This document shows, one piece after another, positions 1 to 64,000 of a stretch of 64,000 nt of DNA. The notes beneath the pieces were generated by a model. The model had not been told where the DNA came from, did no database searches, and saw nothing but the letters and a program-made list of their open reading frames with translations. Source of the DNA: Maribacter algarum (ex Zhang et al. 2020) (lineage in GTDB: Bacteria; Bacteroidota; Bacteroidia; Flavobacteriales; Flavobacteriaceae); contig NZ_VATY01000002.1 in the NCBI RefSeq assembly GCF_005885635.1, forward strand, positions 930,001 through 994,000, written 5' to 3'. The translations under genes and the position numbers were made by a program. Every line of letters begins with the position of its first letter. Within the stretch, counting starts at the first letter, position 1.

Positions 1-10
1 TTTATTTTTT

Positions 11-44
11 TTGAATTGTCCGTGATATTTATGTGATACTTTTT
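11..44 (+). promoter_or_regulatory. candidate promoter of the two-component operon
   Basis: TTG at 11-13 and TACTTTTT at 37-44 are separated by 23 bases. This fits the Bacteroidota promoter pattern (TTG, about 17-24 bases, TAnnTTTG) with one mismatch in the -7 box. It lies about 25 bases before the ATG of the response regulator. Assigned by pattern only. Confidence 0.4.
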
Positions 45-68
45 AACTTCTTTCGTAACTTATTAATT

Positions 69-767
69 ATGAAACAAATACTTATCATAGAAGATGATCC
101 AGAAATCATAAAATTACTGGAGATACATCTCACCGACCTTATTTATTCCACCTCAAAAGCGATGGACGGAGAAGTTGGGCTCCGCATGGCGTTGGAAAAC
201 GATTATGACCTTATTTTACTCGATCTTACACTGCCTACTTTGGACGGTGTTACTATTTGTAAAAGGTTAAGGGAGAAAAAGAACACCCCTATTATAATGC
301 TCACCGCTAAATCAGAAGAAATTGATCGTGTCTTAGGATTGGAAATGGGCGCGGATGATTATATCACCAAACCTTTTAGCATTAGAGAATTACTTGCTCG
401 AGTTAAAGCAGTGATGCGAAGAACCGATTCCACAAAGATGGACAAACAAAATTCTTCTGCAATATCTGCCGAAGGTTTGCTTATTGATATAGACCGTAGA
501 AAGGTAGTTTTGGATGATAAAAAGGTTGAACTCTCACCTAAGGAATTTGAGCTTTTAGTGCTAATGGCATCAAATCCCGGAAGGAATTACAGTAGAACTG
601 AACTATTAGATATGATTTGGGGCTACAATTTTGAAGGTTATGAGCACACTGTAAATTCACATATCAATAGATTACGTGCCAAAATCGAATCAGATATGGC
701 AAACCCAACCTATATATTGACCACTTGGGGTGTAGGATATAAGTTTAATGAAGACATTGCCGTATGA
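69..767 (+). CDS. OmpR/PhoB-family DNA-binding response regulator
   Basis: Two-domain transcription regulator of 232 residues. The receiver domain covers about residues 2-115, with the acidic pocket E8-D9-D10, phospho-acceptor D52 in LLDLTLP, T79 and K101 (TKPF). A winged-helix DNA-binding domain fills about 130-230 (GYNFEGYEHTVNSHINRLR and GVGYKF). An in-frame start exists at 33, but the ATG at 69 places the family-typical MKQILIIEDD at the N terminus, so I use it. The stop overlaps the start of the kinase gene by 4 bases (ATGA), which indicates translational coupling. The kinase next door is the probable phosphate donor. Target genes cannot be read from the sequence. Confidence 0.92.
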   Translation: MKQILIIEDDPEIIKLLEIHLTDLIYSTSKAMDGEVGLRMALENDYDLILLDLTLPTLDGVTICKRLREKKNTPIIMLTAKSEEIDRVLGLEMGADDYITKPFSIRELLARVKAVMRRTDSTKMDKQNSSAISAEGLLIDIDRRKVVLDDKKVELSPKEFELLVLMASNPGRNYSRTELLDMIWGYNFEGYEHTVNSHINRLRAKIESDMANPTYILTTWGVGYKFNEDIAV

Positions 768-2257
768 GCACAACACCAAAAACACTTACTCCAAAACTAG
801 TTAAGAAATTATGGCTGGCTTTCATTGTATTGGTCTTAATGATGGGGATATCCTATATAGGTATCACGGGCTATTTCGCCAATAAGCATAATCAAGAAAC
901 GACCCAGCGTCTCAATGCCGAAGTGGCTAATCATGTTATCGCTGAAAAGTTTCAAAACGCCTCCCCTTTTTTAGAAGACGGCAGTGTCAACAAGCCCCTT
1001 TTTGGTGATTTGATGCACGATATGATGGCCGTAAATCGAGGAATTGAAGTTTATCTTTTGAATGAAGGAGGTGAAATTTTATATTCCGTAGTACTTGATC
1101 CTAATGACCAGGATGCTACTAAAAGTGTTTCCTTAGGGCCGATTGACTCTTTCATCGCTGACAAAGGAGAAAATTTCATATTAGGTGATGATCCGAGATC
1201 TCCTGGTGAACAAAAAATATTTTCTGCAGCGCCTTATTCCGTAGATGGTAGAAACGGTTTTATTTATATTATTCTCGCAGGAAAGCGGTTTCAGGAAGTT
1301 AGTAGTACTCTGATGGGGCAGTATTTTGCGCGTCTCGGACTCGGCGCAACCTTACTCACCACTATTTTCGCGGCACTCATAGGGCTTTTGGCCATATGGT
1401 TTTTGACGAAAAACCTTCGTGTTATTACGAGTACAGTACGTCGTTTTAACGAAGGTGATTTAACCGCTCGTATTGAGAACCCGGATTCATCGGATATCTC
1501 AATATTTGCAAATTCTTTTAATGAAATGGCCGATACAATTACGGGAAATATTGATAAAATGCAATCCGTAGATTTATTGCGAAGAGAACTGATTGCAAAC
1601 GTTTCACACGATTTGAGAACTCCTCTAGCAATTCTGAAAGGATATATTGAAACCCTTCAGATAAAAAGAGAATCATTAACTGAAGCTGAAAAACAGGAAT
1701 ACCTTCAAATAACACATGATAACGTCGACAAGCTTTCAAAGCTTATTAATCAGTTATTTGAATATTCAAAATTGGAGGCTGAACAGGTTACACCAGTAAA
1801 AGAACCTTTTTCAATTACTGAGCTTTCGCACGATCTTATTGCCAAATTCAAAGTATTGGCGGAACAGAAGCAGATAGAATTACAATTGGACAATCCAAAA
1901 GAAAACAATATGGTTTTTGCGGATGTCAGCTTGGTAGAGAGAGCATTGCAAAATCTTATTGAGAATGCCATAAAATATACCGAACCCAAGGGTAAGGTTA
2001 CACTTTCATTGTCAAAAAAGGGTAAGAATGTTGAAATAAACATTACCGATACGGGAACTGGAATTCCTGTAAACGAACAACCTTTTATTTTTGACCGTTA
2101 TAAACAAGTTGATGAAAGCGCCAAAAAGCAGGGATCTGGATTAGGTCTTGCAATCGTTAAAAAAATCATGGAATTACACGATACCACGATTACAGTATTA
2201 AGTAAACCTAAAGAAGGTAGTTCGTTTATTTTCAATCTACCTGCTTACCAAGTTTAA
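764..2257 (+). CDS. membrane sensor histidine kinase (HAMP-HisKA-HATPase)
   Basis: Sensor kinase of 497 residues, partner of the preceding regulator. Transmembrane helix 1 is about residues 16-38, an extracytoplasmic sensor region about 39-185, and helix 2 about 190-215. HAMP follows to about 270. The dimerization and phospho-acceptor helix has H282 in VSHDLRTPLA. The ATPase domain shows the N box (NLIENAIKY, 397-405), the G1 box (DTGTGIP, 429-435) and the G2 box (GSGLGLAIVKKI, from 457). All catalytic motifs are intact. The sensor region has no recognised ligand-binding fold, so the signal is unknown. A strong terminator follows at 2281. Confidence 0.93.
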   Translation: MSTTPKTLTPKLVKKLWLAFIVLVLMMGISYIGITGYFANKHNQETTQRLNAEVANHVIAEKFQNASPFLEDGSVNKPLFGDLMHDMMAVNRGIEVYLLNEGGEILYSVVLDPNDQDATKSVSLGPIDSFIADKGENFILGDDPRSPGEQKIFSAAPYSVDGRNGFIYIILAGKRFQEVSSTLMGQYFARLGLGATLLTTIFAALIGLLAIWFLTKNLRVITSTVRRFNEGDLTARIENPDSSDISIFANSFNEMADTITGNIDKMQSVDLLRRELIANVSHDLRTPLAILKGYIETLQIKRESLTEAEKQEYLQITHDNVDKLSKLINQLFEYSKLEAEQVTPVKEPFSITELSHDLIAKFKVLAEQKQIELQLDNPKENNMVFADVSLVERALQNLIENAIKYTEPKGKVTLSLSKKGKNVEINITDTGTGIPVNEQPFIFDRYKQVDESAKKQGSGLGLAIVKKIMELHDTTITVLSKPKEGSSFIFNLPAYQV

Positions 2258-2280
2258 ATTAATTTTAAGCTATGAAAAAG

Positions 2281-2316
2281 AAAGCCCCTGTTGTTGTTTG
2301 CAGGGGCTTTTTGATT
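2281..2316. terminator. bidirectional intrinsic terminator
   Basis: AAAGCCCCTG (2281-2290), a 10-base loop, then CAGGGGCTTT (2301-2310): a perfect 10-bp stem flanked by A-rich and T-rich tracts. It sits between the convergent kinase gene and the MoxR-type ATPase gene and can serve both. Confidence 0.88.
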
Positions 2317-3785
2317 TATAGTCCGTTTATAAAACTGCCGTAGAGGTCTTTAAACTGGTAGCCTTCCGAGAATCTATTTTTACTCAATTTCTTATGAGCG
2401 ACTAATCCCCATAAGACGATTTCTTTCAAGAAATAGGCATCTTTCTTTGGAAAATCTGGCTGATGTTCTTTCAACAGTTGATTTAACTCAGGAATACTAT
2501 CTAAGGTTCTTTTGTACTCTTCATCAGTGAAGTCATCTAGTAATTCAAAACCTTCACCTTGAAAAAACCAATGTAACAATTCATCGTACGGAGTTTCTTC
2601 ATCTTTGCGCTCCAGTTTATTGATTTTCGGGAAGTATTCCGGAAATAGAGACTTCACGGCATCATCAATCAAAATGGCTGCTACACCATCGGCTCCCTCC
2701 TGTTCTCCTTCATATACCAGCTCAATTTTACCTGTGATTGCAGGAATCACGCCTAAGAAATCACTTAATCGTACCATTGTGGAATCTGCTCCAGACAACA
2801 AAGCTCTGCGTTCTGCAGTACTTAGAAGGTTTTCAAATGCCGTTATGCTTGTTCTTGCACTAACACCACTTTTGGCATCAACGTATTCACTATTTCGTGC
2901 TTCGAAACTGATTTGTTCCAATAAATCCTTAGCAATATCAGGAACGTAAATGGCATCCGTTTGTCTAGAATCTAAATTCGCTTCTTGCTCGGTGATTTTA
3001 CGTGCGGTTTCAATATCATCTGGATAATGCGTTAAAATCTGTGATCCGATTCTATCTTTCAAAGGAGTAACGATACTTCCCCTATTTGTATAATCCTCAG
3101 GATTTGCAGTAAAAACAAATTGCAAGTCTAATGGCAATCGCAATTTGAATCCACGAATCTGAATATCCCCTTCTTCCAGAATATTGAAAAGAGAAACCTG
3201 AATGCGTGCTTGTAAATCTGGAAGCTCGTTGATGACAAAAATGCATCGGTTCGCTCGTGGAATCATTCCAAAGTGGATGACACGGTCATCAGCGTATGAT
3301 AGTTTAAGATTCGCAGCTTTTATAGGGTCTACATCGCCAATCAAATCGGCAACGGTCACATCGGGTGTAGCCAGTTTTTCATAAAAACGATTGTCTCTGT
3401 GTAACCATGAAATAGGGGTCTTATCGCCTTGTTCCTTAATGAGCTCCATGGCATAACGCGACATGGGTTTCAGAGGGTCATCATTGATTTCAGATCCTTC
3501 CACTACGGGAATCCATTCATCCAAAAGGCCAATCATCAATCGTGCAAGTCTTGTTTTAGCTTGACCCCTCAATCCCAATAAATTGATATTGTGACGTGAT
3601 AAAATTGCTCTTTCCAATTCTGGAATTACCGAGTTCTCGTAGCCCCAAACTCCCGTAAAGGAATCTTCTCCATTTTTGATCCGTTCTCTAAGATTATCCC
3701 TGAGTTCGTCTTTAATACTTTTGGTTTGGTAACCAGCTTTTTTCAATTCTCCTAAAGTGGAGATTTTTTCTTTATTCAATTGCAT
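2316..3785 (-). CDS. MoxR/magnesium-chelatase-like AAA+ ATPase
   Basis: AAA+ ATPase of the MoxR/ChlI type, 489 residues from the ATG at 3785. A TTG 15 bases upstream would overlap the preceding gene and is less likely. Walker A is GLRGQAKT (71-78). The Walker B strand reads CIFVINELPDL (181-191), with Asn at the usual Asp position followed by the Glu. Sensor 1 is in FVFTANPEDY and a likely arginine finger in LKDRIGS. The family acts with VWA-domain partners to remodel or activate client proteins or insert metal. Here it is the last gene of a VWA / small protein / ATPase set on the minus strand, which supports such a partnership. The client is unknown. Confidence 0.85.
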   Translation of the reverse strand: MQLNKEKISTLGELKKAGYQTKSIKDELRDNLRERIKNGEDSFTGVWGYENSVIPELERAILSRHNINLLGLRGQAKTRLARLMIGLLDEWIPVVEGSEINDDPLKPMSRYAMELIKEQGDKTPISWLHRDNRFYEKLATPDVTVADLIGDVDPIKAANLKLSYADDRVIHFGMIPRANRCIFVINELPDLQARIQVSLFNILEEGDIQIRGFKLRLPLDLQFVFTANPEDYTNRGSIVTPLKDRIGSQILTHYPDDIETARKITEQEANLDSRQTDAIYVPDIAKDLLEQISFEARNSEYVDAKSGVSARTSITAFENLLSTAERRALLSGADSTMVRLSDFLGVIPAITGKIELVYEGEQEGADGVAAILIDDAVKSLFPEYFPKINKLERKDEETPYDELLHWFFQGEGFELLDDFTDEEYKRTLDSIPELNQLLKEHQPDFPKKDAYFLKEIVLWGLVAHKKLSKNRFSEGYQFKDLYGSFINGL

Positions 3786-3792
3786 ATATTTT

Positions 3793-4206
3793 TTAATCAA
3801 ATGGTAATAAATCAGGTTCTAAAAACGCTGTTTTAGCTTGTTTTGAATTGAAAATATCGAATCCGTAGTGTGTATCGATAAGTTCTTTAAAATTGTTTTT
3901 TAGCCTGGGAAATTCCTTAATAAAATCTTTAAAATTAGTTGACTCAGATTTCAGCATAAAATGATAAACTGCCCTGATAGCGGCAACTGTCAAGGTTGCA
4001 TTGTATTTATCTTCCGCTCCGACCTGCTTTACAAAAGCCTTTATCTGCGATTGTATATTCGACACCGCTACGTCAATTCCGTATGTGCTGATATGTATCC
4101 ATGCGAGTCTTAAATGCGCCTCATGACTAAATAAAGATGGATCTAGTTCACAACGCTCAAATAGTTTTTCGAATTCCAAATCGGATAACTGAAAATGGTT
4201 TTCCAT
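3793..4206 (-). CDS. conserved hypothetical protein of the MoxR-VWA set
   Basis: Cytoplasmic protein of 137 residues with no signal peptide or membrane segment. It looks mostly helical, with a His-rich N-terminal stretch (FSHEAHLRLAW, about 26-36). I do not recognise a named family. It starts one base after the VWA gene ends and stops 7 bases before the ATPase ATG, so the three genes are surely cotranscribed and their products probably work together. A client or adaptor role is only a guess. Confidence 0.75.
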   Translation of the reverse strand: MENHFQLSDLEFEKLFERCELDPSLFSHEAHLRLAWIHISTYGIDVAVSNIQSQIKAFVKQVGAEDKYNATLTVAAIRAVYHFMLKSESTNFKDFIKEFPRLKNNFKELIDTHYGFDIFNSKQAKTAFLEPDLLPFD

Positions 4207-4207
4207 A

Positions 4208-5371
4208 TCACTTCAATCTTTTTCGTCTATTATTCTCGTAATCCTCAAAAATCATTTCTCCCAATCCCTTTAATCCTGTAAAAAAGGCTTTTCCTTTATT
4301 TGCTTCTGTAAAATGCCGTATAAACTGCATTAAATAGGGGTCTTGAGCAATCATAAATGTTGTGATGGGGATATGTAATTTCCGTGCCTGACGTGCCATA
4401 TTATAGCACTTCTCCACAATATAGTCATCAAGCCCAACACTATTTTTATAATAAGTTCCATCAGGGAGTCTCAAACAGCTTGGTTTTCCATCAGTAATCA
4501 TAAAAATTTGCTTATTGGTGTTTCGCTTTCTTCGGAGCATATCCATCGCTAATTGTAAACCTGCAACGGTATTCGTGTGATACGGACCTACTTTTAAATA
4601 GGGTAAATCTTTAATGGGGATGGGCCAAGCATCATTTCCAAAAACTAAAATATCAAGTGTATCTTTTGGGTAACGGGTTGTAATCAATTCTGCCAAGGCC
4701 ATGGCCACTTTCTTTGCTGGCGTAATTCTATCTTCTCCATAGAGAATCATACTATGGCTAATATCAATCATTAACACCGTGCTCATTTGAGCCTTGTACT
4801 GGGTGTCCTCAACAACTAAATCTTCTTCACTGAGGTTAAAACTTCCAATGCCATGATTGATTTGGGCATTTTTCAAACTCTCGGTCATCGAAATGTTCCC
4901 TAAATCGTCACCATAGCGGTATTCGCGCATATCGCCCGTATGTTCATCTCCTTGTCCTGATTTACCCGTTTTGTGATTTCCAGCACCACTTCGTTTGAGT
5001 TTTCCGAAAATTTGGTCTAATGCCCTTTGGCGAATGATACGTTCCATTTTTGCAGTTATAGAAATCGTACCGTTGCCATTGCCGTCTTCCCCATCCTCAC
5101 CTTCTTCGTCCATTTCGCCACCTCCATCTTCAAACTCTTCGCGAATATATCCTTTGGTTTTTAAATCTTCTATAAAATCATCGATAGTATAATTCTCGTC
5201 GGTCAGTTCATACTCTTTATCCAATTCACGTAACCAATCAATAGCCTCATCAAAATCACCTGAAGTGTGTGTGATGAGTTCTTGAAAAATATCAAAAAGT
5301 TTTTCAAAAGGAGTTTGTTCCGGGGCTTCATAAGTGGTGAAGCGGAACCCTTTTCTCATATCCATAGCCAT
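4208..5371 (-). CDS. VWA-domain protein, partner of MoxR-type ATPase
   Basis: Protein of 387 residues. The N-terminal 80 residues are helical. An acidic Glu/Asp/Gly linker (about 82-100) and a basic region follow, and then a von Willebrand A domain (about 195-375). Its metal-ion-dependent adhesion site reads DISHS (203-207), with a further Thr in HTNTVAG and Asp in MITDGKPS, so metal binding looks intact. The acidic linker plus VWA layout resembles BchD/CobT-type partners of AAA+ chelatase ATPases. It is the first gene of the minus-strand set. Two Met codons close together (5371 and 5362) leave the exact start open. Confidence 0.85.
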   Translation of the reverse strand: MAMDMRKGFRFTTYEAPEQTPFEKLFDIFQELITHTSGDFDEAIDWLRELDKEYELTDENYTIDDFIEDLKTKGYIREEFEDGGGEMDEEGEDGEDGNGNGTISITAKMERIIRQRALDQIFGKLKRSGAGNHKTGKSGQGDEHTGDMREYRYGDDLGNISMTESLKNAQINHGIGSFNLSEEDLVVEDTQYKAQMSTVLMIDISHSMILYGEDRITPAKKVAMALAELITTRYPKDTLDILVFGNDAWPIPIKDLPYLKVGPYHTNTVAGLQLAMDMLRRKRNTNKQIFMITDGKPSCLRLPDGTYYKNSVGLDDYIVEKCYNMARQARKLHIPITTFMIAQDPYLMQFIRHFTEANKGKAFFTGLKGLGEMIFEDYENNRRKRLK

Positions 5372-5435
5372 AGTATAAAAATACGGCTTTTAACAAAAGT
5401 GGTATTGCGTTTTAGCGAAAACTTAACGCTTGGTA

Positions 5436-5468
5436 CAAATTCCAAATGGCAAATTCCAAAAACCAAAA
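5436..5468. repeat. AATTCC-type degenerate simple repeat
   Basis: The AAATTCCAAA motif occurs twice in close succession, followed by ACCAAAA, in the gap between the divergent VWA and DUF1853 genes. The imperfect short-period structure looks like a dispersed flavobacterial intergenic repeat. I see only this one clear copy in the window. Confidence 0.4.
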
Positions 5469-5492
5469 CGTATCTTGTAAATTCGTGCTGGT

Positions 5493-6311
5493 ATGTCACA
5501 AACACATCTTCAAAAACAATGTGCTGGATTTCTCAACACCCCTCCCCTTTGGCAAAAGGAACAGTTCGGGATTAAACAATTTGAATTTCCCAAAATCGAT
5601 TGGAGCACTTTTCAGCCAAAAGCTATTTCGGAACGCATCCGATTGGGACATCAAATGGAACATGTGTTCAAACAACTTGTTGAACATTCCGAGGCTTATG
5701 AAATTCTACTGCATAACCTACCCATAAAAGATGGAAATCGGACCATTGGCGAAATTGATTTTGTTTTAAAGAATACTCAAACCCGTCAACTTATTCATGT
5801 AGAACTCACGTATAAATTCTACATCATAAATCCTGAGATATCAGAACCCATCCATCAACTGATGGGCCCCAATCGGCGTGATATGTTCTTTACGAAGATG
5901 GAAAAGATAAAGAACGACCAATTCCAATTATTACATTCACACGAAGGGTCTAAAGCCTTGCATAACAAAGATATAGATCATACTAAAATTTTGCATCAGG
6001 CCTGTTATAAAGCACAGCTTTTTGATCCCTATAGAAGCAACCCCGTAAATATTAGACCCTTGAACACTGAATGCTTCACCGGGTATTGGTTGCGATTTGA
6101 AGACTTCAAAACAGCGGATTTTAAATCCTTTGAATTTTATATTCCCTTTAAAGCCCAATGGGTTATTGAACCGCATGAAGATGTACAATGGACTAGTCAC
6201 TTCGAAACACTGATGGACATTAATCTTCGCATGCTCAAAGAAAATACACCGATGGTCTGGATGAAAACCTCTGAAACAGAATTCGAAAAGTTCTTCGTAG
6301 TTTGGTGGTAA
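5493..6311 (+). CDS. DUF1853 family protein
   Basis: Soluble protein of 272 residues. The RLGHQMEHVFKQL helix (about 50-62) followed by GEIDFVL (86-92) and HVELTYKFY (102-110) is typical of DUF1853. The spacing of E56, D89, E104 and K108 resembles a PD-(D/E)xK-like nuclease core, although the last pair is ExxxK rather than ExK, so nuclease activity is only a suggestion. No signal peptide. It stands alone, divergent from the VWA gene. The start ATG is the first in the frame. Confidence 0.75.
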   Translation: MSQTHLQKQCAGFLNTPPLWQKEQFGIKQFEFPKIDWSTFQPKAISERIRLGHQMEHVFKQLVEHSEAYEILLHNLPIKDGNRTIGEIDFVLKNTQTRQLIHVELTYKFYIINPEISEPIHQLMGPNRRDMFFTKMEKIKNDQFQLLHSHEGSKALHNKDIDHTKILHQACYKAQLFDPYRSNPVNIRPLNTECFTGYWLRFEDFKTADFKSFEFYIPFKAQWVIEPHEDVQWTSHFETLMDINLRMLKENTPMVWMKTSETEFEKFFVVWW

Positions 6312-6314
6312 GGA

Positions 6315-6362
6315 AAAGTACGAAGCTAGAAGTACGAGGTTCGAAGTCGGAAGTTTGAAGTT
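6315..6362. repeat. TACGAAG/TACGAGG dispersed repeat, copy 1
   Basis: Directly after the DUF1853 stop lies AAGTACGAAG, then AGAAGTACGAGG, TTCGAAG and GGAAGTTTGAAG. The unit matches the left arm of the long inverted repeat at 7690-7784. It is one arm only, so no long hairpin forms here. Confidence 0.7.
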
Positions 6363-6464
6363 TTAACTATTCTGTCTGGGAACTAATTTGAAAAAGTACT
6401 CTGATTTTATTTTGTAACTTCTCACCAATCAAAATCGTCATATCCATCAATCAAATCATCAATC

Positions 6465-7676
6465 ATGTCTTCAACAAAATCACCTAGAATTGAAATTATC
6501 GATGCCCTTCGTGGTTTCGCCTTAGCAGGAATACTAATCTGTCATATGGTGGAACAATACATTGGTGCTGGTGCACCGATGAGCCATTATGAGACCGTTA
6601 GTTCTGGAATTGGCAATCAAATCATTGACGGGTTCATCGGCATTCTCCTTAGAGGAAAGTTTATCGCTTTGTTTTCTTTTTTATTCGGATTGAGCTTTTT
6701 TATTCAAATGGACAATGGCGCGAAAAAAGGAATCGCCTACGGTGGAAGATTTCTGTGGCGTTTGGTGCTTTTGCTTCTGATCGGTTATGCACATAGTCTT
6801 TTTTATAGAGGGGATATCTTGACCATATATGCCATGCTAGGTATATTCCTTATCCCTTTTTATAAATTGAATACGAAATGGGCACTGGGATTTGCAGCGC
6901 TTTTGTTTTTGGGACTGGGTAGATATATCATTTTTTATTTTACCAATGGGGAACATCTTTTTTTGGATATAGACCCGATGGACATGGAATCTCCTCGAAT
7001 GACTGAATATTACGAAACGATTAAAAATGGAAGTCTTTATGAAGTTTTTGCCACCAACAGTTGGGATGGTCATCTCGATAAGATGAACTACCAATACGGT
7101 GCCTTTGGAAGAGGCTATTTTACTTTTGCTTTCTTTCTCATTGGCCTATATGTAGGGAGAACAGGATTTTTCAAACGCTTTAAAGAAGAACGAAAGTTTA
7201 CCAAAAAGGTGCTAATTGGCTCGATAATCTTATTGGTGGTCTCCATTAGTATCACGGCAGGGGCCTTTATTGGAATAGGGCAAGAAGGAAATGTCAATAG
7301 CTGGCTAGGCATGATAGGATTGTCAGGTATGGATATGGCCAATTTAGCAATGACTCTCATATACATTGCCCTTTTTGTTATCTTTTATCGAAAAGTAAAA
7401 CCAGAGAAATGGTTGGCTAAATTCGCGCCATATGGCAGAATGGCACTTACCAACTATGTGCTACAAAGCATTGTGGGTACGGCACTACTCTTCGGATGGG
7501 GTCTAGGTTACCTCGGCGAACTGCAAAATGTGTACACCTTTTTGATTGCCTTGGCGCTCATCGCCATTCAAATGTGGTTGAGCAAAATATGGCTCCAAAA
7601 CTTTAATTACGGCCCACTGGAATGGATCTGGAGAAGTCTTACATTTTTCAAGGTCTTTCCGATGAAGAAGAAATGA
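6465..7676 (+). CDS. DUF418 family membrane protein
   Basis: Polytopic inner-membrane protein of 403 residues. It opens with the RIEIIDALRGFALAGIL motif typical of DUF418/YeiB-like proteins and has about ten hydrophobic helices. The C-terminal DUF418 half shows MALTNYVLQSIVGT and a GPLEWIWRSLT motif. These proteins are related to the acyltransferase-3-like heparan-alpha-glucosaminide N-acetyltransferase group, but their substrate is not established. Monocistronic, followed by a long inverted repeat that probably ends transcription. Confidence 0.85.
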   Translation: MSSTKSPRIEIIDALRGFALAGILICHMVEQYIGAGAPMSHYETVSSGIGNQIIDGFIGILLRGKFIALFSFLFGLSFFIQMDNGAKKGIAYGGRFLWRLVLLLLIGYAHSLFYRGDILTIYAMLGIFLIPFYKLNTKWALGFAALLFLGLGRYIIFYFTNGEHLFLDIDPMDMESPRMTEYYETIKNGSLYEVFATNSWDGHLDKMNYQYGAFGRGYFTFAFFLIGLYVGRTGFFKRFKEERKFTKKVLIGSIILLVVSISITAGAFIGIGQEGNVNSWLGMIGLSGMDMANLAMTLIYIALFVIFYRKVKPEKWLAKFAPYGRMALTNYVLQSIVGTALLFGWGLGYLGELQNVYTFLIALALIAIQMWLSKIWLQNFNYGPLEWIWRSLTFFKVFPMKKK

Positions 7677-7689
7677 AAGATACAAGGTA

Positions 7690-7784
7690 AAAAGTACGAA
7701 GTTAGAAGTACGAGCTACGAGTCTCTTCAAAGTTAAACTTAATACTTCGCACGTTGTACCTCGTACTTCCTACTTCGTACTTCT
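7690..7784. repeat. long inverted repeat, TACGAAG family copy 2, probable bidirectional terminator
   Basis: The left arm (about 7690-7720, GTACGAAGTTAGAAGTACGA core) and the right arm (about 7752-7783, TCGTACTTCCTACTTCGTAC core) are complementary over about 30 positions with only a few mismatches. The central part is about 30 bases. It lies between the convergent DUF418 and DUF4249 genes. The sequence belongs to the same family as the repeats at 6315, 20543 and 22671. Confidence 0.8.
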
Positions 7785-7786
7785 GC

Positions 7787-8635
7787 TCATTCAAACGTAT
7801 AGCTAGTCCTATTGAACTCGGTTAGCCTAAAATACCCTTGCGCATAGTTATCGGGATTCGTAAGATTGATACAATTTCCCTTAACAGAAACTGGAGTAGC
7901 TTCAAAGATTCCGACGCCACCGATTTGGTCGATAAGGATGGTGATATAGTTATTATACGCTTCTGATATGCCATACATGTCAATATCCAATACATCTCCT
8001 GCCGCAAAGGGTTGCCTTACATCATTTTCATCATCAGCTTCTTCAATTTCATACCACCAATCCACTTCGTTTCCATTGACGAATTCATCATCGCCTACTT
8101 CAAAATCAGGGAGTAGTTCGCCTTGTTTTTCGAATCTGAAAAAGTAATAGTTGCCTTCTTCCGGTGGGTCTGTAAATACAATATGTGCTTCTAATATTTC
8201 ATCATCAAAACCGTCTGCAGTGTCTTGAAACAGTTCTGTAATATCGGGCACACCCATTAAAGTTTCCTGTGCACTGTAGGTTTCTCCGTTGTGGATGATT
8301 TCCAAAGTATAGGACTGTCCGATTACAGGAACAAAACTTGAAGTTGCATATTCCCCAGTATTCAGGTCTGCAAAAACGAACTCCGCTCCGCTGGAATCAT
8401 TCGTCACTTTTACAGAAGCCCCGGTAACTGCGGTATTGCTGGTGGTATCAAAGAAAGCGGTGGAATTGCTCAAACGGATGCTTTGCTCATTTCCCGCGGT
8501 TCCTTTCTCCCAATCCAGAGAGGCTTCGACCACAAGTCTGGTGGGACCGGTTTGTACGGGTACGTCAATAACATCTTCGCAAGACGCTAAGGCAATACTT
8601 AAAAGGAGGATTGTAGTTTTTATAAATCGGTTCAT
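7787..8635 (-). CDS. DUF4249 outer-membrane-associated lipoprotein
   Basis: Lipoprotein of 282 residues: signal sequence with lipobox LASC (Cys at about 19), then an immunoglobulin-like beta-rich body of the DUF4249 type (start marked by LVVEASLDWEKG). It begins 4 bases after the TonB-dependent receptor gene. DUF4249 lipoproteins are habitually paired with receptors carrying a carboxypeptidase-like N-terminal domain, and probably form an accessory or lid for the same transporter. Substrate unknown. Confidence 0.85.
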   Translation of the reverse strand: MNRFIKTTILLLSIALASCEDVIDVPVQTGPTRLVVEASLDWEKGTAGNEQSIRLSNSTAFFDTTSNTAVTGASVKVTNDSSGAEFVFADLNTGEYATSSFVPVIGQSYTLEIIHNGETYSAQETLMGVPDITELFQDTADGFDDEILEAHIVFTDPPEEGNYYFFRFEKQGELLPDFEVGDDEFVNGNEVDWWYEIEEADDENDVRQPFAAGDVLDIDMYGISEAYNNYITILIDQIGGVGIFEATPVSVKGNCINLTNPDNYAQGYFRLTEFNRTSYTFE

Positions 8636-8639
8636 TTTC

Positions 8640-11030
8640 TTAGAATTTAAAGTTATAGGTTAAGGAAGGAACAATACCAAAAATGGCAGTTCGCGTGGCT
8701 TCGTTGGCTCCGGTTTCTACATTTTGACCAAAGGATATCGAAGCGGCATTCTTTCTACTATAGGCGTTATAGATACCGAGTACCCACTCCCCCTTCAATC
8801 TTTTATTGGGTTTCTTATTGGGTTTGTAATTGAGCGAAAGGTCCAAACGATGATAGGCGGGTAAGCGGTCGGAGTTTCTATCGGAATAGCTCGCGACGGA
8901 TATTCCTTCGTACTCATATTGTCCGTTCGGATAGGTAACTGGCCTTCCTGTCTGGAACACCAAATTCGCACCAAAACTGAACTTATCATTCAAGCGATAG
9001 GCTCCGGATATGGAAATATCATGGGTACGGTCAAATGGTGTGTAATACCACTCTCCATTGCTGATACCCAATCCGCCTGCTGATCCACCAGGTGTACGTT
9101 GTTCGGACTTTGACAAGGTATAGGCTATCCATCCTGTGAGTTTGCCTTCGTTTTTTCGGAGGAGCAATTCGAGTCCGTAGGCTCTGGATTCGCCATTTAA
9201 TATTTCAGTTTCAATGGTATTCTGTCCGATTAAATTGGAGCCATCGATATAGTCGATACGGTTGTCGGTCGTTTTGTAATAGATTTCCGCTTCTAGGGAA
9301 TACACCTTATCCCTAAAGTTTCGAAAATAGCCTAGTGCATATTGATTGGACAATTGGGGTTTGATAAATTTTCCACTGGGGGTCCAAACATCCAAAGGTG
9401 TTGCTGAAGAGGTGTTGCTCAACAAATGAATGTATTGCGCAGCTCTTGAAAATCCTGCTTTTATGGACGACACTTCATTCAACTCGTAGGCCAAGGCCAG
9501 TCGCGGTTCGAAATTACCAAAGGTTGCAATCGCATCTCCCTTTTCGTAATTAGTTTCCCCAATGGCGGTTCCGCGTTCGTAAATGCCTAAGCTTGTATTG
9601 TACACCACGGGTTGATTGTTGGCATAATCGGTCAAAGGTTGTCCACCTAATCTTGAGAAAGCACTGTAGCGTAGTCCGTATTGGGCGGTTAGTTTTGAAC
9701 TCAATTTGTGTTCTGCACTGGCGTATACCCCACTTTCAAAGGCCTTTTTACGGTCCAATTTTAAGGGGTTAACGGGAGACATCTCCGAAGTCGGGCGAAT
9801 CTGCCCGGGGTCAAAATCGTAGTAGATTCCGCTGGCACCGAAGTCCAGTTTAAATTTGTCACTGAAATAGTATTTCAAATCATACTTCAGATTGTAGTTA
9901 TTGATAGAGGACAACCAATCAAACTGTGCGAGGCTTAGATCTAATTTGTAATCATACTTGCTGACAATCGCCGATAGGTTCGAAAACAACTTGTCATTAA
10001 AAATATGGTTCCAACGCAGGTTACCTGAGGAATTTCCATAGCTGGCCCCAAAACTACCTCCAATTTCGAAATTATCACGACCAAAATAGCCGGAGAGGAA
10101 CAATTTGTTGTTTTGATTAATAGCGTAATTGGTCTTTAGGTTCAAATCGTAGAAAGCAGCACTATTCTTTTCTCCTGCAGCCTTTAAAATCAAATCGGCA
10201 TAGGAACGGCGCCCTGCAATTAAAAAGGAACCTTTGTCATTGAACATTGGGCCTTCTGCTGTTAGTCGGCTTGAAATGATACCGAGACCCCCGGTCAAAG
10301 CGAACTTTTTATTGTTACCATCTTTTTGCCGGACATCCAATACCGAAGACACTCGACCCCCAAAGCGTGCGGGAATACCGCCTTTATATAATTTCACATC
10401 TTTGATGGCATCGGCATTAAAGACCGAAAAGAAACCAAACATGTGCGAGGTATTGTATATAATCGCCTCATCGAGCAGTACCAGGTTTTGGTCTTGTGCC
10501 CCACCCCGAACGTGAAACCCACCAGAACCTTCGCCATTGTTGGTGACACCGGGGAGCATTTGTAGGGACTTCAAAATATCAACCTCGCCCAATACCACCG
10601 GCATTTGTTTTACGGTAGCAATGTTCATTTTCACCGTACTCATTTCAGGCTTTTTTAAAATCGCCCGTTCTGGTTCGTCGGCGGTGACGACCACTTCTTC
10701 TAGTTTCGTTGAGAACTCTGCAATTTCAAAATCGAGTTTTTGATTTTTAGAAAGGGTAACCTCCTGACTGATTTCTGAATAACCTAAATATGAAATCGTC
10801 AGGGTGTAGTTGCCCTCAGGTGCCGTTATCGAATAGAAGCCGTATTCGTTGGTAATAACCCCAATGGTTGTGCCCTTTAAGAATACCGAAGCCCCAAAAA
10901 GGGTTTCACCATTACTTTTGTCGGTAATCGTACCATTTAGCGTATAGTTCTGCGCTAGCGCAGATGAACTTAAGAGTAAGAAGAATAGCCAAGAGCCAAG
11001 GGCTAGAAGCTTTTTAGAATGTTTTTTCAT
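8640..11030 (-). CDS. TonB-dependent outer-membrane receptor with carboxypeptidase-like regulatory domain
   Basis: Receptor of 796 residues. A signal peptide (about 1-26, ending ALAQ) is followed by a carboxypeptidase-D-like beta-sandwich (about 28-115), then the TonB-box-like EEVVVTADEPER, the plug domain (about 130-240, with GGFHVRGGAQDQNLVLLD) and a 22-strand-type barrel that ends in Phe (LTYNFKF), as outer-membrane barrels do. It imports an unknown ligand using ExbB-TonB energy. The next gene, on the same strand, is its DUF4249 partner. No sugar-specific SusD homologue is present, so a glycan substrate is not implied. Confidence 0.92.
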   Translation of the reverse strand: MKKHSKKLLALGSWLFFLLLSSSALAQNYTLNGTITDKSNGETLFGASVFLKGTTIGVITNEYGFYSITAPEGNYTLTISYLGYSEISQEVTLSKNQKLDFEIAEFSTKLEEVVVTADEPERAILKKPEMSTVKMNIATVKQMPVVLGEVDILKSLQMLPGVTNNGEGSGGFHVRGGAQDQNLVLLDEAIIYNTSHMFGFFSVFNADAIKDVKLYKGGIPARFGGRVSSVLDVRQKDGNNKKFALTGGLGIISSRLTAEGPMFNDKGSFLIAGRRSYADLILKAAGEKNSAAFYDLNLKTNYAINQNNKLFLSGYFGRDNFEIGGSFGASYGNSSGNLRWNHIFNDKLFSNLSAIVSKYDYKLDLSLAQFDWLSSINNYNLKYDLKYYFSDKFKLDFGASGIYYDFDPGQIRPTSEMSPVNPLKLDRKKAFESGVYASAEHKLSSKLTAQYGLRYSAFSRLGGQPLTDYANNQPVVYNTSLGIYERGTAIGETNYEKGDAIATFGNFEPRLALAYELNEVSSIKAGFSRAAQYIHLLSNTSSATPLDVWTPSGKFIKPQLSNQYALGYFRNFRDKVYSLEAEIYYKTTDNRIDYIDGSNLIGQNTIETEILNGESRAYGLELLLRKNEGKLTGWIAYTLSKSEQRTPGGSAGGLGISNGEWYYTPFDRTHDISISGAYRLNDKFSFGANLVFQTGRPVTYPNGQYEYEGISVASYSDRNSDRLPAYHRLDLSLNYKPNKKPNKRLKGEWVLGIYNAYSRKNAASISFGQNVETGANEATRTAIFGIVPSLTYNFKF

Positions 11031-11369
11031 TGATGAAGGTGTTTGTTGTTTTCCAAATTAGAGACATCACGAAAAGTTGAGGGTTGCATGGCAACGAACT
11101 ATTAAGAAAATTTTGGCAATGTCTTCTGGGGACAAATCTAGGGTGACATGGGTATGCGGTTCGTTGACTTTGGTTAAGAAAGATGGAAACGGAAATTCGG
11201 TGTAAAGTCTTTACTTGACAAGTATCAGAATTTACAACTGTTAAAAACTATGGATAAGTTATTTATTGGTAGGGTTTTTCTGCTTAAATTAAAGCGCTAT
11301 GTTTATCGGAATTTTAGAAGATGGAAATAGTAAATTACTGTTTTCAATTGTTTGAAATAATATCAAAAA
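11031..11369. other. gene-free stretch before the NACHT gene
   Basis: About 340 bases hold no convincing gene. The left part carries the leader of the TonB receptor (minus strand). The right part is AT-rich and must hold the NACHT promoter. A TTGACA lies at 11215-11220 but no well-placed -10 or TAnnTTTG element stands out. No tRNA or direct-repeat attachment site is visible. Confidence 0.5.
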
Positions 11370-13106
11370 ATGATGAAAGATAAAGTTATAACTGAAGCAT
11401 TAAAATATCCTCTTAGTAAAATCTTGAAATCTATAGGCTCCGAGATAGACCAAATAGCTAACAACAAGTTATTAGAACATCAAGTAAATACATATAAGAG
11501 AAGCTTATATGTAAAGACCATATTATATAGGTCTGAACCTGTGAATTTAATGGATATTTATTACCCTATTAAACTTGAAGACACAGAATCTATTAAGGGT
11601 ACAACTAAGATTGTTACTATTGTTAATGGTGAAGATTTATTTAAACAGAATAATTGTATTACAATCACTGGTTCGGCAGGTTCTGGAAAAAGTATGCTAC
11701 TCAAATATTTATTTGTAAAAATTGCAGATGAAAAGAAAAAAATTCCTGTTAAAATAGAACTTAGATACTTAGAAAAGTATGAAGGTTCTTTTGAAGGTTA
11801 CATAAAAACCCTATTCAGTTTTTCGAAGATAGCAAAAGAAGAAAAATTTTCTGATAGACTTCTCGAATCTGGGGCCTTTGTATTTTTATTAGATGGTTTT
11901 GATGAATTAAACGCAATTACGAGATATAAGGTAATTAAGGAAATAGATTTTTTCATTGAAAAGTTTAGCAATAATAAATATGTCATAACAACAAGACCAT
12001 ATGTAAATATTGAATTACTACCTCTATTTAAAAACCTAAGTGTAAAAAGATTGGACAATAATGATATTTATAAATTCATTGAACAACAATTACCAAATCA
12101 AGAAGGAGAACTTCTTTCGGATAAGATTATTTCTAGCCTGAAAACCAATGATAATAAGTTTGATACTTTTTTACAAAACCCTTTATTATTGTCAATGTTT
12201 ATTTTGACTTTTCAATCATATTCAACCTTACCATCACAAAGACATCTTTTCTACTCACAAGTTATCGAAACTCTATTTAATTCCCATGATAGCTTATCAA
12301 AATTAGGTTATGAAAGGGAAAGAGAAAGTGGTTTGAGTAGAGAAGAATTTAATACAGTACTAAATGTTTTCTCATTCTTAACAATTTTTGAAAACAAGTT
12401 GATATTCAATAAAACATACTTCAGGAAACAGTTGGTTAAAATAAAAAAACGATTTCCTTCTTTAAAATTTAGTAATGATAAATTACTAAATGATCTATTA
12501 ATAGCTCTTTGCCTAATAAATAAAGAAGGTCTTGATTATTCTTTTGTTCATAAATCAATACAAGAATATTTTGCAGCAGAATATATTGCCAGTTTGGGTA
12601 AGGATAATAAAGAAAAGGTGTATGAAAAACTATATGAGCTATTTATTAATGAAAACCAAGAATTAAACATTGGATTAGTAAACTACATTTCAATTTTAAT
12701 TGAATTAGATTATGAAAATGTATACAATCTTTTAATTTTCAAAGTTTTTGATTTCATAATTTCGGGTCAAGAAAACATTAAGAAAGTCATTGAGAGTAAA
12801 CAAGAAGAGAATAAGTCTAAAATTGTAATTAACCATATTTTCGTTTTAAATCAAATTTTCTGTGACCTTTTTGAATTTAAAGAACAAAAAAGAATCAAAA
12901 AATCTTATGGTAAAATATATAAACTGGTCAAATTCGAAGGAATAACTGATAAGACAAATGAGGGAGGTTCAATATCTCTTAAAATAAGTATTGATGATTC
13001 ATATGGAGACAAACTCGAAAAACTGCTAATCCAAGAAAAATCAAGAATCCAAGAAGTAATCAAACAAAAAATAATATCCGAAAATGGAGTTTTGGATTTA
13101 ATATAA
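11370..13106 (+). CDS. NACHT-domain STAND NTPase, candidate anti-phage protein
   Basis: Protein of 578 residues. The N-terminal 85 residues (with YVKTILYRSEPVNLMDIYYP) form the short conserved lead-in seen before bacterial NACHT modules. Walker A is GSAGSGKS (101-108), Walker B FVFLLDGFDEL (170-180), and sensor 1 KYVITTRP (203-210). The NPLLLSMFILT helix (270-280) and winged-helix signature FVHKSIQEYFAAEY (392-405) follow. The last 170 residues are helical with no recognised LRR, TPR or WD repeat. No TIR, nuclease or protease effector domain is visible. The gene is clearly more AT-rich than its neighbours and stands alone, suggesting horizontal transfer. Single-gene bacterial NACHT proteins of this size are known to confer phage resistance, so defence is the best guess. 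An alternative is a regulatory STAND protein. Confidence 0.85.
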   Translation: MMKDKVITEALKYPLSKILKSIGSEIDQIANNKLLEHQVNTYKRSLYVKTILYRSEPVNLMDIYYPIKLEDTESIKGTTKIVTIVNGEDLFKQNNCITITGSAGSGKSMLLKYLFVKIADEKKKIPVKIELRYLEKYEGSFEGYIKTLFSFSKIAKEEKFSDRLLESGAFVFLLDGFDELNAITRYKVIKEIDFFIEKFSNNKYVITTRPYVNIELLPLFKNLSVKRLDNNDIYKFIEQQLPNQEGELLSDKIISSLKTNDNKFDTFLQNPLLLSMFILTFQSYSTLPSQRHLFYSQVIETLFNSHDSLSKLGYERERESGLSREEFNTVLNVFSFLTIFENKLIFNKTYFRKQLVKIKKRFPSLKFSNDKLLNDLLIALCLINKEGLDYSFVHKSIQEYFAAEYIASLGKDNKEKVYEKLYELFINENQELNIGLVNYISILIELDYENVYNLLIFKVFDFIISGQENIKKVIESKQEENKSKIVINHIFVLNQIFCDLFEFKEQKRIKKSYGKIYKLVKFEGITDKTNEGGSISLKISIDDSYGDKLEKLLIQEKSRIQEVIKQKIISENGVLDLI

Positions 13107-13233
13107 AAAGTACTATACCCCCTAGCGTTCGTCTGCAACAAGTGATTCGATACATGTCCCCTGCTACCGCTAGTCTCCGCCCAAAAAAAGGCGAACAAGC
13201 TTGAATAGTGGCGTCCCAAGTAAGCAATTAGAC

Positions 13234-13383
13234 CTAAAAATTCCTCATCAGCAATACCTTTCTAAAACTTTCTTTTAGTTCGCGCAGTATTGGCGTAATC
13301 CGTCCGATCTTATAAATCCGTACTCCGGTTGTATAAATACAAACCTCTTTTATCTCGAAATCTTTTATAATTGGGAGTATCAT
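13234..13383 (-). pseudogene. possible gene remnant (49-codon ORF)
   Basis: An ATG at 13383 opens a 49-codon frame ending in TAG at 13234. The deduced peptide is amphipathic and protein-like (YTTGVRIYKIGRITPILREL in the middle). The spacing of IYT, ILREL and LLMRNF weakly resembles the middle of a LytTR DNA-binding domain, but no diagnostic residue secures this. It overlaps the leader of the next gene on the other strand. It could be a degraded fragment left by insertion of the NACHT gene, or chance. Confidence 0.25.
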
Positions 13384-13397
13384 ATAAGGATAAAGCT

Positions 13398-15119
13398 ATG
13401 AATTTCCATCGTGTAAAAGTTTCAATAGGAATTGTTTTGTTTACCTCTTTAGGGTTTGTCAACCTCTATTCTCAGAACTTTTCCAATTTGTCTGCTGCCC
13501 AAGAACAGAAGTTCAACAATATGGTGAATCGATGGGACAATCAAACCAAACCTGGTGTTGCCGTCTTGGTGATGCATAAGGGCGAGCTGGTTTATAAAAA
13601 ATGTGTCGGACTTGCCGATGTGGAGCACCAGATACCTATTAAGTCCACAACCATTTTTCCTTTAGCCGAACTATCATCGCATCTAACGGCTACAGCAGCC
13701 TTTGTGCTTATTGACAAAGGCCTTTTGTCTTTAGATACCCCTATAGCTAGGTATCTTACAGATATGCCTGATTTTATGGCTAAGGTTCGAGTTAAAGACC
13801 TTTTGCAACATTCAAGTGGTATCGATGATTTGCATCGCTTACATGTGCTCGCAGGAGGTCAACCAAATGAAGTCCTGTCTCAAGATGTTGCGCTAAAACT
13901 ACTTCGGTCTCAGCAGAATCTTTTGTTCGAACCCGGCAGTAGCACACAAGATTCTGCAAGCAATATGCTGTTATTGGCCGAAGTAATCGGGTCTGTTTCA
14001 GGTAAAGGCTTTGCGCGTTTTATGAAAGAAGACCTATTTGAACCCTTGGGCATGTTGCATACCTTCTCCATAGAACATATTGACCAGCCCATTGCGAATG
14101 CCGTGCTTTCGTATACCAGCGAAAATGATGTCTTGTTGCGAAAAAGAACCACCTCGTGCTTATTCGGGTACAATAGCATCTATTCAAGTCTTGATGATCT
14201 CATCAAGTGGGAACAGCACTTAAATAACCCTTCCTTGCTTAAAGCAGAAAGTGTCAAAAAACTAAATGCCTTGATTGAATTCGATTATCAAGATGAAACC
14301 ATCAAATCAACCGGTACTACCCTTGGGCAGATTGGCTACCATTGGGAAAGTGGCGCCCATAAATCGTGGATGCGCGGCAATTTGGGTGGTTTTAGTAGCA
14401 GTGTAACAAAAGTTGTTCATAAAGGATTCTCCTCTTATATATTCGCAAATACCGGTGAGGCCTATACCGGCTGGGTTACGGTCAGAGCTGCGCTGATACT
14501 CTTACCCGATTTTTTTGTGGGTCCCTCAAATATTGATTATTCTAAAATTAAAACGCTATCCCTTGATAACAAAGCGCTAGCGCAGTATTGTGGTGACTAC
14601 TGGAATGCCGAAGCTGGCTTTCGAAGAACGATTACCCTAGAGAGGGATACCCTACGCTATGTAAGACCCAATGGGGACTCTACCCCTTTATTACCCATAG
14701 AAAAGAATAGGTTTCAAATGATGACTCCCGGAGATAACTGGTACTTTTTAAAATTTTCAGAAGGGAAGGATCCCTATTTCCATTACGGCTCCCGTGAATT
14801 TCCGGAGTATTATACGTTTGATAAGTATGAGTCCAAAACCTTGAACGCATCAACCTTGCAGAACTATGAAGGCAGCTATATCGATAAGACCTTTCATGTA
14901 GTGTATGATCTAAAAATTGAGAATGGTGCTTTGGTCCTGAAAAATTACAGAATTGGAAATATCCCTCTAACCCATGTGCAAGGAGATACCTTCTCGAGTG
15001 AGACCCCCTATTTTACCCATTTAAAATTTGAACGAGACGCGTCCGAAACGATTACAGGAATCCAGCTGATGCATCATGGGGAAGAAAATCGTCTTTTACG
15101 AAAAATAAGCATCCGCTAA
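13398..15119 (+). CDS. beta-lactamase-fold secreted protein lacking the catalytic motifs
   Basis: Protein of 573 residues from the ATG at 13398. An in-frame TTG at 13371 gives a poor N terminus, whereas the ATG gives a clean signal peptide ending near LYSQ (about 25). The fold is class C beta-lactamase/serine hydrolase: PGVAVLVMHKGELVYKK, HSSGIDDLHRL, FEPG and LFEPLGM are all in place. The active site is not. Where the family has SxSK the sequence reads ELSS (91-94), so nucleophile Ser and general-base Lys are both missing. Where it has YxN it reads DSA (185-187). The later H/KxG region reads WMRG. The C-terminal 190 residues form a beta-rich domain like the DUF3471 tail. It is probably a binding or scaffolding pseudoenzyme in the envelope. 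Confidence 0.8.
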   Translation: MNFHRVKVSIGIVLFTSLGFVNLYSQNFSNLSAAQEQKFNNMVNRWDNQTKPGVAVLVMHKGELVYKKCVGLADVEHQIPIKSTTIFPLAELSSHLTATAAFVLIDKGLLSLDTPIARYLTDMPDFMAKVRVKDLLQHSSGIDDLHRLHVLAGGQPNEVLSQDVALKLLRSQQNLLFEPGSSTQDSASNMLLLAEVIGSVSGKGFARFMKEDLFEPLGMLHTFSIEHIDQPIANAVLSYTSENDVLLRKRTTSCLFGYNSIYSSLDDLIKWEQHLNNPSLLKAESVKKLNALIEFDYQDETIKSTGTTLGQIGYHWESGAHKSWMRGNLGGFSSSVTKVVHKGFSSYIFANTGEAYTGWVTVRAALILLPDFFVGPSNIDYSKIKTLSLDNKALAQYCGDYWNAEAGFRRTITLERDTLRYVRPNGDSTPLLPIEKNRFQMMTPGDNWYFLKFSEGKDPYFHYGSREFPEYYTFDKYESKTLNASTLQNYEGSYIDKTFHVVYDLKIENGALVLKNYRIGNIPLTHVQGDTFSSETPYFTHLKFERDASETITGIQLMHHGEENRLLRKISIR

Positions 15120-15175
15120 CCCTGGCCTGTGTTTATTTGATTACCGCGTAAGTAATTAAACCAAAAGATGGCACT

Positions 15176-16063
15176 CTAAGGAATAGCCACAGAGACCTTG
15201 CCTTCTAAAATAGACCCATCTCGTAATATGGTATTACAAAATGTCAATGTGATTCTTTCGCCATCATTTTCCAAAAATAGTTCTGTTTCGGCTGAAGAAT
15301 AATATTCAATCCATACTTGATTGGTAGATAATACCAGGTCTTTTTCAATATGAGTACCTGAAAATCCATTAACTACACCAAAATATTGTCCTGTTTGTGG
15401 ATAACCGCCGTCCTTTTCGTTAAATCGAATTTCAAAGGTATTGGGCCAAGAGCCAAACTTGAAACCTATGCTTCCTTCTCCACAACATTCCCCATCAGTA
15501 ATTTGTACCGAGGCATCTTTCCAAAAATCATAATCATTATTGTAATAATTGTCTTGATCGTAGTTACAAGCCATTTCAGAAGTCGTAAATGATTCCCAAT
15601 CAATTTTTTCAGAATCCCCATTTTTGGTAACTGAGGCAAAGTAATAGGTGGTATTCGGTTCTAAAGAATCAATAGCATAATCAAATGAATAGGTACCTGT
15701 AAAATAGGGCACTTCCCCTTCCAAATCGATAATTTGATCATTACTCGAATCAGTTTCATCAACACCTCTGAATATAAATCCTGTTTTAAAAGAATCCTCT
15801 TCCGGAAACGCTCTACTTTCATGATTGATAAAACCATTGAGCGTTACAGAATTTTGCGAAATATAGGTTACATAAGCCCCAGAATAAGGCGCTTCATAGA
15901 TTGCGTCATCGTCAGATGTCGAATCAGTTGTTGTATCGTTTGACGAATTTATATTGATAGTAGGATCATCTTCATTTGTGAGATCAATCACATTGGGAGT
16001 ATCGATTTTAGTACAAGAAACTATAGTACATATACTAATTAGAAGTGCCAGTAGGTTTTTCAT
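15176..16063 (-). CDS. hypothetical lipoprotein
   Basis: Exported protein of 295 residues with lipobox TIVSC (Cys about 17). A low-complexity Asp/Ser/Thr linker (about 30-60) follows, then a region resembling a fibronectin-III-like fold common in Bacteroidota surface proteins (LEPNTTYYFASVTKNGD, about 135-150). The C-terminal half contains CNYDQDNYYNNDYDFW and GECCGEG and matches no family I recognise. It is encoded alone, divergent from the AsmA-like gene. Likely anchored to the outer membrane. Confidence 0.75.
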   Translation of the reverse strand: MKNLLALLISICTIVSCTKIDTPNVIDLTNEDDPTININSSNDTTTDSTSDDDAIYEAPYSGAYVTYISQNSVTLNGFINHESRAFPEEDSFKTGFIFRGVDETDSSNDQIIDLEGEVPYFTGTYSFDYAIDSLEPNTTYYFASVTKNGDSEKIDWESFTTSEMACNYDQDNYYNNDYDFWKDASVQITDGECCGEGSIGFKFGSWPNTFEIRFNEKDGGYPQTGQYFGVVNGFSGTHIEKDLVLSTNQVWIEYYSSAETELFLENDGERITLTFCNTILRDGSILEGKVSVAIP

Positions 16064-16155
16064 TGGTTTGTTTTTTTTGGGCTGATAAAAATAACGTGCG
16101 ATAACAATTTGTATTGTTTGATGTACCGTTTACTTAAACCGTGTATCTTTCATTT

Positions 16156-16204
16156 AGTGCAATTGATATACCATCCGTTGCACTTTGATAAGTCCCCTTA
16201 TCAA
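16156..16204. repeat. two back-to-back inverted repeats upstream of the AsmA-like gene
   Basis: First: AGTGCAA (16156-16162) and TTGCACT (16178-16184), a 7-bp stem with a 15-base loop. Second: TTGATAAG (16185-16192), loop TCCC, CTTATCAA (16197-16204), a perfect 8-bp stem. Neither is followed by a T tract, so they are not standard terminators. They lie between divergent genes and could be operators or a 5' UTR structure. Confidence 0.55.
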
Positions 16205-16307
16205 CAAAATATCTAATCAATACCTGCGTTTGAACTATAGACAAAAGTGTGCGCGCAATAGCTGCTTTTAAAGCCATAGGGCTTCGCTAACCCCAAAGAC
16301 AACTCCT

Positions 16308-19300
16308 TTGAAGATTAAAAAGTTCTGGAAACGATTTTTAGTAGTGCTCATCGCAGTGCCGATTTTGGTTGCAGGTGGGCTTATACTTTATATTCAGAGC
16401 AACCAATCTGAAATCATTAAAGAAGAGATTGCAACACTTAACCAAGAGCACAAAGGCCGTATCAGTGTTGGTGACAGTGAATTGTCACTATTTAAGAACT
16501 TTCCGTACATCTCAATAAAGGTCGATGATGTTAAGATTTTTGAAACCAAAGCATCCAACTCCCCTATCATTATGGATGTTAAAGACATCTATGTCGGTTT
16601 TAACCTATGGGATATTGTCAATCAAAACTATGATATTCAATCGCTATTGCTAGAAGAAGGTGTTTTTAACATTGTTATTCATGAAAACAATACCACCAAT
16701 ATTCAAAACTCCCTCGCGAGTACGACCGAAACAGATACATCTTCCACCAATATTCATCTAAAAAAGATTCGACTTAAAAATTTGGACATCCACACCTTAG
16801 ATGAAGCGACGAATACCGATGTTGAAAAATATATCTATTCCGGTATCGGCGGTTTTAGCCAGCAAGACAGTATCATCGCTGGGCATGTCGATATGGATTT
16901 GGAACTGAATGTGATTAAAGAAGGTGATACTACTTTTATTCGAAAAAAGCATTTTGAAGTCAACACTGATTTGGTTTTTAACGAAAACACGGGTATACTT
17001 GAGATAGAACCTTCGGGAATTACCATGGAAAATGGTGATTTTGAGTTAGAAGGCTCCATAGACACCGAGAATGATGTAGACCTAAATCTGTACATCAAAG
17101 GAACAAAGCCCAATTTTGATATGCTCATCGCCTTTGCCCCGACGGATGTGATACCCATCTTGGAGAAATATAAAAATGCCGGAGAAATCTATTTCTATAC
17201 CAGTATTCAAGGTCCGTCCAACAAGGGAAATACTCCCTCTGTAAACGTTGATTTTGGCGCAGGAAAAGCCTTTTTAGAAAATACCAAAAGAGGTAAAAAG
17301 ATAGACAACATGGGCTTCAATGGTCATTTTACCAATGGCGATAAAAGAAATGCAAGTACCATGGAATTTTCGCTGACCGATATGACCGCCTCTTTAGAAA
17401 AGGGAGAATTGGAAGGTTCTGTTTTTGTGAAGAATTTCGACTCTCCCGAAGTAGATATGAAAATACGCTCCAATTTCAAGCTCGATTTTATTACCGAATT
17501 TTTTGAATTGGATGATGTCCAAGATGCTTCTGGAGAAGTTTCTATAAACATGAATTTTCACGATATTATTGATATTGACCAGCCCGAAAAAGCCTTACAA
17601 CAACTCAATCAAGCCTATTTTGCAGAATTGCTCCTAAAAGACCTGAGTTTAACTACGAAGGAGCTACCAGCACCAGTACATGATATGAATGTGCATTTGG
17701 TCATGAAGGGTAAAAAAGCCAATTTGAATCAGTTTGAACTTCAACTAGGAGATTCCGATGTATCCGCAACAGGTTTTCTTTCAAACTTACCCGCGATTGT
17801 GCATCATACGAACAATCCTGTAGAAGCGCATTTGGATATTTCTTCCAAGCGTTTAGACATTGCTGAATTAACAGGTTTTACGAAACAGGATTCGATACAA
17901 AAGGGTATTGATGAACAGATACAAGATTTGAGTCTAGGGCTTTCGTTCAAGACTTCTGCTACAGCTATTACCGAGTCCAAGTATCTACCCAAAGGGGAGT
18001 TTTTTGTGGATAGTCTGTATGCCGACTTAAGCCATTATCCCCATAAACTCCATGATTTTCATGCAGATGTTTTAATCGATGACCAAGACTTGGAAATCGT
18101 AGATTTTACAGGATATATCGATGATAGTGATTTTCATTTTGATGGACTCATACACGACTATGCATTTTGGATGCAACCCGAACTAAACGGAGATATGGAT
18201 TTGGATATCAATCTCACTTCCAGAAAGTTACGATTAGAGGATGTCTTTTCGTATAAGGGAGAAAATTATGTTCCGGAAGAGTATCGCCATGAAATTTTTG
18301 ACGATTTGGCATTGCATGTTGCCTCCAGTATGCATTATAAAGATTCCGCTTTGCAATCCATCGATGTGGCTTTGGACAAGTTAGATACCAAAATGGAATT
18401 GCATCCCCTTCGCTTTCATGACTTTAGAGGGAACATACACTACGAAGATGAGCACATCGTCATAAAAGACTTTCATGGCGAAATAGGAACTACGAATTTT
18501 AATTTCGATTTGAATTATTACTTGGGAGAAAATGAGCAAATAAAGAAACGGGATAATTACTTGGCGCTAAAAGCCAATTACATTGACTTTGATGCACTAT
18601 TTAAGTTCAATCCGAATCCTCCCAAAACAACGACAGCGGTTGCTTCAAAAACGGAGGATGTCAAAGAACATGCCGATGTCTTTAATATTTATGAGTTGCC
18701 CTTTACGGATATGCAATTCAAGGCGGATGTCGCCCACTTTATATATCATAGAATAGATCTTCAGAAAATCAAAGCGGACATACGCACCACACCCGACCAT
18801 TATATTCACATCGATACCTTGCATATGGATGCCGCAGGGGGGACTATTCAACTAAGTGGCTATTTCAATGGCAGTGACCCAAAACACATCTATATGCAGC
18901 CGGACTTGGTGATGAATAATGTGGATTTGGATAAGCTGCTGTTCAAATTTGAAAATTTTGGACAAGACCATCTCATTTCAGAAAATTTACAAGGAAAGCT
19001 CACTTCTCGAATTAATGGCAAAATTAGAGTATACCCTGATATGGTGCCAGATTTGGACCAATCTACCCTAGAAATGGATGTGAAAGTTTTGAATGGAAAG
19101 TTAAAGAATTATGACCCCATGCTAGCACTTTCGGACTATATGGGTGATAAGAACCTACAAAGCATTCGCTTTGACACCTTGCAAAACAATTTAGATATCG
19201 ATAAGGGTAAGATTACCATTCCCGCTATGAATATCGAATCCACTCTTGGGCATATGGAGCTATCAGGTACCCATGATCAAAATCAAAATATCGATTATTA

Positions 19301-19502
19301 TGTGCGTATTCCCTGGAAAACCGTACGACAAGCTTCGATGCAAAAACTATTCGGAAAGAAGACAGACTCCACTAGTATCCAAGAACAAGAAGATGAGATT
19401 GTAGAAGTAGATGCCAACAAAAAAACAAAGTATCTGAATCTAAAAATCAAAGGGAATATCGATGATTATAAGATATCCTTAGGTAAGAAAAAAGGGAAAT
19501 AG
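16308..19502 (+). CDS. AsmA-family protein (large, inner-membrane anchored)
   Basis: Protein of 1064 residues. It begins with a basic segment and one transmembrane helix (about 8-30), followed by a very long beta-rich periplasmic body. The AsmA-like C-terminal region is about 850-1000 (LQGKLTSRINGKIRVYPD and similar). Proteins of the AsmA/TamB group form long hydrophobic grooves and are implicated in lipid transport between the membranes and in outer-membrane homeostasis. The frame has no ATG near its start. The TTG at 16308 is the only start that keeps the membrane anchor, and a stop lies in frame at 16269. The tail is Lys-rich. Monocistronic. Confidence 0.85.
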   Translation: MKIKKFWKRFLVVLIAVPILVAGGLILYIQSNQSEIIKEEIATLNQEHKGRISVGDSELSLFKNFPYISIKVDDVKIFETKASNSPIIMDVKDIYVGFNLWDIVNQNYDIQSLLLEEGVFNIVIHENNTTNIQNSLASTTETDTSSTNIHLKKIRLKNLDIHTLDEATNTDVEKYIYSGIGGFSQQDSIIAGHVDMDLELNVIKEGDTTFIRKKHFEVNTDLVFNENTGILEIEPSGITMENGDFELEGSIDTENDVDLNLYIKGTKPNFDMLIAFAPTDVIPILEKYKNAGEIYFYTSIQGPSNKGNTPSVNVDFGAGKAFLENTKRGKKIDNMGFNGHFTNGDKRNASTMEFSLTDMTASLEKGELEGSVFVKNFDSPEVDMKIRSNFKLDFITEFFELDDVQDASGEVSINMNFHDIIDIDQPEKALQQLNQAYFAELLLKDLSLTTKELPAPVHDMNVHLVMKGKKANLNQFELQLGDSDVSATGFLSNLPAIVHHTNNPVEAHLDISSKRLDIAELTGFTKQDSIQKGIDEQIQDLSLGLSFKTSATAITESKYLPKGEFFVDSLYADLSHYPHKLHDFHADVLIDDQDLEIVDFTGYIDDSDFHFDGLIHDYAFWMQPELNGDMDLDINLTSRKLRLEDVFSYKGENYVPEEYRHEIFDDLALHVASSMHYKDSALQSIDVALDKLDTKMELHPLRFHDFRGNIHYEDEHIVIKDFHGEIGTTNFNFDLNYYLGENEQIKKRDNYLALKANYIDFDALFKFNPNPPKTTTAVASKTEDVKEHADVFNIYELPFTDMQFKADVAHFIYHRIDLQKIKADIRTTPDHYIHIDTLHMDAAGGTIQLSGYFNGSDPKHIYMQPDLVMNNVDLDKLLFKFENFGQDHLISENLQGKLTSRINGKIRVYPDMVPDLDQSTLEMDVKVLNGKLKNYDPMLALSDYMGDKNLQSIRFDTLQNNLDIDKGKITIPAMNIESTLGHMELSGTHDQNQNIDYYVRIPWKTVRQASMQKLFGKKTDSTSIQEQEDEIVEVDANKKTKYLNLKIKGNIDDYKISLGKKKGK

Positions 19503-19655
19503 CCTTTAGCTGTTGGCCTCAAGTGCTTGTGTTCGACTGGCAGTCACAAGTATCATATTTCTACCTTCACGATTGAAAAGATTTTTTAAGAACAGAAATA
19601 CCAAATACTATCTTTTCAAGAATCGAGTTCTAAAAGTAAGACCAAACCTCTTATA

Positions 19656-20534
19656 ATGGAACACATGAAAAAAATAGTAAAAATTACCAGCTGGACATTT
19701 TTAATACTTCTTCTTCCGGTCGTTGGTTATAGTATCTACGTATATCAATCGAGTCCATGGGTAAAGGCTTTGGCCAACCATGATGAATCTCAACTTTTCT
19801 ATCGACCGACTACAAAAGTATACGACATAGATGATGTGGTATACTATGAATCCATTTTGGTGGTAGAAGATTCTTTAACCGTTTATGCCTATATATTTGA
19901 ACCCGTTATACCACCAAAAGCGAAAATTTTTCTGATACATGGCAATAGTGGTAATGTAAGTACGAATGCTGAAGCCATTAAAGCTTTGGTGAATAATGGT
20001 TTTATGGTCTATTCTGTAGATTGGAGAGGCTATGGCAAGTCAACCGGAGTTCCAAGCTACCAGGGCATCTTGGCAGATACCGAAGAAGCATTTACCGACT
20101 TTTACGAAGGTAGCCCCATCGATAGTCTTAAAACCATAGTTTACGGTATGTCATTAGGTGGACAGTTAGCTGTTAAGATTGCAAAGGACAACCCATCCAA
20201 AATAGATGCATTGGTCCTTGATGGTAGTTTAGCTTCTGCACACAGTTTTATCGAAGACAATGTGGAAGGTTCTGTATTATCGTTGCTAATGAAAAAGCCC
20301 GAAGACTACAATCAAGATTATGTTGCCGTTAGAGACATTGTTGACATTGAAAACATGCCCAAATTAATTATTCATAGTAAGACGGACAGAGCCGTTCCTT
20401 TTAAACGGGGTCAAAGTATTTATGATGCCGCCCAAGAACCCAAAGAATTCTGGGAAACTGATACCGAACATATTAGAACGTTACAAGATTTAACGAAGGA
20501 GACTATTGAGAAGTTGGAGGCTTTAATTCAATAA
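19656..20534 (+). CDS. alpha/beta hydrolase, membrane-anchored (BEM46/ABHD13-like)
   Basis: Protein of 292 residues: one N-terminal transmembrane helix (about 10-30), then a serine hydrolase fold. The oxyanion-hole motif is HGNSGN (95-100), followed by DWRGYGKS (122-129), the nucleophile elbow GMSLGG with S166, and acid D244 in HSKTDRAVP; the base is likely H272. All catalytic positions are present. Substrate unknown; relatives act as esterases or thioesterases. The fold should face the periplasm if the helix is a signal anchor. Confidence 0.88.
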   Translation: MEHMKKIVKITSWTFLILLLPVVGYSIYVYQSSPWVKALANHDESQLFYRPTTKVYDIDDVVYYESILVVEDSLTVYAYIFEPVIPPKAKIFLIHGNSGNVSTNAEAIKALVNNGFMVYSVDWRGYGKSTGVPSYQGILADTEEAFTDFYEGSPIDSLKTIVYGMSLGGQLAVKIAKDNPSKIDALVLDGSLASAHSFIEDNVEGSVLSLLMKKPEDYNQDYVAVRDIVDIENMPKLIIHSKTDRAVPFKRGQSIYDAAQEPKEFWETDTEHIRTLQDLTKETIEKLEALIQ

Positions 20535-20542
20535 CGCTTCTT

Positions 20543-20576
20543 TATACTTCGAACCTCGTACCTTGTACCTCTTATC
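20543..20576. repeat. TACGAAG/TACGAGG dispersed repeat, copy 3
   Basis: TATACTTCGAACCTCGTACC followed by TTGTACCTC, the reverse-complement orientation of the unit at 6315. It occupies almost the whole 50-base gap between the convergent hydrolase and EthD genes. Confidence 0.65.
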
Positions 20577-20585
20577 TTATTACCC

Positions 20586-20999
20586 TTAATCCGCACTAAC
20601 CACCTCACTAATCTGGAGCACCGGTTGAATATTCGTATAGTTGGGCACATCGGCTCTGAGTGCTTCTGAATGCGTACCCATTTGAGTCTGACAGGTCGCC
20701 ATATCAGGAAAATAAAAGTAACCGACAGCTACATAGGGTGCTGGAGAATCGGGCGCACCGCCGCCAAGTCCCTTATCAATGACCATGGCCTTTAACTTAT
20801 CACCAAATAAATCTGCTGCCATGGGCATATGATTATTGGTATAGTAGTCCATATCAAAGGTATTGCCTTCGCCATTCGGGTAAAAGATGGCCACTTTGAT
20901 CATGCCTTCTTCGATTTTAGACTCCCCTGAAGATTCAAATTTTGTGAAACCGTATAGTAATCCGGTAACTATAACTAAGAGCGTAATTTTTATTTTCAT
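20586..20999 (-). CDS. EthD-like dimeric alpha-beta barrel protein, exported
   Basis: Protein of 137 residues. An N-terminal hydrophobic segment (about 3-20) acts as a signal or anchor, and the rest is a single ferredoxin-like domain of the EthD group (MIKVAIFYPNGEGNTFDMDYYTNNHMP region, about 33-58). Proteins of this group bind small hydrophobic molecules; EthD itself supports ether degradation. The export signal is unusual for the group. Monocistronic, convergent with the hydrolase gene. Confidence 0.8.
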   Translation of the reverse strand: MKIKITLLVIVTGLLYGFTKFESSGESKIEEGMIKVAIFYPNGEGNTFDMDYYTNNHMPMAADLFGDKLKAMVIDKGLGGGAPDSPAPYVAVGYFYFPDMATCQTQMGTHSEALRADVPNYTNIQPVLQISEVVSAD

Positions 21000-21099
21000 T
21001 GTTTGATTGATTAAACGATTGAACTCTAAAGATAGGAGAAAAGTAAAGACTAAAGAATAGGTGTTATATTTATACGAACCCTATCAAGATATTGGCATC

Positions 21100-22148
21100 A
21101 TGAATTTCAAAAATCGCAGAAGGTGGAAAATCATACGAGACTATTGTATTGGCTGGACCTTGGCCTTTATTTTTCTCTGTATTGTTCGCGGCGAGGGTAC
21201 AGAAGAATTGGGTTCGGTAAATATTGAGTTTTGGGATTTTATTTGGTACTCTTTTCTTATTGGGCCCATATTTGGCAGTATATCTGTTATGCCCAGATAC
21301 TAACGGAAGAACGGGGTTACAAAAGATTGTCCTTGGGCAAATTATCACTCATCCGTATTGTTTTTGTGATGGCTTTTTTGGCTGCTCTCTTCGTATTCGG
21401 TTATTTCGTTACCCAACCCGATGTTAGCTTTCTACAATTCGTTTTTGAGCCTGGTAGTTTTGCCATGTTCGTTTATATCGTTGCTGTTGATTTTTTTATG
21501 CTCTGTTTGCGTCAGGTCAACCTTTTTCTAGGCAAAGACAACCTCACCAAGCTAATACGTGGAGATTTTTATACCCCGCGGGAAGAAGAACGCATTTTTA
21601 TGTTTTTGGATCTTCAGGGTTCTACCACACACGCGGAAAACTTAGGGCATATTACCTACAGTAAATTGATTCAAGATTGTTTCAATGAACTGGGCGTGGT
21701 AATTGAAAATGAAGCGGATATCTACCAATATGTGGGCGATGAAGCCATTCTTACTTGGAAACTCCGTGAAGGCCTACGAAACCAAAATTGTATACAAGCT
21801 TATTACAATTTCAAAAGTAAACTTCAAAAAAAGGAGAAATATTATATGGACACCTATGGGTGTATGCCCCATTTTAAGGCAGGTTTAAACTCCGGTATTG
21901 TTACGGTAACCGAGATAGGAAAGTATAAAAAGGAGATTGCCTATCATGGTGATACCATTAACGTTGCCGCTAGAATTCAGGCAAAATGCAATGTATTGAA
22001 TCGAGAATTACTAGTGTCGGAAAATCTAGTAAATCAATTGAAAGATACCCCCATTAACTTTGAAAAAATGGAGAGTATTGAACTCAAGGGGAAAGAACAA
22101 AAAGTGCTCATTCATGCTGCTCATCTAGAACCGCACTTAGGAAATTAA
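21100..22148 (+). pseudogene. adenylate/guanylate cyclase gene interrupted by a -1 frameshift
   Basis: Two overlapping frames encode one protein. The first (ATG at 21100) gives an N-terminal membrane region ending LIGPIFGSIS. The second continues YAQILTEERGYKRLSLGKL, further membrane helices and a class III cyclase domain. The switch falls at 21286-21287 (TCTGTTATG): one extra G would read TCT GGT TAT and give SGYAQ in frame. The cyclase domain looks complete: metal-binding Asp in FMFLDLQGST, GDEAILTW, and HGDTINVAARIQ. As written, the second part lacks its natural start, although the ORF is open from 21231. Either a real mutation, a sequencing error, or recoding. Product would make a cyclic nucleotide at the membrane. 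Confidence 0.82.
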
Positions 22149-22227
22149 CCCGCCCTACCTTAGCGCATCATTGGTTAATCCCTGTAATTATTGTAGTTTT
22201 AAAATCCATCGTCAAAACCCTTTTATC

Positions 22228-22668
22228 ATGAAAAAGTCAAACCCATTAATTCTCATGTTTGTTGTTTTATTTTCTATCTCGACCTATGGTCAAGATGATA
22301 AAGCTGCAGTGCAATCCGCTCTTGAAGATTATGTCAATGCATTGTATGAAGTCAAGCCCGAATTGATTGAGCGCAGCGTTGATACCACCTTACGAAAAAT
22401 AGGATATTGGTATGATGATAAGTCAAGTGCATATCGAGACAACCTACCCATGACCTACCAGCAACTTTATGATTTGGCAGGTACATGGAATAAAGATGGT
22501 AATCGAACGACAAAAGATTCTCCCAAGACAATTGAAGTCCATGAAGTCAATGATAAAACTGCTACAGGCAAGCTAACTGCCGAATGGGGAATTGATTTGT
22601 TCCATCTCGCCAAAGTCAATGGCCAGTGGAAGATTATGAATATTATTTGGCAAAGCGTACCAAAATAA
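22228..22668 (+). CDS. lumazine-binding-like / NTF2-fold secreted protein
   Basis: Protein of 146 residues from the ATG at 22228, which starts a signal peptide ending near TYGQ (about 21); an upstream in-frame start at 22171 adds no sensible sequence. The body has the Lumazine_bd_2/SnoaL-like pattern: an N-terminal helix pair (DKAAVQSALEDYVNALYEV), a central Tyr/Trp-rich strand, and a C-terminal strand ending VNGQWKIMNIIWQ. Members of this fold bind small molecules and are often non-enzymatic. Likely periplasmic. Ligand unknown. Confidence 0.8.
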   Translation: MKKSNPLILMFVVLFSISTYGQDDKAAVQSALEDYVNALYEVKPELIERSVDTTLRKIGYWYDDKSSAYRDNLPMTYQQLYDLAGTWNKDGNRTTKDSPKTIEVHEVNDKTATGKLTAEWGIDLFHLAKVNGQWKIMNIIWQSVPK

Positions 22669-22670
22669 AA

Positions 22671-22737
22671 AATACGAGGTACAAAATACGAAGCTTGAAA
22701 TACGGAGCTTGAAATACGGAGCTTGATACAGAAGTAA
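22671..22737. repeat. TACGAAG/TACGAGG repeat, copy 4, with a tandem 14-mer
   Basis: ATACGAGGTACAAAATACG leads into three tandem 14-base units: TACGAAGCTTGAAA (22687-22700), TACGGAGCTTGAAA (22701-22714) and TACGGAGCTTGATA (22715-22728). It follows the NTF2-fold gene stop directly. The tandem structure suggests recent local duplication within the dispersed repeat. Confidence 0.75.
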
Positions 22738-22762
22738 ACTAAAATAAATCACAAATAAGCTA

Positions 22763-23329
22763 TTGAAACTATCCTTATCAAAACTACTTGTCTTGGGCGT
22801 TGCCCTTGAACTACTGATTTTTGTTGTTTGTTATTTGTTACATCCTGAAATTGAGGAAACGTTTCGCTTTGCGGCACGCTATTCAGGTCGTTTATCTGCT
22901 GTCGTTTTTCTATTTGCTTTCTATGGATATGCCATTGCATTTCCAAAACCTCTAGACGAAAACAAGAAAGTCCGAAATCTAATCAAACTTTTTGCGGTAT
23001 TGCATCTCATTCATTTTGGTTTTTTGGCAACGAATATCTATTTGAATGACATTGAATTAGTCCCTGTCAAATTACTTGGAGGTGCTTTGGCTTATTTGAT
23101 GATTGTTTTAGCACCTTTTGCTTTACATAAATTAGGGCGTCCGTTGCAATTGCTGTATTTCTATTACGTAGCGATTGTAATGACTGTTACCTATATTGCC
23201 CGAGTTCAAGGAGACTTCGAAGGCTCTGAACCGTATTGGTTGCATTATGCAATGCTCGGCGTTTTTGCAGTCGCTATGCTGGCATTTGGGATTCGTATGT
23301 GGAAATCAAGGAAAAGTAATAAAAACTAA
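22763..23329 (+). CDS. six-helix membrane protein, unknown function
   Basis: Hydrophobic protein of 188 residues with about six transmembrane helices (about 5-25, 45-62, 72-92, 102-122, 128-150, 160-180) and a basic tail (MWKSRKSNKN). His in helix 3 (LHLIHFG) and in LHKLG could ligate heme, as in ferric-reductase-like membrane domains, but I cannot confirm that. The start is TTG at 22763; no ATG is available nearby. The stop is 3 bases before the next gene, so the two are an operon. Confidence 0.7.
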   Translation: MKLSLSKLLVLGVALELLIFVVCYLLHPEIEETFRFAARYSGRLSAVVFLFAFYGYAIAFPKPLDENKKVRNLIKLFAVLHLIHFGFLATNIYLNDIELVPVKLLGGALAYLMIVLAPFALHKLGRPLQLLYFYYVAIVMTVTYIARVQGDFEGSEPYWLHYAMLGVFAVAMLAFGIRMWKSRKSNKN

Positions 23330-23332
23330 CTG

Positions 23333-23716
23333 GTGAACATTTATCTATTTGTAGCTGGGGTCTTATGTTTCCTTTTGGGAATTGTACACTCCATTCTGGG
23401 AGAAATTTTGATTTTCAAAAACAAAAGGGTGAAAGGAAAATTAGTTCCGACTCAAGGAAGTACCGAATTGAAGGAAAGTCATATGCGAATTACTTGGGCG
23501 ACTTGGCATTTAGCCTCTGTTTTTGGTTGGGGTATTGGAGCGATTCTGATTAAGACATCACAAGAACAAAATGGGGAAAGCTCCGATTTTATCGTTCAGC
23601 CTATTATGTACGCTATGTTCTTCGCGTCGCTTTTGGTTTTGATTGGAACCAAGGGAAAACATCCTGGCTGGGTCGTACTTCTAATCATCGGAATACTACT
23701 AATTCTAGGTAATTAA
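23333..23716 (+). CDS. four-helix membrane protein, unknown function
   Basis: Membrane protein of 127 residues with about four helices (about 3-25, 57-75, 90-105, 109-125). Start GTG at 23333, 3 bases after the previous gene, so it is probably translationally coupled. A His in the first helix (GIVHSILGE) and one in WATWHLASVFGWG are the only striking polar membrane residues. The pair may act together in the inner membrane. Family not recognised. Confidence 0.68.
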   Translation: MNIYLFVAGVLCFLLGIVHSILGEILIFKNKRVKGKLVPTQGSTELKESHMRITWATWHLASVFGWGIGAILIKTSQEQNGESSDFIVQPIMYAMFFASLLVLIGTKGKHPGWVVLLIIGILLILGN

Positions 23717-23766
23717 TTGCATACTTGTCTAGTTCATCAATAAATACATCTTTTAGAATCTTTTGA

Positions 23767-24402
23767 CTATTTACTTTTACGAGCGGCTATAAAATATTCC
23801 GTAGCGGGCTTTTCGATTAAAACTCCAGATTCGATTGTCTTAAATCCACTCTTTGTAATTGCTTTTTCAAGTTCTGCAATCTTGAAGAATCGGATATACG
23901 GAAGTATCTTTATTTTTTTTAGTAGGAACAGTATACCACCCGATAGAACCCCAATAATTGTTCTCTTTTCCTTTAAACATGCTGTTGACGTGATAAGAAA
24001 ACCATCTGGTTTCAATAAGTCGTTGATTCGCTGCAATACTTTTTCGACATCTTCAAAATAGAGCAGAATATTAAAGGCCAAAATGATATCGAAACTACCT
24101 TCTTGAAACTTTTCATCAAAAAGGTTTGTTTGTGAAAAGGTAATATTCTTAGCGGCATTTTTCAATGCCAAATGTTCGGCAACAGCAATCATTTCAGAAG
24201 AAGTATCGAAGGCATGAATAGACTTGACCTTATCGGCGAACTCAAAAGAATACAGTCCTGTGGCGCAAGCAAAATCCAGAACAATAGCATCGGGCTTTAA
24301 AAACTTTGGAGTTCTTTTTAAAATTTGCTCGAAAGTCTTATCCTTGGCCTTCTTATCGTAATTCTTTGAACGCTTGTTCCAAAATTTTTCAGGATTGTTC
24401 AT
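23767..24402 (-). CDS. class I SAM-dependent methyltransferase
   Basis: Soluble protein of 211 residues. Motif I is VLDFACATGLYSFEFA (41-56), the SAM-binding acidic end of strand 2 is IHAFDTSSEM, and motif IV is FDIILAFNILLYFEDV. The C-terminal part carries a hydrophobic stretch (IIGVLSGGILFLLKKI) that may touch the membrane or a lipid substrate. This is the Methyltransf_11/25 type; the methyl acceptor is unknown. It lies downstream of the PAP2 gene on the same strand with about 80 bases between. Confidence 0.85.
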   Translation of the reverse strand: MNNPEKFWNKRSKNYDKKAKDKTFEQILKRTPKFLKPDAIVLDFACATGLYSFEFADKVKSIHAFDTSSEMIAVAEHLALKNAAKNITFSQTNLFDEKFQEGSFDIILAFNILLYFEDVEKVLQRINDLLKPDGFLITSTACLKEKRTIIGVLSGGILFLLKKIKILPYIRFFKIAELEKAITKSGFKTIESGVLIEKPATEYFIAARKSK

Positions 24403-24485
24403 CTCCTTTTTAATATTTGCGACTACTGTACAAAGGTCAGACGAGTAAAGAGAAATATACTTAACTTAAGACAAGAAATTGAGCC

Positions 24486-25376
24486 CTAATCCGTTTTTGT
24501 ATTCTTCCACTCCAATTTGGCGGCTTTCAAATCCTTTGAAAAAATAGGATTAGACCACATAGCAGACAGCATGCCATGGGCTAGTACCCGGGCCGCTTCT
24601 TCATCGCTAGGATAGTGAATGCCCATAATTTCCCTAGACTCCCCTATTTCGTAAGCTAATTCCAAAAATTCCTGTCGTTTTTCCGGAATCAATTCGCTCC
24701 AAGCAAAGGCTTGAATATAGGCCCACAAAGTGTGTCCACTAGCGAACGAAGGCGACGACATGATGGCTAAGGGTGTGAGCTTTGACTCTAGAACATAAGG
24801 CCTTGGCCGCAACAAATGATATTTGACCGTGAATTCCATAATTCGCATGTCTTTTGTAATCCCTTGCATGAATTTAAAAGTAGAAGGATAATTCTCCTCA
24901 GTACACTGGTCCCCCATAATGGTTCTTCCTTCAAAAAAAAGATGTTGCTTATTCTGCTCGTAGCCTGGGTGGTCTTTCTTTACATTGATATGGGGCCAAT
25001 ACCCAACTGGTGCAAGCACTTCGGCTGCCCGAACTTCTTGAGTTTTAGTACGTTTTATTTGCCAATTCAAAAGAAATTCCAGTTCAGCTTTGGTCTGTTC
25101 AGAGCTATTCGCAGGCTGTTTTAAGGAGTTTTTTAAATCATCTATTTGGTTTTGCGATAAATAAGCAGGACTCATCATCGTGTACAATAATGCTACGGAA
25201 TTATATTGACTCGGTAGAAAAGCAATACTGTCTAACTCAGTCCGGGACATGCTGGGGGCACCATCCAATTTTTGAAATTCCATGTAATGGTTTGAAGCAG
25301 GCTCCAACGGATGGATTTCCTGTGAGAAAAGTGAAGTGTATTGTATTAAAATTAAAAGAAAAAGTATTTTTTGCAT
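24486..25376 (-). CDS. PAP2-superfamily phosphatase (class A acid phosphatase-like), exported
   Basis: Exported phosphatase of 296 residues from the ATG at 25376. The start at 25400 would leave almost no leader behind the -7 box at 25412-25419 and would put extra residues before the signal peptide (MQKILFLLILIQYTSLFSQ). The three PAP2 motifs are present: KYHLLRPRP (C1), SFASGHT (C2) and SREIMGIHYPSDEEAAR (C3), with both catalytic His residues. It should dephosphorylate small phosphomonoesters in the periplasm. The layout resembles PhoN-type enzymes rather than membrane lipid phosphatases. Confidence 0.85.
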   Translation of the reverse strand: MQKILFLLILIQYTSLFSQEIHPLEPASNHYMEFQKLDGAPSMSRTELDSIAFLPSQYNSVALLYTMMSPAYLSQNQIDDLKNSLKQPANSSEQTKAELEFLLNWQIKRTKTQEVRAAEVLAPVGYWPHINVKKDHPGYEQNKQHLFFEGRTIMGDQCTEENYPSTFKFMQGITKDMRIMEFTVKYHLLRPRPYVLESKLTPLAIMSSPSFASGHTLWAYIQAFAWSELIPEKRQEFLELAYEIGESREIMGIHYPSDEEAARVLAHGMLSAMWSNPIFSKDLKAAKLEWKNTKTD

Positions 25377-25411
25377 GATGTACTGTTTCAAAGCATTCAT
25401 TTGACTAAATA

Positions 25412-25419
25412 CAAATTTA
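25412..25419 (-). promoter_or_regulatory. TAnnTTTG -7 box before the PAP2 gene
   Basis: The minus strand reads TAAATTTG, a perfect match to the Bacteroidota -7 consensus, about 36 bases before the ATG at 25376. No TTG at the expected -33 spacing was found, so support is partial. Confidence 0.4.
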
Positions 25420-25552
25420 CGATATTAAGTCACTTTAAGTTTGGCTTAAAAGCGACCTGAACTTTCACCTTCGTATTTCGCGAACCGTGAACTTTTTTTA
25501 TTCCTTCGTGCAACTATCCTAACTTCGTATTGTCTTTAGTATTGAATTTAAA

Positions 25553-26125
25553 TTGTTGAGAGGCAGAATCCAACTGAAACCATTGGAAACCGATATACGT
25601 TTTACGCATAAAGCACTAGTTGAAAAGTGCAAATCTGGCCATAGTAGCTCGCAGTACGAGTTATACGAGCTTTATGTGGATGCTATGTACAATATTGGCA
25701 GACGGATGTTGAATTCAAAGGAAGATGCTGAAGATATTGTACAAGAGAGTTTTGTTTCGGCCTTTAAAAATCTTAACAGTTTTAATTATGAAAGTACGTT
25801 CGGCGCTTGGCTCAAACGTATTGTCATCAACAAAAGCATTAACCATTTGAAGAAAAAACAGCTTCCAGTAGTTCCGATGGAAGTGCATGAGTTTCATTTG
25901 TCGGAAGATAGTCCGGAGGAAAAAGTAGATGCAATGGATATCAAAAAAGTAAAAGTAGGTATCGGGCTACTCCCCCCAGGGTATAAACAAATTATCAACC
26001 TATACCTGATTGAAGGGTATGACCATATTGAGATCGGAGAAGTATTGGGCATCAGCACATCTACCTCCAAATCGCAATACCATAGAGCAAAGAAAAAACT
26101 AGTTGAAATTATTAACGCATTGTAA
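25553..26125 (+). CDS. ECF-type RNA polymerase sigma factor
   Basis: Sigma-70 family protein of 190 residues. Region 2 spans about 35-105 (DAEDIVQESFVSAFKNLNSF, then FGAWLKRIVINKSINHLKKK). Region 4 spans about 130-185, with the YDHIEIGEVLGISTSTSKSQ helix-turn-helix. Length and layout are those of extracytoplasmic-function factors. The start is a TTG (25553 or 25556), as no ATG precedes region 2 in the frame. The stop overlaps the next ATG by one base (TAATG), and that gene looks like its anti-sigma factor. It probably controls the envelope genes that follow. Confidence 0.88.
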   Translation: MLRGRIQLKPLETDIRFTHKALVEKCKSGHSSSQYELYELYVDAMYNIGRRMLNSKEDAEDIVQESFVSAFKNLNSFNYESTFGAWLKRIVINKSINHLKKKQLPVVPMEVHEFHLSEDSPEEKVDAMDIKKVKVGIGLLPPGYKQIINLYLIEGYDHIEIGEVLGISTSTSKSQYHRAKKKLVEIINAL

Positions 26126-26661
26126 TGGACAATTTTGAAAAACACATACGGGAGAACGCTTCGGAGTTCGATGAGCATAAAGCGGACCGTTCCAAAATGT
26201 GGGCAAAGATTTCCCAAGAACTGGAAGTTCAAGAACCGAAAGTGATTCCCCTTTGGAAATCACCTATGCTCCGCATTGCAGCTTCCCTACTCTTATTATT
26301 AGGCCTTGCTGGTTTTATTGGGAAGCAAGTCTTTGGAAGTTCCGTAGAAACGCAATATGCATCCAAAGAGCTTTTGGATATTGATATGCACTATAAGAGC
26401 TTGGTTTCATATCAAGTTAAACTAGTACAGAACAACCCAAACCTATCCAATGAAGATAAAACGGAGTTTTTATCCTTTATGGATGAGCTTGATGCCGAAT
26501 ATGAGCAATTGCGTATAGAGATGCAAAACAACCTAGATAATGAAAGGGTTTTGGAGGCAATCGTTTCCAATTACAAACAGCGTATAGAACTGATTGAAAA
26601 TCTATTGAAACAGATAAACAATTCTAAATTAAATGATGATGATTATGGATACACTTTGTAA
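26125..26661 (+). CDS. putative anti-sigma factor, single-pass membrane protein
   Basis: Protein of 178 residues: a cytoplasmic N-terminal helical part (about 1-48, with DEHKADRSKMWAKISQELE), one transmembrane helix (about 50-67), and an outer coiled-coil-like part (about 85-170). This topology, plus the one-base overlap with the ECF sigma gene, identifies it as the likely membrane-held anti-sigma factor. No zinc-binding HxxxCxxC motif is present, so it is not of the ZAS class. It overlaps the start of the next gene by about 29 bases. Confidence 0.75.
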   Translation: MDNFEKHIRENASEFDEHKADRSKMWAKISQELEVQEPKVIPLWKSPMLRIAASLLLLLGLAGFIGKQVFGSSVETQYASKELLDIDMHYKSLVSYQVKLVQNNPNLSNEDKTEFLSFMDELDAEYEQLRIEMQNNLDNERVLEAIVSNYKQRIELIENLLKQINNSKLNDDDYGYTL

Positions 26662-27733
26662 AAAGCTGCTTTGGGTAGCGCTGGTGATGGTTCTCGGGCA
26701 GTCCGTCACCGCACAGGAAAAAGTATCTAAAAAGATAACGAAGACCTACGCCATGACCGATGCCGGTAAATTGAACCTGGAAAACAAATATGGAAACATT
26801 ACAATCAATGGATGGGATAAAAACGAGGTATCCGTAGCGATTTCCATTGAGGTAAACCATCGAAAAAAGGAAAATGCGGAAGCTTTATTGAAGCGTATCC
26901 AGCCTATAGCCAGGGATGGTGAGGAATTTGTATCCTTAGGTTATGAGATTCTTGAAAAGAAAACGGGATGGTTTGCCCGCCTAATTGACGAAGCTAATCC
27001 CTTTGATTACGACCGTAGTAATATACAAATCGATTATACCATATATATGCCTGCAAAAGCGGAATTGAAGATTACCAATACTTTCGGGGATGTTCTTATC
27101 GAAGATTGGACGGGTAAACTAAAAGCCCTAATCGAACACGGCGATGTTTGGCTCAGCGAGGATTTAAACAAAGCTGATTTTACTATGCGTTATGGGAAGC
27201 TTCGTGCCCAAAACATTAGTTATGGTAGTGTGGACATTAAAAATGGAGAACTTGATATAAGAGATTCCAAAAGCCTACGTCTAAACAGTAATGGTAGCGA
27301 TATTGCCATGGATGCGGTTACTTCACTCGAAATCTATTCAAATAAAGATAATATAAGTATGAATGAAGTAAGTACGATGTTCGGTACGCTGAAATTCTCC
27401 ACACTAGAATTAGATTATTTAACCAAAGAAGCAGATATGACTTTGAAAATTGCAGATTTTCGGGTGGGAAATATTACGAACAGCGATGTAAATATTGCCA
27501 TTAATCAAGAATCCTCTGAAATCAGTTTAAATGTAACTGACTTTTCTCATCAATTCGATGCTACCTTAGAACAAGGCTTGGTGCGTATGCCGAAGTCTTT
27601 CGATAACATCGATTCAAAAATGTTGGATAAGGGTAAAAAGCTAAGGGAAATCAAAGCTACCTATGGAAATAGTACCCAAGGTCGTATTTCAATTAGGGGT
27701 AAAAAGGGTGTGGTACTATTAAAAGAACTGTAG
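26633..27733 (+). CDS. DUF4097-like envelope protein
   Basis: Exported protein of 366 residues with a signal peptide (cleavage near VTAQ). Its body is built of short repeated beta-strands (LNLENKYGNITINGWDKN, then LKITNTFGDVLIEDW), as in the DUF4097/adhesin-like right-handed helix group. Several Met codons cluster at the start (26633, 26636, 26639, 26645), all inside the previous gene, so translation is coupled. Being third in a sigma/anti-sigma operon, it may be an effector or sensor in envelope stress. Confidence 0.75.
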   Translation: MMMIMDTLCKKLLWVALVMVLGQSVTAQEKVSKKITKTYAMTDAGKLNLENKYGNITINGWDKNEVSVAISIEVNHRKKENAEALLKRIQPIARDGEEFVSLGYEILEKKTGWFARLIDEANPFDYDRSNIQIDYTIYMPAKAELKITNTFGDVLIEDWTGKLKALIEHGDVWLSEDLNKADFTMRYGKLRAQNISYGSVDIKNGELDIRDSKSLRLNSNGSDIAMDAVTSLEIYSNKDNISMNEVSTMFGTLKFSTLELDYLTKEADMTLKIADFRVGNITNSDVNIAINQESSEISLNVTDFSHQFDATLEQGLVRMPKSFDNIDSKMLDKGKKLREIKATYGNSTQGRISIRGKKGVVLLKEL

Positions 27734-27869
27734 CATTTCTTATCATAAGTCAAGTTAAAAAACCCCCAGAAAATCGAATTTAGCGTAAGCTTATAAAATT
27801 TAACACGTGAATATGCAACTTTTCAGAAAATCATTTGTCTATCTAAGTAATCAATCAAAACATAACACT

Positions 27870-28532
27870 ATGAACAATCAAAAATCAATTTTTACACTTT
27901 TATTCTTCTGCCTTGTATTTATAGGTTTTGCGCAGGAGGAGGAAAGTGATTACGTAGAATTCAATGACCGCAACAATGTTGTACATGGCGTTTATTTGGG
28001 TTTGAACTTTGCCTTGGGGGAAGTTGATGACAAAGACACTTATATGGGCGGACTCAAAGTCGCTTATGTCGCTAATCAACAATTTGAAGTGGGTTTCGCG
28101 GGTAAATTCATCTATTCAGAACAGAATATATTTAACACCCGAACAAGTGAAAATGAAGATTTAATAGGAGGTTATGGAGGATTACATTTAGAACCAATTC
28201 TATTTAGTAAATCGAAAGTGAACTTATCTTTTCCATTATTAATTGGTGCGGGCGCCGTTGGTTATGTCGACCGTGATTTGATACGAGCTGAAGAAGATGT
28301 AAATCTTGACGACGATGACGTAGCGCTACTGTTCGTGCTGGAACCAGGTGTGAGTGCATTATTCAATATCAACAGATATCTTCAATTGGAAGCAGGTGTG
28401 AAATACCGCTTTTCAAACAAAATTGACCTTTTCGAGAGTCCAGTAGAACGCATAAATGGTTTTTCAGCGGGCATTGGTATAAAAGTGGGCGTTTTTAATT
28501 TGGGAAGAAATAGATATAAAAAGAAACTATAA
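27870..28532 (+). CDS. outer-membrane beta-barrel protein
   Basis: Protein of 220 residues from the ATG at 27870, which opens a signal peptide (SIFTLLFFCLVFIGFAQ); the frame extends upstream to 27807 without a signal. The mature part shows alternating hydrophobic strands with Gly/Tyr (VVHGVYLGLNFALGEV, YMGGLKVAYV, INGFSAGIGIKVGVF), fitting an eight-stranded barrel. The tail is basic. Cargo unknown. Lies between the DUF4097-like and DUF2807-like genes on the same strand. Confidence 0.75.
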   Translation: MNNQKSIFTLLFFCLVFIGFAQEEESDYVEFNDRNNVVHGVYLGLNFALGEVDDKDTYMGGLKVAYVANQQFEVGFAGKFIYSEQNIFNTRTSENEDLIGGYGGLHLEPILFSKSKVNLSFPLLIGAGAVGYVDRDLIRAEEDVNLDDDDVALLFVLEPGVSALFNINRYLQLEAGVKYRFSNKIDLFESPVERINGFSAGIGIKVGVFNLGRNRYKKKL

Positions 28533-28533
28533 G

Positions 28534-28704
28534 ATGAAGAATAAAAATAGTATTGCCAAAAGCTTTCATGCTGCAATTAAAACCCAGCATGTCTATATCG
28601 AAAACGAACAGGTCTTTCTAAAAAAGAATAATCAGGAAACCTTCATGGAAGAGACAAATGTAGCCGAATGGTTTCCGACAGATTTCAAATGGATTCCAGT
28701 TTAA
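28534..28704 (+). CDS. small conserved-looking protein (56 residues)
   Basis: ATG at 28534, one base after the barrel gene stop, to TAA at 28704. The peptide begins MKNKNSIAKSFHAAIKTQ and ends WFPTDFKWIPV. It has no signal peptide and a Trp/Phe-rich end. The tight spacing to the barrel gene and the absence of other coding content in the gap support a real gene. No family recognised. Confidence 0.55.
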   Translation: MKNKNSIAKSFHAAIKTQHVYIENEQVFLKKNNQETFMEETNVAEWFPTDFKWIPV

Positions 28705-28740
28705 TCTAGAGAATTATCAATCACTATAAAATCAATCAAA

Positions 28741-29463
28741 ATGAAAACAAAATCAATAGTAATCATACTTTTCCTAGGATTAGGACTTTTAACTTCCTGC
28801 GACCATGATACCATTCGAGCTTCGGATGAAGTAAGTTCGCTTGACTATTCCATTCCAGAATATTCTACTGTAAAAGTTTCAAATGCATTTAATACCAGAG
28901 TTACTTTTTCAGATACCGAAGAAAGCATTCGTATTGAAGCTAACGAGAATCTTCATGATCGAATCATCGTTCAGCGAGAAGGAAGTTCTTTGGTCATTCG
29001 ACTTAAGAAGTTTACCAGTGTCCGTGGTAATGCTACTCTAAATGCATATATCGTTACTAAGGACATTTCAAAGTTTGATATTAGCGAAGCTTCAAAATTA
29101 ATTTTAGAAAATCTTTGGGATACTGAAGATGGGCGGATTGAACTTTCGGGTGCTTCGAATTTCACTGGGGAAATAGCCACAAAACATCTAAACTTAGACA
29201 TGAGTGGTGCATCTAGTCTAGACCTTTATGGAAATTCAGTTTCCCTAGATGCAGATCTTTCGGGAAGTAGTGACATTCGAGATTTTGATTTATCGGTGAA
29301 AGATTTAAAAATAGAAATGTCAGGCGCTAGTGAAGCTTATCTTTCGATTAGCGAATCTATTGATATCAGGGCTTCTGGTGCTAGTTCTTTAAAATTCAAA
29401 GGAGATGCCAAGATTACATACAAACGTCTATCTGGCGCCTCAGAAATTGTAAAAATTGATTGA
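28741..29463 (+). CDS. DUF2807 (head GIN domain) lipoprotein
   Basis: Lipoprotein of 240 residues with lipobox LLTSC (Cys about 20). The mature part is a beta-helix of the DUF2807 type: VKVSNAFNTRVTFS, then LDMSGASSLDLYGNSV and repeated SGAS turns at the corners of the coil. Such proteins are common at the Bacteroidota cell surface and often follow ECF-controlled DUF4097-like genes. Function unknown. A terminator follows at 29495. Confidence 0.85.
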   Translation: MKTKSIVIILFLGLGLLTSCDHDTIRASDEVSSLDYSIPEYSTVKVSNAFNTRVTFSDTEESIRIEANENLHDRIIVQREGSSLVIRLKKFTSVRGNATLNAYIVTKDISKFDISEASKLILENLWDTEDGRIELSGASNFTGEIATKHLNLDMSGASSLDLYGNSVSLDADLSGSSDIRDFDLSVKDLKIEMSGASEAYLSISESIDIRASGASSLKFKGDAKITYKRLSGASEIVKID

Positions 29464-29494
29464 TGATGATTGGTTAGATCATGGTTTGAAAATG

Positions 29495-29525
29495 CCGCTA
29501 TTTTTAGATAGCGGTGTTTTTGTTT
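29495..29525 (+). terminator. intrinsic terminator after the DUF2807 gene
   Basis: CCGCTAT (29495-29501), loop TTTTAG, ATAGCGG (29508-29514), then GTTTTTGTTT. This is a 7-bp stem with a T-rich tail and sits about 30 bases after the stop. Confidence 0.8.
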
Positions 29526-29650
29526 GAACAATATGCAAAATGCTGAAGGCTTATTTTCAAAAATTTGTTCGGTAAGTCTGAAGCTAAAAAATAGAAATTA
29601 AGGATTGGTTGTCAAAATTAAAAATAATCTTCGACAGATTTTCGAGTCCA

Positions 29651-30595
29651 TTATAACTGTTTTTCAATGGGTGAACTGTTGTAGATTACTTTATTAATCT
29701 TCAATTCGTTTAAGAAAACTTCAAAAACGAACAAATTCTTTGTTCTAAATTCTCTAGGTGTAGTTTCATTTTTTGGATGAAAAGTGCCCCTAACCTCGCC
29801 TCTCATTATGACTAGGCTCCCTAGCCGTTCGAACTCAAAAATTTCATGTTTCATTTTTACTACACCCAGTTCCTTCTGGTTTTTTAAGAAATTGCCAAGT
29901 GCCTTTGTTCCGATATTTAGTTCATAACCAGGAGCCATGTGTACTACATCATCAGCATATACTTTAAGTTGTTCTTCAACTGAAATTTCAGTATCGTCCA
30001 AAACAACCAATATCTCTTCTATCTGGTTTTTTAAATTTCCTTCATCTAGTCGTACAAAATGACCTTCGTAAAATAGTCCTGTTGGATTGTCGGAAGCATC
30101 GAATTGAACCGATTTCATGTGATACTCATTTTTGCTAATCCATCGGTAATTGTACACACGGTAAGTATCTTTTGGTTCACCTTCAAAAAATATCTTTAGC
30201 GTAATATCTCCATTTTTAGAAATGCTTCCCTCTCCAACTCCAGCTCTTAGTTCACCGAAACTTGACAGATGATTGATTTTTTTGGTTACTGGATTATATG
30301 ACCAAAAAATATGCCCGTTGGGTTCTGGTCCATCAATTATGGAAAACAAGCTATTTGTTGTATTAATTTGTGTGGAAATAGTATGATGCTTGGGTATAGC
30401 AAGCGTATCGGTAGAATTTCCCCAGTTTTGTATCCATTTATTATCCTTAAGTGTCCATTCACCAATGAATTCTTTAAATGGATTCTTTACCATGTTGACT
30501 TGATTCAATCCGTTGGTATCAAAGGAAATTATCTCTTTTTGAGAAAAGCTCTTTGTCATGAAAAGCAAAAAGATAGTTACAGTGAAATATTTCAT
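29651..30595 (-). CDS. exported protein with C-terminal NTF2/SnoaL-like domain
   Basis: Protein of 314 residues with a signal peptide (cleavage near SFSQ, about 19). The N-terminal half (about 35-180) is a beta-rich domain with FKEFIGEWTLKDNKWIQNW, like DUF1579-type lipocalin folds. The C-terminal half (about 195-300) is NTF2-like (VYADDVVHMAPGYELNIGTKALGNF). Third of three adjacent minus-strand genes with the same fold. Probably binds a small ligand in the periplasm; no catalytic residues can be assigned. Confidence 0.72.
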   Translation of the reverse strand: MKYFTVTIFLLFMTKSFSQKEIISFDTNGLNQVNMVKNPFKEFIGEWTLKDNKWIQNWGNSTDTLAIPKHHTISTQINTTNSLFSIIDGPEPNGHIFWSYNPVTKKINHLSSFGELRAGVGEGSISKNGDITLKIFFEGEPKDTYRVYNYRWISKNEYHMKSVQFDASDNPTGLFYEGHFVRLDEGNLKNQIEEILVVLDDTEISVEEQLKVYADDVVHMAPGYELNIGTKALGNFLKNQKELGVVKMKHEIFEFERLGSLVIMRGEVRGTFHPKNETTPREFRTKNLFVFEVFLNELKINKVIYNSSPIEKQL

Positions 30596-30605
30596 ACGAC
30601 TTTAT

Positions 30606-31526
30606 TTATTCTTTGGGAGAAGCTGGCACACTATGATTGATCATTTGTCTATAAATTTTGATGGAACCATCTTCCATTTTTTTATACAATGTCAATCCTT
30701 TACCCTCAATATATGAGGGTTGTCCTTCCCAAGTCCAACCAACATAATATTCACCAAACTTCAATGCGTATTTACCCATATCAATGACCTTTACACTTTT
30801 TGTCATCAATGAATCCATCTGAAAGTCAGGATTGTAGTGCGCATCAAAATAGGCTGCTATTTTATCCTTACCAACAAAAGGTGGGTCATAATAGGTCATG
30901 TAGGTAGCGTCGTCAGCATAGGTCTTCATTTGGCGTTTTGAATCACCAGTAAATACCGCATCATATACAAATTTTCGGATTTCTTCGATGTCTTTTTCCC
31001 ATTTGGTGCTAGGCTTTACTGCTTTAGAATCCGATACGGGAACCGAAATAAAATTCAAGTTCTCAGTCTCAAAATAGTTTGAAGCCCCCCAAATATGTGC
31101 CATGATTTTCGGGGGATTATCACTGTCAAATTCCCAGTAAGTCAAATACTTTCCGACATATTGAAAATCTTTGCCACTTGGAGTTTTATAAAGATGTTCA
31201 AATGTGCCCAACTCAACAAAATATTCACCCAACGGAAGTATCTCAAAGGCTTCTTTAGAGAATTTTGAGGTACTGGTCTTTTCAAAAAATTTACTATAGT
31301 ATGCAGAGATTTTTGACTTGCCAATAAGCGATTTATGGTATTCCGGAAGCAACGTTGCCTCATCACAGAATAAGGAGAGAGTGTTTTCCAAAGACTCTGA
31401 TTTCAATGCTTCAACCAATTTTTGGCTTTGTTGGCTGACTTGCCGTTCTTTGTTATCTGTTTGTTGAAAGGCCAGTACATTTTGGGATAAGACAAGTATG
31501 CACATAATTCTAACTAAAATTCTCAT
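30606..31526 (-). CDS. exported protein with two tandem NTF2/SnoaL-like domains
   Basis: Protein of 306 residues with a signal peptide (cleavage near NVLAF). Two copies of the DUF4440/SnoaL-like fold follow: about 35-150 (LFCDEATLLPEYHKSLIGKS) and about 175-300 (TYADDATYMTYYDPPFVGKD). The internal duplication is visible in the repeated D-EAT/DDAT ... GKxKI pattern. Located 10 bases before the next minus-strand gene; the three genes form one operon. Confidence 0.75.
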   Translation of the reverse strand: MRILVRIMCILVLSQNVLAFQQTDNKERQVSQQSQKLVEALKSESLENTLSLFCDEATLLPEYHKSLIGKSKISAYYSKFFEKTSTSKFSKEAFEILPLGEYFVELGTFEHLYKTPSGKDFQYVGKYLTYWEFDSDNPPKIMAHIWGASNYFETENLNFISVPVSDSKAVKPSTKWEKDIEEIRKFVYDAVFTGDSKRQMKTYADDATYMTYYDPPFVGKDKIAAYFDAHYNPDFQMDSLMTKSVKVIDMGKYALKFGEYYVGWTWEGQPSYIEGKGLTLYKKMEDGSIKIYRQMINHSVPASPKE

Positions 31527-31560
31527 GTTCTTCTATTTAAGGATTCAATTCATGTAAGTT

Positions 31561-32061
31561 TTAGTTCGTCGGCTCTTCATAAGGCTGAATAATCTCATGA
31601 ATCGTAGCCCAGCCTGTAGGGCTTTCATCATAGCGCTGTAAAATCACCAAAGTTCTGCCTCGGAATATAAATGGTTCATCCCCATTTTTTGGAATAAGGC
31701 GAAGACCAAAGAGCATCTGTTTTATGACCATATCTCCTTTGTGTATGAATAGCTCTTCCTTCTTATCATTTAAAAATTCAAGATCAAAGTTGGCCATAGT
31801 ATCACGAAGCCCTTCTAAAACAGCCTCGCGGCCTACTTTTAGATTATTATAACCCAATGCCTTGACCACCTCAGGGTGGTGGTACAATTTTATGGTTTCC
31901 ACATCTCCACTTTTAAAGGCCTCCCTAACTGCAAGTCCCCCGGCATTGATTTGTTGGACAATTTCCTCTTCCATAGTTGTATTTTGGGAATAACAAGTGT
32001 TATTAATGTTTAGGAGAAAAAAGAGAATGGGAATTCCGATGACTTTGTATATACTCTTCAT
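31561..32061 (-). CDS. exported NTF2/SnoaL-like protein
   Basis: Protein of 166 residues with a signal peptide (about 1-26, NTCYSQ). One DUF4440-like domain: an N-terminal helix (EEIVQQINAGGLAVREAFKSGDVE), then YHHPEVVKALGYNN with GREAVLEGL, and a strand-rich C terminus. First gene of the minus-strand trio. Divergent from the LytS-type kinase, with 243 bases of shared upstream region that carries direct repeats. Confidence 0.75.
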   Translation of the reverse strand: MKSIYKVIGIPILFFLLNINNTCYSQNTTMEEEIVQQINAGGLAVREAFKSGDVETIKLYHHPEVVKALGYNNLKVGREAVLEGLRDTMANFDLEFLNDKKEELFIHKGDMVIKQMLFGLRLIPKNGDEPFIFRGRTLVILQRYDESPTGWATIHEIIQPYEEPTN

Positions 32062-32193
32062 TTGTTAGATACTATTGGTTCATTCCAAATAAAATAGATA
32101 TTCGGCTTAACAAAAAATAACATTGTCTTTAGGTTGCGGATAATTGACAAGGGGTAACATATTGATTATATCCTGGGAAAAAATGAAAGATTA

Positions 32194-32236
32194 ATCTGAA
32201 GGATTACCTTTTGTCATCTAAAGGTTACCTGTTATC
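32194..32236. promoter_or_regulatory. tandem direct repeat upstream of the LytS-type kinase gene
   Basis: ATCTGAAGGATTACCT (from 32194) and ATCTAAAGGTTACCT (from 32216) repeat with a 22-base period, two helical turns. Weaker AGGTT-like half-sites lie at about 32126 and 32146. The arrangement fits a dimeric regulator binding one face of the DNA, possibly the LytTR protein encoded downstream. Confidence 0.5.
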
Positions 32237-32304
32237 AATTTCGTAACAAAAAGAAAAGAGAGCTACTTTGTTTTTGAGTAATTTTATATAAAGTATAGTA
32301 CGGT

Positions 32305-33417
32305 TTGATTGAAAAAGTGAAGTTGTTTTTTGTTCGGTACAAATTATACCATCTGATTTTTTGGTTTTTCTACCACTATTTCTGGTGGGCATTAACAAGC
32401 GGAAGTGCTATAGAAGCAGCCAACAATATTTTCTTTTCCGATTATACCATTAAGTTTTTGTTCTATGTTGGAATGCAAGCTTTGGGTGTTTACTTTAACC
32501 TTTACTATTTAATTCCGAAATTCTTACAGAAAGGAAAATACCTTGTCTATATTCCAGCACTCATATTGACTGTTCTTTTTACATCTTTTGGAATCATAGG
32601 TGGATACCATCTAAACGCCGCCGTTGTTGGAGTACCTTTTCAAGAACTTTTTAAGATTGCTCCAACGGAGTACTTTCTTCTTTTCAAGAGTAATGCCTTG
32701 CCTTCCACCCTGGCCAGCATGACGCTAGCCATGAGCGTTAAATTGGCCAAAAACTGGATGGCTTCAGAAAAAAGAAGAAATGAGGTGGAAAAGGAAAATT
32801 TGAAAACAGAACTTAAATTTTTACGCTCTCAATTTAATCCACATTTTCTATTCAACACCATTAACTCAATTTTTGTATTAATAAATAAAGACCAAGACAA
32901 GGCCTCAGATTCATTAGCTAAGTTTTCAGAATTATTACGGTATCAATTGTATGAATGTAATGAACCTTTTATTAATCTAGATAGGGAACTAAATTATTTA
33001 GAAAACTTCATAGAACTACAAAAACTAAGACAAGATCGTACAAAATTTGAACTGCATGTAGAACTTGACATTGCTGGGAATTACAATTTGGAAATTGCAC
33101 CCTTTATACTCATGCCCTTTGTCGAGAACGCCTTTAAACACGTTTCTCACTATAAGTCGACTAAAAATTGGATTGACATTAAATTAAATCTCATAGAAAA
33201 GGAGCTAGTATTCTATGTCGAAAACAGTAGGAATATTTTAGAAGTGAGTCGTGAAAACGATACTAGCGGCATTGGCCTCAACAATGTAAAACGCCGTTTA
33301 GAATTATTATATCCTAATGCCTATGCCTTAGACATTGTTAAGGGTAACACCAAGCACAATGTGCAACTACGATTACAATTAAACAAAATGCGAATCGAAA
33401 AAAACCGAATAGCCTAA
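32305..33417 (+). CDS. LytS-type membrane histidine kinase
   Basis: Protein of 370 residues. Four transmembrane helices (about 12-32, 48-70, 79-100, 130-148) precede a His_kinase domain with H180 in SQFNPHFLFNTINS. The ATPase part has MPFVENAFKHV (N box) and GIGLNNVKRRLELLYP (G box). There is no extracytoplasmic sensor domain, so sensing must occur in or near the membrane. The start is TTG at 32305. The stop overlaps the ATG of the regulator gene by one base (TAATG). Confidence 0.88.
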   Translation: MIEKVKLFFVRYKLYHLIFWFFYHYFWWALTSGSAIEAANNIFFSDYTIKFLFYVGMQALGVYFNLYYLIPKFLQKGKYLVYIPALILTVLFTSFGIIGGYHLNAAVVGVPFQELFKIAPTEYFLLFKSNALPSTLASMTLAMSVKLAKNWMASEKRRNEVEKENLKTELKFLRSQFNPHFLFNTINSIFVLINKDQDKASDSLAKFSELLRYQLYECNEPFINLDRELNYLENFIELQKLRQDRTKFELHVELDIAGNYNLEIAPFILMPFVENAFKHVSHYKSTKNWIDIKLNLIEKELVFYVENSRNILEVSRENDTSGIGLNNVKRRLELLYPNAYALDIVKGNTKHNVQLRLQLNKMRIEKNRIA

Positions 33418-34145
33418 TGCGACCTATCAATTGTGTTGTTATTGACGACGAGCCATTGGCGAGGGAAGGCCTTATTAATTACATACAGAAAATCGAATTT
33501 TTAACCTTTATTGGTGAAGGTAGTGATCCTACGGACTTATTTGCCATAGAGAAAAATCAATCTCCCGATTTGATTTTTATGGATATTCAAATGCCTACGA
33601 TGACAGGAATTGAATATTTGAAATCTACTAAAAACCGACCTATGGTCATTATTACAACGGCCTATCCAAGTTACGCCTTAGAAGGTTTTGAATTGGATGT
33701 TTTGGACTATATGGTAAAGCCCATAACCTTTGAGCGATTTTTTAAGGGAGTATATAAGGCAAAAGACTATTTTTCGATAGGTAAGGGAGAAACTAACCCT
33801 CTTAGCTTTAATGCCAAACCTGACTATTTTTTTGTGAAGTGCGATTCCGTTTTTGAAAAAATCTTTTTTAATGATGTAGCATATGTACAGGCCTTGCAGA
33901 ACTACGTGATTATTTATACTTCCCATGGCAAATTTATGCCTTTGCTTACGATGAAGCGCATGGAAGAACTCTTAGGAAGCGAAAAGTTTATTAGAGTTCA
34001 CAAATCATACTTAGTAGCGGTGGATAAAATCCGTTCTATAGAAAGTACCCGAATAAAATTAGAAGGTGCAGAAATTCCTCTGAGCCGAAACTACAAGGAT
34101 GCTGTTTTTAAAAAAGTACTTGATAAATCCCTTTTCAAAAAGTAA
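33417..34145 (+). CDS. LytTR-type response regulator
   Basis: Response regulator of 242 residues. The receiver domain has acidic pocket IDDEP (9-13), phospho-acceptor D56 (FMDIQMP) and K108-like Lys in VKPITF. The LytTR DNA-binding domain (about 135-240) shows YVQALQNYVIIYTSHGKF and FIRVHKSYLVAVDKI. Cotranscribed with the LytS-type kinase. It ends 6 bases from the stop of hisIE on the other strand. Its target may be its own promoter repeats at 32194-32236 and the divergent NTF2-like genes. Confidence 0.9.
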   Translation: MRPINCVVIDDEPLAREGLINYIQKIEFLTFIGEGSDPTDLFAIEKNQSPDLIFMDIQMPTMTGIEYLKSTKNRPMVIITTAYPSYALEGFELDVLDYMVKPITFERFFKGVYKAKDYFSIGKGETNPLSFNAKPDYFFVKCDSVFEKIFFNDVAYVQALQNYVIIYTSHGKFMPLLTMKRMEELLGSEKFIRVHKSYLVAVDKIRSIESTRIKLEGAEIPLSRNYKDAVFKKVLDKSLFKK

Positions 34146-34151
34146 GATGAA

Positions 34152-34751
34152 CTAATTGTGTCTTTTCTTCAATTCAGTTTCGATATCCTTTAGCGAAAAA
34201 CCCTTTGCTTGTAAAAGAATAAGATAGTGAAAGAGCAAATCAGCACTTTCATATAGAAAGAGTTCGTCATTATCATCTTTTGCTTCAATAACCGTTTCTA
34301 CCGCCTCCTCGCCTACTTTTTGTGCAATTTTATTAATACCTTTTTCAAAAAGTGATGCCACATATGATTTACTACCATCGGCAGAAGTTCTTCTTTGTTC
34401 AATAACGGATTCTAATTGTGATAAGAATCCGAAATTAGAGGTGTTTTCTTCATTCCAACAAGTATCGCTTCCAGTATGACACGTTGGCCCTTGGGGATTC
34501 ACAGAAATTAACAAGGTATCGTCATCACAATCATTTTTGATATCCACCAAGTTTAAAAAATTGCCACTCTCCTCGCCTTTCGTCCATAAACGTTTCTTTG
34601 AGCGACTGAAAAAAGTCACCTTTTTAGTTTCCCGAGTTTTATCAAATGCCTCCTGATTCATGTAGCCCAACATCAATACATTCTTGGTTTGCGCATCTTG
34701 AATGATTGCTGGTACGAGTCCGTCTGAATTTTTATTGAAATCTATTTCCAT
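34152..34751 (-). CDS. hisIE: phosphoribosyl-AMP cyclohydrolase / phosphoribosyl-ATP pyrophosphatase
   Basis: Bifunctional enzyme of 199 residues for steps 2 and 3 of histidine synthesis. The HisI half (about 1-105) has the metal site DCDDDTLL and CHTGSDTCW. The HisE half (about 110-197) has SYVASLFEKGINKIAQKVGEEAVE, the pyrophosphohydrolase helix with acidic metal ligands. Length is that of the usual fusion. It is the last gene of the operon, 4 bases after the racemase gene. No terminator hairpin is seen after it. Confidence 0.95.
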   Translation of the reverse strand: MEIDFNKNSDGLVPAIIQDAQTKNVLMLGYMNQEAFDKTRETKKVTFFSRSKKRLWTKGEESGNFLNLVDIKNDCDDDTLLISVNPQGPTCHTGSDTCWNEENTSNFGFLSQLESVIEQRRTSADGSKSYVASLFEKGINKIAQKVGEEAVETVIEAKDDNDELFLYESADLLFHYLILLQAKGFSLKDIETELKKRHN

Positions 34752-34755
34752 CGTA

Positions 34756-35466
34756 TTACTTGGTTTGTGTCATTTCTGCCAAAGCAAAATCCACAGCAGC
34801 CTGAGCATGAATCTTAGTAGTATCAAAAACGGGAATGTCACAATCTTCCGATTGAATCAATAACGGGATTTCAGTACAGCCTAAAATAGCTGCTTCTGCG
34901 CCATTACTTTCTGATTTCTTGATGATTTCAACGTACTTAGCCTTTGAATCCTTAGAAATAATCCCTTTCGACAATTCATCATAAATTACCTGATGAACCG
35001 TATCCCTATCTTCCGAAGATGGTATCAATACTTCAATTCCAAATTGTTCTTTTAAAATATCCTTGTAAAAGTCTAACTCCATAGTATATTTTGTACCTAG
35101 TAGCAATACTTTTTGAATTCCTTTATCCTGTATTGATTTGCCCGTTGCTTCTGCTATATGTAAAAGCGGAACATTTATGTTCTCTTTGATTTTATCAGCA
35201 GATAAGTGCATTGTATTTGCGCACACCAAAATAATATCGGCACCCGCCGTTTCTAAACTCTTGGCAATTGTGGCCATTTGGGTATGTAGGGTATCCCAGT
35301 CGCCAGCACTTTGTTTCGCGGAGATATCCGCAAAATTTACCGATTCTATTAAACAACTACAAGAATATTTCCCGCCAAGCGCTTCAGAAACCATTGTATT
35401 TAAATATTCGTAATAAAGCTTGGTCGATTGCCAAGTAATGCCACCTATTAAACCTATTTTTTTCAT
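34756..35466 (-). CDS. aspartate/glutamate racemase family protein
   Basis: Racemase of 236 residues. Both catalytic cysteines of the family are visible: C82 in VCANTMH and C197 in ILGCTEIPLL. The N terminus MKKIGLIGGITWQST is typical of the YgeA-like group, which racemises various amino acids. It sits inside the his operon, 9 bases after hisF, though it has no role in the histidine pathway. Substrate cannot be predicted. Confidence 0.85.
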   Translation of the reverse strand: MKKIGLIGGITWQSTKLYYEYLNTMVSEALGGKYSCSCLIESVNFADISAKQSAGDWDTLHTQMATIAKSLETAGADIILVCANTMHLSADKIKENINVPLLHIAEATGKSIQDKGIQKVLLLGTKYTMELDFYKDILKEQFGIEVLIPSSEDRDTVHQVIYDELSKGIISKDSKAKYVEIIKKSESNGAEAAILGCTEIPLLIQSEDCDIPVFDTTKIHAQAAVDFALAEMTQTK

Positions 35467-35475
35467 AACTCCAGC

Positions 35476-36231
35476 TTATATTCTTACAGGAATTTTGTTT
35501 TCCTGTAATTCTTCTTTTAAATCCTTGATTTTTATCTCCTTAAAATGAAAAACACTAGCCGCTAGGGCTGCATCAGCCTTTCCTTTAATAAAGGTATCTG
35601 TAAAATGTTGCATATTTCCTGCTCCACCCGAGGCTATTATGGGAATATTCAACTCTGTAGATAGTCTTGCCAGCGCTGCATTCGCAAATCCGTCTTTAGT
35701 ACCGTCATTATCCATGGAGGTAAATAAAATTTCACCAGCACCTCTCTTCTCTACTTCTTTAGCCCATGCGAACAAATCCAATTCCGTTGGGACTTTACCA
35801 CCCACCAAATGAACAACCCATTTACCTTCAATTTGTTTCGCATCAATAGCAACGACAATACATTGGGAGCCAAACTTAGCCACCAAATCATTGATCAATT
35901 GTGGGTTCTTAACCGCAGACGAATTGATAGAAACCTTGTCCGCTCCGTTTTGCAATAAAACATCTACATCTTCGACAGATGAAATTCCACCCCCCACCGT
36001 AAACGGAATATTCACTTTTTCGGCCACACGAAATACGAGGTCGGCCAAAGTTTTTCGTTTTTGTTCCGTAGCTGATATATCTAGAAATACCAGTTCATCT
36101 GCACCTTCTCGACTATATATTTCCGCTAATTCTACGGGGTCACCAGCATCTCTCAAATCAACGAAGTTCACTCCTTTTACAGTGCGGCCATCTTTGATAT
36201 CTAAACAAGGTATGATTCTCTTTGCAAGCAC
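35476..36231 (-). CDS. hisF: imidazole glycerol phosphate synthase, cyclase subunit
   Basis: (beta/alpha)8 barrel of 251 residues that closes the imidazole ring with ammonia from HisH. Catalytic D11 ([10 protein letters not shown]) and D130 (VVAIDAKQ) are in place, with the phosphate loops [10 protein letters not shown] and [10 protein letters not shown]. Standard length. Its ATG overlaps the DinB stop by one base. Confidence 0.97.
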
Positions 36232-36749
36232 TAGTCCTCGTTTTTTATTTTTAAATCAATTCCGTCATAGAACCCAAGGTCTTTGTTTTTGAGCTGTTTT
36301 ACCCAAAAAGCAATTTGACCCGTATGATAAGAATAATGTTCGACGGCATGCATTATGACACCAACACCTGAAAATGAAAACCCTTGCACCGATCTAATTT
36401 TTAAGAGTTGATCCAAGGAAGAATCGAAAATCACCCGCTTGGCTGTGTCTACGGTGCTTTCTAATTTTTCAAGTATTTCTGATTTAGTTCCACTTTTGTT
36501 TGTCTCAAACTCCAAGTCACGCTTTCGAATGTCTTCAGTTTCTCCAAGTGATGAGATGATGTACTGTGTGATATTTCCACATAAATGCAACATCAAATTG
36601 GCAATGCTATTTAGGGAATCGTTGGGCTTTTGCCATAATTCTTCCTCCGAAACATCTTCTAAGCTCTTCCGTATCATGCGTGTGCTTTCATCTATACGAT
36701 ATAAAGCATTTTTCACTAATTCATCGACTAGTTTCTCTTCCTTGGTCAT
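36231..36749 (-). CDS. DinB-family (four-helix metal-binding) protein
   Basis: Protein of 172 residues predicted all-helical, with the DinB/DUF664 pattern: [16 protein letters not shown]-like helix containing His, and [20 protein letters not shown] with three His at about 134-141. These typically bind a divalent metal. Relatives include thiol-dependent enzymes, but many have no known function. Embedded between hisA (4-base overlap) and hisF (1-base overlap) and so surely coexpressed with the his genes. Confidence 0.85.
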
Positions 36750-37525
36750 ATTGATATGATATATTTTTCCAACTGCTTTAGGCTGATTCTGTTTTCATAA
36801 ATGGCTTTACCGATAATAGTTCCTTCACAACCTATTGCAGCTAATTTGGGAAGTTCATCAAAGTTTGATATTCCTCCAGAGGCTATTAGTTTGAGTTCTT
36901 TTTCAAAACCGTTCTCGGTGGAGCCTGTCCCGAGCACAGTCGAGGGGCTCGAACTGACCGATGCGATAATTTTTTTATATAATTCGAATGAAGGACCCTC
37001 GAGCATTCCATCTTTACTAATATCGGTACAAATTACATACTTAATTCCCTTGTTCTTATACGATTGAATAAAAGGAAGTAATTCCTCTTTAGATTCTTCT
37101 TGCCAACCAGAAACTGCAACCTTTTCATCCAAAGCATCTGCTCCCAAGATGATTTTATCCGGTCCATAGCTTTCAATCCAGCCTGTAAAGGTTTCTTTGT
37201 CTTTTACTGCTATACTTCCCCCTGTAATTTGATTTGCGCCGGACTCAAAAGCGATTCTTAAATCATCATCAGTTTTTAATCCGCCACCAAAATCAATATT
37301 TAAATTTGTATTTGTAGCGATTTGTTCTAAAACTTTGTGATTAACAATATGTTTGGACTTCGCACCGTCTAAATCAACCAAATGTAAATACTGGATTCCA
37401 CTTGCTTCAAATTCTTTCGCAACTTCTAGTGGACGTTCATTGTATATCTTCTTGGTATCGTAATCGCCTTTCGAAAGACGAACGCACTTACCATCTATAA
37501 TATCAATCGCTGGAATTATCCGCAT
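36746..37525 (-). CDS. hisA: ProFAR isomerase with an in-frame repeat insertion
   Basis: (beta/alpha)8 isomerase of 259 residues, about 15-20 longer than usual. Catalytic D8 (IPAIDIIDG) and D130 (ILGADALD) and phosphate loops GGGLKTDDD and [10 protein letters not shown] are intact. Between KKIIA (about 188) and LKLIASGG (from 211) lies a Ser/Thr/Gly-rich insert ([16 protein letters not shown]) encoded by a palindromic repeat. This is the alpha6-beta7 connection, away from the catalytic residues, so the enzyme may tolerate it. The stop overlaps the DinB start by 4 bases. Confidence 0.94.
36923..36952. repeat. palindromic repeat inserted in frame within hisA
   Basis: GAGCCTGTCCCGAGCACAG followed by TCGAGGGGCTC. 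The outer arms GAGCC/GGCTC are perfectly complementary, and an inner CCC/GGG pairing is possible. It resembles the GAGCCTGTC...CGAGG small palindromes dispersed in many bacterial genomes. Read on the plus strand it gives EPVPSTVEG, like the EPVPxxVEG peptides such repeats often encode. Only this copy is seen in the window. Confidence 0.65.
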
Positions 37526-37526
37526 A

Positions 37527-37952
37527 TTAATCTAGTTTCTGTTTATCTCTGGACATCCACAATGGGGATTTTCCGATTTTTGTAAAGCCATATTTGTTAT
37601 ATAGTCCATGTGCATCTTTTGTTTTTAATGACAAGGTTTGTAGGCTTTGAATTGTTTCTTGGCTCAACATAAATTCTATCAATGCTGTCCCTAAGCCTTG
37701 ACCCTGATATGCTGGACTGATAATTACGTCCATGATATTTCCATAAAAGGTGTAATCGGTTACAACTCTAGCAAAGCCGATCTGCGCGTTTTCATTTGTA
37801 TACATTCCAAAACAAAAAGAGTTCTCAATAGTTCCTTTTGTTTGTTCTAAAGTTCTACCCTTTCCCCAATAAGCGTCGTTGGTCATATAACTCTGAATAA
37901 AATCAATGTCCAATAAATTCTTATCCACCGATATGTAAAAACCTTCTCTCAT
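37527..37952 (-). CDS. GNAT-family N-acetyltransferase
   Basis: Acetyltransferase of 141 residues. The acetyl-CoA loop is [19 protein letters not shown] (about 78-96), preceded by the strand [12 protein letters not shown] and followed by [19 protein letters not shown]. The C terminus SPLWMSR is common in this subgroup. It lies between hisH (1-base overlap) and hisA (1-base gap). Acceptor unknown. Confidence 0.88.
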
Positions 37953-38533
37953 TACAAGTCCAAGAAATTCTTTAAAATCCGTTCTCCTACAACACTGCTT
38001 TTTTCTGGATGAAATTGCGTACCATAAAAATTATTCTTTTGCAAAGCTGCACTATAGCTTAATTCGTAATCTGCTTTTGCAATGGTTTCCTTACATACTG
38101 GTGCATAATAACTATGGACCAAATAGATGTGTTCATTTTCATTCACTTCATTGAACAAATCAGATGTAAGATTGCTAATCTGATTCCAACCAATTTGGGG
38201 AACTTTAACTTTTTTGGAAAACTTAATCACATCAACATCGAATATCCCCAATCCCTGAGTATTTCCTTCTTCCGAGGAATTGCACATTAATTGCATTCCC
38301 AGACAGATGCCTAAAACGGGCTGTTTTAATTCGGGTATGATTTTATCCAAACCACTAGCTTTGAGCTTGTTCATGGCACTACTCGCCTCTCCCACACCTG
38401 GGAAAATCACTTTGTCAGCTCTTCGAATTTCTTCAACATCTCTGCTTAAAACTGCCTCGCATCCCAAGCGTTTAATGGCAAATTTGATGCTTTGGATATT
38501 ACCAGCTCCATAATTTATTATTACAATCTTCAT
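37952..38533 (-). CDS. hisH: imidazole glycerol phosphate synthase, glutaminase subunit
   Basis: Class I glutamine amidotransferase of 193 residues. The triad is C77 (GICLGMQLM), H175 and E177 (TQFHPEKSS). Supplies ammonia to HisF. Directly abuts hisB with no gap. Confidence 0.97.
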   Translation of the reverse strand: MKIVIINYGAGNIQSIKFAIKRLGCEAVLSRDVEEIRRADKVIFPGVGEASSAMNKLKASGLDKIIPELKQPVLGICLGMQLMCNSSEEGNTQGLGIFDVDVIKFSKKVKVPQIGWNQISNLTSDLFNEVNENEHIYLVHSYYAPVCKETIAKADYELSYSAALQKNNFYGTQFHPEKSSVVGERILKNFLDL

Positions 38534-39676
38534 CTATAAAACTCCCTTGGTACTTGGTAAAACCATCTTTTCAACATCTCTCTTAACAGACATTTTTATA
38601 GACTTTGCAAATGCCTTAAAAATTGCTTCTATTTTGTGATGTTCATTTTTGCCTTCTGCTTTTATATTCAAATTTGCTTTAGCCCCATCGGTAAATGATT
38701 TGAAAAAGTGCTGGAACATTTCAGTCGGCATGTCACCTACCATTTCACGTTTAAAATCAGTCTTCCATACAAGCCAGTTTCGACCCCCAAAATCAATAGC
38801 AACTTGCGCCAAACAATCATCCATGGGTAAACAAAATCCGTATCGTTCAATCCCTAATTTATTTCCAAGTGCAGTATGAAAAATCTCTCCTAAAGCAATT
38901 GCCGTATCTTCGATGGTATGGTGTTCGTCAACTTCTAAATCTCCATCTACTTGAATATCCAAATCCATCTGACCATGACGTGCCAGTTGGTCCAACATAT
39001 GGTCAAAAAAAGCCAATCCTGTTTTGATATTGCTTTTCCCTGTTCCATCTAAATTGAGCTGAATCTTAATATCAGTCTCATTCGTTTTTCTATGAATTTC
39101 AGCTGTTCTGTTTTTTAACTTTAAAAACTCATAAATCTTTTCCCAATCATTATTTTCTAAAGCAATCACAACATCTAGTTCGTCTCTTTTTACCGTAATT
39201 TCACCCGTTCCTAGATTAGTGTTGTCATTAATAAAAATTCCCTTTGAACCTAAATTCTTTGCTAGTTCCATATCGGTTAGTCGATCTCCTATTACAAAAG
39301 AGTTGGTTAAATCATACTCCTCTGAAAAGTACTCAGTCAATAGTCCAGTACCCGGTTTTCTGGTATCCGCATTATCTTTTGGAAACGTTCGGTCTAAAAA
39401 TACTTTATCAAAAACAACACCCTCATTTTCAAAAGATTTGAGAATGAAGTTATGTACCGGCCAAAAGGTTTCTTCTGGAAAGATGTCCGTCCCTAAACCA
39501 TCTTGATTGGTAATCATTACCAGCTCAAAATCCAATTCTTTGGCAATTTTCCCTAAATAGGTAAAGGCTTTTGGATAGAATATCATTTTCTCAAACGCAT
39601 CTATTTGTTCATCCACAGTTTCTTTGATGATGGTACCGTCACGATCAATAAAGAGTACTTTCTTTTTACTCATCAC
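38534..39676 (-). CDS. hisB: histidinol-phosphatase / imidazoleglycerol-phosphate dehydratase
   Basis: Bifunctional enzyme of 380 residues. The N-terminal HAD phosphatase (about 1-165) has the nucleophile loop FIDRDGTI and [12 protein letters not shown]. The C-terminal dehydratase (about 185-380) has metal-binding HHTIEDTAI, with further His/Glu in [13 protein letters not shown] and [12 protein letters not shown]. The fusion is typical of Bacteroidota and gammaproteobacteria. Two Met codons at the start (39676, 39673); both overlap hisC. Confidence 0.96.
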
Positions 39677-40715
39677 ATATATTTTTTAAAACTTCAAGTA
39701 GTTTTTTGTTTTCATTTGGTGTTCCGACGGTCAGCCGCAATGTATTATCGCACAATGGCTGGGTACTTCTATTCCGGATGACGATACCGTTATCCAATAA
39801 CTGTTTGTACCTCCTATTGGCATCATCAACTTTAACCAAAACAAAATTAGCATCAGAATGATAAATGGTTTTGACAAATTTGATCTGTGTTAAATCCCAT
39901 AAAAGTCGGAATCGTTCTTCTTGAATCTCCAATATCTCAGATGCCACTTGTTTTATTGCTAAAACCCGTTCCAAAGCCTTTAGCTGTGTTAGTCCATTGA
40001 TATTGTAAGGAGGCTTGATTTTGTTTAGAACGGCAATGATTTCCTTTGATGCAAAACAAATTCCCAATCGAATTCCAGCCATTCCGTATGCTTTGGACAA
40101 GGTTTGTGTCACAACCAAATTAGGAAAATCAGACAAGCGCGAAACCCAGCTTTCATTTGGTGAAAAATCAATGTACGCTTCATCGATAACCACTAAACCA
40201 TTGAAGCTGGTCAATAGTTTTATTATACTTTCTTCCGAAATGCTGTTCCCAGTTGGATTATTGGGAGAGCAAATGAAAAGTAGTTTCGAATTATCATCCA
40301 TTGCTTCTAGAATGGCTTCCATATTTGGCTGAAAGTCTTCATTCAACAGAACTTCCCGGTTTTGGATGGCGTTGATTCCTGAAAGAACCTTATACATTCC
40401 GTAGGTCGGTGGAAGCGAAATGATATTATCTTCTTTGGGTTCGCAGAAAGCTCTGAATATTAAATCTAATACTTCATCGCTTCCATTTCCTAAAAGGATA
40501 TTTTCTGAACTCAACCCTTTTTGGTCTGCCAAAACAGCTTTTAAGCTTCGTTGTTGTGGATCAGGATACCGATTTACTCCACTCTCAAAGGGATTCTCAT
40601 TGGCATCTAAAAAGACCATTTCGGAACTATCAGACACGTATTCGTCTCGTGCAGACGAATAGGGTTTTAGGCCCTTGACATTTTCTCGAATTATATTTTC
40701 TAAACTAAAACTCAT
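39666..40715 (-). CDS. hisC: histidinol-phosphate aminotransferase
   Basis: PLP enzyme of 349 residues, class I/II aminotransferase fold. The PLP-binding Lys is K208 in [15 protein letters not shown]178 sits in [10 protein letters not shown] and N153 in SPNNPTGN. Overlaps hisD by 4 bases (ATGA). Confidence 0.96.
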
Positions 40716-41995
40716 TTCAAACTATTCAATCGTAAGGTTACGGCATTTTTATGGGCCTGTAAGCCTTCAGCTTCGGCCATGATTTCAATGGCATTCCCTA
40801 TTTCTTGTATACCTTCTTTTGAAATCTTCTGGAAGGTCATGCTCTTCATAAAACTATCTAAGTTTACACCACTGTACTGCTTCGCGTATCCGTTTGTAGG
40901 TAAGGTATGATTAGTGCCAGACGCGTAATCTCCTGCGCTTTCTGGGGTGTAATTACCGATAAAGACAGAACCAGCATTGAACGTATTATGAATATAGAAA
41001 TCTTCGTTATCGACACATACGATATAGTGCTCTGGCCCATATTCATTGATTAAATCAATTGCGGTTTTATCATCTTCAACATATATCAGTTTACTATTGG
41101 CCATTGCCTTTTCAGCAATCCGTTTTCTTGGTAAAAGATTGATTTGTTTATCCAATTCCACTTCGACGGCTACTAAAAAATCTATTGAAGTTGAAACTAA
41201 AATCACTTGACTATCTACCCCGTGCTCGGCTTGGCTCAATAAGTCTGAAGCTACGAAAGCAGCGTCAGCTGAATCATCAGCAACAACTAACAATTCACTC
41301 GGACCGGCAGGCATGTCAATGGCTACGCCATACTTTGTTGCAATTTGTTTTGCAACGGTGACATATTGGTTACCTGGACCAAATATTTTATAGACTTGTG
41401 GAATGCTTTCCGTACCAAATGTCATTCCAGCAATGGCTTGAATACCTCCAACTTTGAAAATATTAGTAACTCCACATAAAGCCGCGGTATATAAAATAGC
41501 GGGATTGATTTTTCCATCCGAATTAGGAGGTGAACATAAAACGATTTCTTTACAACCTGCTATGCTAGCAGGAACTGCAAGCATTAGAATTGTAGAAAAT
41601 AAAGGCGCTGTTCCTCCAGGAATATACAAGCCAACCTTCTGGATCGGACGTTTTTCTTGCCAACATTTTACGCCTTTTGCAGTTTCTACTTCCACTTTAT
41701 CTGTTACTTGAGCTTTGTGAAAACTTTCAATGTTTCCCTTCGCCAATTGAATAGAAGCTTTTAGTTCTTCTGACACCAAGTTTTGAGCTTCTTCTATTTC
41801 CTTTAAATCGACCACAAATGAATCCAAAGTAACACCATCAAACTTTTGGGTATATGTTCTTAAAACAGCATCTCCACCTGCTTGAGTCTCCTTGAAAATG
41901 CCATTTACTGTATCCTCAATGTCCTCGACGGACTGAGTGGGTCGCTTTAATACCTCACTCCAACTTTCTCTTTTCGGATTGTATATTTTATTCAT
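40712..41995 (-). CDS. hisD: histidinol dehydrogenase
   Basis: NAD-dependent zinc enzyme of 427 residues for the last two steps of histidine synthesis. Signature regions are LYIPGGTAPLFSTILM, IFGPGNQYVTVAK, DMPAGPSELLVVAD and LLSQAEHGVDSQ, with GPEHYIV and SAGDYASGTNHTLPT. Overlaps the GNAT gene by 8 bases. Confidence 0.97.
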   Translation of the reverse strand: MNKIYNPKRESWSEVLKRPTQSVEDIEDTVNGIFKETQAGGDAVLRTYTQKFDGVTLDSFVVDLKEIEEAQNLVSEELKASIQLAKGNIESFHKAQVTDKVEVETAKGVKCWQEKRPIQKVGLYIPGGTAPLFSTILMLAVPASIAGCKEIVLCSPPNSDGKINPAILYTAALCGVTNIFKVGGIQAIAGMTFGTESIPQVYKIFGPGNQYVTVAKQIATKYGVAIDMPAGPSELLVVADDSADAAFVASDLLSQAEHGVDSQVILVSTSIDFLVAVEVELDKQINLLPRKRIAEKAMANSKLIYVEDDKTAIDLINEYGPEHYIVCVDNEDFYIHNTFNAGSVFIGNYTPESAGDYASGTNHTLPTNGYAKQYSGVNLDSFMKSMTFQKISKEGIQEIGNAIEIMAEAEGLQAHKNAVTLRLNSLK

Positions 41996-42440
41996 TGCTT
42001 ATGTCTTCAAAATTCATGAAATAATGGTACGCCTTGGGCTTATACCCTTGTCGTTCCCAAAATTTTTGCCCCTTTTCATTTTTCATATAGCAGTTCACTT
42101 CTGAACCTTTACAGCCTATTTCTTTGGCATACTTGAACATATAATCCATCATAAGTTGTCCTACGCCTCTACTCCGATATTCTTCTTTTATAAAGACATT
42201 ATCCGGCTCTACGTGCTTGCCTGCATAGAGTTTATTCAATACCCAAATTCCACAAATACCAATCAATTCTTCAGAATCATAGACTCCTATGCATTCATAG
42301 CCTCCCATGGATAACATGTCTTTAAGTCTTTCTTTAAGAACTTCGTACCGAATTTTCTCATTATTGAGCAAAAAAACGAGTGGCAAAATAGATTCCATAT
42401 ATTCATAAGGAATTAACTCTATTTTAAAATCGGAATTCAT
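41988..42440 (-). CDS. GNAT-family N-acetyltransferase
   Basis: Acetyltransferase of 150 residues with acetyl-CoA loop FIKEEYRSRGVGQLMMDYMF (about 84-103) and the C-terminal EKGQKFWERQGYKPKAYHYF. It is placed between hisG (3-base gap) and hisD (8-base overlap), so it is part of the his transcript. Not related closely to the other GNAT in the operon. Acceptor unknown. Confidence 0.88.
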   Translation of the reverse strand: MNSDFKIELIPYEYMESILPLVFLLNNEKIRYEVLKERLKDMLSMGGYECIGVYDSEELIGICGIWVLNKLYAGKHVEPDNVFIKEEYRSRGVGQLMMDYMFKYAKEIGCKGSEVNCYMKNEKGQKFWERQGYKPKAYHYFMNFEDISNE

Positions 42441-42443
42441 ATA

Positions 42444-43301
42444 TTAAAGGACCATTTTTTCAATTGGGCAAACCAAAATACCTTCAGCTCCTGCTTGCTT
42501 TAGCTCATCAATAACCTCCCAGAATTTGTCCTTGTTGATTACGGTATGTACAGAACTCCAACCTTCTTCCGCTAAAGGAAGTACCGTCGGACTGCGCATA
42601 CCGGGAAGCAAGGCAATAACATCTTTCAATTTATCATTAGGAGCATTCAGCAACACATATTTTGATTGTCTTGCCTTCAAAACAGATTGAATGCGGAATT
42701 GTAGCTTCTGAAGCACTAGTTTTCTTTCTTCAGAAATTTTCGGAGATACGGCCAAAACGGCTTCACTTTTCAACATGACCTCGACTTCTTTCAAGTTGTT
42801 CTTGAACAAAGTACTTCCGCTTGAAACAATATCGCAAATGGCATCAGCTAGTCCGATATTAGGGGCAATCTCTACAGAACCACTAATGATATGTAGATCC
42901 GCATTTACCCCTTTCTCTTTCAAATAGTTTTTAACAGTATTCGGATATGACGTTGCAATTCGTTTCCCTTCAAAATCCTTTACAGAGTCATACTTAACAG
43001 CTTTAGGAACAGCCAAAGAAACCTTACACTTTGAAAAACCAAGTTTTTCCGCAACAGCAATGTCCTCACCTTTTTCAATTAATACATTCTCTCCGATAAT
43101 TGCAATGTCTACTACTCCATCTCTTAAGTATTGGGGAATGTCTCCATTTCTAAGGTAAAACACCTCCATTGGAAAGTTCCGCGAAGAAGCCTTCAATTGG
43201 TCTTTACCATTATCAATAGATATTCCACAATCTTTTAAAATCCGTAAAGAATCCTCATTAAGCCTTCCGGATTTTTGAATAGCAATTCTAATTTTTGTCA
43301 T
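42444..43301 (-). CDS. hisG: ATP phosphoribosyltransferase (long form)
   Basis: First enzyme of histidine synthesis, 285 residues from the ATG at 43301 (MTKIRIAIQKSGRL). The open frame runs on to a TTG at 43346, but that lies in the attenuator terminator and is rejected. Catalytic domain about 1-210 (DIAIIGENV, and DAICDIVSSGSTLFKN, the PRPP loop). A C-terminal ACT-like domain (about 212-285, SPTVLPLAEEGWSSVHTVI) allows feedback inhibition by histidine, so no HisZ is needed. First structural gene after the attenuator. Confidence 0.96.
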   Translation of the reverse strand: MTKIRIAIQKSGRLNEDSLRILKDCGISIDNGKDQLKASSRNFPMEVFYLRNGDIPQYLRDGVVDIAIIGENVLIEKGEDIAVAEKLGFSKCKVSLAVPKAVKYDSVKDFEGKRIATSYPNTVKNYLKEKGVNADLHIISGSVEIAPNIGLADAICDIVSSGSTLFKNNLKEVEVMLKSEAVLAVSPKISEERKLVLQKLQFRIQSVLKARQSKYVLLNAPNDKLKDVIALLPGMRSPTVLPLAEEGWSSVHTVINKDKFWEVIDELKQAGAEGILVCPIEKMVL

Positions 43302-43345
43302 TTCTTGTTTTTGATGTTTGAGGCAATCAAAATGGTCTAAAAGCA

Positions 43346-43414
43346 AAACCCGCTTGATTGCTCAAACGGGTTTAAATATTTTGTAATACTACAATACACC
43401 TTTACCTCGCTTGA
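43346..43414 (-). promoter_or_regulatory. his attenuator: antiterminator and terminator segments
   Basis: On the RNA: segment 2 UCAAGCGAGGU (43414-43404), segment 3 AAACCCGUUUGA (43373-43362) and segment 4 UCAAGCGGGUUU (43357-43346). Segments 3 and 4 form a 12-bp stem with one G-U pair and a 4-base loop, followed by UUUUGCUUUU: a terminator. Segment 2 imitates segment 4 and can pair with segment 3 instead, with one bulged A. Segment 2 overlaps the last codons and stop of the leader peptide, so a ribosome at the stop masks it. Confidence 0.85.
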
Positions 43415-43455
43415 CAGCCAGTTACAAGATGATGATGTGTATTCTTATTTCTCAT
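43402..43455 (-). CDS. hisL: histidine operon leader peptide
   Basis: ATG at 43455 to TAA at 43402, 17 residues: MRNKNTHHHLVTGCQAR. Three consecutive His codons (all CAU) at positions 7-9 act as the histidine sensor: when charged tRNA-His is scarce the ribosome stalls there and leaves the antiterminator segment free. About 100 bases upstream of the hisG ATG. No Shine-Dalgarno is visible, as is usual in this phylum. Confidence 0.85.
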   Translation of the reverse strand: MRNKNTHHHLVTGCQAR

Positions 43456-43501
43456 TACGTGGTAAAAGTAAAATTAAATTTCTTTCTACGAAAGCGAATT
43501 T

Positions 43502-43526
43502 AAAAAAATCACAAATTGTGCTTTTT
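43502..43526 (-). terminator. weak hairpin after the prohibitin gene
   Basis: On the minus strand AAAAAG, CACAATTTGTG and ATTTTTTT. The palindrome forms a 4-bp stem extended by A-T pairs, followed by a T tract. It could separate the prohibitin transcript from the his leader. Confidence 0.4.
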
Positions 43527-44340
43527 AGTTATTTCCTAGAATAAGAGGTAATCCAGCTTCACCCCCGCCTACAATCACTACTTTGGAGTTTGGAGATTTG
43601 GAAAGCTCCAATGTTGCATCAATACCTTTATCCTGTAAGATCTTATCTGTTAAGGATGCACTTAATATTCTGTTTGCATCAGCTTTACCTTGTGCTTCAA
43701 TGGTAACTTTTTCAGCCTCTTTTTTCGCAGTTACTAAACGGAATTCATACTCAAGGGATTCTTGCTCTTGCTTTAACTTACGCTCAATTGCATCTTTAAT
43801 CGTGTTAGGCAAGGTCACATCACGCACAAGAACTTCATTTAATTGTACATTCTGTTTATCTAAAATCTTTTTGGTTTCTTCGAATATTTCATCTTGAATA
43901 GCATCACGCTTACTAGAATACAACTGCTCAGGTGTATAACGTCCTACAACACTTCTCGCAGCACTACGAATGGCCGGCTTTATTACACGGTCTAAATAGC
44001 CTTCACCTAAATTCTGATGTAAATTTCCTAGTTCTGCAGCAATGGGTTGGTACCAAGCTGAAGCATCAATTTGAATTTCTAGTCCGTTTGAAGACAGTAC
44101 TTTCATCTTTTCGAACAATTCTTGCTGACGTACTTCGTAAATAAAAACATCGTTCCACGGAGCTACGATATGAAACCCCTCGCCCATCGGTGGCTCATCA
44201 GTAACAACACCTCCTCCGAAGGTTTTATATAATACTCCAGCTTCACCCGACCCTATGGTGACTGCGGATTTAGAAATTAGAATAACTAATGCAATCAGTA
44301 TGAATACTACTGGTAGCGCAACTTTTGGTAATTTGTCCAT
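43525..44340 (-). CDS. prohibitin-family (SPFH/Band 7) membrane protein
   Basis: Protein of 271 residues with one N-terminal transmembrane helix (about 7-27), an SPFH domain (about 28-200, GEAGVLYKTFGGGVV, then RSVVGRYTPEQLYSSKRDAIQDEI) and a coiled-coil tail (LKQEQESLEYEFRLVTAKKEAEKV). Prohibitins form large membrane rings that hold and regulate membrane proteases such as FtsH. Twelve bases after the preceding minus-strand gene. It ends just before the his leader. Confidence 0.92.
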   Translation of the reverse strand: MDKLPKVALPVVFILIALVILISKSAVTIGSGEAGVLYKTFGGGVVTDEPPMGEGFHIVAPWNDVFIYEVRQQELFEKMKVLSSNGLEIQIDASAWYQPIAAELGNLHQNLGEGYLDRVIKPAIRSAARSVVGRYTPEQLYSSKRDAIQDEIFEETKKILDKQNVQLNEVLVRDVTLPNTIKDAIERKLKQEQESLEYEFRLVTAKKEAEKVTIEAQGKADANRILSASLTDKILQDKGIDATLELSKSPNSKVVIVGGGEAGLPLILGNN

Positions 44341-44351
44341 AATGTTCTGTT

Positions 44352-46376
44352 TTATGTTAGTCCGTTATATTTTCTTATAAACCATTCCGCTGCTAATGCT
44401 GCGATAATGATTGCTAAAAGTACGCGAAAATCTATTAAGGACACTATATTTTTAGTGGCTTTTTGAGTAGGTACAAAACGACTATCGTTAAGTAAACTTT
44501 GTACCAAGTCGTCCATATTGTTTGGGAAATATAGTTTTCCATTTGTTGTAGATGCCAATTGTCTCAACTTTTTATAATTAGTGGACAAGAATTGTTTTTC
44601 TACATCGAAATCCAAGATTGTAAAACTCCCAGACTGTTTTCTATTTTCTTGTTCAACATTCACAATAAATGCATATTGTCCAGGAGGTAAATCACTTAAA
44701 TCGGCCTCATAGAAGTTATTTTTTAATAACATGGGAATCTCTTGGGAACTTCCACTTTCTGTATTCTTTAGTTTTACAACTAAGGAAGCATTTGAATCGA
44801 ATACAAAAGCCTCATCAAAATAGGATGCTTTTATCTTAGCATCATTGCTACCTTCATAGACGGATTTATAATCTACATCCAGCCTATTCTTTCCTTTGTT
44901 GGAGGAAAGGTATAGCATCAACTTGCCTATAAAATCATCAAAATTTTGAAAGTTTTGATTGTTTCTAAAGCTCTGCATTCGCCATTTCCAAATGTTTTCG
45001 CCCGTTAAAACAATCTCTTTGCCATTCTCATTGTCAAGGGCAAAAAGCAAAGGCGATTTTAAAGTGGCGCCAAAGACTTTCATTTGTACTAAAGTTTCAG
45101 CACCATCCACTTTAATACCTCCTGCATTGCTGTCTAATGGTGGAAAATCATCCATGGTAAAATCGGTGATATCGAACTTTGAAAAAGAAGGATTCAGAAC
45201 TCCAATCACCTCTTGTATCGGATAGCCGTCTCCTAAGTTATATTTTCTAGATGCCTTATTTATTGTGCTCCAGTTTGTTTTAGTTCCTCCAATGGTAAAA
45301 ACACTTGCCTTTTTCTGCTTTAAATAGGTATAGATGGTTGTAAAGGATGGATTCGGTTGATATAACAGGAACACATCTACATCATCAAAATCCTTCAGGT
45401 TTGCCGTCGGCTTCTTAATGCTTACCGAACGCTGTTCATTACTTTCAATGGCTTTCCGTAAGGTTCCAATATCTGGATGTATCATACTTGAGATGATGGC
45501 GATGTTGGTTTTTTCGTCAATAACTTCAACAACAGCATTTCGAATGTTGTTCTCTTTATTTCGCTCTCCATCTAAGGTACTAAGCTCTATTTGAATGCTC
45601 TTTATACCTACTGAACCGGCATCTAAGTTTGTTTTAATTGTTTTTGAACTATTCGTATTTGACAGCTTAGTATTTTCACGATATACCGTATTCCCGTTCA
45701 CTTTTATGCTTACTGTAGAATTCACCTCTCTTGACCCATCATATGAAACGTAAATTTCTAAAGGGTACTTGTTTTTGAGAAATGCATATTTATTACTATT
45801 GACTTGATTAATACGGAGGTCTTCGTATTGGGTAGTATCACCAATAGCAATGGGGTAAATAGGAAGTTTGGCATTTCTTCCTGAAAAGATGTAGTCCTGC
45901 CCTATTGTACTATTTCCATCGGTAAGAAGAACCATAGTGGAATTCGTGTTGGCATAAATTTCATCAAGTGAATTTATAGCTTTCGAAATATTGGTGTTGT
46001 TCTCAAGAAAGGAAAGACTATCTGTTTGTTGAACAGAATTACCAAAATGGTACGGTGCAACGCTAAACTTATCTACAAGACTTGCATTTACCTTTAATTT
46101 GTTTAAAACTTCTTGAACTTTTTCTTTTGAATCGGCTAGTGATGATGAATTGTCGGTCAGTAGAATTAGATTGGTCTTTTCAAGACTATATTCATTCTTT
46201 GAGAACTTAGGATTGATAAGCAATATGAAAAGTCCGAATAAACCAATAAAACGCAAAAAAGAGAGTAAGGCATTAAGCTTTCCTCTCTTTTTAGAATTAT
46301 AATAATACTGAAACAACACCATCCCTAAAGCCACAATTGCAGCTAAAATAATAAGGAGAACGGTGCTTGTTTGCAT
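44352..46376 (-). CDS. VWA-like membrane protein
   Basis: Protein of 674 residues. Two N-terminal helices (about 5-22 and 38-57), a VWA-like domain (about 65-185) with LLTDNSSSLADS in place of the usual DxSxS site and MVLLTDGNSTIG, then beta-rich domains, and a C-terminal helix (about 650-668). The first metal motif reads DNSSS, which matches DxSxS. Common in Flavobacteriaceae next to prohibitin and fabG; role unknown. Follows fabG by 4 bases. Confidence 0.75.
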   Translation of the reverse strand: MQTSTVLLIILAAIVALGMVLFQYYYNSKKRGKLNALLSFLRFIGLFGLFILLINPKFSKNEYSLEKTNLILLTDNSSSLADSKEKVQEVLNKLKVNASLVDKFSVAPYHFGNSVQQTDSLSFLENNTNISKAINSLDEIYANTNSTMVLLTDGNSTIGQDYIFSGRNAKLPIYPIAIGDTTQYEDLRINQVNSNKYAFLKNKYPLEIYVSYDGSREVNSTVSIKVNGNTVYRENTKLSNTNSSKTIKTNLDAGSVGIKSIQIELSTLDGERNKENNIRNAVVEVIDEKTNIAIISSMIHPDIGTLRKAIESNEQRSVSIKKPTANLKDFDDVDVFLLYQPNPSFTTIYTYLKQKKASVFTIGGTKTNWSTINKASRKYNLGDGYPIQEVIGVLNPSFSKFDITDFTMDDFPPLDSNAGGIKVDGAETLVQMKVFGATLKSPLLFALDNENGKEIVLTGENIWKWRMQSFRNNQNFQNFDDFIGKLMLYLSSNKGKNRLDVDYKSVYEGSNDAKIKASYFDEAFVFDSNASLVVKLKNTESGSSQEIPMLLKNNFYEADLSDLPPGQYAFIVNVEQENRKQSGSFTILDFDVEKQFLSTNYKKLRQLASTTNGKLYFPNNMDDLVQSLLNDSRFVPTQKATKNIVSLIDFRVLLAIIIAALAAEWFIRKYNGLT

Positions 46377-46380
46377 ATTC

Positions 46381-47127
46381 TTATGTCAACATTCCGCCAT
46401 CGACATTAAGCACTTGACCAGTTACATATGCCGATAAATCAGATGCAAAAAATAAACATGCGTTAGCAATATCTTCTGGGGCCCCTCCCCTTTTTAGAGG
46501 AATACCTTCACGCCAGCCTTGAACAACTTTCTCATCCAACTTTGCTGTCATTTCTGTTTCAATAAATCCAGGGGCTATAGCGTTGCATCTTATGTTTCTA
46601 GATCCTAATTCTAAGGCAATGGATTTTGTAAAACCAATCATTCCAGCCTTTGAAGCGGCATAATTTGCTTGTCCTGCATTTCCTTTCACGCCAACTACAC
46701 TACTCATATTGATGATTGAACCTTTACGCTGCTTCAACATAGTTCGCTGAACAGCTTTTGTCATATTGAAGACTGATTTCAAATTAATCTCAATGACCTT
46801 ATCGAAATCCTCCTCGGCCATACGCATTAGTAAATTATCTTTGGTGATACCGGCATTATTAATAAGTACGTCGATGCCTCCAAATTCTTCTAAAACATTG
46901 GCTACTAAAGTTTCCGACTCGTTAAAGCTCGCCGCATTACTTTTATAGGCCTTGGCTTTCACGCCTTTAGCAGTAAGTTCTTTTTCAAGTGCTAAAGCAG
47001 GGGCTTCGCTCGAACTATAAGTAAATGCGATGTTTGCGCCATGTTCGGCGAATACTTGAGCAATTCCAGTTCCTATACCCCTACTTGCTCCAGTAATAAT
47101 TACATTTTTTCCTTCTAGCAATTTCAT
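46381..47127 (-). CDS. fabG: 3-oxoacyl-ACP reductase
   Basis: Short-chain dehydrogenase of 248 residues, NADPH-dependent reductase of fatty-acid elongation. Cofactor loop GASRGIG (13-19), NNAG (90-93), catalytic S143, Y156 and K160 (ANYAASK). FabG signature features are APGFIETEMT and YVTGQVLNVDGGM at the end. The neighbouring genes are not fatty-acid genes, but the sequence fits FabG better than a generic SDR. Confidence 0.93.
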   Translation of the reverse strand: MKLLEGKNVIITGASRGIGTGIAQVFAEHGANIAFTYSSSEAPALALEKELTAKGVKAKAYKSNAASFNESETLVANVLEEFGGIDVLINNAGITKDNLLMRMAEEDFDKVIEINLKSVFNMTKAVQRTMLKQRKGSIINMSSVVGVKGNAGQANYAASKAGMIGFTKSIALELGSRNIRCNAIAPGFIETEMTAKLDEKVVQGWREGIPLKRGGAPEDIANACLFFASDLSAYVTGQVLNVDGGMLT

Positions 47128-47128
47128 T

Positions 47129-47193
47129 CTTAAGGTTGGTATTTAAGTTTTAGTTGAATTCAAAAATACGATTTCTATACCAACCTTGTTAAG
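47129..47193. repeat. long-range inverted repeat between the M16 protease and fabG genes
   Basis: CTTAAGGTTGGTAT (47129-47142) is the reverse complement of ATACCAACC-TTG-TTAAG (47177-47193) apart from a 3-base insertion. It makes a 14-bp interrupted stem with a 34-base loop, spanning the M16 stop to just before the fabG ATG. No T tract, so not a standard terminator; could be an RNA processing or stability element. Confidence 0.6.
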
Positions 47194-50152
47194 ATTTTAT
47201 TGGAGCAGGTTTCTCATAATTGAACAAGTAATCCACATCTAGTTCTTTTACCTTGCCAAATTTCTCTAATGCTTTGATATCAACATCTTTCTTATTTCCA
47301 ATGACCATTAAATCATAGTTAGAGCCTTTGATATTTTCATTAAAGAAATTTCGCAAATCCTCAATGGTCATATTTTGAATCGCTTCGTACATTTCCTTTT
47401 TGTTATTCTCTGTCATACCTCTTTTTTTCAATCTTTCATGAGACCAAAAGATATTTGTTTTATTGGTACGTTCCGCTGCCATCCTTTTTAAAGTAGACTC
47501 TTTTGCAGCATTAAAATTCTCTTCGGCTTCTGGCATGTTGTTCATTAATTCTAACATAGCGTCCATTGCTTGGTCCATTTTGTTAGCTTGGGTACCAACG
47601 TAGGCATAAACATAGTCCGGGTCGTTGGCTTTACTTGCTCCTGAGTAGGCAGAGAAAGCGGAGTAAGCGAGTGATTTTGACTCTCTTATCTCTTGAAAAA
47701 CTATTGATGATAATCCACTACCGAAGTAAGAATTAAACAGGGAAGAAACCGCCATTTTCTTCGGGTCAAAGGTATCGCCTTTTGCCATAAATAGCATTTC
47801 AGACTGTACCATATCGTAATCTACAAAGTAAACATTACTACCCATATCTTTTGGGTTATACTTCTTTGGCTCTGGGTATGTCATAAACTCTTTCGGAGCA
47901 GTATGCTTAGCTTCAATAGCGGCAATACCATCTTGTTCATCCTTGCCATAGTAGAAGAAATTATGTTTATAATTTCGAAGAGTCTTTACCATTTCTACAA
48001 GCTCATTCGGGTCAATAGCCTTTAATTCTTCTATCGTATATACGTCACGTAAACTTGAGTTGTCTCCAAACTTGCCATATTCCCAAAGACCATTCCACAT
48101 AATCGCTCCCTTGTTAGATTTTGTTTCTTCACGCTCTTTGGCCAGTTTCAATACATACTTATCATATGCAGACTGGTCCGCTCTTGCATTTGCCCATAAA
48201 TCTTCAAGTAGACCCAGACCAGCATCTATATTTTCACGCAAACCGGATAAGTAAATTCCAGATTTATCGCTTTGAGAATATACCCCGTAATTCACACCTA
48301 GCTTGTAGAACTCTTTTTTAATTTCTTCAGACGACTTAGTGTCCGTTCCAACATACTCAAAGAAGCCAATAGCCAAATCTAATTTTCTATCATGGTCTTT
48401 GCCCATTTCAAAAAAGATATAAAGTTGCGCTAAATCATTAATGTCATTTTTAACATACTCATATTTTAGCCCATTGTTGAGCGTACTAGTTTTAATAGCC
48501 GAAGCGTAATCGATGAACTTTGGCTCAATCTTGGTTGCTTCCATGGCATCAAAATTAGTCAAGAACTCAGATTTCTTGCCTCTATTCAATTCTATTGGAG
48601 TAATACCAGGGTTGTCAACTTTTACCTGATTATCATCTTTACCTTGTCTCTTATATACAACTCCATAATTATCTCCATAAAACTTATTGGCAAAATCCAC
48701 TAATTCTTGCTTGGTTACCTTTTTCATTTCGTCAATACGTTTTACACGGCCCTCCCAATCTTGAAAGTGCACGAAAGCATCTACATAGGCATAGGCCACA
48801 GATGACGCATTCTCAAGCTGACGCATCTCCGATAACTTAAGGTCATTGGTAACGGCATCAATCATCCAATCTTCAAACTCACCTTTTTTAATTAGTTCAA
48901 TTTGATCTAGCAAGAGCTGTTTCACTTCGTCAAGGTTTTGCCCAGATTTTGGATAACCATACATAATGTGCATACCATAATCCGTTAAAAACTGTGTATA
49001 CGAACCAGCACGCTGTACTTTTTGTTCTTGATTTAAATTCAAATCAATTAAACCGGCAGTACTATTAGCCAGTATATAATCCACAAGATTAACATACTTC
49101 TCATCTTCTGAACCCAATCCAGCTGTTCGATAGGCCATCATCATGTTTTCTGATTCTGGTCCGAACACTTCCTTTTTTACGGACTTGACCATCGGCTCTT
49201 CAACAGGTCTTTTTGGATGTATCACTTCTTTGTACTCAAACTTTCCGAAAGCCTCATTTACTTTTTTAATTGTTTCTTCAAATTCAATATCACCAACTAG
49301 AATTACAGCCATATTGTTAGGCACATAATAGGTGTTGAAGTAATTATGAATTGCTTCCATTGACGGGTTTTTCAAATGTTCAGAAATTCCGATTGTTGTC
49401 TGCTGACCATAAGGATGCGTTGGAAATAGGGCATCATTCAATGCGGTATTTACTTTTCGTCTATCTGAATCTTGCCCTCTGTTGAACTCTTCATAAACAG
49501 CCTCTAACTCCGTATGAAATAATCTCAGAACCAATTGACTAAAACGCTCAGATTCGAGGTGGAGCCATTTATCAAGCTCGTTCGTTGGTATTTTATTTGT
49601 GTAAACTGTTTCTTCATGCCATGTCCATGCATTTGTTCCTTCGGCACCCAACGAACTTACCATTTTATCATATTCATTGGCGATTGAAATTTTCGAAGCT
49701 TCTAAAGAAAGACTATCGATAGACTTATAAATCGCTTTTTTTGCATCTGGATCTTTTTCTGCCTTATGCTTTTCATATAAATCTGAAATCATTTCAAGTT
49801 TCACCTTTTCTTCTTCCCAATTTTGGGTTCCGATCTCGTCAGTACCCTTGAATACCATATGTTCAAGATAATGGGCCAAACCTGTATTGTCGGCAGGATC
49901 GTAAACAGAACCAGCACGAACAGGAATGAAAGTCTGTATTTTTGGTTCATCAGTATTCTTACTGAGATATACTTTAAGACCATTTTCCAAGGTATATAAT
50001 CTTAAACCTGTGGGGTCATTGGTAACGGACTCATAGGTAAATCCGTTGGCGTCTTTAGCAGTTATTGTAGTTACCGTGTCCTCTGTAGCGTTCTGCTTAC
50101 AAGAAGAAAAAAGTATTGTTCCTAAAAATAGGAGTAAGAATGTTTTTTTCAT
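47189..50152 (-). CDS. M16 (insulinase-family) zinc protease, lipoprotein
   Basis: Protein of 987 residues with lipobox FSSC (Cys18). Two fused M16 units: the first (about 50-500) is active, with HYLEH (94-98) and the third zinc ligand in EAVYEEFNRG; the second (about 530-970) lacks HxxEH, as usual. M16B-type peptidases degrade small peptides in the periplasm or at the outer membrane. Upstream of fabG with 61 bases between. Confidence 0.92.
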   Translation of the reverse strand: MKKTFLLLFLGTILFSSCKQNATEDTVTTITAKDANGFTYESVTNDPTGLRLYTLENGLKVYLSKNTDEPKIQTFIPVRAGSVYDPADNTGLAHYLEHMVFKGTDEIGTQNWEEEKVKLEMISDLYEKHKAEKDPDAKKAIYKSIDSLSLEASKISIANEYDKMVSSLGAEGTNAWTWHEETVYTNKIPTNELDKWLHLESERFSQLVLRLFHTELEAVYEEFNRGQDSDRRKVNTALNDALFPTHPYGQQTTIGISEHLKNPSMEAIHNYFNTYYVPNNMAVILVGDIEFEETIKKVNEAFGKFEYKEVIHPKRPVEEPMVKSVKKEVFGPESENMMMAYRTAGLGSEDEKYVNLVDYILANSTAGLIDLNLNQEQKVQRAGSYTQFLTDYGMHIMYGYPKSGQNLDEVKQLLLDQIELIKKGEFEDWMIDAVTNDLKLSEMRQLENASSVAYAYVDAFVHFQDWEGRVKRIDEMKKVTKQELVDFANKFYGDNYGVVYKRQGKDDNQVKVDNPGITPIELNRGKKSEFLTNFDAMEATKIEPKFIDYASAIKTSTLNNGLKYEYVKNDINDLAQLYIFFEMGKDHDRKLDLAIGFFEYVGTDTKSSEEIKKEFYKLGVNYGVYSQSDKSGIYLSGLRENIDAGLGLLEDLWANARADQSAYDKYVLKLAKEREETKSNKGAIMWNGLWEYGKFGDNSSLRDVYTIEELKAIDPNELVEMVKTLRNYKHNFFYYGKDEQDGIAAIEAKHTAPKEFMTYPEPKKYNPKDMGSNVYFVDYDMVQSEMLFMAKGDTFDPKKMAVSSLFNSYFGSGLSSIVFQEIRESKSLAYSAFSAYSGASKANDPDYVYAYVGTQANKMDQAMDAMLELMNNMPEAEENFNAAKESTLKRMAAERTNKTNIFWSHERLKKRGMTENNKKEMYEAIQNMTIEDLRNFFNENIKGSNYDLMVIGNKKDVDIKALEKFGKVKELDVDYLFNYEKPAPIKS

Positions 50153-50216
50153 GAGTATACGTTTTTGACTGATTTAAGTTTGATAATTGTTATAAAGACT
50201 GACAAGATTATATAAA

Positions 50217-50250
50217 AAATCCATCATACTAAAGTAAGAATGATGGATTT
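50217..50250 (-). terminator. intrinsic terminator after sucD
   Basis: On the minus strand AAATCCATCAT (50250-50240), a 12-base loop and ATGATGGATTT (50227-50217), then further T residues. A perfect 11-bp stem with a T tail about 40 bases after the sucD stop. Confidence 0.85.
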
Positions 50251-50290
50251 AATTCAAATGAATATTTAAGAATGTTTAACACAATTCCTA

Positions 50291-51163
50291 CTATCCCATT
50301 ACCTCTTTTACTTTTTTGCCTATTTCTGCAGGAGAATCTACGACGTGAATTCCATGTTCTCGCATAATTTTCTTTTTTGCCTGTGCTGTATCGTCGCTTC
50401 CTCCTACAATAGCTCCTGCATGTCCCATTGTTCTTCCAGCGGGTGCAGTTTCACCGGCAATGAAACCAACTACAGGCTTCTTGCTTCCACTCGCCTTATA
50501 CCATTTTGCTGCATCTGCTTCTAATTGTCCACCTATTTCACCTATCATAACCACACATTCGGTCTCTGGGTCGTTAATCAATAGTTCAACAGCTTCTTTC
50601 GTTGTAGTTCCAATTATAGGATCTCCACCAATACCAATGGCAGTGGTAATACCTAATCCTTGACGAACTACTTGGTCAGCTGCCTCATAGGTAAGAGTAC
50701 CTGATTTTGACACGATACCTACGTTCCCTTTTTTGAAAACAAATCCAGGCATAATGCCTACTTTAGCCTCTCCTGGAGTAATAACTCCTGGGCAATTAGG
50801 ACCAACCAATCGGCAGTTTCTATCCTTAATATAATTTGAGGCTTTTACCATATCAGCTACGGGTATGCCTTCTGTAATAGTTATAATAACTTTTATTCCA
50901 GCATCTGCAGCTTCCATAATCGCGTCAGCAGCAAAAGCCGGTGGAACAAAAATAATAGTAGTATCAGCATCTACATTTTCAACAGCTTCCTCAACTGTGT
51001 TAAAAACAGGTTTCCCTAAATGCTCTTGACCACCTTTTCCTGGAGTGACGCCACCTACTACCTGGGTACCGTATTCAATCATTTGCTCGGCATGAAAAGT
51101 TCCTTCACTACCTGTAAAACCCTGAACTATTATTTTCGAATCCTTATTAACTAAAACGCTCAT
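50291..51163 (-). CDS. sucD: succinyl-CoA ligase, alpha subunit
   Basis: TCA-cycle enzyme subunit of 290 residues that forms succinate and NTP from succinyl-CoA. CoA-binding N-terminal domain ([15 protein letters not shown]) and phosphohistidine H248 in [12 protein letters not shown]. Length is standard. The beta subunit (sucC) is not in the window, as in many Bacteroidota. Own promoter at 51189 and terminator at 50217. Confidence 0.96.
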
Positions 51164-51188
51164 GTATAAATCGGTTTATTTTTTGCTG

Positions 51189-51223
51189 CAAAAATATAGG
51201 TTTGCTAACGAAAAGGAAAGCAA
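51189..51223 (-). promoter_or_regulatory. sucD promoter candidate
   Basis: On the minus strand TTG (51223-51221), a 24-base spacer and TATTTTTG (51196-51189), a perfect TAnnTTTG. About 25 bases before the sucD ATG. The same spacing occurs at 60270-60304. Confidence 0.55.
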
Positions 51224-51239
51224 TACCTTGCATATTATT

Positions 51240-52172
51240 TTATTCTTCTAATTTCTTTAAAATGGAGGGAATCTTTTTGACATAAGCCAGTTGTTTCAAT
51301 TTTTCCCTAGATTCCTCAATCGGAGTTCCAAAATAGCTTTTACCGCCAGCTACCGACTTGGTAACGCCTGTCTGCCCCATAATTACGGCACCCTTGCCTA
51401 TGGTAATGCCGGAATTGGTCCCCACTTGTCCCCAAATGGTAACTTCATCTTCAATAACAACACATCCAGCAATTCCCGTTTGGGAAGCTATTAAACATTT
51501 TTCTCCAATCATGGTATCATGGCCAACATGCACTTGGTTGTCAAGTTTGCTTCCTTTTTTGATGGTTGTGTCCCCTGTTACACCTTTGTCTATAGTACAT
51601 AGCGCGCCAATCTCTACATTGTCTTCTAGCACTACTCGACCTCCCGAAATCAATTTATCAAATCCCTCTGGCCGATTCTTGTAATAAAAAGCGTCTGAAC
51701 CTAAAACACAGCCCGCCTGTAGAATGACATTATTGCCTATAACGCAATTATCATATATGGATACATTGGAATGAATCAAACAATTATCACCTACACTAAC
51801 ATTATTTCCAATGAAAACATTCGGCTGAATAATCGTGTTCTTGCCAATTTTAGCAGAATCGGCAATCGAATTATTTGCCTTTTCAAATGGTTTGAAAAAT
51901 TTGGTGAGTTTATTAAAATCCCTAAAAGGGTCATTTGAAATCAATAAGGCTTTTCCTTTTGGACAGTTAACTTCTTTATTGATGAGTACCACAGATGCAT
52001 CACAATTCAAAGCTTTATCATAGTACTTCGGATGGTCGACAAAAACAATCTCACCTTTTTTAACGACATGGATTTCATTCATCCCTAAAACAGAGAAATC
52101 ATCATCTCCAACGTATTTAGAGTCAATGATTTCTGAAATCTGTTTTAAAGTATAAGTTATAGGGAATCTCAC
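51240..52172 (-). CDS. LpxD-like acyltransferase paralogue
   Basis: Protein of 310 residues with an LpxD-type N-terminal domain (about 1-100) and a left-handed parallel beta-helix of hexapeptide repeats (about 100-270: IGKNTIIQPNVFIGNNVSVGD and on). Active-site-like His in NQVHVGHDT. It differs clearly from the full LpxD at 54960 and is shorter. It may use a different acyl chain or sugar, or act in another pathway. 19 bases after efp on the same strand. Confidence 0.82.
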   Translation of the reverse strand: MRFPITYTLKQISEIIDSKYVGDDDFSVLGMNEIHVVKKGEIVFVDHPKYYDKALNCDASVVLINKEVNCPKGKALLISNDPFRDFNKLTKFFKPFEKANNSIADSAKIGKNTIIQPNVFIGNNVSVGDNCLIHSNVSIYDNCVIGNNVILQAGCVLGSDAFYYKNRPEGFDKLISGGRVVLEDNVEIGALCTIDKGVTGDTTIKKGSKLDNQVHVGHDTMIGEKCLIASQTGIAGCVVIEDEVTIWGQVGTNSGITIGKGAVIMGQTGVTKSVAGGKSYFGTPIEESREKLKQLAYVKKIPSILKKLEE

Positions 52173-52191
52173 TTAGTGAAAATATTTCTGA

Positions 52192-52758
52192 TTATTCCTT
52201 TACACGTTCCATATACGTGCCTTTTTCGGTATCTACTTTAATTTTATCGCCTTCATTTATGAAGAGTGGCACATTTACTTCCGCCCCTGTTTCAACTTTC
52301 GCTGGTTTAGTTGCATTGGTGGCCGTATTTCCTTTTACACCTGGCTCCGTGTAGGTGATTTCTAAAATGACACTCGCCGGCATGTCTACCGATAAGGGCA
52401 TACTATCTTCTGTATTGAACATTATCTTGACCACTTCACCTTCTTTCAGAAGACCTGGAGCATCTAAACTACTTTCTTCAAGGGTAATCTGATTATAATC
52501 ATCTGTATTCATGAAGTGATAGGTCTCACCTTCAGCATACAAATACTGATACGAGCGGGTTTCTACCCGTACATCCTCAATTTTATGTCCTGCAGAAAAA
52601 GTATTATCAATAACCTTTCCTGTGGTTACACTTTTTAGTTTTGTTCTAACAAATGCAGGGCCTTTCCCCGGTTTTACATGTAAAAACTCTATAATTTTAA
52701 AAATATCATTGTTGTACCGAATGCACAATCCTTTTCTTATATCTGATGTAGACGCCAT
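52192..52758 (-). CDS. efp: translation elongation factor P
   Basis: Protein of 188 residues with three beta-barrel domains. It relieves ribosome stalling at consecutive prolines. The modified loop is HVKPGKGPAFVRTK (about 28-41), with Lys at the tip; ITYTEPGVKGNTATNATKPA lies in the third domain and matches EF-P well. Sits between lpxA and the LpxD paralogue. Confidence 0.96.
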   Translation of the reverse strand: MASTSDIRKGLCIRYNNDIFKIIEFLHVKPGKGPAFVRTKLKSVTTGKVIDNTFSAGHKIEDVRVETRSYQYLYAEGETYHFMNTDDYNQITLEESSLDAPGLLKEGEVVKIMFNTEDSMPLSVDMPASVILEITYTEPGVKGNTATNATKPAKVETGAEVNVPLFINEGDKIKVDTEKGTYMERVKE

Positions 52759-52782
52759 TTTATATGTGATCTAAGGTTGTTA

Positions 52783-53568
52783 TTAATTGTTACTAAAGTA
52801 GCCTTTCATAATTCCGCGCTGAGAATCTCTAATAAATTGCAAAATTTCATCTCTTTCTGGGGTTGCCTCCATTTCTGCTTCGATGATTTGTACGGCCTGG
52901 CTGTTGTTATAATTCTTCTGGTAAAGAATACGATAGATATTCTGTATCTCCCGAATTTTTTCTGATTCAAATCCTCTTCTACGCAACCCTACGGAGTTGA
53001 TTCCAACGTAGGATAGTGGTTCTCGAGCCGCTTTCACGAATGGAGGAACATCTTTTCGTACCAAAGAACCTCCGGTAACAAATGCATGTTGACCAACGGA
53101 TACAAATTGATGCACCGCAACCAATCCCGCAAGAATGACATTATCTCCAATGGTTACGTGACCTGCAAGGGTCGAGTTATTGGAAAAAATGCAATTGTTG
53201 CCGACTAAACAATCATGAGCTACATGACAATAGGCCATGATAAGACAATTCTTGCCAATCACGGTTTTATTTCTATCCGAAGTACCTTTATGAATTGTAG
53301 CGCATTCACGAATGGTTGTTCCATTACCTATGGTTACGGTAGTATCCTCGCCATCGTATTTTAAATCTTGTGGAGGGGCAGAAATTACGGCTCCTGGAAA
53401 AATATTACAGTTTTTACCGATTCTTGCACCTTCCATAATAGTGACATTCGAACCAATCCAAGTACCATCACCGATGGTAACATTATTATGTATTGTGGTG
53501 AATGGCTCTACTACTACGTTTTTGGCAATCTTAGCGCCAGGGTGAATGTAAGCTAGGGGTTGATTCAT
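52783..53568 (-). CDS. lpxA: UDP-N-acetylglucosamine acyltransferase
   Basis: Lipid A synthesis, first step, 261 residues. Left-handed beta-helix of hexapeptide repeats (about 5-190), with the catalytic His in LVAVHQFVSVG, then a helical C-terminal part (IREIQNIYRILYQKNYN). Two bases after the lpxC/fabZ gene. Confidence 0.96.
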   Translation of the reverse strand: MNQPLAYIHPGAKIAKNVVVEPFTTIHNNVTIGDGTWIGSNVTIMEGARIGKNCNIFPGAVISAPPQDLKYDGEDTTVTIGNGTTIRECATIHKGTSDRNKTVIGKNCLIMAYCHVAHDCLVGNNCIFSNNSTLAGHVTIGDNVILAGLVAVHQFVSVGQHAFVTGGSLVRKDVPPFVKAAREPLSYVGINSVGLRRRGFESEKIREIQNIYRILYQKNYNNSQAVQIIEAEMEATPERDEILQFIRDSQRGIMKGYFSNN

Positions 53569-53569
53569 T

Positions 53570-54982
53570 TTAGTTTCCTTTTACTTTAGCAATTTGAGCC
53601 ATAATTTCTGCTTCGGAAACCAATCTTCCATTCGCATAAGCTTTCGCATGCATTTGACAAATACCTCGACGAATCGGCGACATTAAATCCAATTTAAATA
53701 TTAGAGTATCTCCAGGAACCACCTGTTGCTTGTATCGAACATTATCAATTTTAAGCAAATACGTCAAATAATTTTCTGGATCAGGAACCGTACTCAACAC
53801 CAAAATACCACCCGTTTGCGCCATGGCTTCCAATTGTAAAACACCAGGCATAACCGGTGCCCCAGGAAAGTGCCCAACGAAAAAGGGTTCGTTCATGGTC
53901 ACGTTTTTCATGCCGATTACATGTGACTCGGATAACTCAAGTATTTTGTCAACCAACAAAAATGGCGGTCTATGGGGCAACATTTCCATTATTTGCGTGA
54001 CATCCATCAATGGGGGTTTATGCAAATCCACCAAAGGAACATTGTTTCGTTTCTCTGTCTTTATGATTTTCGAAAGCTTTTTTGCAAATTGTGTGTTTAC
54101 AAAATGTCCCGGTTTATTTGCAATTACTTTCCCTCGAATTCTTGTTCCCGCTAAAGCTAAATCACCAATAACATCTAATAATTTATGCCTCGCGGCCTCA
54201 TTGGGTTGATGAAGGGTTAGGTTATCGAGTATTCCATTCGGTTTTACAGAAAGCTTTTCCTTGTCAAAAGCTTTCTCCAGCTTTTTCATGGTATCTGGCG
54301 ATATTTCTTTATCCACATAAACAATAGCATTGTTTAAATCACCCCCTTTGATAAGGCCATGCTCTAAAAGCGCTTCCAGTTCATGTAAAAAACTGAAGGT
54401 ACGGGCATCGGCAATCTCTGTTTTGAATTCAGATAGATTTTCCAAAGTGGCATTTTGCGTGCCTAGAACTTTAGTTCCGAAGTCAACCATGGTTGTTACC
54501 TGATATGTATCAGAAGGGATAACGGTAATCTCACTCCCAGTAGAATCGTCCTTATATGATATCACATCTTTGACCACATATTCTTGGCGATCCGCATCTT
54601 GCTCCTGCACCCCAACAATTTCAAGGGCCTCAACGAAATATTTGGAGGAACCATCCATAATTGGTGGTTCTGGTGCATCAAGTTCAATTAGGATATTGTC
54701 TATTTCCATTCCGACCAAAGCCGCCAAAACATGCTCTGAGGTTTGAATTTTAACGCCATGCTTTTCTAGGTTTGTACCGCGTTGAGTATTTACAACGTAG
54801 TTTGCATCGGCTTCTATGATTGGTTCACCTTCCAAATCCACTCTTTTAAAAGCGTAACCGTGATTCTCTGGAGCGGGAACGAATTTCATAGTTACATTTT
54901 CTCCAGTATGTAGTCCAACTCCCTTTAGAATAACCTCTTTGGCAATTGTTCTTTGTTTGTTACTTGTCGTTATCACCGTCAT
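53570..54982 (-). CDS. lpxC/fabZ: fused UDP-3-O-acyl-GlcNAc deacetylase / 3-hydroxyacyl-ACP dehydratase
   Basis: Fusion of 470 residues, a hallmark of Bacteroidota. LpxC (about 1-305) carries the zinc site: His in TSEHVLAALVG and HKLLDVIGD, and a catalytic His in KPGHFVNTQ. FabZ (about 320-470) carries the His in LPHRPPFLLVDKI and Glu in PGVLQLEAMAQTGG. It links lipid A commitment with fatty-acid elongation. Starts inside lpxD by 23 bases. Confidence 0.97.
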   Translation of the reverse strand: MTVITTSNKQRTIAKEVILKGVGLHTGENVTMKFVPAPENHGYAFKRVDLEGEPIIEADANYVVNTQRGTNLEKHGVKIQTSEHVLAALVGMEIDNILIELDAPEPPIMDGSSKYFVEALEIVGVQEQDADRQEYVVKDVISYKDDSTGSEITVIPSDTYQVTTMVDFGTKVLGTQNATLENLSEFKTEIADARTFSFLHELEALLEHGLIKGGDLNNAIVYVDKEISPDTMKKLEKAFDKEKLSVKPNGILDNLTLHQPNEAARHKLLDVIGDLALAGTRIRGKVIANKPGHFVNTQFAKKLSKIIKTEKRNNVPLVDLHKPPLMDVTQIMEMLPHRPPFLLVDKILELSESHVIGMKNVTMNEPFFVGHFPGAPVMPGVLQLEAMAQTGGILVLSTVPDPENYLTYLLKIDNVRYKQQVVPGDTLIFKLDLMSPIRRGICQMHAKAYANGRLVSEAEIMAQIAKVKGN

Positions 54983-56003
54983 TTACTTTTTTATCCAGTT
55001 CATTAATTTGGTTTACAATTTTGGGGAAATTCTTAAAGTGAACGTATGACTTATTAAAGTCCCCATAATTCCATGCGGGGGTACCTTGTAATATTTCACC
55101 ATCTTTTACACTTCGACTTATACCTGATTGAGCTTGTATACGAACATCATCACCAATGGTAATATGGCCAACAATGCCTACCTGACCTCCAATCATGCAG
55201 CGTTTTCCAATTTTGGTTGACCCTGCAACACCGGTTTGCGCAGCAATTACAGTATGCTCACCAATCTCAACATTATGAGCAATTTGTATTTGATTGTCAA
55301 GCTTGACTCCTCTTCTTAAAATAGTCGAACCCATGGTAGCCCTATCAATAGTAGTACCTGCGCCGACATCCACATCATCCTCTAAAATCACATTGCCAGT
55401 TTGGGGAATCTTACTGAACGTACCATTCTTACTTGGGGCGAATCCAAAACCATCCGAACCGATAATGGCACCACTTTGTATGACACAGTTTTTACCGATT
55501 ATGGTTTCTGAATAGACCTTTGCTCCCGCAAAAACAATAACATTATCATCTAGCGTAACGTTGTCACCAACATATGCGTTTGGATATATCTTCACATTTT
55601 TTCCCATCTTCACATTCTCACCAACATAAGAAAAAGCTCCTAAGTATAAACCCTCTTCATAGGAAGCACTTTCTGAAATATAAACGGGATTCTCTATACC
55701 CGTTTTCGTATTCTTAACTTGATTGTAGTATTCCAACAATTTGGAAAATGATTCATAAGCGTCCTCGACTTTAATCAAGGTAGTCGCCAAATTCTGCTCA
55801 GGGGTAAAATCTTTGTTTACAATGGTAATCGAAGCTTTTGTAGTGTAGATATAGGGCGTGTATTTCGGATTCGATAAGAAAGTCAACGAACCCTTCTCGC
55901 CTTCCTCGATTTTGGCTAGTTTATGAACGGCTATCTCAGGATTTCCTTCTACTTCTCCCTCTAATATACCCGCAATCTGACTTGCTGTAAAAACCATGAA
56001 CAC
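54960..56003 (-). CDS. lpxD: UDP-3-O-(3-hydroxyacyl)glucosamine N-acyltransferase
   Basis: Lipid A synthesis, third step, 347 residues. N-terminal uridine-binding domain (about 1-100, KGSLTFLSNPKY), hexapeptide beta-helix (about 105-310) with catalytic His in LDNQIQIAHNVEIGEH, and a C-terminal helix. Standard length. First lipid A gene after the HD phosphohydrolase gene. Confidence 0.96.
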   Translation of the reverse strand: MFMVFTASQIAGILEGEVEGNPEIAVHKLAKIEEGEKGSLTFLSNPKYTPYIYTTKASITIVNKDFTPEQNLATTLIKVEDAYESFSKLLEYYNQVKNTKTGIENPVYISESASYEEGLYLGAFSYVGENVKMGKNVKIYPNAYVGDNVTLDDNVIVFAGAKVYSETIIGKNCVIQSGAIIGSDGFGFAPSKNGTFSKIPQTGNVILEDDVDVGAGTTIDRATMGSTILRRGVKLDNQIQIAHNVEIGEHTVIAAQTGVAGSTKIGKRCMIGGQVGIVGHITIGDDVRIQAQSGISRSVKDGEILQGTPAWNYGDFNKSYVHFKNFPKIVNQINELDKKVNDGDNDK

Positions 56004-56020
56004 AAAAGTAAGAAAAATAG

Positions 56021-57271
56021 TTAGAGGCTGTTTGGATTTTTATTATCGGAATATTTGGGGAAACACATATAGTACTTGGTAACCGTTTTAGAGAGCGTCT
56101 TTAAGTTAAGGTGATCAGATGCCTTGGCCACGTCGGTAACCTTACCATTCTTTCGTAAGATATTGATATTCTGCTTATCAGAGTTGTAAGCGCGATTTTC
56201 AATATTACCTTTAAACACAAAATACCCCGCTTCTTCATCGGACAATTTGTATTCTAATTTTATTCGGTTCAAATGTTTCTCAAATAGGTCTTCTGAAATT
56301 GGTTTGTTCTTCAATTTAATTTTAAGTAGTTGCCTATTGATAACCATTTGACAAAGTTTAGAAAGCACAAAATCGTCATGGTCTTGCCACAGCTTTATAG
56401 CAGAAAGAATATCGACATCATCCAATTTTGAAAATTTATCCAAAACGGCAACCTCGAAATTCGCCTCTCCGATTTTATGGGTCATGAAAAATAGCAAAGC
56501 CTCACTGCAGCTCACTTGAACGCCTTTTTTCAAGAGTTGCTTAGCTCTTTTTAGTATTCGAATCAGTAACTGTTCTGCTACTATACCTGCTTTGTGCAAG
56601 TATACCTGCCAATACATAAAGCGTCGGGCCATAAGGAACTTTTCGACGGAGTATGTCCCCTTCTCCTCTACCATTAACTCTCCATCAACAACGGTTAGCA
56701 TGGTGAGCAAACGCTCAGAGTTGATATTTCCTTCCGCTACTCCGGTATAAAAACTATCTCGCTTGAGATAATCCATTCGGTCCATGTCCAATTGACTAGA
56801 AACCAATTGATTCAAAAATTTCTTGTGATGTCTTCCTTCGAAAATTTCAATGGCGAGCGTTAAACTTCCGTTAAACCTTCGATTGAGTTCCTGCATAAAT
56901 AACAAGGAAATATGTTCATGGTGAACGCCTTCTACAATACTATTTTCCATGGCATGGGAAAACGGACCATGCCCGATATCGTGCAATAAAATTGCGCACA
57001 GTAAACCCTCCTCCTCTTCTTTCGAAATTTCAACATCCTTAAAACGAAGTACTTGTATGGCCTGCTGCATTAAATACATACTGCCCAAGGCATGGTGAAA
57101 TCTGGTATGGTGTGCTCCGGGATAAACCAAATAGGAAAGTCCCATTTGCGAGATTCTCCGCAACCTTTGAAAATACGGATGGGCGATAAGGTCAAAAATC
57201 AGCGTATTGGGAATTCGAATAAATCCGTAAATTGGATCATTGAAAATTTTAAGCTTGTTCGATTCTGTCAA
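56021..57271 (-). CDS. HD-domain phosphohydrolase (dNTPase-like)
   Basis: Protein of 416 residues. The HD metal site is made by HTRFHHALGS (about 55-64), HD at 97-98 in LLHDIGHG, and H106; a further Asp is in QLDMDRMDYLKRDS. The length and the MDRMDYL motif fit the SAMHD1/dGTPase-like group of HD hydrolases, so a dNTP or related nucleotide is likely the substrate. The start overlaps nothing; divergent from porX. Confidence 0.88.
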   Translation of the reverse strand: MTESNKLKIFNDPIYGFIRIPNTLIFDLIAHPYFQRLRRISQMGLSYLVYPGAHHTRFHHALGSMYLMQQAIQVLRFKDVEISKEEEEGLLCAILLHDIGHGPFSHAMENSIVEGVHHEHISLLFMQELNRRFNGSLTLAIEIFEGRHHKKFLNQLVSSQLDMDRMDYLKRDSFYTGVAEGNINSERLLTMLTVVDGELMVEEKGTYSVEKFLMARRFMYWQVYLHKAGIVAEQLLIRILKRAKQLLKKGVQVSCSEALLFFMTHKIGEANFEVAVLDKFSKLDDVDILSAIKLWQDHDDFVLSKLCQMVINRQLLKIKLKNKPISEDLFEKHLNRIKLEYKLSDEEAGYFVFKGNIENRAYNSDKQNINILRKNGKVTDVAKASDHLNLKTLSKTVTKYYMCFPKYSDNKNPNSL

Positions 57272-57290
57272 AATAAATTGATTAACGAAT

Positions 57291-57298
57291 CAAAGTTA
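57291..57298 (-). promoter_or_regulatory. TAnnTTTG -7 box before the HD gene
   Basis: The minus strand reads TAACTTTG, a perfect consensus match, about 20 bases before the ATG at 57271. No TTG at -33 spacing. Partial support only. Confidence 0.4.
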
Positions 57299-57389
57299 TA
57301 CAAATGAAACGATATCTTGGCATGCTTCATGAGGTCTTAGACATATCGAAATTGATGCAATTTTAAACTTGAAATACCAATTCTACTAA

Positions 57390-58934
57390 ATGAATAAAAT
57401 AACAATTCTCTGGGCGGACGATGAGATTGATCTTTTAAAGCCACATATTCTTTTTTTAGAAGGAAAAAACTATAATGTAATTACCTGCAAAAGTGGACAG
57501 GAGGCTCTTGAAGCAATGGCGGAGTCTCAGGTGGACATCGTTTTCTTAGATGAAAATATGCCGGGTATTTCAGGACTTGAGACCTTGAATGAAATCAAGG
57601 TACTGAACTCTTCGCTTCCGGTTGTTATGATTACGAAAAGTGAGGAAGAATTTATTATGGAAGAAGCCATAGGCTCAAAGATTGCCGACTATTTAATTAA
57701 ACCAGTAAATCCGAATCAAATACTTTTATCGTTAAAAAAGAACTTAGACCATTCCCGTCTCGTTTCTGAAAAAACAACTTCAAATTACCAGCAAGAGTTC
57801 CGCAAGATTGCCATGGATTTATCGATGGTCAATAGTTATGAGGAATGGATTGAACTCTACAAAAAGTTGATTTATTGGGAAATGCGTCTTGAAGATATTG
57901 AGGACACGGGAATGTTTGAAATATTAGAATCTCAAAAAGTAGAAGCCAACAATCAATTCGGAAAGTTCGTAGAAAACAATTACCAAGACTGGTTCTCTGA
58001 CCCTACTGGTCCAGTCATGTCGCATACACTTTTCAAGGAATGGATCCAGCCTGAAATTAAAAACACTCCTACCCTTTTAGTGGTTGTCGATAATCTTCGC
58101 TATGACCAGTGGTATGCTTTTGAGGAAACTGTGAATTCATTTTACAAGAAGACCAAAGAAGAATCGTATTTGAGTATACTCCCCACAGCAACACAATATG
58201 CGCGAAATGCCATATTCTCAGGGTTGACACCTTTGGATATGGAAAAAAAACATCCGGAATGGTGGAAGAATGATACAGATGAAGGTGGAAAAAATTTGTA
58301 CGAGGACAAATTCCTTGGTGCCCAGATTAGTCGCTTGGGATTGGATATAAAATGGGAATATCATAAAATAACCAGTCTTAAAGGTGGGAAACATTTATCG
58401 CAAAACTTTAGATCTCAAAAGGATAATGACCTGACGGTAATCGTGTATAACTTTGTAGATATGCTATCACACTCCAAAACCGAAATGGAGGTAATAAAGG
58501 AGTTGGCGTCAAACGATAAAGCCTATCGTTCACTTACCCAAAGTTGGTTTAAGAATTCCCCTTTATTGGAAATTATTCAACAAGCCCAAGACATGGATAT
58601 GAAGTTAATTATTACTACGGATCACGGTACCATTAATGTGAAGCAGCCTTCAAAGTTAATAGGTGATAAAGACACCAGTCTTAACCTCCGTTATAAAACG
58701 GGCAGAAGCCTTACCTATGAGGAGAAAGATGTATTGGCCGCCCAGGACCCAAGAAGTATTCATTTGCCCAGTATAAATATGAGTAGTTCGTTTGTGTTCG
58801 CTAAAAACGATTTGTTTTTTGCCTATCCAAATAATTACAATCACTATGTTAGTTACTATCGGAATACTTACCAACACGGTGGAGTCTCACTAGAAGAGAT
58901 GATTATTCCTTTTGTGGTTCTGACACCTAGATAA
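57390..58934 (+). CDS. porX: PorX: response regulator with PglZ domain, type IX secretion
   Basis: Protein of 514 residues. Receiver domain about 1-120 with D10-D11 and phospho-acceptor D54 (FLDENMPG). A three-helix middle part, then an alkaline-phosphatase-like PglZ domain (about 230-510): VVVDNLRYDQW, PTATQYARNAIFSG with the catalytic Thr, NFVDMLSHSK, ITTDHGTI and YRNTYQHGG as zinc ligands. PorX is established as the regulator of type IX secretion with kinase PorY, and its PglZ domain hydrolyses phosphodiesters. The PorY gene is not here, as usual. Confidence 0.94.
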   Translation: MNKITILWADDEIDLLKPHILFLEGKNYNVITCKSGQEALEAMAESQVDIVFLDENMPGISGLETLNEIKVLNSSLPVVMITKSEEEFIMEEAIGSKIADYLIKPVNPNQILLSLKKNLDHSRLVSEKTTSNYQQEFRKIAMDLSMVNSYEEWIELYKKLIYWEMRLEDIEDTGMFEILESQKVEANNQFGKFVENNYQDWFSDPTGPVMSHTLFKEWIQPEIKNTPTLLVVVDNLRYDQWYAFEETVNSFYKKTKEESYLSILPTATQYARNAIFSGLTPLDMEKKHPEWWKNDTDEGGKNLYEDKFLGAQISRLGLDIKWEYHKITSLKGGKHLSQNFRSQKDNDLTVIVYNFVDMLSHSKTEMEVIKELASNDKAYRSLTQSWFKNSPLLEIIQQAQDMDMKLIITTDHGTINVKQPSKLIGDKDTSLNLRYKTGRSLTYEEKDVLAAQDPRSIHLPSINMSSSFVFAKNDLFFAYPNNYNHYVSYYRNTYQHGGVSLEEMIIPFVVLTPR

Positions 58935-58955
58935 AGTCAATAAAAAGTTGTAAAA

Positions 58956-59651
58956 ATGAAATTCGGATTATTTTATTTTCTCAGTATCCTTCCATTCATT
59001 TCTTTGGCGCAACAAGAAGTGCTGGAGGTTAGAGGTAGCGTTATTGAAATTGGCATTTTGGTGGATGGTCTGAACGACTCAAAATATGCCAATGCAGATG
59101 GCTCGCCTTATTTGAATTCGGAATTTATTCCTGCGAAAGTAAATGATATCAAAAAAACTCAGTTTATTCGATATAATGTTGTAGATCAGATTTTTGAGGT
59201 TCAAATCAAAACAAACAAGGTCGTAATGCTCGACTTAAAAAACGATTTTAGCATTCAACTTTTGGACGGCTCCGATAAAAAGTATCGTACGGCTATGTAT
59301 TCTATTGACGGCAAAAGAATTAAGTCCTTTTTTGAAGTTGTCAAGAAAAGTGAAAACTTCATACTGTATAAACAAGAGCGAAAAAAGTATCTCAAGGCCC
59401 AAAAAGCGGAAGGGTATCAAGATAAGTTACCCGAACGATTTGTTGACGAAGCCCCAACATTTTATATTTCAAATTTTAAATCTGATTCACCTACTCTTTT
59501 GGAACTTCCAAATAAAAAGAAAAAGTTTGTTGCTTTTTTTGAACAACAAAGAAAGGCGGTTGAAAAATTTATGAAACAGGAAAAACTAGGAATTAAAGAG
59601 CCTAATGACTTAGTACGTATCATGGATTTTGTTTTCTCCATAACCCAATAA
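58956..59651 (+). CDS. hypothetical exported protein
   Basis: Protein of 231 residues with a signal peptide (about 1-18, LPFISLAQ). The mature region begins with VRGSVIEIGILVDGLNDSKYA-like sequence and SPYLNSEFIPAKVND, a pattern I associate with Flavobacteriaceae hypothetical proteins. Strand-rich with Lys-rich helices in the C-terminal third. 21 bases after porX and 21 bases before tsaE, so they may share a transcript. Role unknown. Confidence 0.72.
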   Translation: MKFGLFYFLSILPFISLAQQEVLEVRGSVIEIGILVDGLNDSKYANADGSPYLNSEFIPAKVNDIKKTQFIRYNVVDQIFEVQIKTNKVVMLDLKNDFSIQLLDGSDKKYRTAMYSIDGKRIKSFFEVVKKSENFILYKQERKKYLKAQKAEGYQDKLPERFVDEAPTFYISNFKSDSPTLLELPNKKKKFVAFFEQQRKAVEKFMKQEKLGIKEPNDLVRIMDFVFSITQ

Positions 59652-59672
59652 CCTGAATACTTCAATAGATAA

Positions 59673-60080
59673 ATGCCAATTACCTATCAACAAAATCAAA
59701 TCACGGAAATAGCAAAAAAAGTACTTAGAGCTGCTCCGTCAAAAACCCTCTGCTTTTATGGCGAAATGGGCGCCGGCAAAACAACTTTAATCAAAACCTT
59801 AGTAAATGAACTCGGTGGAGCAGATGAAGCCAGTAGTCCCACTTTTGGTATTGTAAATGAATATCATACAAACGAAGGAGCTATCTTAGGGTACCATTTC
59901 GATTTTTATCGTCTTGAGGACGAAACAGAGGCTCTTGACTTGGGTTTTGAAGATTATCTAAATCAAGATGTTTGGATTTTTATCGAATGGCCCGAAAAAA
60001 TCAAATCTTTTTTACCTGAAGATGCCTTTGATATTCATATTGAAATAAAAGATTTTGAAACGCGAGAAATTTCATTTTAA
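59673..60080 (+). CDS. tsaE: tRNA threonylcarbamoyladenosine biosynthesis ATPase
   Basis: Small ATPase of 135 residues, needed with TsaB and TsaD to make t6A in tRNA. Walker A GEMGAGKT (30-37), switch SPTFGIVNEY, HFDFYRL with catalytic Asp, and IEWPEK. Standard length. Confidence 0.95.
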   Translation: MPITYQQNQITEIAKKVLRAAPSKTLCFYGEMGAGKTTLIKTLVNELGGADEASSPTFGIVNEYHTNEGAILGYHFDFYRLEDETEALDLGFEDYLNQDVWIFIEWPEKIKSFLPEDAFDIHIEIKDFETREISF

Positions 60081-60338
60081 ATCTTCTTTTCATCATTCGA
60101 TTGAACACTGCAATTAAGACCCTATTCTTTCCATTTTAATTTTTATCAAAAGTCTTACCGGTTTTCGTATCGTTTTTTGTCAAATTTTATTGTGCAGATA
60201 ATTTTAAAACAGCAAAATATTCGACGAAATACCAAAAAATAACGGTCAACAACATGATTTTAACATTTTTTGTTAAATTAATTAACAGGTATTACCTACA
60301 TTTGTTGTGATAATTAGTCCTATTCTAACTAAAACTTA
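60081..60338 (+). promoter_or_regulatory. intergenic region with promoter of the small lipoprotein gene
   Basis: TTG at 60270-60272, 24-base spacer and TACATTTG at 60297-60304, a perfect -7 box about 35 bases before the small lipoprotein ATG. The rest (60081-60260) is AT-rich and shows no gene. Confidence 0.6.
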
Positions 60339-60485
60339 ATGAAAATGAAAGCAAAAAGATTTATTTTTGGCCTTTTGGCATGTGTAACTTTATTAGCTGT
60401 TTCTTGTGAACCAAACAACACCGCAGAAGAAGATGATTTGTATGAAGTTGGCCTTGACAAAACGAAGTTTAATAAGAAAATTTAA
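60339..60485 (+). CDS. small lipoprotein (48 residues)
   Basis: ATG at 60339 to TAA at 60485. The peptide starts with a signal sequence and lipobox LAVSC (Cys23), followed by an acidic stretch (EPNNTAEEDDLYEVGLDK) and a basic end (FNKKI). It has a near-perfect promoter upstream and a strong terminator downstream, so it is a discrete, probably highly expressed unit. Similar small lipoproteins occur near tsaE and alanine dehydrogenase in this family as far as I recall. Function unknown. Confidence 0.8.
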   Translation: MKMKAKRFIFGLLACVTLLAVSCEPNNTAEEDDLYEVGLDKTKFNKKI

Positions 60486-60508
60486 ACTTTAAATACTGTA
60501 TTTAATCG

Positions 60509-60535
60509 AGGGACAATGCATATTGTCCCTTTTTT
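60509..60535 (+). terminator. intrinsic terminator of the small lipoprotein gene
   Basis: AGGGACAAT (60509-60517), loop GCAT, ATTGTCCCT (60522-60530), then TTTTT. Perfect 9-bp stem 24 bases after the stop. Confidence 0.9.
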
Positions 60536-60586
60536 AATACTTTTTTACAAGTTCTGTCGTTACCGAACTACATCCCGTTGAAATAA

Positions 60587-61240
60587 ATGATTGATAAAAG
60601 CAGAAACAAAAAGGCAAAAAGGAAGATATGGATTGAATCCACCTTAGTTTTTTTTGTAGCTATTTCTCCATTTATTTATAAAATCTATGATTACCTACCA
60701 GAAAATCCGGAAGCAACTATTTCTTTTCTGGGAATGACAATTGACAACAATGGATTTCCTGATGTATCTTTCTATGTGTGGTTTTTATTAAGCAAATTTA
60801 TTCCCTTATATCTATTGATATTCTGGTTCTTGACCTCAAAAAATTGGTGGTATCATATTATTTTGATACCCATAGCGATGTATGCTTTTCAATTGTTTGA
60901 AGTAATATTTGATGCTGATGATAATATAGACACAGAAAATATTTGGTGGCTTCTCCCTATATGCATGGTAGTAATTCCCTTTGTTTATTTTATTAGAATA
61001 AAACTTTATGATAGATACGTTCATGGAATTGACCTTGAAGCAATGGAGGCCGAATTGCATTCTCTAAAACAGAAGAGATTAAAGCAACAAAATGCAGAAG
61101 TTAAAAAAACAGACCTTCCAAAAGTAGAATATCGTTCCCTTTCCGAATGGTTAAATGAGGAATTATCAACTCAGAAACTTGCGCAACGTTTTAAAAAAAT
61201 AAAGAAAGGGCTAAAGGCTATAGCCTTTTTTAAATTTTAG
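60587..61240 (+). CDS. hypothetical membrane protein with cytoplasmic helical tail
   Basis: Protein of 217 residues. Helices at about 14-31, 62-82, 87-104 and 120-137, then a long basic cytoplasmic tail with a coiled-coil-like segment (EAMEAELHSLKQKRLKQQ) and an amphipathic end (AQRFKKIKKGLKAIAFFKF). No family recognised. Its own start ATG at 60587 follows the terminator by about 50 bases. Confidence 0.65.
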   Translation: MIDKSRNKKAKRKIWIESTLVFFVAISPFIYKIYDYLPENPEATISFLGMTIDNNGFPDVSFYVWFLLSKFIPLYLLIFWFLTSKNWWYHIILIPIAMYAFQLFEVIFDADDNIDTENIWWLLPICMVVIPFVYFIRIKLYDRYVHGIDLEAMEAELHSLKQKRLKQQNAEVKKTDLPKVEYRSLSEWLNEELSTQKLAQRFKKIKKGLKAIAFFKF

Positions 61241-61257
61241 ATTATCTACATCCTAAA

Positions 61258-61307
61258 TTTAAGTTTCACTTAAAAATTGTAATTTTGATTTAGGCGGTCT
61301 TTCCGCC
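61258..61307 (+). promoter_or_regulatory. alanine dehydrogenase promoter with palindromic operator and 5' stem-loop
   Basis: TTTAAGT-TTC-ACTTAAA (61258-61274) is a perfect 7-bp inverted repeat. TAATTTTG (61280-61287) is a perfect -7 box. GGCGG (61293-61297), loop TCTTT and CCGCC (61303-61307) form a stem where transcription should begin. The palindrome covers the -33 to spacer region, where a regulator would block or assist polymerase. No TTG is present at the expected distance. Confidence 0.55.
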
Positions 61308-61324
61308 GTGCACAATTACGACCC

Positions 61325-62524
61325 ATGAGCCAACCCTCCTCTCCTTTTAGCAAGCAACAATTACTACCACAAGAAGAAACCCTTGAAATTTTAAAACAAA
61401 AGGGGGAACTTTTTATTGGTGTTCCGAAGGAGAATCAATATCAAGAACAACGGGTTTGTTTGACTCCCGATGCAGTAAACGCGATAACGGCCAACGGGCA
61501 TCGCGTTCTGGTGGAATCAGGAGCCGGAGAAGGCGCTTTTTACTCCGACTTAGAATATACTGAAGCGGGTGCGGAAGTAACAAAAGATATAAAAAAGGTT
61601 TTTGGTTGTCCATTGATTTTAAAAGTGGAACCTCCTACCCTTGCCGAAATAGGGATGATTAATCCGCAAGCTGTGGTTATTTCTGCTTTGCAAATTAAAA
61701 CGGCTACAAAAAAATACTTCGAGGCTTTGGCCAAGAAAAGAATTACGGGTGTTGCCTTTGAATATATACGTGACGAGGATGGCAAGTACCCCGTAGTACG
61801 CTCCTTAAGTGAGATTGCCGGGATATCGTCTGTACTTATTGCTTCTGAAATTTTAGCAGCGACCAATGACGGCAACGGACTCATGTTCGGGAATATCAGT
61901 GGTGTTCCTCCCATCGAAGTAGTGATTATTGGTGCGGGAACAGTTGGTGAATTTGCAGCGCGTTCTGCCTTAGGGCTCGGAGCGAATATTCGCTTATTTG
62001 ACAACTCCATCACCAAACTAAGAAACATTCAAACGAGCTTGAAGCAAACAGTTTACACGTCTACAATTCAACCGAAGAACCTCAAAAAGGCATTACGACG
62101 ATGTGATGTCGCTATTGGTGCAACTCGTGGCAAAGACCGTTCGCCTGTAGTTGTTTCAAGCGGTATGGTAGAGACCATGAAGAAAGGTGCTGTGATTATT
62201 GATGTAAGTATCGATATGGGCGGTTGTTTTGAAACCAGTGAAATCACAACGCATGAAAAACCGACTACTGAAAAATTTGGTGTGATTCATTATGCAGTGC
62301 CGAACATTCCCTCAAGATACCCCAAAACAGCAACCATATCATTGAGCAATATTTTCACACCTTATCTCCTAAAATTAGGTGAAGACGGCGGACTCGAAAA
62401 TTCACTCCGTTTTGACAAAGGACTCCGAAACGGACTGTATATGTATCATGGAATTCTTACCAGCAAATCTGTAGGCGAATGGTTCGACCTTCAGTATAGT
62501 GATATCAACTTCCTTATCTTTTAA
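61325..62524 (+). CDS. ald: alanine dehydrogenase family protein
   Basis: Enzyme of 399 residues of the AlaDH/PNT family. N-terminal catalytic part (FIGVPKENQYQEQRVCLTPDAVNAI, with substrate-binding Arg and Lys) and Rossmann part with VVIIGAGTVGEFAA. The C-terminal region carries VIIDVSIDMGGCFETSEITTH. Produces pyruvate and ammonia from L-alanine with NAD. It is longer at the C terminus than classic Ald and closer to the Bacteroidota group. Could also be related to transhydrogenase alpha, but lacks its membrane part. Confidence 0.88.
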   Translation: MSQPSSPFSKQQLLPQEETLEILKQKGELFIGVPKENQYQEQRVCLTPDAVNAITANGHRVLVESGAGEGAFYSDLEYTEAGAEVTKDIKKVFGCPLILKVEPPTLAEIGMINPQAVVISALQIKTATKKYFEALAKKRITGVAFEYIRDEDGKYPVVRSLSEIAGISSVLIASEILAATNDGNGLMFGNISGVPPIEVVIIGAGTVGEFAARSALGLGANIRLFDNSITKLRNIQTSLKQTVYTSTIQPKNLKKALRRCDVAIGATRGKDRSPVVVSSGMVETMKKGAVIIDVSIDMGGCFETSEITTHEKPTTEKFGVIHYAVPNIPSRYPKTATISLSNIFTPYLLKLGEDGGLENSLRFDKGLRNGLYMYHGILTSKSVGEWFDLQYSDINFLIF

Positions 62525-62533
62525 TCAAGTTTT

Positions 62534-62908
62534 ATGTTCATCAAGCGCTTAGGCTATTTTATGGTGGGACTTTCCATCGGAATTGTATTTCTTACTTTTT
62601 TTCTTAAAAAGAAATCAGATGAAACAGGAGTTTCATTCTGCTATTTTCCGAATTGCAGGGTACTCAAAGATTTACGCTCAAAACCCATTGCCTATTCAGA
62701 CCGAATTTCAGAAATGTTGAAAAATCAAGAACTGGATACCCTCGTTATCAATACTTTTTTTACGGAAGGAGAAATTAATTTTAGCAGTAGTGATACCAAA
62801 TCGAAGCCCTGTAAAACCTATCTTATCGAAGGAGAGATAGATTTGGAACTCGTAACCATGGAAGTCAAAAATTGCCCGAATAAAGTAACCGTAATCGGTC
62901 TTCGTTAA
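62534..62908 (+). CDS. DUF4258-like membrane-anchored protein
   Basis: Protein of 124 residues. One N-terminal helix (about 8-24), then a small domain with CYFPNCRVLKDLRSKPIAYSD and CKTYLIEGEIDLELV that fits DUF4258. Three Cys (about 36, 41, 93) lie outside the membrane helix. Ten bases after ald, so likely cotranscribed. Ends with a 4-base overlap of the proline dehydrogenase stop on the other strand. Confidence 0.7.
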   Translation: MFIKRLGYFMVGLSIGIVFLTFFLKKKSDETGVSFCYFPNCRVLKDLRSKPIAYSDRISEMLKNQELDTLVINTFFTEGEINFSSSDTKSKPCKTYLIEGEIDLELVTMEVKNCPNKVTVIGLR

Positions 62909-64000
62909 ATCTTACGCCTCTTCTTTTCTTTTTTCAACAAGCCCAGTTCTCTGGTGGTTTGTCCGGCTACGGAGGTATTCTCTTCTGCTCTTCGGATGAG
63001 ATAGGGCATCACATCACGCACAGGTCCGAAAGGTAAGTACTTGGCAACATTGTATCCTTTGTTCGCTAGATTGAAAGAGATGTGGTCACTCATTCCAAAG
63101 AGTTGTCCGAACCATACTCTTGTATCCCCATTTTCAATGGATGCATTTTTCATGAGTTCCATTAAACGGTATGAACTCTCCTCGTTGTGCGTGCCTGCAA
63201 AAAGAGAAATCACATCCAAATCCTCTAACATATACTGAACAGCAGCATCAAAGTTTTCATCTGTAGCTTTTTTCGAAGCGCAAATCGGAGTTGGATATCC
63301 TAATTCTTCCGCACGTTCATTTTCCTTTTCCATATAGGCCCCACGAACTACTTTCATTCCAATTTTGAATCCGTTAGCCTTTGCTTTCTGATGTAACTGT
63401 TTAAGATAATCCAATCTATCCCAACGGTACATCTGTAAGGTATTGAAAACAATGGCTTTTTTCTTGTTGTACTTTCGCATCAAATCTTCAACAACTTGGT
63501 CAGCAGCGTCTTGCATCCAACTTTCTTCACCATCGATAAGCAAGGATACATTGAGGTCGTATGCCTTTTTACAAGCCTTATCAAATCGATTGATGACTCT
63601 TTGCCATTCTTGAGACTCAGCTTCTGTAAGTTCTTTTCCTTCGCCTACTTTTTGATACAAGGCGAAGCGACCAAAACCAGTAGGCTTAAAAACGGCAAAG
63701 GGAATTGCATCTTTCTCTTTCACAAAATCAAGAATCTTTAAAATCGTTTCTAAAGCACTATCAAAGGGATCGTCTCCCTCCTGTCCTTCCACAGAATAAT
63801 CAAGCACAGAACAAACACCTTTTTCATACATTTTATCTACTACAGGCAGACAGTCCTCTTCATTGACTCCACCACAAAAGTGATCAAACACAGTAGCGCG
63901 AATAAGCCCTTCAACAGGTAGTTTCGCTTTAATCGCAAAATTAGTCATCGCGGTTCCTATTCGAACCAAAGGTTCATTTGCAATCATTTTAAATAGAAAA
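62905..64000 (-). CDS. putA: proline dehydrogenase (partial, 5' end outside window)
   Basis: FAD-dependent PRODH barrel, at least 360 residues. Seen: RATVFDHFCGGVNEEDC, LLIDGEESWMQDAADQV, FNTLQMYRWDRL, GMKVVRGAYMEKENER, AGTHNEESSYRLMELM, FGQLFGMSDHISF and the tail RRAEENTSVAGQTTRELGLL. These include the Arg/Tyr residues that bind proline. The frame stays open past the ATG at 63987 to the window edge (the codons before it read FLFK), so the true start lies further right. It oxidises proline to pyrroline-5-carboxylate. Single-domain type, not the PutA fusion. Confidence 0.93.
   Translation of the reverse strand, partial: FLFKMIANEPLVRIGTAMTNFAIKAKLPVEGLIRATVFDHFCGGVNEEDCLPVVDKMYEKGVCSVLDYSVEGQEGDDPFDSALETILKILDFVKEKDAIPFAVFKPTGFGRFALYQKVGEGKELTEAESQEWQRVINRFDKACKKAYDLNVSLLIDGEESWMQDAADQVVEDLMRKYNKKKAIVFNTLQMYRWDRLDYLKQLHQKAKANGFKIGMKVVRGAYMEKENERAEELGYPTPICASKKATDENFDAAVQYMLEDLDVISLFAGTHNEESSYRLMELMKNASIENGDTRVWFGQLFGMSDHISFNLANKGYNVAKYLPFGPVRDVMPYLIRRAEENTSVAGQTTRELGLLKKEKKRRKI

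Follow-up and report, generated by a model that had tools for sequence, protein, structure and literature searches.

Layout of the region upstream of hisG

Is the histidine operon of Maribacter algarum preceded by a complete ribosome-mediated attenuator, as a first-pass annotation of this DNA had proposed, and which RNA segments would take part in it? The enteric his attenuator consists of a leader peptide with His codons, alternative 2:3 and 3:4 helices and a terminator before hisG. We examined the window, that is, the whole 64,000-nt stretch of DNA that was analysed; all coordinates are window positions (1-64,000), and the his features lie on its minus strand. The features discussed below are as follows.

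44340-43525, minus strand: SPFH/Band 7 gene (Pfam), with its 3′ end ~70 nt upstream of the leader
43476-43469, minus strand: candidate -7 promoter box TAATTTTA, one mismatch to TAnnTTTG (by eye; consensus from PMC9723704)
43455-43402, minus strand: leader ORF MRNKNTHHHLVTGCQAR, 17 codons, ATG at 43455, stop TAA (read from the sequence)
43443-43436, minus strand: segment 1, strand AATACACA of the predicted 1:2 protector helix (fold and pre-His/post-stop pairing test)
43437-43429, minus strand: tandem run of three His codons (CAT CAT CAT), which presumably do the sensing (sequence)
43415-43404, minus strand: segment 2, GTCAAGCGAGGT, putative antiterminator strand over the last codons and the stop of the leader (pairing tests, GCG bias)
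43399-43385, minus strand: post-stop strand of the predicted 1:2 protector helix, GTGTATTGTAGTATT (fold and pairing test)
43373-43361, minus strand: segment 3, AAACCCGTTTGAG, terminator 5′ arm with the first base of the loop, which could pair with segment 2, 4 or 5 (fold, covariation)
43357-43346, minus strand: segment 4, the 3′ arm of the terminator; an interrupted T tract comes after it (fold, covariation)
43328-43316, minus strand: segment 5, GATTGCCTCAAAC, complementary to the terminator 5′ arm and loop with one bulged C (duplex shuffles, loop covariation)
43301-42444, minus strand: hisG, first gene of the his operon, ATG at 43301 (Pfam HisG, HisG_C)
41988-42440, minus strand: GNAT acetyltransferase within the his operon (Pfam)
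37527-37952, minus strand: second GNAT acetyltransferase within the his operon (Pfam)
36231-36749, minus strand: DUF1572/DinB-like protein within the his operon (Pfam)
34756-35466, minus strand: probable aspartate/glutamate racemase within the his operon (by eye only)

Downstream of hisG, Pfam matches identified hisD, a hisC-type gene, hisB, hisH and a hisA-type gene, while hisF and hisI were recognized by eye. The operon (43301-34152, minus strand) also has interspersed genes that do not obviously belong to the histidine pathway. The candidate box at 43476-43469 may be a -7 promoter box, and no matching upstream box to go with it was seen by eye. The terminator stem (43373-43346, minus strand) has 12 pairs and a loop of 4, and its T tract is interrupted (TTTTGCTTTT). 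The 131-nt stretch carrying the leader and the terminator folded better than 200 of 200 shuffles (z = -3.88).

The His-codon leader is conserved in the family

All letters quoted in the first-pass annotation were found in the window, including the three tandem His codons at 43437-43429. We rejected this run as evidence by itself: CAYCAYCAY has five exact matches in the window against 3.2 expected, and at least five were reached in 24 of 100 shuffles, which is not above chance. Since the run alone is within chance, conservation was needed to decide. HisG was present in 99 of 120 same-family genomes (98 of 119 genera), and all 99 upstream regions were taken. A His-containing leader before a terminator was found in 96 of the 99 by a script that looks for an ORF with neighbouring His codons, and a terminator upstream of hisG in 98, all but L051. 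A stricter script (ATG start and two adjacent His, terminator not required) returned a leader in 94 of 99. As for the three loci missed by the first script, L051 offered just 129 nt of sequence to search, L013 shows on inspection by eye this same leader, but starting at GTG, and L096 has by eye an ORF with two separated His. All 80 of the named relatives examined by script (Maribacter, Zobellia, Arenibacter, Flagellimonas, Aquimarina, Kordia and others) likewise have both leader and terminator. They are the best-scoring 80 of 526; two of the 80 repeat loci of the first set, and three loci of the pooled sets are duplicates.

The same-family leaders contain 3 to 6 His residues in 94 of 96 cases (3-5 in 92), and their longest His run is 3 or 4 in 79 of 96. 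The earlier remark that this leader has only three regulatory codons is accurate for the window, but three is the low end of the family range.

A covariance search across Flavobacteriaceae had been suggested along with the original claim. Our model was built from the 74 leaders of alignment A1, which holds 74 of 138 non-redundant leaders and omits several divergent ones, those numbered above L099, and L037, L044, L045, L062, L071, L073, L081, L085, L087, L089 and L097. It matched 135 of 149 family genomes at E up to 1e-3 and 123 of 149 at E<1e-8 (manual count), with a single match each except in G329 and G048; the Maribacter algarum genome itself gave one match only. In a class-wide sample, matches were found in 72 of 197 genomes and were mostly weak, with eight genomes outside the family having a match below E 1e-8 (manual count). 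Two assemblies showed other arrangements. In G027 (L306) a strong leader match comes without any match to HisG; on inspection by eye, the leader stands ahead of a truncated hisG start that runs for a few tens of codons only, and no his gene was recognized among the four ORFs listed there. G329 (L307, L308) carries two strong leader copies in one assembly, and one of them has, by eye, no following hisG start in the stretch inspected.

These data bear on a rival explanation, in which the hairpin serves merely as the terminator of the SPFH gene, hisG is transcribed from a promoter located past the hairpin, and the short ORF is a chance frame. It is true that the SPFH/Band 7 gene, which has the same orientation as hisG, ends shortly before the leader, and that three His codons are within chance expectation in the window. 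However, a chance frame would not be expected in 96 of 99 same-family loci, nor should its end co-vary with the terminator arm, as described below. Moreover, in several genomes (L081, L087, L089 and L096 among them) no more than about 15-25 nt separate the terminator from the hisG start, which leaves little room for a promoter of its own. We consider this explanation very improbable.

The leader end co-varies with the terminator arm

The leader end had been claimed to overlap a segment able to pair with the terminator 5′ arm, and we confirmed that segment 2 can pair with segment 3, with one bulged A. In the window this segment reads GTCAAGCG instead of the CTCAAGCG of most loci, so that the 2:3 helix is one pair shorter. 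Among the 74 aligned leaders, the terminator helix 3:4 has 10 consensus pairs, five of which show double changes. The 2:3 helix, set by hand in A1 as ten pairs and one bulge, was paired in 89.3% of cells compared with 18-47% in slid controls. This share is barely over the column-shuffle value of 88.1%, because the columns are conserved; double-change cells numbered 12 against a shuffled mean of 4.9, and none of 500 shuffles was as high. The number of pair types, reached by 65 of 500 shuffles, gave a weak signal, and half of the sequences (37 of 74) cannot form the outermost 2:3 pair.

We also employed a register-free test, in which each leader's own partner is compared with partners from other loci by a permutation that ignores phylogeny. 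At the 96 family loci, the 2:3 pairing scored -13.0 with its own partner and -11.75 (sd 0.17) with permuted partners (z = -7.6, uncorrected for phylogeny). The difference was larger at 24 loci of other families, with -13.8 against -8.7 (sd 0.62; z = -8.1, again uncorrected for phylogeny), and 13 of the 24 reached p<0.05 against shuffles. These 24 are the loci, out of 50, that have a leader, a terminator and the usual spacing; the other 26 were dropped and L115 was left out, L120 is of the family type, and the script-chosen leaders of L225 and L227 are doubtful. Most of the 24 leaders are unlike that of Maribacter algarum, for example MKKHLHIHHHAVPQG at L214, and their ends still match the terminator arm. 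L120 (G269), labelled as belonging to the same phylum and not to the same class, has a family-type his leader with segment 5, and its HisG is 62% identical to that of Maribacter algarum, which may reflect transfer or misplacement.

A further helix, 1:2, joins the strand before the His codons to the strand after the stop. Since its register shifts between clades, it was tested register-free rather than by fixed columns. Own against permuted partners supported the helix at the 96 family loci (z = -7.1), and the signal was weak outside the family (z = -3.0, 4 of 24 at p<0.05), both values being uncorrected for phylogeny. In columns 53-67 of A1, the leader end can additionally fold on itself into a small hairpin, UUGC-xCUCAA-GCGA, which would be a competitor of 2:3; the base of this hairpin varies jointly in some loci (CTTGC/GCGAG, TTTGC/GCGAA).

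The leader might instead act through its peptide, as an arrest peptide, or through reinitiation, with no alternative RNA folding. A C-terminal (C)xQA(R/S/K/N) is indeed common in the family. However, 76 of the 103 Ala codons within the final four positions of the leaders are GCG, compared with only 188 of 1491 in hisG, a bias that points to constraint on the RNA rather than on the peptide, and leaders of other families keep the complementarity with different C-termini. Reinitiation is further opposed by the leader stop, which in family loci lies mostly 20-35 nt upstream of the terminator and does not adjoin hisG. Action through the peptide or through reinitiation is thus highly unlikely.

Proposed attenuation of the his operon

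The leader, the terminator and the 2:3 pairing of the proposed attenuator are all in place before the his operon and are kept in relatives through base changes, with a His-codon leader before a terminator at 96 of 99 same-family loci and covariation in both 2:3 and 3:4. The sequence-based refuting condition named in the first-pass annotation, a lack of conserved His codons or of conserved 2/3/4 complementarity in relatives, was not borne out. On these grounds it is highly likely that the Maribacter algarum his operon is under the control of a ribosome-mediated transcription attenuator. The parts and pairings of the three-part switch drawn in the first-pass annotation are supported, although that scheme missed the 1:2 helix and segment 5.

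For ribosome stalling, termination and the histidine response in this leader, we infer the following course from the sequence. RNA polymerase would transcribe the leader with a ribosome behind it. When histidyl-tRNA is scarce, the ribosome would stall on the His codons, opening the 1:2 helix and leaving segment 2 free to pair with segment 3 while segment 4 has yet to be transcribed; the terminator would then not form, and the operon would be read. When histidyl-tRNA is plentiful, the ribosome would reach the stop codon and cover segment 2, the 3:4 helix would form and transcription would stop. If the leader is not translated, the 1:2 helix would hold segment 2, and termination would again be expected.

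Equilibrium folding into hisG, with a ribosome masked on the His codons, was rejected as a demonstration of the switch, as 3:4 stayed dominant over 2:3 (mean P(3:4) 0.78-0.84, mean P(2:3) 0.05-0.06). Since 3:4 beats 2:3 at equilibrium, the switch would have to rely on kinetics; under the classical model it is enough for 2:3 to form before segment 4 is made, and the equilibrium fold is therefore no refutation. A covarying hisG attenuator across Flavobacteriaceae, with similar logic but other sequences in some further families of the phylum, implies that transcription-translation coupling and the sensing of amino acids both function here, and this coupling would operate in bacteria without Shine-Dalgarno initiation.

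A fifth segment between the terminator and hisG

Segment 5 (43328-43316) is separated from the hisG ATG by 14 nt in the window, where its duplex with the terminator arm and loop was better than 200 of 200 shuffles. Complementarity of this kind reached p<0.01 in 44 and p<0.05 in 59 of 97 testable family loci (200 shuffles), and among the named relatives (best 80 of 526) it reached p<0.02 in 29 and p<0.05 in 39 of 79 testable loci (100 shuffles). The summed score of 83 loci was -931 with their own partners and -711 (sd 18.5) with permuted partners (z = -11.9, uncorrected for phylogeny). Because the arm is also fixed by its pairing in the terminator, the loop was tested alone. In 174 loci, 3.16 of five loop positions paired with the locus's own segment 5, compared with 2.36 (sd 0.064) after permutation; the values were 2.66 and 2.15 (sd 0.074) in 119 loci after removal of loop/segment repeats, and 3.05 and 2.19 (sd 0.143) in 44 loci when one locus per loop type was kept.

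Neighbouring loci with differing loops were then compared in pairs, using the loci with the full six-base anchor (132 of 172) and judging leader similarity by shared 5-mers, not by a tree. The own combination of loop and segment 5 was better in 43, worse in 4 and equal in 3 of 50 non-overlapping pairs, from which three duplicate loci had been removed. Before this removal the result was 45 for, 3 against and 3 ties in 51 pairs, and a looser anchor gave 42 better, 6 worse and 11 equal of 59.

In 79 strong cases, segment 5 starts a median of 13 nt after the terminator (10th-90th percentile 9-19) and ends a median of 16 nt before hisG (15-25). An anchoring of segment 5 to the start codon rather than to the terminator was rejected, as both distances are about equally narrow. 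Many loci have no segment 5, and it is missing where the hisG start is close to the terminator. Outside the family, segment 5 was found at two same-order loci (L116, L117) and at L120, while none of the other outside-family loci in which leader and terminator were found reached p<0.05 for it. Folding without pseudoknots gave a mean 3:5 share of 0.05-0.08 in 57 loci, with 0.36-0.49 in the window and 0.65-0.72 at L015. In most of the duplexes listed for strong cases, the complementarity stops short of the CCC of the arm, and an end at this point would let the lower terminator stem persist, in the form of a pseudoknot.

Pairing of segment 5 with the hisG start region (5:6) was discarded as a general feature: the own score of -5.26 against -4.39 (sd 0.16) for permuted partners in 113 loci was carried by few of them. 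The signal lay mainly in 12 loci starting ATGAGTAAA (-8.1 against -4.5 for shuffled sequences), and the 67 loci starting ATGAC were near background (-4.7 against -4.3).

Since segment 5 is transcribed only after the terminator, a simple model gives it no influence on whether that very molecule is terminated, which suggests a post-transcriptional role. In the read-through mRNA, segment 5 would be able to pair with segment 3 and the terminator loop, in many relatives as well as here. Our preferred guess, offered tentatively, is that it controls hisG translation in cis. Translation initiation in F. johnsoniae is associated with little RNA structure between about -20 and +20, and the position of bS1 has been put near nucleotides -12 to -15 (PMC6847099); on these grounds, a helix at about -15 could tune hisG translation. 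The terminator 5′ arm and loop might then be a hub with three rival partners (segments 2, 4 and 5), through which histidine status sets both read-through and hisG translation initiation, a scheme that we regard as a fair possibility, though less likely than not. If true, one leader peptide would control the his operon twice, at transcription and at hisG translation. The repZ pseudoknot of plasmid ColIb-P9, in which an upstream loop pairs just before the start codon under the control of a leader reading frame, resembles this arrangement by analogy only, and repZ belongs to plasmid replication control.

Two other accounts of segment 5 have to be weighed against control of hisG translation in cis. 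It may serve only mRNA stability or processing, or be a functionless by-product of repeated terminator-like sequence. This account, which we hold to be a considerable possibility though short of an even chance, agrees with the weak 3:5 equilibrium pairing in most genomes, with the absence of segment 5 where hisG begins near the terminator, and with the similar spread of both distances, by which position alone does not tie the segment to the start codon. However, the co-variation with the loop argues for selection on the pairing and against a by-product, and distances to the ATG are cut off sharply below 15 nt. Alternatively, a released terminated leader RNA could pair in trans, via its terminator loop, with the hisG 5′ UTR of the full-length mRNA; the complementarity does take in the terminator loop, which would be exposed in the terminated RNA. 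This is rather unlikely, because the full-length mRNA has the same loop in cis at what we reason to be a much higher local concentration, and the terminator stem sequesters a large part of the complementary arm.

Comparison with known attenuators

No Rfam family, the T-box model included, reached its gathering score in the window, and at E up to 1 there were just two weak matches, both to unrelated families. The enteric His_leader model (RF00514) had no matches in the Maribacter algarum genome. The two systems have in common a His-codon leader, the 2:3/3:4 alternatives and a terminator before hisG, and the Maribacter algarum leader differs from the enteric one in the missing model match, in its 3 His codons and in the extra segment 5.

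In PMC2965389 and PMC9413887, leader-peptide attenuation is reported from Proteobacteria, Actinobacteria and some Firmicutes. Among the Firmicutes, candidate his attenuators have three to five His codons in a row before alternative hairpins (PMC9413887), and the Firmicutes hisS and hisZ leaders also carry runs of His codons (PMC2965389); these share the His-run leader with Maribacter algarum and belong to another phylum. The main text of PMC9413887 and PMC2965389 contains no word beginning with 'Bacteroid'. The first-pass annotation had called attenuation little studied in the phylum of Maribacter algarum, which is fair, but a Flavobacteriaceae hisG element had already been noted: in F. psychrophilum, structured 5′ elements without Rfam hits, conserved in Flavobacteriaceae, were reported upstream of hisG and other genes, the hisG element occurring in further genera as well, with 'strong clues' for leader-peptide attenuation at amino-acid operons (PMC9723704). 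That hisG 5′ element is very probably the same as the Maribacter algarum his leader, and the hisG attenuator as such is foreshadowed by that report, whose section on the hisG element gives no anatomy, no segment 5 and no distribution outside the family. In the open-access literature we found no earlier account of the anatomy of the attenuator, its occurrence in other families or segment 5; a prediction for Bacteroidetes by Vitreschak or Lopatovskaya and colleagues (2004, 2010) is possible. What is new here is segment 5 between the terminator and hisG, co-varying with the terminator loop, a concrete addition to a mechanism that is usually drawn with four segments.

Upstream regions of trpE and ilvD

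From 31 family genomes we collected 29 trpE loci (L246-L274), with L275 dropped as a weaker paralogue match. All 29 upstream regions, that of Maribacter algarum included, have TGGTGG in a short stretch together with a terminator, and two or three Trp codons in the leader region. TGGTGGTGG occurs in 27 of 29, Maribacter algarum included, whose trpE leader (L259) reads MKKRNRNTWWWNNSRQIS, and an ATG-started leader was found by script in 28 of 29. The 2:3 co-variation was weaker than in the his leaders (own -9.7 against permuted -9.0, sd 0.28, n = 28). These candidate trp attenuators resemble the his attenuator in having a leader with codons for the cognate amino acid and a terminator, and segment 5 was seen in none of the 14 testable loci. 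Attenuation in the family is thus probably not confined to the his operon, as judged from these sequences. Upstream of ilvD, inspection by eye of 29 stretches revealed no comparable codon run with a terminator for a leader. A TTGAATATGATAAAA-like stretch recurs by eye upstream of ilvD in several genomes (L276-L300), where it stands without a repeated-codon leader.
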